Source of the DNA: a bacterium HR17
Lineage (GTDB): Bacteria > Armatimonadota > Fervidibacteria > Fervidibacterales > Fervidibacteraceae
DNA length: 40,681 bases
Reading direction: 5' to 3'
Assembly: GCA_002898575.1 (NCBI GenBank)
Contig: BEHT01000032.1
Span: forward strand, 1-40,681
Positions within the stretch are counted from its first letter, which is position 1. Every line of letters starts with the position of its first letter. Both the position numbers and the translations under genes were made by a program. Under the pieces are notes generated by a model. It saw only the letters and a program-made list of their open reading frames with translations. It was not told the DNA's origin and ran no database searches. Shown in pieces: positions 1 through 40,681 of the stretch.

Positions 1-131
1 GAGGGCGCATCTCCTGATGCGCCGACTTTGCGGCGGCTCAGAGAGCCGCCCTCCGAGCGAACCTTCAACATTCGGAGGGCGCATCTCCTGATGCGCCGAC
101 TTTGCGGCGGCTCAAAAAAGCCGCCCTCCGA
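1..131. repeat. Tandem pair of GC-rich palindromic repeats
   Basis: Two near-identical units start at 1 (cut by the window edge) and 72, with a 74-base period. Each unit is bounded by TCGGAGGGC and GCCCTCCGA, which pair with each other, and holds two inner hairpins: GGCGCATC/GATGCGCC and GGCGGCTC/GAGCCGCC. The same building blocks recur at 15392-15467, 32143-32470 and 40203-40600, so this is a dispersed family. It lies just past the stop of the prenyltransferase gene, where it could act as a transcript end or 3' stabiliser. No transposase is present. Confidence 0.9.
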
Positions 132-160
132 CTGAACCCCACTATTCAACACAGCAAGGC

Positions 161-1087
161 TCAGCGCGCCAGCCAGCCCAGCAGCAGCACTGTCAGCGCC
201 CACAAAACGAAGTTGAGGACAAAGGGCTTGTCCCGCAGCATCTGTTCAGGCGCCCCTGCCACATCGCTCCGATAGGCAAGGTAAAGGTAGCGCAATACAC
301 CGTAAACGACAAACGGGATGGTCACCATCAGCCACGGCTCGCGTCGGTCGCCCAGCAAAACATGGGGCGCTGTGAAGGTGTAAAGGGCGTAAGCCATGAT
401 GGTCATGGATGCCGTGATAGCGATGCATTGGTCCAATAGTTGCGGCGTGTAGTCGCTGAGGACGGAACGGACCGCCGTCGCGTTGTTGCCCATCAACAAC
501 AACTCGTGCCGGCGTTTTGCAAAGGCGATGAAGAGGGCGACCAGTAGGGTGCATAAGATGAGCCACGGCGAGATAGCGACCTTGATGGCAAGGCAGCCGG
601 CGATAACCCGCAGGACGAACCCCGCCGCCACACCCAGCGCGTCCACGATGATGACCCGCTTGAGCCACACCGAATAGGCAATGCCCCACAGTGGGTAAGC
701 GATGGCGGCGAGGAAAAACAACGGCGTTGCGTTCCACCGCGCAACGACTGCTGCCAATACGGCACCTGCTATGGCGCACCCGACGACCAGCGTCAGCGCT
801 TCCGCAACGGACACGCGTCCAGCGGCGACGGGACGATGGCGTTTGATAGGGTGTTGACGGTCCTTGTCGCGGTCGCAAACATCGTTGAGGGCGTAAACGC
901 TGCTTGACAACAAACAGAAGGCGGCAACGGCGCCCAAGACGAAGAGTAGGTCACGCCCTGCCGTCGGCATCTTGTAGGTGCCGGCGAAGATGTAGCCCGC
1001 TGCCAGCAAGGCGTTTTTGACCCATTGGTGGGGACGCAACAGCCACAGCCAGTCACGCCAGCGGCTCACCCCAACATCAACCCTCAC
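161..1087 (-). CDS. UbiA-family prenyltransferase, decaprenyl-phosphate phosphoribosyltransferase-like
   Basis: Integral membrane enzyme of the UbiA superfamily, about nine hydrophobic segments over 308 residues. The first Asp-rich motif reads NDVCDRDKDRQHPIKRHRP, and the N-terminal LRPHQWVKN segment resembles bacterial polyprenyl-phosphate phosphoribosyltransferases (DPPR synthase, which makes the arabinose donor precursor) more than quinone-pathway UbiA. The substrate is therefore inferred, not proven. The start at 1087 is GTG and overlaps the upstream response-regulator gene by 11 bases. A second GTG at 1069 has a better-spaced GAGGG and is an alternative. It is the last gene of the minus-strand signalling operon, with no obvious functional tie to it. 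Palindromic repeats follow the stop. Confidence 0.8.
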   Translation of the reverse strand: MRVDVGVSRWRDWLWLLRPHQWVKNALLAAGYIFAGTYKMPTAGRDLLFVLGAVAAFCLLSSSVYALNDVCDRDKDRQHPIKRHRPVAAGRVSVAEALTLVVGCAIAGAVLAAVVARWNATPLFFLAAIAYPLWGIAYSVWLKRVIIVDALGVAAGFVLRVIAGCLAIKVAISPWLILCTLLVALFIAFAKRRHELLLMGNNATAVRSVLSDYTPQLLDQCIAITASMTIMAYALYTFTAPHVLLGDRREPWLMVTIPFVVYGVLRYLYLAYRSDVAGAPEQMLRDKPFVLNFVLWALTVLLLGWLAR

Positions 1088-2555
1088 TGCCGTTGCCGGT
1101 TTCTTTCAACTCCAGCAACACTTGCGTGACGAACAAGTGGGTCAAGTCTGGGTCCAGTTGGGTGCCGGCAGCGCGGGTCAGTTCAGCGATGGCTTGGTCA
1201 CGGGGGTAAGCAGGACGATAAGGACGGTCGTGGGAAAGGGCGTCAAAGGTGTCTGCGACAGCGAGAATTCGCGCCGGCAGCGGGATTTGGTCACCCCGCA
1301 AGCCGTCGGGGTAACCGGTGCCGTCAAAGCGTTCATGATGGTAACGGACGGCTGCGGTCACCAGATCCGTCAACAACGCGGGGCGGTCTATCAACTCCAA
1401 ACTCCACAGCGGATGTTGGCGCACCAACTGCCATTCGTCGTCGGAAAGCCGCGTCGGCTTGAGCAAGATGTCGCGGGGCACTTGCAGCAAGCCCAAATCG
1501 TGTGCTAGCCCGGCGACCCGCAGTTGCTCGGCGTCTTTGGGCGTCCATCCGGCGGCTTTCGCCAACGCTTGGGCGTAAATGCCGACACGGTCGGCGTGCC
1601 CGCGTCGGTAGCCTTCCAGCGCTTCGGCGTAACGGGCAAAGGACGCCAACGCGGCGAGATGCCCTTCCCACAGCCGCCGATACAAACGGGCGTTTTCAAC
1701 CGCTAACGCTGCCTGCGCAGCCAAGACAAGGTAAAGGTGTACATCGGCGTCCGAGAACACCCGTTCGTCAGCGAAGCGGGTCAAATTCAGCACGCCGACG
1801 ACGCGGCTGCCCAATTTCAGCGGCAAACAAAGGGCGCTCCCCATCCCCTGGTAGCGCAGGGGAACGCCGCTTAAAGCCTGAATGGTCTGCGTGTTCACCA
1901 ACAGCGGCTCTCCCGTTTGCGCAACAAGCCCGGCGATGCCCTCTGCCACTGCGATTTCACGGTTGAGCCACTCAGAGGGGAGCCCGTCAGCGGCGACCAA
2001 CCGAAGGCGCGTCGGTGAGGCTGTGTCGTCCACAACCATCAAGGATACGCGGTCTGCGCCTGTTTGTTCGCGGGCGACGCGAACGATGCGGTGTAGCACT
2101 TCGTCCAAGTCCAGCGAGGCAGCGAGGTGACGGGCAACTTCGCTCAGCGAAACCATTAATTGCAGTCGCTCCCGCTCCCGCACGGCTTGCAGGTAAGCCA
2201 TCGCCCGTTGGACAATCCCTTGTAATTCGGTGACGGTAAACGGTTTGAACAGCGCCGCCCAGAACCCTGCTTCCAAAGCATCGCGATTGGTTTCGGCGAG
2301 GCTCTGCCCCGTGATCAAGATGCCCAGAATTTGGGGCGCAAGTGCCTGCATCGCCCGAAACAAATCCAACCCGTTGCCGTCGGGCAAAATCCAGTCCACT
2401 AAGGCAATGTCAAACCCTTCGTTTTTGACTTTCGTTAGCGCCTCAGCGGCAGTGGTGGCGGTGTCCACATGGAGATCCAAACGCTGTAAGGCAAGGCGAC
2501 AGATGGTCACGATGCTTTCTTCGTCGTCCACGACTAACACTCGCCATTGGCTCAT
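1077..2555 (-). CDS. Response regulator with receiver, GAF and HD-GYP domains
   Basis: A 492-residue cytoplasmic signalling protein, probably a c-di-GMP phosphodiesterase. Residues 1-120 are a receiver domain (acidic D10/D11, phosphoacceptor D54 in LVDW, KPF switch lysine). Residues about 140-290 form a GAF sensor domain. Residues about 315-480 form an HD-GYP domain with H352-D353, YHHERFDGTGYPDG and ILAVADTFDAL. The usual HDxGK signature reads HDLGL here, so the lysine is replaced by leucine and activity could be altered. The ATG overlaps the stop of the upstream GGDEF gene as ATGA, implying translational coupling and a shared c-di-GMP circuit: synthesis by the neighbour, breakdown by this protein. 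Confidence 0.9.
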   Translation of the reverse strand: MSQWRVLVVDDEESIVTICRLALQRLDLHVDTATTAAEALTKVKNEGFDIALVDWILPDGNGLDLFRAMQALAPQILGILITGQSLAETNRDALEAGFWAALFKPFTVTELQGIVQRAMAYLQAVRERERLQLMVSLSEVARHLAASLDLDEVLHRIVRVAREQTGADRVSLMVVDDTASPTRLRLVAADGLPSEWLNREIAVAEGIAGLVAQTGEPLLVNTQTIQALSGVPLRYQGMGSALCLPLKLGSRVVGVLNLTRFADERVFSDADVHLYLVLAAQAALAVENARLYRRLWEGHLAALASFARYAEALEGYRRGHADRVGIYAQALAKAAGWTPKDAEQLRVAGLAHDLGLLQVPRDILLKPTRLSDDEWQLVRQHPLWSLELIDRPALLTDLVTAAVRYHHERFDGTGYPDGLRGDQIPLPARILAVADTFDALSHDRPYRPAYPRDQAIAELTRAAGTQLDPDLTHLFVTQVLLELKETGNGSEG

Positions 2556-4201
2556 AAGTCATCCCTCCTCACCGGCAATTCGGTAGCGATGGGCGCTGTC
2601 ATACGCCGCTGAAAGGCTTCCAGTTCACAAAGCAACTGACCAACTGGTTGGCGGGCAAGGCGATGGCTGAAATCGCGCAGTCGCAACGCCAGCGCCTCAA
2701 TCTGCGAGAACACTTCCCGCAGCGACGGCGGCAAGGACAAGTCCTGTAAGGCGATTTGGGTCAACCCCAAGATGCCGCTGACAGGGTTGTTGATGGAGTG
2801 GCAAAGATACTGCAACAACGCCGCCCAAAGGTCACGCGGGACGGATGGCAAGGAGGGCGTGACTTCTTGGGCGCGATCGGGGAGCAAGACTTCAATGCGA
2901 TTGCGCCCCCGCACCTTAGCGAGGCGGGCGGCGCGTTCCGCCAACTCCACCAGTTGCTGGACGGACAGGGGAGCGGTGGGCAAACTCACCGTCACACCGA
3001 CGCTCACGCCCAAGTGGTACCGAATGGCAGTCAATTCATCCACCGTCAACGCGGCGACGCGGCTCCGCAGGCGTTCGGCGACGACCACCGCCCCCTCCAC
3101 ACCCGTTGCGGGGAGAACGATAGCAAACTCGTCACCGCCGTAGCGCACGACGATGTCGTAACGGCGCACCGATGATTGGAGCGTGCGGGCGATCTGCTGC
3201 AGCACTTTGTCGCCGACGGCGTGCCCCAGCAAATCGTTGATGGGCTTGAAACCATCCAAGTCTACGAACAGAAGGGCAACGGGGTAGCCGTAGCGGACAG
3301 ACCGGTGGAGCTCATTTTCCAACCGTGTCAGGAACGCTCGCCGGTTGAGCAAATGGGTCAACGGGTCTCGCCAGACCAAATGATCCAACCAAAGCGCATA
3401 GCGGCTCCAATTGACCAGCCCTTGTAGGGCTTTCGCCCCCAACCGCAAGACGGCAAAGAGGTGAGCAGGGCGAAGGCGGCGCTGGCGCAGGGCAATCCAA
3501 CCGTTCCAATCGCTCTCCGCCACCGATTGAACGACCCAACAGGGGTCACGCAACAAAGCGGCGCGTCGGTCGGGATGGAACAGGTGCGCCCCTTTACCGT
3601 AAGCGACACCCAACTGTGACTCGCCAGATTTGCCCCGCAGCACAATGGCGCCGTCACTGCTGTTCGCTACATGCAGCAACAACTCCAGCAAGAAAGTAAC
3701 GCTTTGCTCCAGTTTCTCGGGGATGTCTGTCGCGAGGGACATTTCCAACCACGACCGCAGCAACGCGGTTGAGTGATAAAAAGGGACAAAAGGGAGAAGC
3801 AGGCGGTAGGTGCCGTGTGCAAAGCGCTCCAACAGCGCCCGTTCTTGGTCAGAAAACGGCAACCGTCGGTAACGCCCGACCCACAGCATCATACCCAACC
3901 GCTCCTGCTCGCTGACGCCACACAAGAGCGCATGGGTGAAAGGCGCTGTCGCCGGCAAAAACAGCGTGTCAGGGAACATCAGAGCGGCTGGCGTGCGGGG
4001 CAGCACCTTAGCCAAAGGTTCAGGCAATTTAAACAGGAAAGGGGCGGCGTTGGCGCCGCCGTAAGTCGCCAACAAATAGAAAGTTCCGTCACCAAGGCTT
4101 ATGGCGATGCCTCCCTCGTCGGCGGCAGTGCCCTGCACTGTCGCCATGACCGCTAACTCCATCAACTGCTTGACCCATTGCTCTGCCTGCGCGACACGCA
4201 T
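2552..4201 (-). CDS. GGDEF diguanylate cyclase with a C-terminal histidine-kinase dimerisation-like tail
   Basis: Likely diguanylate cyclase (2 GTP to c-di-GMP), 549 residues from ATG 4201. That start is chosen because the longer frame to 4327 would run into the upstream gene. Residues 1-290 resemble GAF-type sensory sequence. The GGDEF motif is intact at 355-359 in YGGDEFAIV and is preceded five residues earlier by RRYD, matching the RxxD inhibitory site. After the cyclase, residues about 455-530 resemble a HisKA dimerisation/phosphotransfer domain: H468 lies in CHSINNPVSGILG, the HxxNNPL style of NtrB-like kinases. No ATP-binding HATPase domain follows, so the histidine cannot be phosphorylated in cis. 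The gene overlaps the downstream HD-GYP regulator by four bases. Confidence 0.87.
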   Translation of the reverse strand: MRVAQAEQWVKQLMELAVMATVQGTAADEGGIAISLGDGTFYLLATYGGANAAPFLFKLPEPLAKVLPRTPAALMFPDTLFLPATAPFTHALLCGVSEQERLGMMLWVGRYRRLPFSDQERALLERFAHGTYRLLLPFVPFYHSTALLRSWLEMSLATDIPEKLEQSVTFLLELLLHVANSSDGAIVLRGKSGESQLGVAYGKGAHLFHPDRRAALLRDPCWVVQSVAESDWNGWIALRQRRLRPAHLFAVLRLGAKALQGLVNWSRYALWLDHLVWRDPLTHLLNRRAFLTRLENELHRSVRYGYPVALLFVDLDGFKPINDLLGHAVGDKVLQQIARTLQSSVRRYDIVVRYGGDEFAIVLPATGVEGAVVVAERLRSRVAALTVDELTAIRYHLGVSVGVTVSLPTAPLSVQQLVELAERAARLAKVRGRNRIEVLLPDRAQEVTPSLPSVPRDLWAALLQYLCHSINNPVSGILGLTQIALQDLSLPPSLREVFSQIEALALRLRDFSHRLARQPVGQLLCELEAFQRRMTAPIATELPVRRDDL

Positions 4202-4247
4202 CGCCGAGTCCACTCCCCTTTTATTAAGGCAGCCTAATCGCCCAACT

Positions 4248-4919
4248 CTATGAAGGCTGCTCCAACAAACTTTGCAGGAACGGCTCTCCCCCGCCCAGCC
4301 GCTGAGCGGAAGGACCAACTTTCTCACCCGTCGACGCAGCGCCGATGACCGGCTCGGCGAAAGCGATCACTTCTCCGTCATCACCTTGCAGCACAAACAA
4401 GCGGAACAACCACATCGCTAACTTTTGCCGCAGAAGAAATTGTTGCATCTCCGACAGCACGCCGTGGGGGCGCCAACTAAGGATATGGACTTTGCGGGCG
4501 GCACCGAGCGGTGTAGCCAGCGCTGTGGCGTAAAGTTGCTCCCAAACAGCGCGCAATGAAACAGTGGTGTCGTGCCAGAAGTAGCGGGCAAAGGCTTCTA
4601 TTTGCCGCTCGTCCAGTTGCTCTGCCCATTGAAGGACACCTAAGCCATCGCCTAAAATTTGGGTGAAGGGGCGATCGGGATGCAGGTCAAACAGCACGGC
4701 AACGAAATGGCCGTCCGCGTCCAAGCCGGCGATCGGCACGGTCGTGCCCATGGGCGTTGCCAACGCCTCACCGATGGGCAGCAACGGGGTCGTCAGGTGC
4801 CACAAGGTGCGAGGGGCCACCGACCGGCGCAACCATCCCTCTACCCACTCCGCATCTCCGACGGCGTGCAACATTTTTACCTGCCCGTTCGGAAAACGCA
4901 AAAACCCGCAAAAAGACAC
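4248..4919 (-). CDS. Hypothetical protein heading the signalling operon
   Basis: A 223-residue soluble protein with no signal peptide or membrane segment, not confidently recognised. The GTG at 4919 is preferred over the GTG at 4928 because it sits 8 bases after GGAGG, whereas 4928 abuts the ribosome-binding site. The stretch GLDADGHFVAVLFDLHPDRP followed by a helix containing LGVLQWAEQLDERQIEAF has the shape of the core strand and helix of nuclease-like PD-(D/E)XK folds such as DUF91. The ExK catalytic pair is missing, so if related it would be a non-catalytic version. As first gene of the operon it may feed a signal to the GGDEF/HD-GYP pair, but that is context only. Confidence 0.65.
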   Translation of the reverse strand: MSFCGFLRFPNGQVKMLHAVGDAEWVEGWLRRSVAPRTLWHLTTPLLPIGEALATPMGTTVPIAGLDADGHFVAVLFDLHPDRPFTQILGDGLGVLQWAEQLDERQIEAFARYFWHDTTVSLRAVWEQLYATALATPLGAARKVHILSWRPHGVLSEMQQFLLRQKLAMWLFRLFVLQGDDGEVIAFAEPVIGAASTGEKVGPSAQRLGGGEPFLQSLLEQPS

Positions 4920-4952
4920 CCTGGGCACCTCCTAACTCACTGTGTCGGCATG

Positions 4953-4981
4953 TTTATAACACAAGTTAAATCGTAACGCAA
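4953..4981 (-). promoter_or_regulatory. Sigma-70-type promoter of the minus-strand signalling operon
   Basis: On the minus strand TTGCGT (4981-4976) and TATAAA (4958-4953) are separated by 17 bases. The -10 is preceded by TG one base upstream, an extended -10. The -35 matches consensus at only three positions, so the extended -10 carries most weight. The predicted start site is about 25 bases before the GTG at 4919. The plus-strand thiE start lies 50 bases away on the other side, so this is a divergent intergenic region. I saw no thiamine pyrophosphate riboswitch in it. Confidence 0.6.
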
Positions 4982-5008
4982 GGATGTCAACAAGGAGGGG
5001 ACGACACG

Positions 5009-5659
5009 ATGGGGCGCATTTGGGGCGTCTATGTCGTCACGGACCGCTTTGTCAACCCGCGTTGGTCACACATAGATTTGGCGCGTGCGGCGGTGAAAGG
5101 CGGAGCGGCTGTCGTCCAATTGCGGGATAAAACGGCAACAACCCGACAGTTGCTGGAATGGGCGCAAACTATTCGCGAACTAACTTGGCGCACTGACACA
5201 CTGTTTATCGTCAACGACCGCGTGGACATTGCGCTGGCGGTAGACGCTGACGGCGTGCATGTGGGCGATGACGACCTTCCCGTCCCCCTCGCCCGGCGGC
5301 TTTTGGGGGCTGGCAAGATCATCGGTCGGTCGGTCGCTAATCCCCAAGAAGCCAAGCAAGCCGTCGCAGAAGGCGCAGATTATGTCAGCGTTGGTGCCGT
5401 GTTTCGGACAAGCACAAAACCCGACGCCGGAGCGCCCATCGGTGTGGAAATGGTCAAGCAAGTGCGACAAGCGTTGCCGCCTGAATACCCCCTCGTCGCC
5501 ATCGGCGGTATCACTTTGCAAACTGCCCCTGCAGTCTGGGAGGCAGGAGCAGACGCTGTCGCGGTCGTCTCAGCCGTGGCTAACGCCGAAGACCCAGCGG
5601 ACATCGTCCGCCAATTTGTCGCCTTGTGGCGACGGGTGCGAGGAGGCGCGACGGAATGA
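5009..5659 (+). CDS. thiE: Thiamine-phosphate synthase
   Basis: Joins the pyrimidine diphosphate (HMP-PP) and thiazole phosphate moieties into thiamine monophosphate, in the cytosol. The 216 residues form a complete TIM-barrel ThiE. Recognisable segments in order are VVQLRDK, the magnesium/pyrophosphate segment IVNDRVDIALAV, DGVHVGDDD, GRSVANPQEA, GADYVSVGAVFRTSTKPDA and VAIGGIT. AAGGAGGGG stands about 9 bases before the ATG. Its stop overlaps the start of thiL (ATGA), so condensation and the next kinase step are made from one message. No thiC or thiD is present here. Confidence 0.95.
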   Translation: MGRIWGVYVVTDRFVNPRWSHIDLARAAVKGGAAVVQLRDKTATTRQLLEWAQTIRELTWRTDTLFIVNDRVDIALAVDADGVHVGDDDLPVPLARRLLGAGKIIGRSVANPQEAKQAVAEGADYVSVGAVFRTSTKPDAGAPIGVEMVKQVRQALPPEYPLVAIGGITLQTAPAVWEAGADAVAVVSAVANAEDPADIVRQFVALWRRVRGGATE

Positions 5660-6681
5660 CGGTGCGCGAATTGGGCGAATACCCGTTGGTAGAAAGACTT
5701 TGCCGCCGCTTGGAAAAGACGTTCGGCATTGACCCCCGCGTCATCGTAGGCGCCGGCGATGACGCCGCTGTCGTGGATGTCAACGGCGTTGCGGTCGTGT
5801 TAACCGTGGATGCGCAATTAGAAAACGTGCACTTTCGGCGACATTGGATGCCCCCTGCCGCTTTGGGATGGAAAGCCCTCGCCGTAAGTTTGAGCGATAT
5901 CGCAGCGATGGGCGCCCGCCCTTTAGCAGCCTTACTTGCCATCGCCTTGCGAGGCGACGAACCGATAGACTTTTTGGACGCTTTTTACGACGGTGCGACA
6001 GCCATTTGTCAGGCAACGGGTACTTTGCTGGTCGGCGGCGACATTGCGCGTTCGCCTAACGGGTTACTGGTTACAAGCATGGTCGTGGGCATCGCAGACG
6101 ACGGCGCTGTGTGGCGACGAGACGGCGCTCAACCCGGCGACGCTTTGCTGCTGACAGGAACGGTCGGCGACGCAGCGGCAGGGCTATGGCTGTTGGAAAA
6201 CCGACATGGCGGTATCGCTCAGGTTGCCGATGCGTCTGCTCATTGCGTGCGGCGGTTTCGCTTCCCGGAGCCTCGGGTGCGTGCCCGCGAGGCGCTGAAA
6301 GGTTTCCGCGTTCACGCTGCGATTGACCTCAGCGACGGCTTGACGATTGACGCTGGGCGGTTGGCGCACGCCAGCAAGGTGGCGGCGGTGCTTAACCTAA
6401 ATCAGTTGCCCGTCAGCGAAGCGTTGAAAGCCGTGGCTCACGCGACAGGACAAGACCCCTTTCCGTGGGCGATGGGTGGAGGCGAGGACTACGAGTTACT
6501 ATTGGCGGTGCCAGCGCATGACGCCGACGCAGCATGTGCCGCACTACGCAATCACAATATCCCCGCGCGAATCGTCGGGACAGTCGCTAATGACCCCAAA
6601 GGCGCCGTGCTGGCTGCCTTCCCGGATGGAACACGGCGCCCCATTACAGGCGGTTTTCAACATTTTGCAGATGGGTCGTGA
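5656..6681 (+). CDS. thiL: Thiamine-monophosphate kinase
   Basis: Phosphorylates thiamine monophosphate to the active cofactor thiamine pyrophosphate. The ATG at 5656 overlaps the thiE stop and follows GGAGG by 9 bases. A longer frame from 5626 has no such signal, so 341 residues is preferred. PurM/ThiL-family motifs are clear: GAGDDAAV near the N-terminus, LTVDAQLENVHF, VSLSDIAAMGARP, VGGDIARSP, AIDLSDGL and MGGGEDYELL near the C-terminus. The length is normal for the family. An inverted repeat (AGAAACTG 6681-6688 with CAGTTTCT 6731-6738, plus inner GGCT/AGCC) follows the stop without a T run, so termination there is only possible. Confidence 0.95.
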   Translation: MTVRELGEYPLVERLCRRLEKTFGIDPRVIVGAGDDAAVVDVNGVAVVLTVDAQLENVHFRRHWMPPAALGWKALAVSLSDIAAMGARPLAALLAIALRGDEPIDFLDAFYDGATAICQATGTLLVGGDIARSPNGLLVTSMVVGIADDGAVWRRDGAQPGDALLLTGTVGDAAAGLWLLENRHGGIAQVADASAHCVRRFRFPEPRVRAREALKGFRVHAAIDLSDGLTIDAGRLAHASKVAAVLNLNQLPVSEALKAVAHATGQDPFPWAMGGGEDYELLLAVPAHDADAACAALRNHNIPARIVGTVANDPKGAVLAAFPDGTRRPITGGFQHFADGS

Positions 6682-6751
6682 GAAACTGTCAATCTCCGGG
6701 CTCTTGCGCTTCTGCCGCAAAATTGTAGCCCAGTTTCTATCAATGGAAGTT

Positions 6752-7089
6752 TTAGCGGCGATTACGCTTCATGAACCCACCGTTTTTCAGGTAACTCCCA
6801 GCGCGAAAAATCAAACCGTCAGCGAGTCCTTGAACCACTTTCGCCAAAGTGTTGGTGCTGCAAGGGACGATGACCATACCGTCGTAGCGAGCCGAGCCGC
6901 TTGAAGGCGGTGCCGCTAAATCCTTCGGATGGAACGCGATGATTTTGTTCATGTTTGTCCCCAGCAAACTCAGGTCAGGATTTTTCAAGTTGAGGTTGAC
7001 GCCGAGTTCGTGGGCGAAAAGCATCTTGCTTTGTTCCGACATGATGAAAGGGCACCGCTCGCACCAGTAACAGCCACTATCACTTTCAT
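6752..7089 (-). pseudogene. ubiX-like flavin prenyltransferase remnant
   Basis: The minus strand from ATG 7089 (after AAGGAG) encodes MKVIVAVTGASGAL, the canonical N-terminus of UbiX/Pad1 flavin prenyltransferases. The frame then breaks near 7045. In another frame the remaining 96 residues include the family block SSGSARYDGMVIVPCSTNTLAKVVQGLADGL, shown here in part: YDGMVIVPCST and GLADGLIFRAG. Most of the segment between these two blocks is missing, and the protein stops before the usual KERRPLVLVPRETP-type region. UbiX makes the prenylated FMN cofactor of UbiD decarboxylases. This copy has lost its middle and C-terminal third and should be inactive. It sits next to a restriction-modification locus in a lower-GC patch. 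Confidence 0.8.
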
Positions 7090-7319
7090 GAACCCATCAC
7101 ACTCCTTCGCTCTCAAGTTCGTTGCGAGGAGAAAAATTTTGTTGGCTCACCTTGAAGCGACAACTATGCCAAACTCTTAAAGGTGAGAGGGTGATGTTCT
7201 TGACCCTTAGCATCATTCTCGGCAACGCTCAAAACATGGCAGAGGTAGCAGATAGTTTGGTGCATCTCACCAGTCCACTCTACTTTAACTCGCCTCTTGA
7301 CTGTCCGAGGAGGTGAACG

Positions 7320-8243
7320 ATGATGACGATAGTGCTCTGTGGTGATTGCTTGAAGTTGCTGGACAAAGATACACTTGCTCAATATGGGATTGACACAGAA
7401 TTCTCCTTGACCTTCCTTGACCCTCCATTCAATCAGGGTAAGGATTACGCATTTTTTGACGACGAACTGCCGCCCGACGAGTATTGGGGATGGTTGACGG
7501 AAGTGTGTGCCAAAGTCTACGAACTTACTGCAGAGGGTGGGGCAATTTACTTCGTGCACCGTGAAAAGAATGCAGAGTATGTGCTGCGGTATTTGAGGGA
7601 AACAGGGTGGACATTGCAGAACTTAATTGTCTGGCAAAAGCAAACATCTGCCGTGCCTAATCAATGGCGCTATGGTAAAGCCTACCAAATTATCGCCTTC
7701 GCTACGAAAGGTCGTAAGCCAAGCGTTTTTCACCGTTTGCGAATTGATGCACCGTTGCGTCCAGAATACCGTTACGAGCGTGAAAACGGAATGTTTGTCA
7801 CTGATGTTTGGGATGACATTCGTGAGTTGACATCAGGCTATTTCGCTGGTGAGGAGGCTTTGCGCTACCCTGATGGCACTCGCATTTGCACTCAACAAAC
7901 TCCCATCGCTTTACTTTTGCGCATTTTACTGGCATCCACGAAACCGGGTGATTGGGTGTTAGATCCTTTTGCGGGGACTGGCACAACTTTGGTCGTTGCA
8001 GAGCAGTTAGGAAGAAATGCTGTTGGTATTGAGATTGACCCGCAGATGACGGAAGTAATTCGTTGGCGCTTGCGTGTTCGCCGTCCCGCTGATAGTATCG
8101 CACCCTACCGCCACTATTACCGCTTCACGCCCAATCTGGAAGCCATTTGGTCACCCAATGCGCTGAGTTATCCCCCTTCCGAGACCGTTATCCCGAGTTT
8201 GTTTGAACAGAGTAGGGGTGACGAAAGCGATGGGCATTCTTAG
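7320..8243 (+). CDS. Beta-class site-specific DNA methyltransferase (type II modification enzyme)
   Basis: A 307-residue SAM-dependent DNA amino-methyltransferase (N6-adenine or N4-cytosine). The catalytic motif DPPF (residues 34-37) precedes the SAM-binding motif I, VLDPFAGTGTTLVV (about residue 218 on). This is the motif IV then motif I order of the beta class, with the target-recognition region between them. GGAGG lies 6 bases before the first of two adjacent ATGs (7320, 7323). The gene is AT-richer than the surrounding genes and overlaps the restriction endonuclease gene. The recognition sequence cannot be read from the protein. With its endonuclease partner broken, it may persist as an orphan methylase. 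Confidence 0.92.
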   Translation: MMTIVLCGDCLKLLDKDTLAQYGIDTEFSLTFLDPPFNQGKDYAFFDDELPPDEYWGWLTEVCAKVYELTAEGGAIYFVHREKNAEYVLRYLRETGWTLQNLIVWQKQTSAVPNQWRYGKAYQIIAFATKGRKPSVFHRLRIDAPLRPEYRYERENGMFVTDVWDDIRELTSGYFAGEEALRYPDGTRICTQQTPIALLLRILLASTKPGDWVLDPFAGTGTTLVVAEQLGRNAVGIEIDPQMTEVIRWRLRVRRPADSIAPYRHYYRFTPNLEAIWSPNALSYPPSETVIPSLFEQSRGDESDGHS

Positions 8244-9190
8244 ATTGTATGTGACGCTCCTACGATGTTTGGCAGCACAGCCGGATAACGCAATCCAGAA
8301 AAGTTTGGACGAGATAGCAGGTGGCTATGGAGACTTCGCATACATTGGGAGTCGACGAACGCTGCAATCCATCGTGTTGAAGCAGGCTGGACTCCTTCAT
8401 CAAAGGCTTCAAAATTTTGACAAGCGATTTTATGATGAAGTGGCTCAAAAACAACCAGCATTGTTCAAGCGTTTGGCAGTTTGTCGCGATGATAGCGATT
8501 CAAGAAAAGTTGCCGCAGCCTGGTATGGGCGTGGTGATTGGGCGAAAGATTCAGGTGTCTTCCCTGATTTTGTGTTGGCATTGGACGATTTGGAAACTTT
8601 TGGCAACGGTGCAATTCTGGAATTGAAGGACTCTAATGGAAGCAACATCGCCTCGTTCAACTCCACATCCCCACTCGTTTCAAAAGCCTTAGAGAAGTGC
8701 AAGCAATCACAGGAAGTAAAATGGTTGTGGAAGCAGCATGGTTGCGAGACTTTCCACAATCACTCGCTGAAGATTGCCCAAGCAAAGAACGACATTGCTT
8801 CTACCTTATTCGCACCCATCGTCGCCTACAGGAACAGGTGAGAATTTCGCTGGTTGAAGGTTCATTTTTGAAACGATCCCGAAGAGTAAGTTAATCCAGA
8901 GAGTTTGGGAGCAAATCCTGAGCGAGACTGGTGTGCCTGAAGAACAAAAGCAGCAACTTCTCCCCTTACTGGCGCAATTGAAGCAATCAGCGATCGCCCA
9001 ATCACGCCACATTGAAGGTGCATCCGTCAAACCTCGTTTCCGCGTCATGGCAGAAGTTGAGAGCGATGCAAACCTTCATGCTTATCCTGAAATCAAGTCA
9101 CGAACAGTTAACTTGGTGATCAAACGGGAACGATACTACGATTGGGCATGGCTACGAGAGAAATTTGCCACTGAAGGGATAAAGGTTTAG
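8230..9190 (+). pseudogene. Type II restriction endonuclease gene with two frameshifts
   Basis: Cognate endonuclease of the overlapping methyltransferase, probably started at ATG 8230 (or GTG 8218). The first frame holds a PD-(D/E)XK nuclease core: P112-D113 in VFPDFVLAL and E131-L-K133 in AILELKDSNG. The open frame closes at 8841, but the sensible protein leaves it earlier. Near 8697, reading AAGTG as AAGGTG continues into EKVQAITGSKMVVEAAWLRD. Near 8866-8870, restoring a sixth T in TTTTT continues into SFFETIPKSKLIQRVWEQIL and on to the stop at 9190. Both lesions are single-base losses in short homopolymers. That fits natural decay but also consensus sequencing error, in which case the enzyme would be intact at about 320 residues. 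Confidence 0.8.
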
Positions 9191-9663
9191 ATAGCGCCAG
9201 AGGATGGTAAGGCAAAACTCGTGATAGGAGACAGTTTGTTAGTTCACTGCTTTTCTATTTGGCACAAACGCAATGGCGAGCATTGGTGTTTGCAGTGGCA
9301 ATAGCCGTAGACAGCTTGCGGCTATCCATCTATAGCCACATAACCCCTTGACCGTCTCCCTGCCCTTCCATAACCCTCTGCACAAAAGTCCCAACGCCCT
9401 CTTCCCTTGCTTGTCCATTCCTTAATTTTCTCAACGCTCCTTTCAACACCCAATCTTTTTCTCCCTTGCCACTTCTTCTTTTTCAACTTGGCAACTTCTT
9501 TTGGGCTTTCTCTTTAAAAGAGCCAAAGTATTGACCGATATTTGTCTCTAAGAGTGTTAGATTGACCTTGCTCCCCGACACCGCTTCCGCGACACCCACT
9601 GAATATTTGTCCCTAAAATGTATTGGCTTAACACTGAAAATTGGCAGAAGGAGGTCGTCGAGA
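9191..9663. other. Intergenic region with pyrimidine-rich strand and an imperfect direct repeat
   Basis: No convincing gene is seen. A 7-bp hairpin (ATAGCCG 9301-9307 with CGGCTAT 9319-9325) follows the restriction locus but has no T run. From about 9340 to 9520 the plus strand is strongly C/T-rich. Two similar segments, ATATTTGTCTCTAAGA (from 9538) and ATATTTGTCCCTAAAA (from 9603), lie about 65 bases apart just before the glyoxalase-family gene and could be paired operator sites. I cannot assign a promoter with confidence. Confidence 0.5.
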
Positions 9664-10068
9664 GTGACGGTTAAGGCAATCCATCACTGTTCCATCGTAG
9701 TGACTGATTTGGAGCGTGCCCGCCGTTTTTACAGGGATGTTTTAGGGCTTCAGGAAACGCCCGTCCCGTCCACTTTTGACTTTCCCGTCGCGTGGTTTCA
9801 GTTCGGCGACCAACAAATCCACCTTCTTCCACGCGGTCACGCTGACCCGCCCAGCCCACGCCATTTTGCTTTGTGGGTAGATGACGCCCAAGCGTGGCGG
9901 CAGTGCCTGAAAGAAAAAGGAATCGCCATCCAGGAGACAACTCCTATCCCCGGTGCGGACCGTTTCTTCATTCAGGACCCAGACGGTAACCTCATTGAGT
10001 TAATAGAATGGAGTGCGCCATGGCCACAAGCGGACCCTAACGCCCGCCGCTTGCCTTCGTTGGAATAA
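9664..10068 (+). CDS. Glyoxalase/VOC-fold metalloprotein
   Basis: A 134-residue single-domain-pair VOC (vicinal oxygen chelate) protein. GTG at 9664 is chosen because AGGAGG lies 9 bases upstream. The longer frame back to 9562 lacks a ribosome-binding site and adds sequence unlike the family. The N-terminal beta-alpha-beta unit IHHCSIVVTDLERARRFYRD and the C-terminal FIQDPDGNLIELIE are diagnostic. Candidate metal ligands H8, H53, H67 and E112 are all present, so a glyoxalase- or dioxygenase-like metal site is plausible. The substrate cannot be read from sequence. It converges on the TPR gene, 16 bases away, with no visible terminator between them. Confidence 0.85.
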   Translation: MTVKAIHHCSIVVTDLERARRFYRDVLGLQETPVPSTFDFPVAWFQFGDQQIHLLPRGHADPPSPRHFALWVDDAQAWRQCLKEKGIAIQETTPIPGADRFFIQDPDGNLIELIEWSAPWPQADPNARRLPSLE

Positions 10069-10084
10069 GCTCGGCGAATTCAGG

Positions 10085-10990
10085 CTACTCGGCGGGACGT
10101 AGTTCGCGCTCTTTGAGGCGTTCCTGCCATTCGCGCGCTTTAAATTCCGCCCGCGGTTCCAATTTGTGCCATTCGGTCATTTGTTGCATGATGGCGATGG
10201 CGCTTTCCACATCGCCCCGATCAAGGTAAATCTGTGCGAGTAGGTGGCGCGGGATAGTTGCGTATTTTTTGTCTGGATGCCGTAGCAAGTTCTCCATCAA
10301 CTCTATGGCTTCTACATCGTAGCCATTGCGGCTCATCGTTTCAGCGTAGGCGTAACGCTCGCGGAGCGTGATCGTTGCGCCACGGGCGACAGGGTTGTAG
10401 GGTGAGGCTAAGGCGGCTTCCTCCCAATGTTTCAATGCCATCTGAATGTTGGGCATCCGCTCGTAAGCGTGGGCGAGCATGTGACGCACCCAGTCCACAT
10501 CTTTAGTGAACTTGCCAGGGGCGTTCAGGGCGCGTTCCAGGTAATAAGCCGCTAACGCTGTGTCGCCCAACTTGTCGTAAGCCGTCCACCCTATCCCAAA
10601 TAGGAGGCTGAAGTCATTAGGGTTATTTTTCAGACCTTGTTCATAAACTTGCAACCCCAACTTGACCCACTGATAGCGGCGCGTTTCGTCCTTTTCTTCG
10701 GCGCGCAGGTTATAGGCAATGTGCCATCCGGCGAAGTCGTAGGCTTCAGCAAAGCCGGGATCCAGCAGTGTGGTCACCCGCAGCAATGGCAACACTAACC
10801 ACCAGCGTCCTGTGTCGCGGAAAATTTCTGACTGCTGCCACAGCGCTTTTGCCATCAACCGCCCCAGCAAGCGCCAACTGTTAGGAAGGGTGACATTGAC
10901 GCGTTGCCGCGATGAAACTGAAGATTGCCAAAGCGCGGCTGCTGCGAGCCAAACGGCTACCAGCAACAAGACAACGCCATAGCGTCGCAT
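10085..10990 (-). CDS. Membrane-anchored TPR-repeat protein
   Basis: A 301-residue protein with an N-terminal hydrophobic segment (residues 5-22, preceded by Arg-Arg) that is a signal anchor or signal peptide, followed by helical repeats of TPR type. Examples are FSLLFGIGWTAYDKLGDTAL, AYYLERALNAP, HMLAHAYERMPNIQMALKHW and HLLAQIYLDRGDVESAIAIM. Such repeats usually mediate protein-protein contacts outside or at the membrane. GAAAGGAGG lies 9 bases before the ATG. It is the last gene of the minus-strand run that contains the membrane protein and molybdenum-hydroxylase genes, 38 bases after the membrane-protein stop, so it may be co-transcribed. Function is unknown. Confidence 0.8.
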   Translation of the reverse strand: MRRYGVVLLLVAVWLAAAALWQSSVSSRQRVNVTLPNSWRLLGRLMAKALWQQSEIFRDTGRWWLVLPLLRVTTLLDPGFAEAYDFAGWHIAYNLRAEEKDETRRYQWVKLGLQVYEQGLKNNPNDFSLLFGIGWTAYDKLGDTALAAYYLERALNAPGKFTKDVDWVRHMLAHAYERMPNIQMALKHWEEAALASPYNPVARGATITLRERYAYAETMSRNGYDVEAIELMENLLRHPDKKYATIPRHLLAQIYLDRGDVESAIAIMQQMTEWHKLEPRAEFKAREWQERLKERELRPAE

Positions 10991-11028
10991 GTTTGTGTCA
11001 CCTCCTTTCTTTCTACGGTTTTAACCAC

Positions 11029-11709
11029 CTAAGCGCGCCAGTCCGCTTTCAGCTGGCGCAGATACAGTGCGATGGAGATGACGATGAACATATACACTGC
11101 CACATAGAGGGTGTTAACTATCAGCAAGTTAAACCATTGCCATCCCTCAATCAGCAAGGTATTTTGTAATCCGCTGACAACCTGAAATGGCACGACCCAG
11201 TTCCAAAGCTCCAGCACGGACCGCAACCAAGGTTCCCGCAGAAACTGCATCGCTTCCGTAATCAACGGCGCCAAGACAATCGTTCCGCCAAACATAAGGA
11301 GCAATAACCAGTAATATTTCCTGAAACTCACACTTAGTAAGTAAAGTAATGATATCAAATATGAAACAATAAGATTTATAATAATGATTTTAAGAAATAA
11401 AGTAAAATCTAGCTCAGTGATAATTAATATATAACCGACTATAGCAATAACAGACTGTATCAGAATCACACTTGTTATTTTACGAAGCACTTCTACATAA
11501 CTCGTAAATATATTCTCTTTTCGATGACTAGAACTAACATATCGGTATGAGTAAAAACTTACAAAACATAGATTAAATAAATTAAAAATAACTAACAATA
11601 AAGATACGTACGTATAAGATTTATTTAGGAGAATAATATTGTAAGATAAAATGAGATAAAAAATTACTGAGAGAATTGCTGTAATTGCAGCAAGGATGTA
11701 TAAACTCAT
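11029..11709 (-). CDS. Polytopic membrane protein, ABC-permease-like
   Basis: A 226-residue hydrophobic protein with about six predicted membrane segments and no other domain. It looks like an ABC-2-type permease, and its partner gene upstream resembles an ABC ATPase, with which it overlaps as ATGA. Its substrate is unknown. The first ~135 codons are extremely AT-rich (Ile, Tyr, Asn, Lys and Ser from A/T codons), while the last ~90 codons have the host GC level and contain WNWVVPFQVVSGLQNTL. The frame stays open across the change. The weak resemblance to any named family makes the transporter assignment an inference from context. Confidence 0.7.
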   Translation of the reverse strand: MSLYILAAITAILSVIFYLILSYNIILLNKSYTYVSLLLVIFNLFNLCFVSFYSYRYVSSSHRKENIFTSYVEVLRKITSVILIQSVIAIVGYILIITELDFTLFLKIIIINLIVSYLISLLYLLSVSFRKYYWLLLLMFGGTIVLAPLITEAMQFLREPWLRSVLELWNWVVPFQVVSGLQNTLLIEGWQWFNLLIVNTLYVAVYMFIVISIALYLRQLKADWRA

Positions 11710-11830
11710 TCTACATGCACCTCTCGCGAAGAGGTGTGGATATCTATCAATTTATAGTTATTTGAAAATATTTTATAGATAGTTTCAATAAATAAGCGAG
11801 AAGGTGGGAGCCCTATAAGAATGGTTTGTT
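11300..11830. other. AT-rich block crossing two in-frame genes
   Basis: About 530 bases of strongly A/T-rich sequence sit inside a region that is otherwise near 60% GC. The block covers the last ~42 codons of the ATPase-like gene and the first ~135 codons of the membrane-protein gene. It contains their ATGA overlap and breaks neither frame. Both edges fall within coding sequence. No inverted repeats, target duplications or transposase mark the edges. A homologous-recombination patch from a low-GC donor, or local relaxation of selection, are the two explanations I consider. Confidence 0.85.
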
Positions 11831-12143
11831 CTAACGATGGAAAGGGCAACTTTGTGGCGTGCGGTAAAAGCAAGATCGGTGCTGGAGAGGGCAGCATTTG
11901 CTCGCTATCGACGACCTCAAGGAGGCGGCGTTCTGAAGCGCGACGGGGCGGTTCATTGTAGTACCAAATTTCACCTTCTGTGGGCAGCACGGTGCCGTCC
12001 AAAACTTGAAATAGCAATGTCAATTGGTCAGGGGGGGCGATGAACCCGACCCACTCTCCTGGCGCGGCGGTGAGGCTTAGCCCCCGCACGATAGGGTAGC
12101 CGTCTGCCACGACGGTGAGGTTGCGCACCTCTACTGCCGTCAT
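11706..12143 (-). CDS. Degenerate ABC-ATPase-like protein lacking Walker A
   Basis: The 145-residue protein begins like an ABC nucleotide-binding domain: VEVRNLTVVADGYPIVRGLS, then GEWVGFIAP and LPTEGEIWYYNEP. In a normal ATPase the GPNGAGKST loop lies between the last two. Here the loop reads APPDQLTLL with no glycine-lysine core. No LSGGQ signature or normal Walker B is visible, and the protein is about 60-100 residues shorter than usual. It should not hydrolyse ATP. The final ~42 codons lie in the AT-rich block. It overlaps both neighbours as ATGA (molybdopterin subunit upstream, membrane protein downstream), so it is translated in a coupled set and kept in frame, which argues against a simple pseudogene. 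Confidence 0.7.
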   Translation of the reverse strand: MTAVEVRNLTVVADGYPIVRGLSLTAAPGEWVGFIAPPDQLTLLFQVLDGTVLPTEGEIWYYNEPPRRASERRLLEVVDSEQMLPSPAPILLLPHATKLPFPSLEQTILIGLPPSRLFIETIYKIFSNNYKLIDIHTSSREVHVE

Positions 12144-14362
12144 CGGGCTTCGCTCCCTATTAAGGCTGGACGAGCGGTTAAAGTAAAAGCGACCCGTTCA
12201 GGAGTCATCGGGGCTTCGTTCATCCAAACGCCCGTCGCATCGGCAATGGCGCTGGCAACAGCGGCTATCGCAGCGGTAATAGGCGGCTCTCCAATGCCTT
12301 TGGCGCCATAAGGACCGTGACGGGACGGAAACTCCGTGATAATCGTCTCCAGCGCCGGCACATCGCATGCCGTCGGAATACGGTAGTCCGCCAAATTCGG
12401 ATTGATGAGCCGTCCTTGCTCGTCGTATTGCATCTCTTCCATCAGTGCCCATGAGAGCGACTGCACGGCGCCACCTTCCGTTTGCCCCTCGCATTGTGTC
12501 GGGTTGATTGCCCGACCCACATCTAACGCTTGCACTGACCGTAGTAGTTCCACCTTGCCAGTTTCAGGGTCAACCCGCACCTTGACGGCTTGGACAAAAA
12601 TGTTCGTGTCTGACGGGTCAGCGCCGAAACTGCCTTTGCCGACGATCGGACCTTGCGGGCTGCGCAGAGCGGCTTGAGCGACCTCAGCGTAACTGAGCGA
12701 CCGTTCAGGATCGTTGCGCACCCAAATCCGCTTGTTGCCCCACTCCAATTCGTCCACGCTGACACCCAACTGCTGGGCAGCGACTTCCAGCATTTGCTGC
12801 AGGGCATCGCTTGCCGCCCGCTTCACCGCGTTGCCGACGCTGAAGGTAACCGTGCTGCCGCCGCTGGCAGGGGCAAAGGGCGCAGCGTCCGTGTCGCCCC
12901 GCACAAAGGTGACATCCTCGTAGTTCAGTCCCAACGCCTCCGCAGCGATTTGCGTGACAGCTGTTTCCGTGCCCGTCAAATCCATCAACCCGCAAAATAC
13001 CTTGGCGGTGCCATCTTCATGCACAGAAACGAAGGCAGCGGCAGGTGACGATGCGTTACGCCAATGTCCCAATGCAATGCCCCAACCTTCGTTTTCGCCT
13101 TTCTCGCGGTGGAACCAGTCAATGTGCTCTACGACACGCATCAGGGTTTCGCGGAAGCCCGGCTCATCACGCAAGTTCTTGAGGCGCAATTCTACGGGGT
13201 CAATGCCCAACTCGGCGGCGATGCAGTTCAGTTGTGTTTCGCCTGCGAAGAGCACCTGCGGGAAACCGGGCGCCCGGTAAGCGCCCATCGGGGGGGTGTT
13301 CGTCGCCACTTCATAAGCGTCCCACTTGACATGGGGGATGTTGTAGAGGCGGGCGAACGCACCTGTCGCCCACAGTGCCCCACCGCCGACACCGACATTC
13401 CACAACGCAAAGGCTTGTCGCGCCACAATCGTTCCGTCCGCTTTCACACCTGTCTTGATGCGGATGTAAAGCCCCGGTGCCGGGCGCGCGTCCAGCAGGT
13501 CGTCCTCACGGGTGTAGACGATTTTAGCAGGGCGCCGCGTGAATAGAGCTAACAACACGGCGTAAATGTCCACGATCCCGCCAAATTTCGCCCCAAACCC
13601 GCCACCAACGGTCATGCCGATGACTTTGATGCGGTTCAAAGGGATACCCAATGAACGGGCAATATTGCTGCGGACGACGAAGTGCCCTTGCGTGGAAGTC
13701 CAAACGGTGATTTTGCCCTTTTCGTCCACCGCCGCGATAGCGGCTTGGGGTTCAATGTAAGTCTGATGGACGCGGTGCACATAAAACTCGTCTTCAAAGA
13801 CATAGTCGCTTTCAGCGAACCCTTGTTCTACATCGCCTTCGGCGTGGTGGCGCTCGGCGACGACATTGTAAAGCCGCTCGCCGTTCGGTCCAGTCACAGG
13901 CTCGCGGTCTTCCCAGACCAACGGCGCACCGTCCTGAACGGCGTCGCGCGGGTCGGTGACCGCAGGCAGCGGCTCATACTCCACTTCCACCAGCGCGGCG
14001 GCTTCCTTTGCGGCTTCTAGCGTTTCCGCACCCACCAGTGCCACCTTTTCGCCGTAGTAGCGCACTTTGTCGCTGGCGAGCAAACCCCGCACTTGCTGAG
14101 CGGAGTGGACCTCTTCTTCTATGACCAACGCAAAATCGCGGCTTAACTGCTCTTGCGTGATGACCGTGACGACGCCGGGGACTTTCAGGGCTTTGCTGAC
14201 ATCAATGCGTTTGATGCGGGCATGGGCGTAAGGGCTGCGGACAAAAACACCGTAAATCATGCCGGGCAAGACCAAATCGGCGGTGTATTGTGCCCGCCCG
14301 GTCACTTTCTCCACAGCGTCTGTACGCGGCACCCTTGTGCCGATGACCCGAAATGCGCCCAT
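12140..14362 (-). CDS. Xanthine dehydrogenase-family molybdopterin-binding subunit
   Basis: Large catalytic subunit of a molybdenum hydroxylase (xanthine dehydrogenase / aldehyde oxidase / CO dehydrogenase superfamily), 740 residues from ATG 14362, which follows GGGAGG by 7 bases. A TTG two codons earlier is less likely. Seen in order: N-terminal VTGRAQYTADL and RSPYAHARI, Moco-binding GGGFGAKFGG, GAYRAPGFPQ, and C-terminal PYGAKGIGEPPI, which carries the conserved catalytic glutamate (GxGE). The active-site loop AYRAPG is not the AYxCSFR loop of form I CO dehydrogenase, so the substrate is probably a heterocycle or aldehyde, not CO. The FAD subunit lies 22 bases upstream in the same operon. 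No [2Fe-2S] small subunit is present in the window. Confidence 0.92.
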   Translation of the reverse strand: MGAFRVIGTRVPRTDAVEKVTGRAQYTADLVLPGMIYGVFVRSPYAHARIKRIDVSKALKVPGVVTVITQEQLSRDFALVIEEEVHSAQQVRGLLASDKVRYYGEKVALVGAETLEAAKEAAALVEVEYEPLPAVTDPRDAVQDGAPLVWEDREPVTGPNGERLYNVVAERHHAEGDVEQGFAESDYVFEDEFYVHRVHQTYIEPQAAIAAVDEKGKITVWTSTQGHFVVRSNIARSLGIPLNRIKVIGMTVGGGFGAKFGGIVDIYAVLLALFTRRPAKIVYTREDDLLDARPAPGLYIRIKTGVKADGTIVARQAFALWNVGVGGGALWATGAFARLYNIPHVKWDAYEVATNTPPMGAYRAPGFPQVLFAGETQLNCIAAELGIDPVELRLKNLRDEPGFRETLMRVVEHIDWFHREKGENEGWGIALGHWRNASSPAAAFVSVHEDGTAKVFCGLMDLTGTETAVTQIAAEALGLNYEDVTFVRGDTDAAPFAPASGGSTVTFSVGNAVKRAASDALQQMLEVAAQQLGVSVDELEWGNKRIWVRNDPERSLSYAEVAQAALRSPQGPIVGKGSFGADPSDTNIFVQAVKVRVDPETGKVELLRSVQALDVGRAINPTQCEGQTEGGAVQSLSWALMEEMQYDEQGRLINPNLADYRIPTACDVPALETIITEFPSRHGPYGAKGIGEPPITAAIAAVASAIADATGVWMNEAPMTPERVAFTLTARPALIGSEAR

Positions 14363-14384
14363 TTTCAAACCTCCCTCGGTCGGC

Positions 14385-15269
14385 TCAACGCCCCGTTGCA
14401 GCCTTGCTCATTGCGTCCTGATAGGCTTGCCACAGCAGCCGTCGCGTAAGCCGTTGCACCATCAGGCGCCGATATTCGGCACTCCCCCGCTGGTCAGAGA
14501 TGGGACGCGACGCCTGTTGCGCCAATTCAGCGGCTTCCGCTGCCAGCGTTTCGCTCAATTCGTTGCCCTTGAGCCGTTCTTCGGCGTCGTAAACGCGAAT
14601 GGGTGTCGGCGCAACGGCACCTAACGCGACACGCGCATCAATGATAGCGCCGTCGTCGTTGACTGTTAACAGCACTGCCACATCCACGATGGCGATGTCC
14701 ATGTAGCGGCGCACCGCCAACTTATAAAACGCCATGCCCACACGCCCTGACGGCACCGGCACAAGCACATCTGTGATGACTTCATCGGGACGCATCACCG
14801 TTTGCCCCGGACCGACAAAAAACTCGGTTATTGGGACGATGCGCTCACCGCTCTTGCTGCGCAGCCGCACGGAAGCGTCCAGCGCCAACAGCGCGGGCAG
14901 CGTGTCGCCCGCCGGTGACGCCGTTCCGATATTGCCGCCAACGGTGGCGAGGTTGCGGATTTGCACTGAACCGACCTCGCCAGCGGCGGTCGCCAACAAC
15001 GGGGCTTGCGCCCGCACCAAGGGGTGGGTCTCCAGTTCCCGCATCGTCGTGCGGCTGCCGACGCGCAGGTGCCCATCGCCCAGTTCAACGCCGACGAAAG
15101 GGGGAATGTGGGGAAGTTCCACGACGATGTCTGGGCGCCAACGCCCGCGTTCCATGAACAACACCATATCGGTGCCGCCCGCCAACGGTTTCGCCCGCTC
15201 GCCAAATTGGTGCAAGACCTCCACAACTTCGTCTAAACTTTGCGCCGGCACATAATCAAACGCGTGCAC
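14385..15269 (-). CDS. Molybdenum hydroxylase FAD-binding (medium) subunit
   Basis: A 294-residue CoxM/XdhB-type flavoprotein that passes electrons from the molybdenum and Fe-S centres to an acceptor. GTG 15269 is chosen: GGAGGG lies just upstream and the protein then starts MHAFDYVPAQSLDEVVEVL, as in the family. The frame extends to 15503 only by reading through a palindromic repeat. FAD-binding signatures are KPLAGGTDMVLFMERG near residue 33 and TVGGNIGTASPAGDTLPAL near residue 108. The C-terminal CO_deh_flav_C domain includes AFYKLAVRRYMDIAIVDVAV. It is the first gene of the operon. Confidence 0.92.
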   Translation of the reverse strand: MHAFDYVPAQSLDEVVEVLHQFGERAKPLAGGTDMVLFMERGRWRPDIVVELPHIPPFVGVELGDGHLRVGSRTTMRELETHPLVRAQAPLLATAAGEVGSVQIRNLATVGGNIGTASPAGDTLPALLALDASVRLRSKSGERIVPITEFFVGPGQTVMRPDEVITDVLVPVPSGRVGMAFYKLAVRRYMDIAIVDVAVLLTVNDDGAIIDARVALGAVAPTPIRVYDAEERLKGNELSETLAAEAAELAQQASRPISDQRGSAEYRRLMVQRLTRRLLWQAYQDAMSKAATGR

Positions 15270-15391
15270 GCAACTCCCTCCATTCCTCAACGCGCCATCG
15301 TTGCGCTTTCCACGCACTGGTCTCGCCATCGCGACAGGCGAGGTTGCTGTAGTCTCGCGATGCTTTGGTGAACTTCCCTTCCGGCAACGCC

Positions 15392-15467
15392 TCGGAGGGC
15401 GCGTCGCCTGACGCGCCCTTACGGTTTTCACGCCATTGTTCGGCGGCTCAAGAGAGCCGTCCTCCGA
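15392..15467. repeat. Solo palindromic repeat unit
   Basis: One diverged copy of the dispersed repeat: TCGGAGGGC (15392-15400), hairpin GGCGCGTC/GACGCGCC, a 24-base spacer, hairpin CGGCTC/GAGCCG, and closing CCTCCGA (15461-15467). It lies upstream of the FAD-subunit start and inside the 362-base divergent intergenic region before the HD-GYP regulator at 15632. The rest of that region (15270-15631) shows no gene that I can support. Confidence 0.85.
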
Positions 15468-15631
15468 CCAAGCCCCCATTATTTCAACTCTCGCGATGAA
15501 CATCTTAGGGCGTTGAGGGTGGGGGTGTCAAGAGGGGCAGCGCCATCGGCGCTAAAAAGGGCACCGATACCGTGCCGAAAAGAAGTGGGGTAATTGGCTC
15601 AACCCGAAATACCGTGGAGGTGTTCATCACA

Positions 15632-17053
15632 ATGACAGGGGCAGCTGCGCCCCGCGTTTTGGTCGCTGAAGACGAGAAGATGGTTCTGCGCCTCTATGAA
15701 CGGGCGTTGCGGCAAAAAGGGTTTGCGGTTTGGCAAGTCGTTTCGGGCGAAGCTGCCGTTGAACTCGCCCTCAAAAACACTTTTGACATCGCCGTGATTG
15801 ACTTGCGACTGAAAGGTAAACTGGACGGTCTGACGACCTATCGCGCGTTGAAAGCCCTTCAACCAGACCTGCGCGGCATTATCGTCACCGGCTATGGGAG
15901 CCGCCAGCACCTGCTAGAAGCCTTGCGGTTAGGGATTGACGCGTGGTTGGAAAAACCCGTGACCGTGACGGATTTGGTGGAGACAGTCCATCGCGTCCTG
16001 CAAACGCCTCGCTCTGCGCCGCTTTCCCTTATGCCGCCAGTGTCCAGCCAAGATAACAACGCCCTGTTGCGCTTGTTCCTCCAAATGCTGTTGGCAACCA
16101 CCCTGTCAGACATGGCGGTGCTGTGGGTCCGCCCGTTGGGGAGCCAAGAGATGGTGCCTCACATCGTTTTGGGCGACAGCGGTACCGACCAAGCCCTACC
16201 GTCCGTCCCATACAGCGGCGATGACACTTGGCTGCACCAGTTGAAGACCGCCGTGGACCAAGAGACGGGCTGTTCGTGCCTCATTGCCCCCATCAAGTGG
16301 CAAGGGGAACCGCTCGGCGCCATCGCCATTTGCCGCCATCGTTTAACCCATGTGCCTTACAATCAAGCGGACCTTGATTATCTGGTGCGGTTCGCCCAAT
16401 GGGTAACCCCACTGGTCGTCACTTGCCTTTACCCGATAGAGGTATTGACCAATTTGTTTCCGCTTTTGGAAGCGGTGATGGGGCTGCTGCACCAGCAAGT
16501 GGAGCCGATGGAGCATCAGCACCCCCGACGGTTGCGCCTGATCGCGCGCCTGTTGGGCAAAGCCTTAGGGCTCCCGCCAGGGCGTTTGCTTTTGCTGGAG
16601 TTAGCGGCGACGCTCCACGACCTCGGCAAAGTGTTCGTGCCCCGCGAAGTCATTGCCAAGCCGACGGCGTTGAGCGATCTGGAACGCTCGCTCGTCCAAA
16701 AGCATCCCATTTACGGTGAGCAACTGGTGCGCCAGAGCGGCTTGCCCGATGACATCGCTTTGTGGGTGCGCTGGCACCACGAGCGTTACGACGGTATGGG
16801 CTATCCAGACCGACGCCGTCAACACGAAATCCCGCTGGAAGCCCAAATTTTGGCGGTCGCGGAAGCGCTGGACACACTCCTCTCGCCGCGCCCTTACAAA
16901 CCGGCGCTGCCGTTTGATGAAGCGCTGAAACGGTTGCGCAGTGAGCGAGGCAAACAGTTCGCCCCTAAGGTCATTGACGCGTTAGACCGCATCGCGGACG
17001 AATTGCGCCGGCATTTGACGCCCCACAACTCAGCGCCTGTCACGGCACAATGA
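15632..17053 (+). CDS. Response regulator with receiver and HD-GYP domains
   Basis: A 473-residue probable c-di-GMP phosphodiesterase. ATG 15632 follows GGAGG by 11 bases; the frame back to 15572 has no ribosome-binding site. The receiver domain (1-120) has acidic E13/D14, phosphoacceptor D57 in AVIDL, and the switch lysine in WLEKPV. The middle (about 145-285) is GAF-like. The HD-GYP domain has H329-D330 in LHDLGKVFVP, with the lysine present, plus WHHERYDGMGYPD and AVAEALDTL. Unlike the HD-GYP protein at 1077-2555, all signature residues are intact. It is divergent from the molybdenum-hydroxylase operon and overlaps the convergent pseudopilin gene by 14 bases at its 3' end. Confidence 0.92.
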   Translation: MTGAAAPRVLVAEDEKMVLRLYERALRQKGFAVWQVVSGEAAVELALKNTFDIAVIDLRLKGKLDGLTTYRALKALQPDLRGIIVTGYGSRQHLLEALRLGIDAWLEKPVTVTDLVETVHRVLQTPRSAPLSLMPPVSSQDNNALLRLFLQMLLATTLSDMAVLWVRPLGSQEMVPHIVLGDSGTDQALPSVPYSGDDTWLHQLKTAVDQETGCSCLIAPIKWQGEPLGAIAICRHRLTHVPYNQADLDYLVRFAQWVTPLVVTCLYPIEVLTNLFPLLEAVMGLLHQQVEPMEHQHPRRLRLIARLLGKALGLPPGRLLLLELAATLHDLGKVFVPREVIAKPTALSDLERSLVQKHPIYGEQLVRQSGLPDDIALWVRWHHERYDGMGYPDRRRQHEIPLEAQILAVAEALDTLLSPRPYKPALPFDEALKRLRSERGKQFAPKVIDALDRIADELRRHLTPHNSAPVTAQ

Positions 17054-17834
17054 CGCAGTCGCCTTGCTGGTCGCGCTCCGGCACGCCGGTCAGGTCGTGC
17101 GGGCAGGGCGATGGTGCCTTCGCAAAACAGCGCCGTTGATAGGGGCTTACGACCGCCAAGCATTCTTCGGCAAGGGGATCGCCGTTAATGTTGCGGGTTG
17201 AGCAGCCGGAAGGGCGAGAACGCCAACTGCGGGCGTGCCCGTCCATAAAGCCGATATTGACCGCCTCGTGGTGACGCCCTTGCAAAGCGGGGCTTAAGCG
17301 CGCGAAACCGCAGCCGCTACCGAAAGCCACATTGCCGTCGTAGACGCTGGCGGTTACCGAGGGCATCGGCAAATCGCCCAGCCGTAACGGGCGTTGTCCG
17401 CGCCAGCCCAGCAACGGGGCATCGCCGGGAACGAACACCGCAGTGTTGAGGGCGTAACTGCCACCGCCCGCCGCGTTGCATTCACCGCCTGTCAAACCGA
17501 CCGCGCGCAAAAACCCGTCGGTATGAAACGCCTGCGGCTCGGTCGGGCAAGACGGCAACGGGGTGCCCTGCAAAGAGCGCAGAGCGGAGGACACAGTGAC
17601 CAAACACGGTCGCGCCAATCCATCGCGGGCTTGGTAAGCGCTGAAGGGCAAAACATCGTCCCAATCGTGGGCGTATTCCAGAACGGCGACGGTGATCTGG
17701 CGAAGGTTGCTGAGGCAAGCGGCTTGACGGGACTTTTCACGGGCGTGCCACAGCGCTGGCAGCAAAATACCCGCCAGCGTGGCGAGAACGCCGATGACGG
17801 TGAGCAACTCCGTCAGGGTCAAAGCGCGCCGCAC
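17040..17834 (-). CDS. Pseudopilin-like protein with prepilin N-terminus and H-X9-DG motif
   Basis: A 264-residue type II secretion/type IV pilin-like protein. The N-terminus RRALTLTELLTVIGVLATL is a prepilin peptidase site followed by the pilin helix. Cleavage would fall before L5 and E9 is the +5 glutamate. Ala replaces the usual Gly at -1. Residues about 36-55 (SRQAACLSNLRQITVAVLEY) and the H-X9-DG motif HHEAVNIGFMDG match the large pseudopilin family (DUF1559-like) common in Planctomycetes, Verrucomicrobia and Armatimonadota. Several cysteines suggest an extracytoplasmic disulfide-bonded head. The GTG start follows AGGTGA by six bases. Confidence 0.88.
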   Translation of the reverse strand: MRRALTLTELLTVIGVLATLAGILLPALWHAREKSRQAACLSNLRQITVAVLEYAHDWDDVLPFSAYQARDGLARPCLVTVSSALRSLQGTPLPSCPTEPQAFHTDGFLRAVGLTGGECNAAGGGSYALNTAVFVPGDAPLLGWRGQRPLRLGDLPMPSVTASVYDGNVAFGSGCGFARLSPALQGRHHEAVNIGFMDGHARSWRSRPSGCSTRNINGDPLAEECLAVVSPYQRRCFAKAPSPCPHDLTGVPERDQQGDCVIVP

Positions 17835-17867
17835 AGAAAGTCACCTGCGCACGGTGACGCGACAGCG

Positions 17868-18170
17868 TCACGGGCGATAAGGAAAGATGTCGGCGTCTTC
17901 CGGCTGCCCTTTCAGCGCCCGTAAAAACCGATCGTCGCTCACCCGAATCTGGAACCGCCCTTCACTGATTTCGCGCAGCGCCTGCGTGACTGCGTTTTCC
18001 TCCGAGACGGTCAGGCTGCGGTTCGGGTCTGTAACGATCTGCTTGGCTCGCTCGGACACCGCCAACACCAACAAAAATTTCGTCCGCAACTCCTCAGGCA
18101 ACCGATTGAGTTGATACTGCAAATCGTTCAGCAAGACGAGTTGGGGCGATGAAAGGTCCTGCTGCTCCAT
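17868..18170 (-). CDS. rpoZ: RNA polymerase omega subunit
   Basis: A 100-residue protein from ATG 18170, with GGAGGG 7 bases upstream. The core KFLLVLAVSERAKQI, then SEENAVTQALREISEGRFQI, aligns with RpoZ of other bacteria (LVLVAARRARQM ... EENDKTTVIALREIEEG). Omega binds the beta-prime C-terminus and helps RNA polymerase assembly. The N-terminal ~30 residues and the tail EDADIFPYRP are lineage-specific. It lies just after the groEL terminator and before the pseudopilin gene; how it is transcribed is unclear, perhaps by read-through. Confidence 0.72.
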   Translation of the reverse strand: MEQQDLSSPQLVLLNDLQYQLNRLPEELRTKFLLVLAVSERAKQIVTDPNRSLTVSEENAVTQALREISEGRFQIRVSDDRFLRALKGQPEDADIFPYRP

Positions 18171-18185
18171 GGCTGATCCCTCCAT

Positions 18186-18224
18186 CAAAAATTTAAGGCA
18201 CGGGACAGCGCGCTGTCCCGTGCC
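18186..18224 (-). terminator. Intrinsic terminator after groEL
   Basis: A perfect 28-base palindrome, GGCACGGGACAGCG with its complement (18224-18197), is followed on the minus strand by TTAAATTTTT. It starts 20 bases after the groEL stop and ends 16 bases before the rpoZ ATG, so it should limit read-through of the strong groESL message into rpoZ. Confidence 0.85.
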
Positions 18225-18243
18225 CTCGCCTTGACCTGTGCAT

Positions 18244-19854
18244 TTACGCCGTCGCTTCTTTCTCTTCGGGTTTCTCCACGACGAGCGCTTCGGTCGTCAG
18301 GAACAAAGTCGCGATGCTGACAGCGTTTTCCAACGCGGTGCGGGTAACTTTCAAGGGGTCAACGATGCCCGCTTGCACCATATCCACGATGTCGCCCGTT
18401 ACGGCGTTGAAGCCCATGCGTTCGTTGCCCGTCTGCTGTTGCTTGGCGCGCACTTGTTCCACGATGATGGAGCCGTCATAGCCAGCGTTTTCGGCGATCT
18501 GGCGGAGGGGTTCTTCCAATGCCCGCTTGACGATGCGGAAGCCGGTGCGCTCATCGGGGTGCATATTTGCCGGCTCCTGAAGTTTGCTGGCAGCGTATAG
18601 GAGCGCCGTCCCGCCACCGGGCAGGATGCCCTCTTCAACGGCGGCTTTTGTCGCGTTCAGGGCATCTTCAAAGCGATGCTTGCGCTCCTTCAACTCCGTT
18701 TCGGTCGGCGCCCCGACCTTGATGACCGCGACGCCGCCTGCCAGTTTCGCCAGCCGCTCTTCCAATTTCTCGCGGTCGTAGTCGCTTTCGGTCTCTTCAA
18801 TTTGCTTGCGGATTTGCTGGATACGCGCGGCGATTTCCTCCTTACGCCCGCCACCTTCCACGATGGTCGTCTTCTCTTTTTCCACGATGACGCGGCGGGC
18901 GGTGCCCAGTTCGTCCAGCGCGATGTTCTCAATGCGCACGCCCAAATCCTCGCTGAAGAATTTGCCGCCTGTCAGGATAGCGATGTCTTGCAGGATGGCT
19001 TTGCGCCGCTCACCGAACGCCGGCGCCTTGACGGCGCAACATTGCAGCACACCCCGCAATTTGTTGACGACCAGCGTCGCCAACGCATCGCCTTCCACAT
19101 TTTCGGCGATGATGAGGATAGGGCGACCAGCACGGGCGACCTTCTCCAACAGCGGCACCAACTCCAGCGCCGAAGTCAGTTTCTTCTCGTGGATGAAGAT
19201 CAGTGGGTCTTCTAACACACACCGCATCGTTTCAGGGTCAGTGACGAAGTAGGGCGAAATGTAGCCGCGGTCAAACTGCATCCCTTCCACGACCTCAACG
19301 GTCGTCTTTGTGCCTTTGCCCTCCTCAATCGTGATGACGCCGTCTTTACCCACTTTGTCCATCGCGTCGGCGATAATCTCGCCGATTTCGGGGTCGTTGC
19401 CGGCGATGGTGGCGACATGCTGGACATCCTCTTTGCTGGTGACAGGGATGGCAAGGTTACGAAGTGCCTCAACGGTCTGGCGGAGCGCCTTTTCCATGCC
19501 CCGCTTTAAGAACACAGGGTTAACGCCTGCGGCGACGGCTTTCATCCCTTCCCGCAGCATCGCCGCCGCCAAGACAACGGCGGTTGTCGTCCCGTCGCCG
19601 GCGACATCGTTGGTCTTGCTGGCGGCTTCGCGCATCAGGCGGGCGCCCAAGTCTTCAAACTTGTCAGTCAACTCAATTTCCTTCGCGACGGTGACACCGT
19701 CCTTGGTGATAAGGGGTGAACCCCACTTGCGGTCTAAGACGACCAATCGCCCTTTGGGTCCGAGGGTGGCAGCGACGGCGTGGGACACTTGCAAAGCGCC
19801 CCGCAATAACGCCTGACGCGCATGCTCATGGAAGATCACACGCTTGGCAGGCAT
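18244..19854 (-). CDS. groEL: Chaperonin GroEL
   Basis: Large ring subunit of the ATP-driven GroEL-GroES folding chamber, 536 residues. Family blocks are present in order: [55 protein letters not shown] (nucleotide site), the apical segment [29 protein letters not shown], and [16 protein letters not shown]. The C-terminus ends [10 protein letters not shown], without the flexible Gly-Gly-Met tail found in many GroELs. GGAGG lies nine bases before the ATG. It follows groES by 43 bases in one operon and is closed by the terminator at 18186-18224. Confidence 0.98.
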
Positions 19855-19897
19855 CGCCTCTCACCTCCGCACAGTCGTGCTGTTAGGCTGACCCCGT

Positions 19898-20200
19898 TCA
19901 CTCTTCCACGACGGCGTAGATGTCGTCCACGCTGAGGAGAATGTGCTTTTCGCCGTTCAATTTCACCTCTGTGCCCGCATACTTGCTGAAGATGACCGTA
20001 TCGCCAGGCTTGACGCCCAACTCGTCAAAGGGGATAACGCGCCCGTCTTTGAGTTGCTTCCCCGCGCCGACAGCGATAACTTTGCCCTTGAAGGGCTTTT
20101 CTTTGGCGGTGTCAGGCAAGTAAATGCCGCCGGGTGTCTTTTCCTCTTCCTCAAGGACTTTAACGAGCACTTTGTCGTGCAGCGGTTTGAGCGTTGCCAT
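19898..20200 (-). CDS. groES: Co-chaperonin GroES
   Basis: Lid of the GroEL chamber, 100 residues from ATG 20200, with GGAGG about 9 bases upstream. The in-frame extension to 20242 has no start signal. Typical blocks: [22 protein letters not shown] (mobile loop region and N-terminal beta strand), [31 protein letters not shown] and [14 protein letters not shown]. It is the first gene of the groES-groEL operon. No CIRCE inverted repeat (the HrcA operator) is seen in the leader. Confidence 0.97.
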
Positions 20201-20287
20201 TGCGGACCACCTCCGTGCGCTCAGAATTGTGACGGCATACAAGGTATCAGGCAGAGTTGCGTGGGTCTCGTCGTGAAGCCGTAACTA

Positions 20288-20315
20288 ATTTTACCCGCAT
20301 CGGGGCAAATGTCAA
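20288..20315 (-). promoter_or_regulatory. Strong sigma-70-type promoter of groES-groEL
   Basis: On the minus strand a perfect TTGACA (20315-20310) and TAAAAT (20293-20288, one mismatch to TATAAT) are separated by 16 bases. The expected start site is near 20281, giving an ~80-base leader before the groES ATG. The near-consensus hexamers suggest high basal expression. I found no heat-shock operator next to it. Confidence 0.85.
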
Positions 20316-20420
20316 GCGGGCAAGGGTCCGTGCCGCAGAGGTTACTTTCATCAAGCGCGTCATAATTGTGCGCCGGGTGTTGCTGCGCTTGGAGCCTAAT
20401 TGCCGAGGAGGTGTGTTGTG

Positions 20421-21428
20421 ATGGCGCGTCCGATCACCTTGTGCACCGCCCAATGGGCGGACATGACTGTGGATGAAATCGCCAAAAAGGCGGCGTCATG
20501 GGGCTACGACGGCTTGGAACTGGCGTGCTGGGGCAAACATATTGATGTCGCCAAAGCCGCAAAGGACAAGGCTTACTGCAAGAAGATTTTGGACACCCTC
20601 AAAAAGCACAAACTGGGTATGTGGGCGATCGCCGCTCACCTGGTCGGGCAAGCCGTTTGCGACAACATTGACGAACGCCACAAAGCCATCCTGCCTGACC
20701 GCGTGTGGGGTGACGGTGACCCTGAAGGGGTGCGCCAGCGCGCCGCTGAAGAGATGAAACGCACCGCTGAAGCCGCTAAAAACTTGGGCGTCAGCGTCGT
20801 CAACGGCTTCACCGGTTCGTCCATCTGGCACCTCATTTACGACTTTCCTCCTACCCCCCGCCACATGATTGACAAAGGCTTCCAAGATTTCGCCGACCGC
20901 TGGCAACCCATTTTAGACCACTTCCACAGCCTCGGCGTGCGGTTTGCGTTGGAAGTGCATCCGACGGAAATCGCCTTTGACCTTTGGACGGCGAAGCGAG
21001 CGCTGGAAGCCGTCAACTACCATCCCGCCTTCGGCTTCAACTTTGACCCCTCGCATTTACAATGGCAGGGCGTTGACCCGGTGCAGTTCATCTACGAGTT
21101 TCCCGATCGCATCTTCCATGTGCACCTGAAAGATTGCAAAGTCCGCCGGGACGGAAGGGCGGGCATCCTCGGTTCCATGCTCGTTTGGGGCGATCCGCGT
21201 CGCGGCTGGGACTTTCGGTCGCTGGGGCACGGCGATGTCAATTTCCCCGAAATCATCCGCGCCCTCAACAACATCGGCTATCAAGGTCCGCTGTCGGTGG
21301 AGTGGGAAGATGTCGGCATGGACCGCGAATATGGCGCCCGCGAAGCCTGCCAGCGGGCGAAATCGTGGGAGTTTGAAGCGTCCAAAGTCCGCTTTGACGA
21401 AGCCTTCGCTAAAAAAGAAGGCTACTGA
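20421..21428 (+). CDS. Sugar phosphate isomerase/epimerase-family TIM barrel protein
   Basis: A 335-residue AP-endonuclease-2-like TIM barrel (xylose isomerase-like superfamily). ATG 20421 follows GAGGAGG. Metal-binding acidic and histidine positions expected for the family appear in order: [22 protein letters not shown] and, at the C-terminus, SVEWED. The N-terminus [20 protein letters not shown] and [11 protein letters not shown] fit barrel strands one and two. These enzymes isomerise or epimerise sugars or inositols using a divalent metal; the substrate is not apparent. It is divergent from groES and has no operon partner. Confidence 0.9.
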
Positions 21429-21680
21429 CCTGACCCGCGCTTAATCGGTCGCCCTTTTCGGCGCTTTGAAAAGCAGCGGTGGCGTGCGATAGCGGCGCGG
21501 CACGCTGTGTCGCCGACCGACACCGCTAAAGCCAGCCGGTTGTGTCGCCGAAAACTCGGTCAGGGGTCGGTGCGCGAGCGATTCTCAGCACCGATGGGTG
21601 CATGCGACAAACATGATGGTTCGCCGCTCGCCCCGACCCCGCGCCATTTTTCCGACGCCGCTGCTTTTGGGGCGACGGCG

Positions 21681-23054
21681 ATGCTTTGGGAACGCTTCAC
21701 CGAGCAAGCGCTCAAAGCCTTTCTCAACGCCAAAAATTGGGCGAACCGGCTCCGCTCCCCGACCGTTACACCGGAGCATTTGCTGTTGGGTTTGTTGGAC
21801 GATGAATCTGCCCTCGCCGTCCAGTTGTTGCAGCAATGGGGCGTGGACCCGCAGCAACTGCGCGCCGAAATGGAGCGCCAACTGGCGTTGACGGCGCCCC
21901 GCCGTCCGCCGACCGAACCGCCGATATGGTCGCCGGCGTTGCAGCAAACGGTGCATTGGGCAGCCGAAGAAGCCCGCGCTTTGCGGGAGAACCGCATTGA
22001 AAGCGTCCACCTTTTGCTAGGGCTTTTGCGCGACCGGCACAACCCTGCGGCGCGTTGGCTTGCCCGCTACGGGTTGCTTTGGGATGAATTGCGCCGCCGA
22101 GTCCATGCGATGAAAGCCAGCGAACCCGAACAGGCAACACCACCTCGTTTCCCCGCCGATGTCGCTTGGGATTTGACGGCGAAAGTGGATGAAGGGGACA
22201 TCCAGCCGGTGCCCCTCTGGCAGCGGGAGCGGCTGCACCTGAAACTCGCTTTGCTGCAGGGCAAACATATCGCTTTGTTGGGCGACTGGGACCTCGCAGT
22301 ATTGCTGGCAGAACAAGCCGCTTGGGACTTGGCGCAAGAGATGCTACCAGAGACGCTGCGGGGACGCCGCCTGTTCTGGGTGAACGGGACGGCTTTAATG
22401 GCGCGGGCTGACCGCGACGCCGCGCTCGCCGATGTGATAGACGCCGCTCAAGCCATGTTGCCCCAGCCCGTCTTGGTGCTAGGGGCATTGGAATGGTGGG
22501 CAGCGATGGGGCATTTGTGCGCTGCCTTGGCGCAACGGCACATCTGCGCCGTTACTTTGACGGACGCGACGCGATGGGACGGCTTCGCTCGGCGACTCCC
22601 TGACCTCGCCGCTCTCTTTTGCCCGATACGCATCGGCGAGCCCACCGCCCGCGAGGCGTTGGAATGGCTGCGAGCGCACAAGCACCGCTACGAGCAGCAG
22701 TATCGCCTTGAAATCAGCGAAGAGGCGTTGCTTGCAGCGATCAAAAAAGCGGCGCACGCGCCGTCCCGACCGCTGTTGACCGCCGCACGGCAGTTGTTGG
22801 AAGCAGCCTGCGCCTACGCACAGTTGGACGCTGCCGCCCCGCAGGAGATGCGTGACTTGCAAGCGGAGTTGACTTTGTTGCACGCTCAGATGCAAGACCT
22901 CATCAAAGTGGGCGACCACGAGCATCTGCCCGCGTTGATGGAGCGGGCATTTGTGCTGCAGAAACGCTTGGACGATTGGCGCACATCGCCGTCTCCGTCG
23001 CCGTGCGTCGGCGCAGCGCACATTTACGCGACCGCCCAACTGTTGCACCTTTGA
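21681..23054 (+). CDS. Truncated, catalytically dead ClpC paralogue
   Basis: A 457-residue protein. Start ATG 21681 is chosen because MLWERFTEQALKAFLNAKNW matches the start of the true ClpC at 24160. Residues 1-145 form the double Clp N-domain ([30 protein letters not shown]). Residues about 165-375 align with AAA domain 1, but every catalytic element is gone. The Walker A loop GDAGVGKT is GDWDLAVL (201-208). The Walker B IDEL is LGALEW. The arginine-finger segment LERRFQPV is LAALFCPI. Residues about 385-435 match the coiled middle domain, then the protein ends, so domain 2 is absent. The frame is intact, which argues for a retained role, perhaps capping or regulating ClpC. Its ribosome-binding site is weak. 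Confidence 0.85.
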   Translation: MLWERFTEQALKAFLNAKNWANRLRSPTVTPEHLLLGLLDDESALAVQLLQQWGVDPQQLRAEMERQLALTAPRRPPTEPPIWSPALQQTVHWAAEEARALRENRIESVHLLLGLLRDRHNPAARWLARYGLLWDELRRRVHAMKASEPEQATPPRFPADVAWDLTAKVDEGDIQPVPLWQRERLHLKLALLQGKHIALLGDWDLAVLLAEQAAWDLAQEMLPETLRGRRLFWVNGTALMARADRDAALADVIDAAQAMLPQPVLVLGALEWWAAMGHLCAALAQRHICAVTLTDATRWDGFARRLPDLAALFCPIRIGEPTAREALEWLRAHKHRYEQQYRLEISEEALLAAIKKAAHAPSRPLLTAARQLLEAACAYAQLDAAAPQEMRDLQAELTLLHAQMQDLIKVGDHEHLPALMERAFVLQKRLDDWRTSPSPSPCVGAAHIYATAQLLHL

Positions 23055-23145
23055 AACGCAGCAGCCGCACCGGCGAAACTACCGGCACTGTTGTGGCAAA
23101 ATTGGCGAGACCACAGCGCTACGCGTAAGGAGGCTGCCACGCACG

Positions 23146-24036
23146 ATGGAGACGGGCGGCAACGAGTTGTTGGTCTGGCTGAACGGCGAACTGGTGCCGA
23201 AATCGCAGGCGAAAGTTTCTGTTTACGATCACGGTTTGCTTTACGGCGACGGGGTGTTTGAAGGCATTCGCGCTTACGACGGGCGGGTCTTCATGTTGGG
23301 CGAGCACCTTGACCGCCTTTACGAGAGCGCCAAAGCCATCTGGCTGACCGTCCCCTTGACGAAACGGCAACTTCAGGACGCCATCTTGCAAACCCTGCGG
23401 GCAAACCGACTGAGCGACGCCTACATCCGCGTCGTCGTTACGCGGGGTGTCGGCGACTTGGGCTTAGACCCGCGCAAGTGCAGCCAACCGAATGTCATCA
23501 TCATCACCGACCACATTGAGTTGTTTCCCGACGAGTTGTATCGGCAGGGCATTGAAATGGTTACCGTGTCGGTGAGGCGCAATGTCCCGCAGGCGCTCAA
23601 CCCCAACATCAAATCCCTCAACTACCTGAACAACATCCTCGCCAAGATTGAAGCCATCAACGCGGGCAAACCCGAAGCCTTGATGCTGACCGTGGACGGT
23701 TATGTGGCGGAAGGGACGGGCGAAAACATCTTCATCGTCAAGCGGGGCGAACTGTTCACGCCGCCGGCTTACATGGGCATTTTGAACGGCATTACCCGTC
23801 AAGTCGTCATGGCGTTGGCGCGCGATGCGGGGATTGCCGTGCGCGAAAGCGTGTTGACCTTGCACGATGTTTACACTGCCGACGAATGTTTTTTGACAGG
23901 CACGGGCGCAGAGATCGTGCCGGTCGTCAAATTGGACGGACGCCCTATCGGGGACGGTGTGCCCGGACCGATAACCCAAACGCTCATCCAAAAGTTTCGG
24001 GCATACACCCGTCAAACGGGCGTGCCGATAGAGTGA
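23146..24036 (+). CDS. ilvE: Branched-chain amino acid aminotransferase
   Basis: PLP-dependent fold-type IV transaminase (last step of Leu, Ile and Val synthesis), 296 residues. ATG 23146 is preceded by AAGGAGG. Signatures: VYDHGLLYGDGVFEGIRAYDG at the N-terminus, K156 in NPNIKSLNYLNNILAK as the expected PLP Schiff-base lysine, EGTGENIFIVK, and DECFLTGTGAEIVPV near the C-terminus. D-amino acid transaminase and aminodeoxychorismate lyase share the fold, but these motifs favour IlvE. It lies between the degenerate and the true clpC genes. Confidence 0.92.
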   Translation: METGGNELLVWLNGELVPKSQAKVSVYDHGLLYGDGVFEGIRAYDGRVFMLGEHLDRLYESAKAIWLTVPLTKRQLQDAILQTLRANRLSDAYIRVVVTRGVGDLGLDPRKCSQPNVIIITDHIELFPDELYRQGIEMVTVSVRRNVPQALNPNIKSLNYLNNILAKIEAINAGKPEALMLTVDGYVAEGTGENIFIVKRGELFTPPAYMGILNGITRQVVMALARDAGIAVRESVLTLHDVYTADECFLTGTGAEIVPVVKLDGRPIGDGVPGPITQTLIQKFRAYTRQTGVPIE

Positions 24037-24159
24037 GTGACGCCTTTCTTTTTCGGCGGTGCCATGTCAAACTTTATGGCGGTTGTTGGTGGCGGCGGTG
24101 GTAAAGCCATCAACCCAGTGTCCGCTGAACGCGGACACGAACAAAGGAGCGACCTAACG

Positions 24160-26667
24160 ATGCTCTGGGAGCGTTACACCGAACGGGCGCGCAAGGTGAT
24201 GTTGCACGCTGAAGATTGGGCAATTCGCTTGCGCTCGCCCTACATTTCGTCGGAGCACATCCTGCTGGGGTTGCTGGAGGAAGAGGACACCCTCGCTGTT
24301 CAAATCTTGGAGCGGTTGGGGGTAGATGTGCCCCGCATGAAAGCCGAGTTGGAAAGCCAGTTACGGGCGTCCGCTCCGTCCCACGCTCCGGTCGGTTCAC
24401 CGACGCTGACCTCACCCGCCAAGCAAGTGTTGATCCGAGCGGCTGATGAAGCGCGCTCCATGAACGACAGCCACATAGACACGGCTCACCTGCTGTTGGG
24501 CTTGCTGCGCGAAAAGCAGGGTCTGGCGGCGAAAATCCTCGCCAAATACAATGTCCGCTTTGAAGATGTCCGTCGGCGCCTTTACGATTTGAAAGCCGAG
24601 GACATGGGTGTGACGCCCCATGTGCGCAAACGCACGAACACGCCGGCGCTGGACGCTTTCAGCCGCGACTTGACCCAACTGGCGATTGAAGGCAAGTTGG
24701 ATCCCGTCATCGGGCGTGACGCAGAAATTGAACGCGTCATCCAAATCCTTTGCCGGCGCACGAAAAATAACCCCGTGCTGGTCGGCGATGCGGGTGTCGG
24801 CAAAACCGCCATCGTGGAAGGGTTAGCCCAACGCATCGTCAACCGCGAGGTCCCGGACATCTTGCAGGACAAACGCTTGGTCGCACTGGATTTAGCGGCG
24901 ATCGTCGCCGGCACCAAGTATCGGGGCGAGTTTGAAGAGCGCATGAAGCGCATTATGAACGAAATCCGCCAGTCGCAAGGGCAAATCATCGTCTTCATCG
25001 ACGAGTTGCACACCATCGTCGGCGCCGGCGCAGCGGAAGGCGCCATTGACGCCTCCAACATCCTCAAGCCTGCGCTGGCGCGGGGCGAACTGCGCTGCAT
25101 CGGCGCCACGACGCTGGAAGAGTATCGTCGCTACATAGAAAAGCATTCCGCGTTGGAGCGCCGTTTCCAGCCGGTCTATGTCTCCGAGCCGACCTTAGAG
25201 CAGACGGTGGAAATCCTGCGGGGGTTGCGCACCACCTACGAAGATTTCCATCGGGTGCGCGTGGACGACCGTGCGTTAATCGTCGCGTCCCGCTTGGCGC
25301 AGCGTTACATCACCGACCGCAGGTTGCCGGACAAAGCCATAGATGTCTTGGACGAAGCCTGCGCGCGGGTGAAGTTGCGCCATTCGTCGCCGCCCAAAGA
25401 GATCCGCGAACTGTCCCAAGAGTTGGAGCGGGTGCGCACCGAGAAAGAGCGTGCCATCCAAGAGTATGACTACGAACGGGCAAACACGCTCCGCCAACGC
25501 GCTCAAATGCTGCAAGAGCAACTGGAGCGGTTGCAACAGGAATGGCGTGAGCGCTCGCTGGAAGATGTGCCTACGGTGAGCGAGGAAGATGTGGCGTTGG
25601 TCGTTGCCGAGTGGACGGGCGTGCCCGTATCGCGCCTGACCGAAGACGAAACGCGCCGGTTGCTGCAGATGGAGGAATTCTTGCGCCGCCGCGTTGTCGG
25701 TCAAGACGAAGCCATCAGCGCCATTTCGCGTGCCATCCGTCGCGCCCGCGCCGGGCTGAAAGACCCGCGCCGTCCGACCGGCGCGTTCGTTTTCCTCGGA
25801 CCCACCGGTGTGGGCAAAACTTTGCTGGCTCGCGCGCTGGCTGAGTTCCTGTTCGGCACCGAGGACGCGTTGGTGCGCATTGACATGAGCGAATACACTG
25901 AACCCCACACGATCTCCCGCTTGGTCGGTGCCCCGCCTGGCTATGTCGGCTACGAAGAGGGTGGGCAGTTGACGGAAGCCGTGCGGCGACGCCCCTTCTG
26001 CGTCGTGCTGCTGGACGAGTTTGACCGCGCCCACCCGCAAGTCACCAACATCCTGCTGCAAATCATGGACGAAGGACGGCTGACCGACGCCCAAGGGCGC
26101 ACCGTCGACTTCCGCAACACCATCATCATCATGACCAGCAACATCGGCTATCGCGGCTTCCAACACGAACTGACTGAATCCCGCTTGGGCTTTAAGCCCG
26201 AAACCGACGACCTGTTGGAGCGCAAGGTCTTCGTTGAAATGGAAAAGCGGATGCGCAAACTCTACGAGGAACGCTTCAGCGCTGAGTTCCGCAACCGCGT
26301 GGACGAGGTCATCGTCTTCCGCCCGTTGCAGCGCGAGCATGTCTTGCAAATCGTGGATGTGGAACTGCGCCCCGTTGTGGACGAACTGGCCCAGAAGGGC
26401 GTGCGGCTGGTGCTCACCGAACCTGCCCGCGAACGGTTGGCGGATTTGGGCTACGATAAATACTACGGTGCCCGCCCCCTGCGGCGTGTCCTGCAAAGCT
26501 ATGTGACCGACCCGCTCTCGGAACGCATCTTGGCAGGCGATGTGCACGAGGGCGACACGGTCGTCGTTGATTGCGACCCGACGACAGGCGAAATCGTAAT
26601 CCGCGTCGGTGAAAGTGCCTTGGCGTCTGCAGGCGTCGGGCACGCCGAGGAATTGAGCAGTAACTGA
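24160..26667 (+). CDS. clpC: ATP-dependent Clp protease ATP-binding subunit ClpC
   Basis: AAA+ unfoldase that feeds substrates to ClpP, 835 residues. ATG 24160 follows AAAGGAG; the frame upstream to 24037 lacks family similarity. Domain order: double N-domain (1-145), AAA domain 1 with Walker A 209-216 (GDAGVGKT) and Walker B I280-D281-E282, coiled middle domain (about 410-480, which distinguishes ClpC/ClpB from ClpA), and AAA domain 2 with Walker A 547-554 (GPTGVGKT) and Walker B L618-D619-E620. The middle domain is short, as in ClpC rather than ClpB. No mcsA/mcsB or ctsR is adjacent. A strong terminator follows. Confidence 0.96.
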
Positions 26668-26703
26668 ACAACCGCCACAAGGTAATGTGCCTTCCCGGCG
26701 GGT

Positions 26704-26746
26704 AAAAGCGATGGGTGTCTGGTGTCCAGACACCCATCGCTTTTTT
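26704..26746 (+). terminator. Strong intrinsic terminator after clpC
   Basis: A perfect 15-bp stem (GCGATGGGTGTCTGG at 26708-26722, complement at 26726-26740) has a 3-base loop TGT and is followed by TTTTTT. Four upstream A residues extend the pairing to 19 bp. It separates the clpC transcript from recA. Confidence 0.95.
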
Positions 26747-26821
26747 CGTTCTTGCTTTTTTTCTTGACGGCTGGCAAAATTGAACCGCTGTCGGCAAACG
26801 ACAAGGAAGGTGAGCACACCG

Positions 26822-27940
26822 ATGGCGCGCAAAACGGTTTTTCCCAAGACTGTTGGCGAGCACGACGACTTTGCTGACGACGAGCAGGAACAAAGGGGCG
26901 GAACGACGCTCTCCGTCAAAGGCAACGAGCGGTGGCGTTTGCTGGAAGCCGCTATCAACCAGATAGAAAAGCGGCACGGCAAGGGGTCTATCATGCGCCT
27001 CACGGAAGCGCCTGCCCGCTTGCAGGTGGATGTCATCCCGACGGGCGCCATTGAACTGGACATCGCCCTCGGCATCGGGGGTATCCCGCGCGGGCGGGTG
27101 ACGGAGATCTTCGGGCAGGAAGGGTCAGGCAAGACGACTTTAGCCTACCACATCATCGCCGAAGCCCAAAAGTTGGGCGGTGTCGCCGTTTACATTGACA
27201 CTGAGCACGCCCTTGACCCAGAATACGCCAAAAATGTCGGCGTAGACTTAGACCGCTTGCTGTTGGCGCAACCGGACACCGGCGAGCAAGCGTTGGAAAT
27301 CGCCGACACGATGGTGCGCAGCGGCGCTGTGGACATCGTCGTGGTGGACAGCGTCGCCGCTTTGGTGCCGAAAGCCGAGTTGGAAGGCGAAATGGGCGAA
27401 GCGCATGTCGGCTTACAAGCCCGCCTGATGTCCCAAGCGCTGCGGAAACTGGTCGGATCCATCCAGAAATCCCGCACCGCTGCCGTCTTTATCAACCAGG
27501 TGCGGCAGAAAATTGGCGTGATGTATGGCAACCCCGAGACGACGCCGGGTGGTTTGGCGTTGAAGTTTTACGCCTCGGTACGACTGCGACTCAGCCGCGG
27601 CGAAACGATTAAAATCGGCGGCGAAACGATTGGACACCGGGTGGAGATCAAGGTCGTCAAAAACAAACTCGCCCCACCCTTCCGCGACGCGACCGTAGAC
27701 ATCTACTTTGGGAAGGGCATTTCGTGGGCGACGAGTTTACTGGAAGCCGGAATCAAAGTCGGGCTCATCACCAAGTCGGGCAGTTGGTTCCTTTACGGCG
27801 ATGAACGCCTCGGACAAGGACGCGAACAAGCCAAAGCCTTCTTGGAAAGCCATCCCGACTTGGTGGCAGAACTGGACCGCGCCATCCGTCAAAAGGCGGG
27901 ACTGCCATCGTTGACGCGTAACGGTGAAACGACCACTTAA
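26822..27940 (+). CDS. recA: Recombinase RecA
   Basis: Homologous-recombination and SOS-coprotease protein, 372 residues from ATG 26822 (AAGGAAGG upstream). Walker A is GQEGSGKT at 98-105, Walker B is [12 protein letters not shown]. Loop 1 reads [22 protein letters not shown] in outline, and loop 2 contains [20 protein letters not shown]. The N-terminus carries about 35 extra acidic and polar residues before the usual start of the core. A plausible weak promoter (TTGCTT/CAAAAT, 17-base spacer) lies just after the terminator. I do not recognise a LexA box. recX follows closely. Confidence 0.97.
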
Positions 27941-27987
27941 ACAGACCGGTGCCGTCGCTGACCTGTCCACATTTGGGGATGGCAACG

Positions 27988-28509
27988 ATGCAACACCGTC
28001 GCAAAAGCAAACGGGCAACAAAGGGACCGCAGCAAACAGGCAGTATAGAGGACGCCAAAAACGCGGCGCTGCGCCTCTTGCGCTACCGAGCGCGATCGGA
28101 ACGAGAACTGTTGGCGCGTTTGCAGCAGAAAGGTTGGGACGCCGACAGTGCCCACCAAGTTGTCGCTCGGTTCCGTGAGGTGGGTTTAGTGGACGATGCC
28201 GCCCTCGCCGAGGCGGTCGTCCAAAGCGCTCTGGCAGACCGCAAACCGCACTCTCGCTGGGAAGTGCGTTACAAACTGCGCGCGTTAGGGATCCCCGATG
28301 ACCTCGTGGAGCGCGCGTTGGCGGTTTGGACCGACGAAATAGAGCGGGCGATGGCAGAACGCTACTTGCGCCGCCGCCTCCCGTCAACGCCTCCGACGCC
28401 TCGCGACCTCGCCCGCGCGGCGCGTGCCGCCGTGCAGAAAGGGTTCGCTTGGGATGCAGTGCGGGATGCTTTGCGGTCCTGCCAAACGACACCCGACGAG
28501 GAACTGTGA
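27988..28509 (+). CDS. recX: Regulatory protein RecX
   Basis: RecX binds RecA filaments and limits recombinase activity. It has 173 residues from ATG 27988, with GGGGAT about 8 bases upstream; an ATG at 27979 and GTG at 27949 are alternatives. The tandem three-helix repeats are recognisable: [61 protein letters not shown] and a degenerate third unit. The position 3' of recA is the usual one, and the pair is probably a bicistronic message. Confidence 0.9.
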
Positions 28510-28552
28510 AACGCCTATCCCCGACAGGTCAGGGCGGCGCGGCTACGGGGTG

Positions 28553-30142
28553 ATGGGAATGGAATGGCTCTTGAGCGTTGCCCTGGCTTTCCTCATCGCT
28601 GTTCTCGCTATCGCTGCAGGATGGAAGTTTCTGCTGATTCCGCAGCAGCAGCGCCTTTGGACCCAAGTTGAAGAAGAGCGGCGCAAAGTCAACCAAATCC
28701 GCGATGAAGCGGAAGCGCGCCTGCGTGAAGCCGACCGTAAGCTGCGGGAAGCCGAAGCCAAATTGCGTGAAGCGGATTTGCGCCTGCGGGAAGAGTTGCA
28801 GCGCGAGCGCGACCGCCTTGAAGCGGAGTATCGGGAGCGCCGAGATGAACTGCACCGCTGGGAACGCCGCCTCTTACAACGCGAGGAGCAGCTGGACCGT
28901 CGCCTCAGCCAGTTGGAACGGCGTGAGCAAGCCCTCCAGCAAGAGGAGCGGCGGTTAAACGCCCTCCGCGACGAAATAGAAGCATGGCACCGCCAAGCCC
29001 AAGCGGAGTTGGAACGCATCGCCGCCCTGACGCCAGACCAAGCCCGCCAAATCATCCTAGCACGTGTGGAAGAGGAATTGCAGGGTGAAATCGCCCGCCG
29101 CATCTACGAAGCCGAAGAGCGCATCAAACAGGAATCGGAAGCCATCGCCAAAAAGGTGCTGGCGACGGCGATGCAACGGTGCGCCGTGGAGGTGGCGTCC
29201 GAACTCACCGTCGCCACGGTGCCGTTGCCCAGCGAGGATATGAAAGGGCGAATCATCGGGCGGGAAGGGCGCAACATCCGCGCCTTTGAATTGCTGACCG
29301 GCGTTGACCTTATCGTGGACGACACGCCTGAAGCCGTCGTCATTTCCTGTTTTGACCCCATCCGCCGCGAGACCGCCCGCATGGCGTTGGAAATGCTCAT
29401 CGCGGATGGACGCATCCATCCCGCACGCATTGAAGAGGTCGTGGAGAAAGCCCGCCAAGAAATGGAACACCGCATCTTGCAAGCCGGCGTTGAAGCCGCC
29501 CGAGCCGCTGGCGTGGACAACCTGCCTGAAGGGTTGTTGAAACTGTTGGGACGGCTGAAGTTCCGCACCAGTTACGGGCAAAATGTCCTTGACCATTCGG
29601 TGGAAGTGGCGCATCTGGCACGCATGTTAGCCGAGGAACTCAAAGTTAACGCCAAAGTCGCAGCGCGGGCGGCGTTGCTCCACGACATCGGCAAAGCGGT
29701 AGACCATCAAATAGAGGGCAGCCATGTGGAAATCGGCGTGGATTTGCTGCGCCGCTACGGCGAGAGCGAGGAAGTCATCCACGCCGTCGCCGCCCACCAT
29801 GGCGACATCCCACCTCAAACGGTAGAAGCCGTCTTGGTCGCCGTCGCCGACGCCCTCTCGGCGTCCCGCCCTGGCGCCCGCCGCGAAAGCTTTGAAGCCT
29901 ACATCCGCCGCTTGGAACAACTGGAACGCATCGCTAAGTCCTTTCCCGGCGTGGACAAAGCCTTCGTCATTCAAGCCGGACGGGAAGTGCGGGTCATTGT
30001 GCAGCCGGAGAGCGTGGACGATATCGGTGCCGCCAAACTCGCCCGTGACATCGCCCAAGCCATTCAGCGCGAGACGCAGTTTCCAGGGCAAATCAAAGTC
30101 ACGGTCATCCGTGAAGTTCGCGCCGTTGAATACGCCCGCTGA
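28553..30142 (+). CDS. rny: Ribonuclease Y
   Basis: Membrane-anchored endoribonuclease that starts mRNA decay, 529 residues. The ATG at 28553 (or 28559) follows GGGGTG. Residues 5-27 are the single membrane anchor. Residues about 35-190 form a very long charged coiled coil (repeated [11 protein letters not shown]-type heptads). A KH domain follows ([21 protein letters not shown], in outline [12 protein letters not shown]). The HD phosphohydrolase domain has H377-D378 in [10 protein letters not shown], then AAHHGDIPP and the [13 protein letters not shown] tail. All RNase Y elements are intact. It sits 43 bases after recX. Confidence 0.96.
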
Positions 30143-30180
30143 ATCGGGACGGTCGCGGTTAGGCAGCGGCGTTCAAAGCC

Positions 30181-31269
30181 CTACCGTTCTGCCTTTGAGG
30201 GCAAAAGGAAAGCGACGAAAAAGCCCTCCCCTAAGTCGTCCTTATCGGTAGCCAAAACCGTTTCTGCAACGCACCAATCACCGTAAGCCGGCACCAAAGG
30301 GGCGTCGCGTTGCACTTGCCGGCAGCCGTCCGCTGCAACCCAAAGGAACCGCACGACCGTCTCTGCGGGGACGCCCCGCGCTTCTGCCGAGGCGACCCAG
30401 CCGTCCGCTCTCCATTGCAAGCGGGCGGTGAAGTTGCCTTCTTGCACCTGAACCGCAGCGATCGCGCTCTTTGCCTCTCTCAGGTGATAGGCATCGGCGA
30501 CTGGGGCGGTGTGTCGTGGTTGGTAACTGGCAAAGCCCGTCGCCGACAGAGCGACGGGATGGGGCGTGATGGCGACAGCCGTCGGGACCGCCCCCCACAG
30601 TTGCGCCAACGGACGCAACACCCAAGTCACCAACAAGGTGCATCGGCGACAACGGTCCGTTTGCAAATGAAATGCGATGTCTTGGCGGTCCTCTTCTGTG
30701 AGAGGGCTGTCCGTCACATGCCGCCACAGAAGGTCAACAGACGGATGCCAAAGGGTGCTTCGGGCTTTCGCAAGGGCAGCATGACACGAGGGACAATCTG
30801 CCACATGGCGGCGCTCCTCGTCTGTCCAGCCCCATCGTAACAACGCCTCATAAAGACGGTTCAAAGAAGGGCAGGCGGGAGAGCGTAAAGGCGTTGCCGC
30901 TGGGGGTGTCTGCTGTGTTCCCCACCATGCCAAGAACGCCGCCGCTGCGGCTGGCTCAACCTGCAAAGCGTCCGCCAACCGCTCTATCGCCCCTTGTTCA
31001 ATAACCGCGATGAGCAGCGGTGTCGTGTCCAGCAAAACGGCGAGTTCGTCGGGCGTGAGCCCGTTGGCGAAGCGCAGAAAGGTGACCGCCCGTTCCGTCG
31101 GCGGCAATGTCGCAACGGCGCCCTCAAGACAGTCTCGCAAAGGCGGAGGCGGTTCCTGAGGGAGGACATGCAAAAAAGGGGACGGCGGCTGCCATCGCCC
31201 CTCAGACGGCTTCGCCGCCTGTAACAGTTGGCGCCACGCTGCCAACCGCTCATCGCTCTCACGCAGCAT
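30181..31269 (-). CDS. Putative sigma-associated regulator with sigma-4-like and zinc-finger-like segments
   Basis: A 362-residue protein not assigned to a named family. Residues about 50-100 (LPPTERAVTFLRFANGLTPD, then ELAVLLDTTPLLIAVIEQGA) read like a sigma-factor region 4 helix-turn-helix. Two HxxxCxxC-type motifs follow, HVADCPSCHAAL (about 155) and HLQTDRCRRCTLLV (about 202), the pattern of zinc-binding anti-sigma factors. The C-terminal ~120 residues are beta-rich and unknown. There is no clear membrane anchor. It lies 89 bases after an ECF sigma factor on the same strand, as anti-sigma genes often do, and AGAGGTGA precedes its ATG. The anti-sigma role is an inference. Confidence 0.65.
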   Translation of the reverse strand: MLRESDERLAAWRQLLQAAKPSEGRWQPPSPFLHVLPQEPPPPLRDCLEGAVATLPPTERAVTFLRFANGLTPDELAVLLDTTPLLIAVIEQGAIERLADALQVEPAAAAAFLAWWGTQQTPPAATPLRSPACPSLNRLYEALLRWGWTDEERRHVADCPSCHAALAKARSTLWHPSVDLLWRHVTDSPLTEEDRQDIAFHLQTDRCRRCTLLVTWVLRPLAQLWGAVPTAVAITPHPVALSATGFASYQPRHTAPVADAYHLREAKSAIAAVQVQEGNFTARLQWRADGWVASAEARGVPAETVVRFLWVAADGCRQVQRDAPLVPAYGDWCVAETVLATDKDDLGEGFFVAFLLPSKAER

Positions 31270-31358
31270 CGTTCGTCACCTCTGGGGACGACTTCAAACG
31301 CCCCTACCGCCAGGTTAGAGCGCCTATCGCTTGTCTACGCTCAAAAGCGTGTCCCTTT

Positions 31359-31976
31359 TTAATCGGCGAGCAGTTCCCGCAGGTGCTTCAAGTCGTGCGC
31401 CAAGCGACGATGGACTGTCGCGAGGGACATATTGAACTGTGCACCGATTTCTTGCAAAGTGTATCCGTCCCAAAAGTGGAGGCGCACGATGGTGCGCGAC
31501 GGTTCCTCTAATTTTCTGACCGCGGTGCGGACGAGCGCCCGTAGTTCCTCCGCCGCTGCATCGCTAATTCCCGCCATCTGTTCCATCAACTCCATCGGAT
31601 CAGGAATTTCTACTTCCCCGCCCTCTTCGGTAAATTGCTCCAGAAAATCGCCGATCAAAGGCTTACCCTTCCGCCGCAGCAGGTTGACGATTTCGTGCTT
31701 GGCGATAGCCAGCAACCACAACCTCGGTTGCCCCCGCTGCGGGTTATACCGCGTGGACGGGCGATGCTTTGTCTGCACGACTTTCAAGGCAACCTCCTGC
31801 ACGATGTCTTGGACATCTTCTTTGTCCTCGCAATTCATAGCCACCCAACGGGTCAGCCACGGTCGCCAACGACACTCAAACAACTCCTCAAATGCTGTGT
31901 TGTCGCACGCGTAAAACCACTCCAGCAAGTCAGCCTCGCTGGCGTTCCGATAGCGCGAACCGTGCGGGCAAGCCAT
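31359..31976 (-). CDS. ECF-type RNA polymerase sigma factor
   Basis: A 205-residue sigma-70 family ECF protein. ATG 31976 follows AAAGGTGA; the frame to 32030 has no better signal. Region 2 spans about FEELFECRWRPWLTRWVAMN to LWLLAIAKHEIVNLLRRKGK, and includes DVQDIVQEVALKVVQ. Region 4 is VRKLEEPSRTIVRLHFWDGY then TLQEIGAQFNMSLATVHRRL, a clear helix-turn-helix. The linker is acidic. It may direct its own operon with the regulator downstream. Confidence 0.9.
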   Translation of the reverse strand: MACPHGSRYRNASEADLLEWFYACDNTAFEELFECRWRPWLTRWVAMNCEDKEDVQDIVQEVALKVVQTKHRPSTRYNPQRGQPRLWLLAIAKHEIVNLLRRKGKPLIGDFLEQFTEEGGEVEIPDPMELMEQMAGISDAAAEELRALVRTAVRKLEEPSRTIVRLHFWDGYTLQEIGAQFNMSLATVHRRLAHDLKHLRELLAD

Positions 31977-32142
31977 CACTTCACCTTTGCCCTCCTGCCG
32001 CAATCGTTTCATGCGACTGAACACTGCCAAGAAACTCTAACACGCTTTTGAGAGATATCGGCACAAAAGTCCACGAACTAAGCGCCCGTAACGCAAAATG
32101 CCTTTGTGCCCACACATTGCCGTGTCGAGCAACAGAGTTGGG

Positions 32143-32470
32143 TCGGAGGGCGGCTCTCTGAGCCGCCGCTCAGGAAAATTTCGTCGTTCGGAGGGCTGCT
32201 CTCCCGAGCAGCCGCAAAGAAAAACTTCGGCGCGTCAGGAGACGCGCCCTCCGAGATGTCGCAAAAATCGTCGTTCGGAGGGCGGCTCTCTGAGCCGCCG
32301 CTCAGGAAAATTTCGTCGTTCGGAGGGCTGCTCTCCCGAGCAGCCGCAAAGAAAAACTTCGGCGCGTCAGGAGACGCGCCCTCCGAGATGTCGCAAAAAT
32401 CGTCGTTCGGAGGGCGGCTCTCTGAGCCGCCGCAAATCGGCGCATCGGAGGGCGGCTCTCCAAAGCGCTA
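32143..32470. repeat. Palindromic repeat cluster with an exact 132-bp tandem duplication
   Basis: A 132-base unit starting at 32143 is repeated, apparently without change, at 32275, and a third copy begins at 32407 but diverges after about 27 bases. Each unit contains three hairpins in order: GGCGGCTC/GAGCCGCC, GGCTGCTC/GAGCAGCC and GGCGCGTC/GACGCGCC, joined by spacers such as CAGGAAAATTTCGTCG and GCAAAGAAAAACTTCG. Because 132 is divisible by three, an open frame runs across the array as a 44-residue repeat; I treat that as incidental. The cluster sits between the ECF sigma gene and the defence-like island. Nothing else is seen from 31977 to 32591. Confidence 0.95.
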
Positions 32471-32591
32471 AAAATCTGCGCTTAAGCGGGTTCGCGTTAA
32501 CGCGTGCGGGTGCATCGGGCGTTGAAAAATTGCACTCCCTCGCTGCGTAATCCCCTACTGGCGAAAACCCAACCGGCGGAGGTGACAAAGG

Positions 32592-32924
32592 GTGACCATG
32601 TCGGCTCTCACCGCCTCAGTGATAGATGGGTGGGCGGTGACCGACCACGCCCGCCAGCGGATGCACCAGCGGGCGGTTCAGGCGTGGATGGTCTCTGTCG
32701 CCTTGCAATGGGGTTGGGAAAAATGCCGTCACGGCTGTGTCTGTTACATCGTCACTGACCGCGCGCTGAAAAACACCCCTTACGAGCGGTTTTCCGACCG
32801 GCTCCACGGCTTGTGCGTCGTGGTCAACCCCGCCGAAGGGGTTATCGTCACGGTCAAATGGTTGACCTTCCTGCGCCGCCGTCGCCCTAAGTGGCGCTGT
32901 CGCCGCCCGCGTCGCCGTCACTGA
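32592..32924 (+). CDS. Small basic DUF4258-like protein
   Basis: A 110-residue protein started at GTG 32592 (GGAGG 9 bases upstream) or ATG 32598. The pattern WAVTDHARQRMHQRAVQAWM, then ALQWGWE and a beta-rich part CYIVTDRAL ... GLCVVVNPAEGVIVTVKW, resembles DUF4258, a small fold related to RelE/YafQ-type toxins. The last 20 residues are almost all Arg, Lys and Pro, suggesting nucleic-acid contact. No antitoxin-like gene is adjacent. Assignment to the family is from pattern only. Confidence 0.6.
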   Translation: MTMSALTASVIDGWAVTDHARQRMHQRAVQAWMVSVALQWGWEKCRHGCVCYIVTDRALKNTPYERFSDRLHGLCVVVNPAEGVIVTVKWLTFLRRRRPKWRCRRPRRRH

Positions 32925-33450
32925 AAAAGAAAACCGCGTCGGCGCGTAATGGACAATGGGCAAGGGCACGCATCCCGTGCAAAGGGGGCATCGGCAAAGT
33001 GCCGCAACCGGCTAAACGGTTGGCGCAACTTGAAGTCGCTGCCGCCCAGAGGAGGGTGGGAAAGCAGTTAAGTGGACATGGACACATGACTTTTGAGACA
33101 GCGGCAGCGCCCCACTCTCAAGTCTTTGAAGCGTCGGGGCACGCCGCCGCCAAAGCGGTCGCGTGGGGCTGGATGAACACTCCTTGCTGGACGGTGCGAC
33201 GACCGCCGTCGGCGGTTTCGCGTCGGTGCGAGGCAGCGTCACCCACCCTTTGTTTGCCTTCCCCTCAGCCCGCTGGTAAGGGGTGCGGGAGGGGGCAGGT
33301 CGTTCGGAGCGGTGCGGACACCGACGCCGCGCCGCTCCTCTTTTTCGCCCGTGAGTAACACCGACCGGTCGGGGGTTACTGTGCCACCATTAGGAGCACG
33401 CTTTGAAGGATGCCTCTATCACCCAACTAACGCAGAGGTGAACGCTCCGC
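32925..33450. other. Non-coding interval before the helicase gene
   Basis: About 525 bases with no gene I can support. Open frames across it are low-complexity and lack start signals. It contains an intrinsic terminator (33306-33345). The ribosome-binding site of the helicase gene (GAGGTGA, about 10 bases before the ATG at 33451) lies at its right end. No recognisable promoter was found. Confidence 0.6.
33306..33345 (+). terminator. Intrinsic terminator upstream of the helicase-methyltransferase operon
   Basis: A 12-bp stem (GGAGCGGTGCGG 33306-33317 pairing with CCGCGCCGCTCC 33327-33338, one G-T wobble) with a 9-base loop is followed by TCTTTTT. It would end transcripts entering from the small DUF4258-like gene and insulate the operon that starts at 33451. 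Confidence 0.8.
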
Positions 33451-36400
33451 ATGGTATCGGCGCAACCAGGACAACTGGTGCACGGACCGTTTTGGCAGGA
33501 ACCAGTGCGGGTGCTAAGCGTGCAAGCGGTAGACACATGGGTGTGGGTAAAGGTGGAAGGGCTGCGCTCCCATCGCGTGTGGGAGCGTTTTTTGTCCTCT
33601 GACGAATGGGCGCAGGTGCGCCCCGCTCCGCCCCGCAACGGGCGCGGAGATCCCGAACGCGCCTTCTTGGCGTTGGAGGGCTATCGGGTGCGCTCGGCAT
33701 ATCTCTTTGACCCGCTGCTCGCCGTCACCGTATCCCAAATTGACCCGTTACCTCACCAAATTGAAGCCGTTTACCGCGCCATCCTGCGCAACCCGCGCGT
33801 CCGATTCCTTTTGGCGGATGACCCTGGCGCTGGCAAAACCATCATGGCTGGACTGGTGATGAAAGAACTCAAGTATCGTGGGCTCGTGCAAAGGACGCTT
33901 ATCGTCGTCCCAGGTCACTTGCGTGAACAGTGGCGTCGGGAGATGCAGGAGCGGTTCAACGAGGCGTTCGTCGTTGTTGACCGAGGTGTCCTCAACAGTT
34001 TACTTGGGCACAACGCCTGGCAGGAGTTCAATCAGGTCATCACATCTATGGATTTCGCAAAACAACGGGATGTCTTGGAGTCCCTCAAAGATGCCCGTTG
34101 GGATTTGGTCATCGTTGACGAAGCCCACAAGTTCGCCGCTTACAAATACGGCAGCCAAACGAAGCGGACGGACAGATACAAGTTGGGGGAAGTCCTTTCG
34201 CCACGAACCCATTTCATGCTTTTCTTGACAGCAACACCGCACAAAGGCGACCCGGAGAACTTCCGACTGCTGTTGAATTTGCTTGAGCCTGGCATGTTCC
34301 CAACCGTCAACTCAATTGGTGAACTCTCGCGCCAAAACTCAACCCACCTGATCTTTCTACGCAGGATGAAAGAAGACCTGAGAAACTACGACAACACACC
34401 GCTGTTCCCGCCGAGAGAAGTGACGACCGTGCTTTACCAAATGTCGGACGCCGAAAAAGAACTTTACGATGCCGTCACCCAATATGTCCGCAGACACTAC
34501 CGAGAAGCGGTGGCTGAAAAGAAGCACGGCGTCGGCTTCGCGATGCTAATCCTCCAAAGGAGAATGGCGTCAAGCGTCCACGCCCTCCTCTCAACTTTGC
34601 GACGGAGACACCAAAGGTTGCAGGAATCGTTACGCTTGTGGGAAAGTTTCTTGAAACGACAGCAAGAGGCAGCCTTTGTTGACGAAGGTGAACTGAGAGA
34701 TGACCTTGAAGACGCTCCCGAAGAGGAACGCTGGCAAAAGGAAAACGAGTTCGTGGAGTCCCTGAGCACAGCCGGCTCAATTGCCCAGTTGAAGGACGAA
34801 ATCGCTGAGTTGGAACGGTTAATCGGTCTGGCGGAAAAAGTCGTTGAGTCGGGTGAAGAGACGAAACTTGCCGAGTTGAGGAAAGTGCTGGAATCCGAGG
34901 ATGTGAGGGGGAAAGGCGTCAAACTGCTCATTTTCACCGAATCCCGTGAAACGATGGAATACCTCGCAGCGCAATTGAAAAGTTGGGGGCTCTCTGTCAC
35001 GACCTTGCACGGGGGCATGAGCATGGAACAGCGGTTGGCTGCAGAGAACGAGTTCCGCAACAGGGCGCAAGTCATGGTTTCAACGGAGGCGGGCGGTGAA
35101 GGCATCAACCTTCAGTTTTGTTGGCTCATGGTCAACTACGACATCCCTTGGAACCCCAACCGACTTGAACAACGCATCGGGCGCATTCACCGATACGGGC
35201 AAAGGCACGCCGTCAGCGTCTACAACTTGGTCGCCGCAAACACAATTGAAGGGCGAATTTTGAAAACCCTTGACCAGAAACTCCAGCAAATCCGCAAAGC
35301 CTTGGGCAGCGACCGCGTTTTTGATGTCCTGGGCGACATCGTTGACTACTTGCTTGACGGGAAAAGCCTTGAAGACCTCGTCGTCCAAGCCATCGCCCAT
35401 CCGATAACCCTTGACGACATCGTCGCCCAAATTCAGAGAAAGCCGAACGACGAGTTGATTCGGAAGGTGCAGGAAATTTCCCTCGAAATGCTCGCTCAAA
35501 GGCACATCAACCTGGCTTGGGTGTTGGGCGAATCGGAAAGGGCAAAAGAGAACCGCCTCATCCCCGAATACATTGAGCGCTTCTTCCTGCGCGCCTGCGA
35601 GAAACTTAAAGTGAATGTCAAGCGAAGGGGCGACAGGATTTTCCAAATTGATTGGGTGCCCGCTGAAATCCGCGATGTGTCAACAGAGTTCAAAAACAGG
35701 TTCGGCGAAGTTCACACGACTTACCGAAAGTTCACCTTCCGCAAAGAACTTGCCCGCGACGATGTCGAATTCATCGCACCAGGACACCCCTTGCTTGAAG
35801 CGGTCGTTGAGAAACTCATGGCGTTGGGCGATGAGGACTTGAGAGGCGGGGCGTGTTTTTACGACCCGACCAGACGCTGGGACGGTTGGCTTTGGGCGCT
35901 TGAAGGCGAAATCGTTGACGGACGCCAAGAAGTGGTCGGGAAAAGACTGTTCGCCGTCTACCAACCGAAAGAAGGTAAACCGATCGTCGTCAACCCCGCA
36001 GTCATCTGGGATTTGCACCCTGCACCGCCGGAGAATTACCGACCTGAACAACCGACGGCTGAAGACCCTTCGGAAGTTCCCGCACCGATCATCTTAGCCT
36101 TGCTGCCCGAAATGCACGCTTACCTATCTGAACTGAAATCCGACAGGGAAAAGTTCGCCGAAGTGAGGCAAAAATACGCCCTGCCCAGATTGCGGCACTT
36201 GATCAACGAGCAGGAAGCCAAAATCGCCGATTTGGAGTTCAGGCGAACGCGTGGCGAAAATGTTGAACTCACCCTTCGGAACGAGAAAAGGGAACTTGAC
36301 AGATTGCAAGATCAACTGAAAGCGCTGCAGGAAAGTTTGGTAACCGAAACGACCTTGAGCATCGGTCGGTTCTCGGTGTTGACCGTCTTCCGCGTCATGC

Positions 36401-36807
36401 CCATGCCAGTTGACGAACACACCGCCGATGTGATGGCTGAAACCCCTGAACTTGAAGTCGTAGGGCTGCAGGTCGCCATGAATCATGAGCGAAAGCACGG
36501 TCGTTCCCCTGTTGATGTCTCTTTGCAACGGTTGGGCTACGACATCAGGTCAACAGCACCCGACGGAACCGTCCGCTACATTGAAGTCAAAACGCGGGCG
36601 CGAAGCGGCAGCATAGCGCTCACGGAACACGAGTGGCTGAAAGCCAAGCAACTGGGCGAGTCTTATTGGCTCTATGTCGTGGAGAACGCCGCCACTGAGC
36701 CGACATTGTGGCTAATCAACAATCCCGCTGACAGACTTGAACCGCAAGCGCAAATCGTGCAATATGTCTTTGACCGTTGGAAGGCAGCGGCGCAAATTGC
36801 CGATTAA
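33451..36807 (+). CDS. SNF2-family helicase with C-terminal DUF3883 domain
   Basis: An 1118-residue DNA translocase. Walker A GAGKT is at 126-130 in LLADDPGAGKTIMAG, DEAH at 223-226, LTATPH about 260, and the second RecA lobe ends with motif VI QRIGRIHRYGQ at 574-584. Residues about 430-480 are a charged coiled insertion between the lobes. The C-terminus (about 1010-1100: LQRLGYDIRSTAPDGTVRYI, then EVKTRARSGSIALTEHEWLKA) is a DUF3883 domain, a restriction-endonuclease-like fold often fused to defence helicases; D and ExK-like residues (IEVK) are present. The architecture resembles DrmD of class 1 DISARM and the helicases of DUF1156/DUF499 cassettes. A methyltransferase gene follows 59 bases later. 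Confidence 0.9.
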   Translation: MVSAQPGQLVHGPFWQEPVRVLSVQAVDTWVWVKVEGLRSHRVWERFLSSDEWAQVRPAPPRNGRGDPERAFLALEGYRVRSAYLFDPLLAVTVSQIDPLPHQIEAVYRAILRNPRVRFLLADDPGAGKTIMAGLVMKELKYRGLVQRTLIVVPGHLREQWRREMQERFNEAFVVVDRGVLNSLLGHNAWQEFNQVITSMDFAKQRDVLESLKDARWDLVIVDEAHKFAAYKYGSQTKRTDRYKLGEVLSPRTHFMLFLTATPHKGDPENFRLLLNLLEPGMFPTVNSIGELSRQNSTHLIFLRRMKEDLRNYDNTPLFPPREVTTVLYQMSDAEKELYDAVTQYVRRHYREAVAEKKHGVGFAMLILQRRMASSVHALLSTLRRRHQRLQESLRLWESFLKRQQEAAFVDEGELRDDLEDAPEEERWQKENEFVESLSTAGSIAQLKDEIAELERLIGLAEKVVESGEETKLAELRKVLESEDVRGKGVKLLIFTESRETMEYLAAQLKSWGLSVTTLHGGMSMEQRLAAENEFRNRAQVMVSTEAGGEGINLQFCWLMVNYDIPWNPNRLEQRIGRIHRYGQRHAVSVYNLVAANTIEGRILKTLDQKLQQIRKALGSDRVFDVLGDIVDYLLDGKSLEDLVVQAIAHPITLDDIVAQIQRKPNDELIRKVQEISLEMLAQRHINLAWVLGESERAKENRLIPEYIERFFLRACEKLKVNVKRRGDRIFQIDWVPAEIRDVSTEFKNRFGEVHTTYRKFTFRKELARDDVEFIAPGHPLLEAVVEKLMALGDEDLRGGACFYDPTRRWDGWLWALEGEIVDGRQEVVGKRLFAVYQPKEGKPIVVNPAVIWDLHPAPPENYRPEQPTAEDPSEVPAPIILALLPEMHAYLSELKSDREKFAEVRQKYALPRLRHLINEQEAKIADLEFRRTRGENVELTLRNEKRELDRLQDQLKALQESLVTETTLSIGRFSVLTVFRVMPMPVDEHTADVMAETPELEVVGLQVAMNHERKHGRSPVDVSLQRLGYDIRSTAPDGTVRYIEVKTRARSGSIALTEHEWLKAKQLGESYWLYVVENAATEPTLWLINNPADRLEPQAQIVQYVFDRWKAAAQIAD

Positions 36808-36866
36808 CTCGTAAGGGTAGACTACCACCCAACTGAAGTCAAGTGAGCGAGGAGGTTGACGCAACG

Positions 36867-38351
36867 ATGCCAAAACGGCTCATTGAGGTTGAAGGGGCGT
36901 TCCCGTTGGAAGAGGTGAGCGCGGAGTCAAGGCGGGAGAAAAACATCCGTCACGGTCACATCTCAACCCTGCATATCTGGTGGGCGAGACGACCTTTGGC
37001 GGCGTCCCGCACAACCATTTTCGCCGCCTTGATGCCCGCCCCCGACAACGCGGACAATCAGGCTCGCAGGCGCTCGGCAACAAACTCCAAATTGAGAAAC
37101 CTCCGCGTGACTGCGTTGCGGGATTTAATCGCCCACATCGCCCCTTGGGAAGCGGTCAAAGACGGGGACAACCGTTGCATTCAGCAGGCTCGCGCCCTCA
37201 TCCGCCAAATCTACCCTGAACCGCCAAAGGTGTTGGACTGTTTTGCAGGCGGAGGGAGCATCCCGCTGGAAGCCCTCCGGCTCGGTTGCGCAACTTACGC
37301 TCTGGACTACAACCCAGTCGCCGTCTTGATTTTGAAAGCCATCTTGGAGTATCCTCAAAAGTTCGGGCGAATTTTGTTGGACGCTGTCAAGCAGTGGGGC
37401 GATTGGGTGCTGAACGAGGCGAAAAAGGAACTTGACAAGTTTTATCCCAAAGACCCCGACGGCTCAATCCCTGTCGGATACCTCTGGGCTCGCACATTGC
37501 CTTGCCAAGACCCAAACTGCGGCGCTGAAATCCCATTGATGAGGCAAACTTGGCTGGCAAAAAAAGACAACCGCGCAATTGCTTTGAAGTTGACTGCCGA
37601 TAAAACCGCCAAACGCGTGGATGCTACCATCGTGCAAGGCAATCAAATTGACTTTGACCCCTCCGTCGGAACGGTCAAAGGAGCGGTCGTCACCTGCCCC
37701 GTCTGTGGCGGAACAATTGATGACGACACGACGCGACGACTTTTCCGTGAAGGCAAATCTGGGCAACGCATGATGGCAGTGGTGTTGCACCATCCTCAGC
37801 GCTCTGGCAAAACCTACCGCTTGCCCACCAGCCGCGACCTTCAAGCCTACCGCGCCGCTGAGGCAGCGCTGGAAACGAAACGCCAGCAACTCTGGGCTGA
37901 ATGGGGCATTGACCCCGTGCCGGATGAGTTGATTCCGACACCGTGCCATGAAGTAGACCGTTTGCCGATGTATGGTATGCCCCGCTGGGGTGACGCCTTT
38001 AACGCTCGTCAGAAGTTGGCGCTGATTACCTTTGCCGATGCCGTGCGCCGCGCCCACAAGGAAATGCTCGCCCAAGGCGCTGAGCCAGAATTTGCTAAAG
38101 CAGTGGTGACTTATTTGGCACTCACATTTAATCGCCTCGCGGCCTCATACAACAGCCTATGCCGATGGCAACCTGCAGGTGAAAAGATAGCGGATGTCTT
38201 CTCTCGCCAAGCATTACCTATGGTTTGGGATTTTTCAGAACCGAATCCATTTGGTGGCGCCTCCAGAAGTTGGGACGAACTGTTTAGAGACACGAACGAT
38301 GTCCTTACCCACCTCACCCGCATCCCGCCAGTAAAGGAGGCGGAACTATGA
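36867..38351 (+). CDS. DUF1156-type DNA methyltransferase, N-terminal half (split gene)
   Basis: N-terminal half of a large adenine-type DNA methyltransferase, 494 residues. ATG 36867 follows GAGGAGG; a GTG at 36843 is less likely. The DUF1156 start is clear: LIEVEGAFPLEEVSAESRRE, then HISTLHIWWARRPLAASRTT. SAM-binding motif I, VLDCFAGGGSIPLEAL, spans about 122-137. Two Cys pairs (CQDPNC and CPVC) form a probable zinc site. The protein stops after TRIPPVKEAEL, just before the position where intact relatives enter the GSAT-LPYPD and DPPY segment. It therefore lacks the catalytic motif IV, which the gene at 38990 supplies. The stop overlaps the ATG of the next gene (ATGA). Confidence 0.92.
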   Translation: MPKRLIEVEGAFPLEEVSAESRREKNIRHGHISTLHIWWARRPLAASRTTIFAALMPAPDNADNQARRRSATNSKLRNLRVTALRDLIAHIAPWEAVKDGDNRCIQQARALIRQIYPEPPKVLDCFAGGGSIPLEALRLGCATYALDYNPVAVLILKAILEYPQKFGRILLDAVKQWGDWVLNEAKKELDKFYPKDPDGSIPVGYLWARTLPCQDPNCGAEIPLMRQTWLAKKDNRAIALKLTADKTAKRVDATIVQGNQIDFDPSVGTVKGAVVTCPVCGGTIDDDTTRRLFREGKSGQRMMAVVLHHPQRSGKTYRLPTSRDLQAYRAAEAALETKRQQLWAEWGIDPVPDELIPTPCHEVDRLPMYGMPRWGDAFNARQKLALITFADAVRRAHKEMLAQGAEPEFAKAVVTYLALTFNRLAASYNSLCRWQPAGEKIADVFSRQALPMVWDFSEPNPFGGASRSWDELFRDTNDVLTHLTRIPPVKEAEL

Positions 38352-38647
38352 AGGTGAAGCGGCGCGAGGAGATTGAGCGTATCTTGCGGGAACACAAAGA
38401 GGAATTGCGGGAGAAATATGGTGTCCGTGAGATCGGTCTTTTCGGCTCTTATGTGCGAGGCGAGCAACACAAGCGCAGCGATGTGGACATCTTAGTGGAA
38501 TTTGAAGTTGTGCCGGGGTTGCTCAAATTCATAGAACTGGAGAACTACCTATCCCGATTGCTGGGCGTTCGGGTGGACTTGGTGCGTAGGGCTTCCATCC
38601 GCGAAGAACTTCGGGAACGCATCCTTAGCGAGGTGGTTATGATATGA
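38348..38647 (+). CDS. mntA: MNT-type nucleotidyltransferase antitoxin
   Basis: A 99-residue minimal nucleotidyltransferase. The catalytic signature is complete: G33-S34, ten residues, then D45-V-D47 (GSX10DXD), plus D77 in GVRVDLV as the likely third carboxylate. In characterised MntA-HepT pairs the MNT protein adds AMP to a tyrosine of the HEPN toxin and silences it. AAAGGAGG lies 7 bases before the ATG, the strongest ribosome-binding site in the operon. The gene lies between the two halves of the methyltransferase and overlaps its neighbours by four bases on each side. Confidence 0.95.
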   Translation: MKVKRREEIERILREHKEELREKYGVREIGLFGSYVRGEQHKRSDVDILVEFEVVPGLLKFIELENYLSRLLGVRVDLVRRASIREELRERILSEVVMI

Positions 38648-38997
38648 AGCGCACATACACCCTGTTTCTGAAGGACATTCTGGAGGCAATGGAGAAAATA
38701 GAGCAGTTTACAGGCGAGACATCTTTTGATGAGTTCGTCCAAGACGACATGCGCGCCAGCGCCGTAGTGCGAAAATTAGAGATCATCGGCGAAGCCGCTA
38801 AAAACATCCCGTCGGCAGTGAGGCGGCGATACCCCGATGTCCCCTGGAGCAGCATGGCACGCATGCGCGACCGGCTCACTCATGGCTACTGGGCGGTAGA
38901 TTACGAAATCGTCTGGAAGGTAATCAGGGCAGAACTCCCAGCCCTCAAGCCGAGGATTCAGGAAATCTACAGGAAGGAGTTAAAGCACGATGGTTAA
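38644..38997 (+). CDS. hepT: HEPN-domain ribonuclease toxin (HepT/DUF86)
   Basis: A 117-residue all-helical HEPN protein. The RNase motif RX4HXY is intact: R75, H80 and Y82 in RDRLTHGYWAVD. Y82 is the residue that MntA proteins AMPylate in studied pairs. The block VVRKLEIIGEAAKNIP is typical of DUF86. With the MNT gene immediately upstream it forms a complete type VII-like toxin-antitoxin unit. Translation should be coupled to mntA (ATGA). Its end overlaps the C-terminal methyltransferase half by eight bases. Confidence 0.95.
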   Translation: MKRTYTLFLKDILEAMEKIEQFTGETSFDEFVQDDMRASAVVRKLEIIGEAAKNIPSAVRRRYPDVPWSSMARMRDRLTHGYWAVDYEIVWKVIRAELPALKPRIQEIYRKELKHDG

Positions 38998-40222
38998 GGT
39001 TTTGCAAGGCTCCGCCACCAAACTTCCCTACCCAGACAACTTCTTTGACGCCGTCATCACCGACCCGCCATGGTGTGACAATGTGAACTACTCAGCGTTG
39101 TCGGACTTCTTTTATGTTTGGCTCAAGCGAGTCGTCGGCGATCTCTACCCCGAACTCTTTGCCACGCCATTAACGCCTAAAAGCGAAGAAATCGTGCAAG
39201 ATCCCAACCGCCATGGTGGCAAAGAAAAGGCAAAAGCGTTTTTTGAACAAATGCTCACCCAGGCTTTCCGTGAGATTTACCGTGTTCTGAAAGACGACGG
39301 CATTGCGGTGATCGTGTTTGCTCACACGAGCGTTGAGGCGTGGGAAAGTGCTATCAAGGCATTGCTAGACGCTGACCTTTACCTGACAGCATCGCTCCCT
39401 ATCCACACGGAAATGGAGACGCGGTTGCTTGCTCGAGGAACAGCAGCGTTGGCTTCATCGGTTTACATGGTTTGTCGCAAACGATTGGGGCAGGAAGTTG
39501 GCGAATATCGCAAGGTCATCAACGAAATGCAGGACGCAATCCCGAAGTCGTTGGAGCGGTTCTGGGACGCAGGCATAAGCGGCGCCGATTTTTGGCAAAG
39601 TTCTATCGGTCCAGCCGTCGCTGTCTTCGGACGATACAAAAAAGTTGTCAAGCAAGACGGCACCGAAGTCAGCGTCCGAGAGTTGCTTGAGGAGGCTCGC
39701 AAAATCGTCGCCCAATATGCACTTAAGCGTGTGCTGGAAAAAGTCGGTGGCGACGCTTACACCGTCGGCGGACTTGACCCATTAACTCGGCTCTACCTTG
39801 TCTGGCGATGGACATTCGGCGGCGGGAGAACCAAAGTGCCTTTTGATGCTGCCCTGCGGGTCGCAAGGGCTGAAGGCGTTGATTTGCACGATGTCGCCAG
39901 AGGCGATGGCTTGGTCAAGGTGAAAGGCGGCGATGTTTGGGTCATCGGTCCAAACGAACGCAAAAGCGATAAAAAGTTCATGCAGGCTGAACGGTTCGCT
40001 TCGCTCGTTGATGTCTTGCATCGGGCAGTCCTTGCGTGGCAAAGTGGCGATGAAGGGATACTGCAAAACCTCTTAACCCAATACAGCGGGAACGACCTCT
40101 TCTGGCAAGTGGCACAAGCCATCGCAGAAGTTTTACCCGAAGGCGACGAGGAACGAAGGTTGCTTCATGGCTTCTTAGCCATGCGAGGGAAGATAGGTCG
40201 TTTCGGGGGGCTGTTCTCCTGA
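38990..40222 (+). CDS. DUF1156-type DNA methyltransferase, C-terminal half (split gene)
   Basis: C-terminal half, 410 residues, with its own AAGGAG 10 bases before ATG 38990. It opens MVKVLQGSATKLPYPDNFFD and then carries the catalytic motif IV, D25-P-P-W28 in VITDPPWCDNVNYSALSD, followed by DFFYVWLKR, all standard for the region just after the point where the first half stops. EIYRVLKDDGIAVIVFAHTS and a long C-terminal part (VGGLDPLTRLYLVWRWTFGG) complete the DUF1156 family length: 494 + 410 residues. It has no motif I, so activity would need the first half in trans. Its last codons and stop lie inside a palindromic repeat (TGA in GAACAGCC at 40220-40228). Confidence 0.92.
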   Translation: MVKVLQGSATKLPYPDNFFDAVITDPPWCDNVNYSALSDFFYVWLKRVVGDLYPELFATPLTPKSEEIVQDPNRHGGKEKAKAFFEQMLTQAFREIYRVLKDDGIAVIVFAHTSVEAWESAIKALLDADLYLTASLPIHTEMETRLLARGTAALASSVYMVCRKRLGQEVGEYRKVINEMQDAIPKSLERFWDAGISGADFWQSSIGPAVAVFGRYKKVVKQDGTEVSVRELLEEARKIVAQYALKRVLEKVGGDAYTVGGLDPLTRLYLVWRWTFGGGRTKVPFDAALRVARAEGVDLHDVARGDGLVKVKGGDVWVIGPNERKSDKKFMQAERFASLVDVLHRAVLAWQSGDEGILQNLLTQYSGNDLFWQVAQAIAEVLPEGDEERRLLHGFLAMRGKIGRFGGLFS

Positions 40223-40600
40223 ACAGCCGTTCAGCCTCGGAGGGCTGCTCTCCGGAGGGCTGCGCGTTCGGAGGTCTGCTCTCCCGAACCGCCGCAAAAT
40301 CGCCGTTCGGAGGGCGGCTCTCCTGAGCCGCCGCAAAATCGGCGCATCAGGAGATGCGCCCTCCGAGACGCCGCAAAAATCGTCGTTCGGAGGGCGGTTC
40401 TCCCGAACCGCCGCTCAGGAAAATTTCGTCGTTCGGAGGGCGGCTCTCTGAGCCGCCGCAAAAATCAGCGTGGAAAATCGGCGCGTCAGGAGACGCGCCC
40501 TCCGAGGTGCCGCAGAGATCGTCGTTCGGAGGGCGGCTCTCCTGAGCCGCCGCAAAAATCATCGTGGCAAATCGGCGCATCGGGAGACGCGCCCTCCGAT
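40203..40600. repeat. Cluster of palindromic repeats ending the island
   Basis: About eight hairpin units follow one another: GGCTGTTC/GAACAGCC (40209-40228), several GGCGGCTC/GAGCCGCC, one GGCGGTTC/GAACCGCC, and GGCGCATC or GGCGCGTC with their complements, mostly preceded by TCGGAGGG or followed by CCCTCCGA. Spacers such as CAGGAAAATTTCGTCG are shared with the cluster at 32143-32470. The first hairpin overlaps the 3' end of the methyltransferase half, so the array probably also serves as the operon's transcript end. Confidence 0.92.
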
Positions 40601-40625
40601 AAAAGGGGTGATGAGGGAAATGAGG

Positions 40626-40681
40626 TCACACCAAAACAGGCGACCCCAACGCCGGCATCCGCACCACAATGTCATCATAGT
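40626..40681 (-). CDS. Possible 3' end of a minus-strand gene (partial)
   Basis: The minus strand from the window edge reads YDDIVVRMPALGSPVLV and stops at TGA (40628-40626). It looks like a natural protein C-terminus, but 17 residues are too few for identification. If real, the gene converges on the methyltransferase operon, and the island ends at the repeat cluster. Confidence 0.35.
   Translation of the reverse strand, partial: YDDIVVRMPALGSPVLV

Follow-up and report, generated by a model that had tools for sequence, protein, structure and literature searches.

Pseudoenzymes are familiar among kinases and proteases. Partial homologues of the Hsp100 class I unfoldase ClpC that lack an ATPase but carry a Clp_N domain are known from mycobacteria, where ClpC2 and ClpC3 coexist with ClpC1 and were proposed to compete for the ligands of its N-domain; for ClpC2 such competition has been demonstrated (PMC10030653). 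ClpC2 consists of an N-terminal dimerisation domain and a ligand-binding Clp_N domain at its C-terminus, and has neither AAA1 nor M-domain (PMC10030653). In plants, the Clp-like SMXL/SMAX1/D53 proteins have turned into regulators; they are ClpB-like, possess a D2 domain and an EAR motif, and have kept their Walker motifs (PMC9133912). Finally, residues 1-485 of B. subtilis ClpC, an engineered piece of the working protein, are seen in complex with MecA (PDB 3pxg). A narrow literature search found no paper on a bacterial Hsp100 unfoldase half that has lost its motor, is under selection and keeps the AAA1 fold.

The window analysed here, the whole stretch of 40,681 nucleotides, encodes at 21681-23054 (+) a protein of 457 residues, pseudo-ClpC, composed of an N-domain, a dead AAA1 domain and an M-domain, without domain 2. 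The surrounding frame is open for 541 codons, the 457 being counted from the ATG that aligns with Met1 of ClpC. The parent paralogue, a true ClpC with two intact AAA domains, is encoded at 24160-26667 (+). BLASTP aligns residues 1-434 of pseudo-ClpC with this protein at 31% identity and 54% positives (E=4e-60), and pseudo-ClpC is colinear with its first 460 residues through N-domain, AAA1 and M-domain, as the initial annotation had read from the two translations. Its claim of an intact frame of 457 codons with normal composition holds as well: the third-position GC is 0.73 vs 0.75 in ClpC, and the base composition at the individual codon positions agrees with ClpC. The arrangement resembles that of ClpC2 and ClpC3 in that a Clp_N protein with no working ATPase accompanies a true ClpC; unlike ClpC2, pseudo-ClpC starts with Clp_N, continues with dead AAA1 and M-domain, and is a complete N-D1-M half that derives from the ClpC of its genus. 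It shares its N-D1-M boundaries and the cut in the D1-D2 linker with the 3pxg fragment, whereas the window gene is natural and its D1 dead.

Pfam recognises in pseudo-ClpC Clp_N (PF02861, two stretches, 1.9e-20), the double form that ClpC has too, and AAA_lid_9 (4.9e-7); it recognises neither of the AAA domains, both of which score in the true ClpC. The individual losses were read by aligning pseudo-ClpC with ClpC proteins from five genomes of the class. Within the large AAA1 subdomain (22170-22616, +; 21% identical to ClpC), Walker A is changed from GDAGVGKT to GDWDLA-V, with loss of the lysine column and deletion of one residue (remnant GDWDLAVLL, 22281-22307, +), Walker B from FIDELHT to VLGALEWW (remnant VLVLGALEWW, 22470-22499, +), and the sensor-1 region from IGATT to TLTDA. 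At the arginine fingers (22608-22616, +), where ClpC reads ALERRF and pseudo-ClpC DLAALF, Ala-Ala-Leu replaces Glu-Arg-Arg. The alignment thus confirms the replacement of the Walker A lysine, Walker B and both fingers and the stop after the middle domain that had been claimed before, and adds the pore loops to the list, as most of pore loop 1 (AGTKYRGE) and of the region of pore loop 2 is deleted. The C-terminal tail (22989-23054, +) corresponds by homology to the beginning of the D1-D2 linker, in which the protein ends, and the AAA2 domain and the ClpP-binding loop are absent. It is established for AAA+ proteins that an AAA1 domain without P-loop, fingers and pore loops is no motor.

Relatives with the same ATPase losses, for which the initial annotation had proposed to search, do exist. 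A profile search of the phylum, over 291 genomes from 156 genera, found the family in two genomes only, the window genome and its congener Armatimonadetes MAG SKW126; the profile was built from the dead copies themselves, so that a very divergent relative could escape it. Against genome contigs, pseudo-ClpC as a single-protein query had no match, and an alignment of pseudo-ClpCs matched nothing beyond SKW126 and a Choladousia protein that is an ordinary ClpC. By this survey the class members G003 (90% complete) and G004 (96%) have ClpC and ClpB only, and the congener G002 (63% complete) ClpC only. SKW126 contains three copies. That on contig C225 has its N-domain (L033 5976-6452) and AAA1+M (L033 6403-7416) in two overlapping frames, both otherwise open; the frame break between the two domains (L033 6380-6410) lies at a T6 run in a contig of 4.6x coverage, and may be an assembly error, a recent mutation or slippage. 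Of a second copy the tail is seen at the edge of contig C217 (L035 2-331), while the third, on C282 (L034, minus strand), consists of an N-domain followed by frameshifted remnants and does look like a decayed pseudogene.

The dead copies have diverged strongly, with 31% identity from copy to copy where the true ClpCs of the window genome and SKW126 are 89% identical. The window copy and C225 share the one-residue deletion in Walker A, WQ[RK]ER where ClpC has the GR..EIERV region, the motifs LEWLRxHKxxY and PLLxxARxLLxxxCAYA in the small AAA1 (lid) subdomain (22617-22835, +), and the position of the stop. The C217 tail partly matches the last two of these traits (LLTTAKNLLDEACAHA), and all three copies end at the same place. 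Both the window copy and C225 depart from a class-invariant ClpC residue in 114 columns, and in 34 of these they carry the same new residue; 7.7 identical replacements are expected by shuffling (maximum 19 in 5000) and 9.9 by BLOSUM62. Judged by these shared derived residues, the window copy and the SKW126 copies descend from one dead ancestor. In a quick tree with very long pseudo-copy branches, the dead copies are nested within the ClpC clade of the genus. Such a placement is not expected from long-branch attraction, as attraction would favour the outgroup, though their exact position is unsure. On these comparisons the pseudo-ClpC family is young, having originated within the genus's own branch of ClpC, and evolves fast.

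Fast evolution (31% vs 89% identity), confinement to one genus, the decayed C282 copy and the broken frame of C225 would all fit a functionless duplicate that decays slowly and was caught before its frame broke. The evolution of the dead copies themselves argues against this. When the window copy is compared with C225, codon positions 1, 2 and 3 are 46, 61 and 33% identical, against 26-27% for shuffled partners. Point estimates of dN/dS were dropped because of saturation at synonymous sites (t at its bound), and we relied, besides the codon-position identities, on a test of omega = 1, which was rejected (2dlnL = 55), and on a run with fixed dS. With dS set to the ClpC value for the same species pair (3.5), omega came to about 0.2 in the AAA1+M part and to 0.15 in the N-domain, rough values since the copies compared may be paralogues instead of orthologues; for true ClpC of this species pair it was 0.019. 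Hence the codon comparisons show purifying selection of the dead copies against each other, at a constraint estimated to be some ten times weaker than that on ClpC. When ClpC was left to drift neutrally down to 34% identity in simulations, each of the 30 runs acquired at least 5 stops (mean 10), so that the intact frame of the window copy is far above neutral expectation. Together with selection after motor loss, the common derived residues, the well-ordered predicted fold, and the position of the C225 break at a T6 run in a thinly covered contig with both frames otherwise open, this makes slow decay the least probable of the explanations considered. The initial annotation had named a dN/dS near 1 or absence from all relatives as marks of a decaying duplicate; as relatives exist and omega = 1 is rejected, neither was found, albeit with weak constraint and a small family. 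Neutral evolution, a broken frame and a lack of conserved relatives, as in a pseudogene, are likewise not seen for the window copy, and the suggestion of a pseudo-unfoldase is supported by the relatives with the same losses and the selection between them.

The AlphaFold2 model of pseudo-ClpC (pLDDT 90.6) shows N-domain helices, an alpha-beta AAA1 core, the lid and the M-domain coiled coil, and its top Foldseek matches in the PDB are ClpC structures, including 3pxg. The sequences aligned for it, from the window, SKW126, Choladousia and viral contigs, are mostly ClpC, so that ClpC informs the prediction and the model is no proof of the fold. When the D1-M part of SKW126 was folded without an alignment, only lid and M were predicted well. 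Pseudo-ClpC is thus predicted to fold as an ordered N-D1-M module.

Such a module might bind ClpC in a mixed ring, a spiral or a cap and, acting as an adaptor or a dominant-negative subunit, control how ClpC assembles. In S. aureus ClpC, the head-to-head contacts of M-domains depend on F436 and R443, and MecA binding on F436 (PMC5699869). The resting state further requires the N-domain residues T7, R9 and K85 and, in AAA1, D356, and in it N-domains touch AAA1 and M-domains of neighbours (PMC12583610), contacts that could admit a second N-D1-M protein. Consistent with ClpC binding, the lid and M regions retain family-specific residues (lid 42-49% identical from copy to copy), clpC is 1.1 kb away from the gene, and the protein ends at the boundary of the crystallisable 3pxg fragment. 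However, in the M-domain (22836-22988, +) both critical residues are gone from the window, C225 and C217 copies: in an ungapped alignment position 436 is H/Q/R and position 443 M/I/M, in the window copy His413 (22917-22919) and Met420 (22938-22940). R9 is replaced by Gln in both dead N-domains, and K85 by Gln in the window copy, with Lys kept in C225; position 356 is Thr in the true ClpC of the window genome. Because F436, R443, R9 and, in the window copy, K85 are changed, the classical resting-state contact is unlikely. Furthermore, the arginine fingers and Walker motifs, which make the interfaces of AAA rings, are absent, and pseudo-ClpC adjoins clpC only in the window genome. Contact with ClpC through the M-domain, which the initial annotation had envisaged, therefore finds no support, M-domain capping of ClpC by pseudo-ClpC is unlikely from the residues present, and we regard ClpC binding in any of these forms as doubtful, with perhaps one chance in a handful.

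The N-domain (two Clp_N repeats, 21681-22115, +) is the part most similar to ClpC, with 46% (window copy) and 62% identity in the dead copies, compared with 21-24% in the large part of AAA1. Most of it is kept, including T7 and E32 (pArg1 site), while V13 is replaced by Ala in both copies. This pattern makes action through the N-domain the best-supported option, ahead of M-domain contact with ClpC. We propose, tentatively and at slightly less than even chance, that pseudo-ClpC, a motor-dead half of ClpC, is an N-domain decoy or holdase, by analogy with mycobacterial ClpC2/ClpC3. The comparisons show that, in an ancestor common to the window genome and SKW126, a duplicate of the clpC of the genus lost domain 2 and, within AAA1, all residues of nucleotide binding, arginine fingers and pore loops, and that it has been retained as a non-motor protein ever since. 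Its N-domain would be a soluble copy of the ClpC docking domain on an inert scaffold and might bind the N-domain ligands of ClpC, such as unfolded substrates, adaptor-like proteins and peptides. These would be neither unfolded nor passed to ClpP, which is present, and pseudo-ClpC would compete with ClpC or shield it. A decoy alone needs only the N-domain, and the kept lid and M regions are left unexplained by it.

A role unrelated to ClpC, for example in DNA binding or transcription, has precedents in ClpC2, which represses its own gene (PMC10030653), and in the ClpB-like SMXL regulators of plants (PMC9133912). Yet domain and structure searches found no DNA-binding or extra domain in pseudo-ClpC, and its N-domain is still ClpC-like, which makes such a role improbable, only marginally less so than slow decay. 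That selection still maintains the sequence of a copy with a destroyed motor suggests that this copy now competes with or regulates the real ClpC.

No members of the ClpS and MecA families were found in five genomes of the class; a search for McsB-type arginine kinase gave no match, and neither did its control. It is conceivable, at rather long odds, that an inert N-D1-M protomer enters or caps ClpC assemblies and regulates ClpC-ClpP in place of the missing MecA/ClpS-type adaptors. If pseudo-ClpC does act on ClpC, it would show how ClpC can be tuned in a genome without MecA or ClpS, and would provide a natural ATP-independent N-D1-M module that separates N-domain binding from the motor.

Between the pseudo-ClpC gene and clpC lies an ilvE-like aminotransferase gene (23146-24036, +), and the ilvE-clpC pair is kept in all five genomes of the class. 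A terminator-like hairpin of 19 pairs (26704-26744, +) is located 3' of clpC; a promoter scan near the pseudo-ClpC gene found nothing above chance. Elsewhere in the window, Hma-type defence genes occupy 33451-40222, with the HmaA helicase at 33451-36807 and an HmaB methylase that is split over two ORFs (36843-38351 and 38990-40222) and probably broken. The region 7000-12000 has a low GC content (0.39-0.55 vs about 0.60), contains a DNA methylase and a TPR ORF, and was possibly acquired.

Spare copies of the ClpC N-domain also occur in other Armatimonadota, where, unlike in pseudo-ClpC, the domain stands alone or is fused to ornithine carbamoyltransferase or GGDEF, with no AAA1 or M-domain. In two other families, three genomes have Clp_N-only ORFs immediately upstream of clpC (L029 3052-3735, -; L020 658-1233, +; L054 4525-5250, -), and similar ORFs adjoin Clp_N-argF in L052, L053 and L060. 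ORFs of 470-550 residues with Clp_N from other families were considered as orthologues of pseudo-ClpC and rejected, as they are Clp_N-ArgF fusions. These are in-frame fusions of a Clp_N double repeat with a complete ornithine carbamoyltransferase (ArgF) and occur in many other Armatimonadota (L041 1363-2865, -; L042 2548-4017, +; L043 2954-4402, +; L045, L048, L052, L053 and L060); Pfam confirms both parts in L041, and a narrow literature search found no paper on the fusion. In a further Clp_N fusion (L051 2699-4168, +) the carbamoyltransferase lacks FEKPSLRTR, HPCQ and HCLPAHRG and is an apparent pseudo-ArgF, and L058 2056-3285 (-) encodes a fusion of GGDEF, ribbon-helix-helix and Clp_N.
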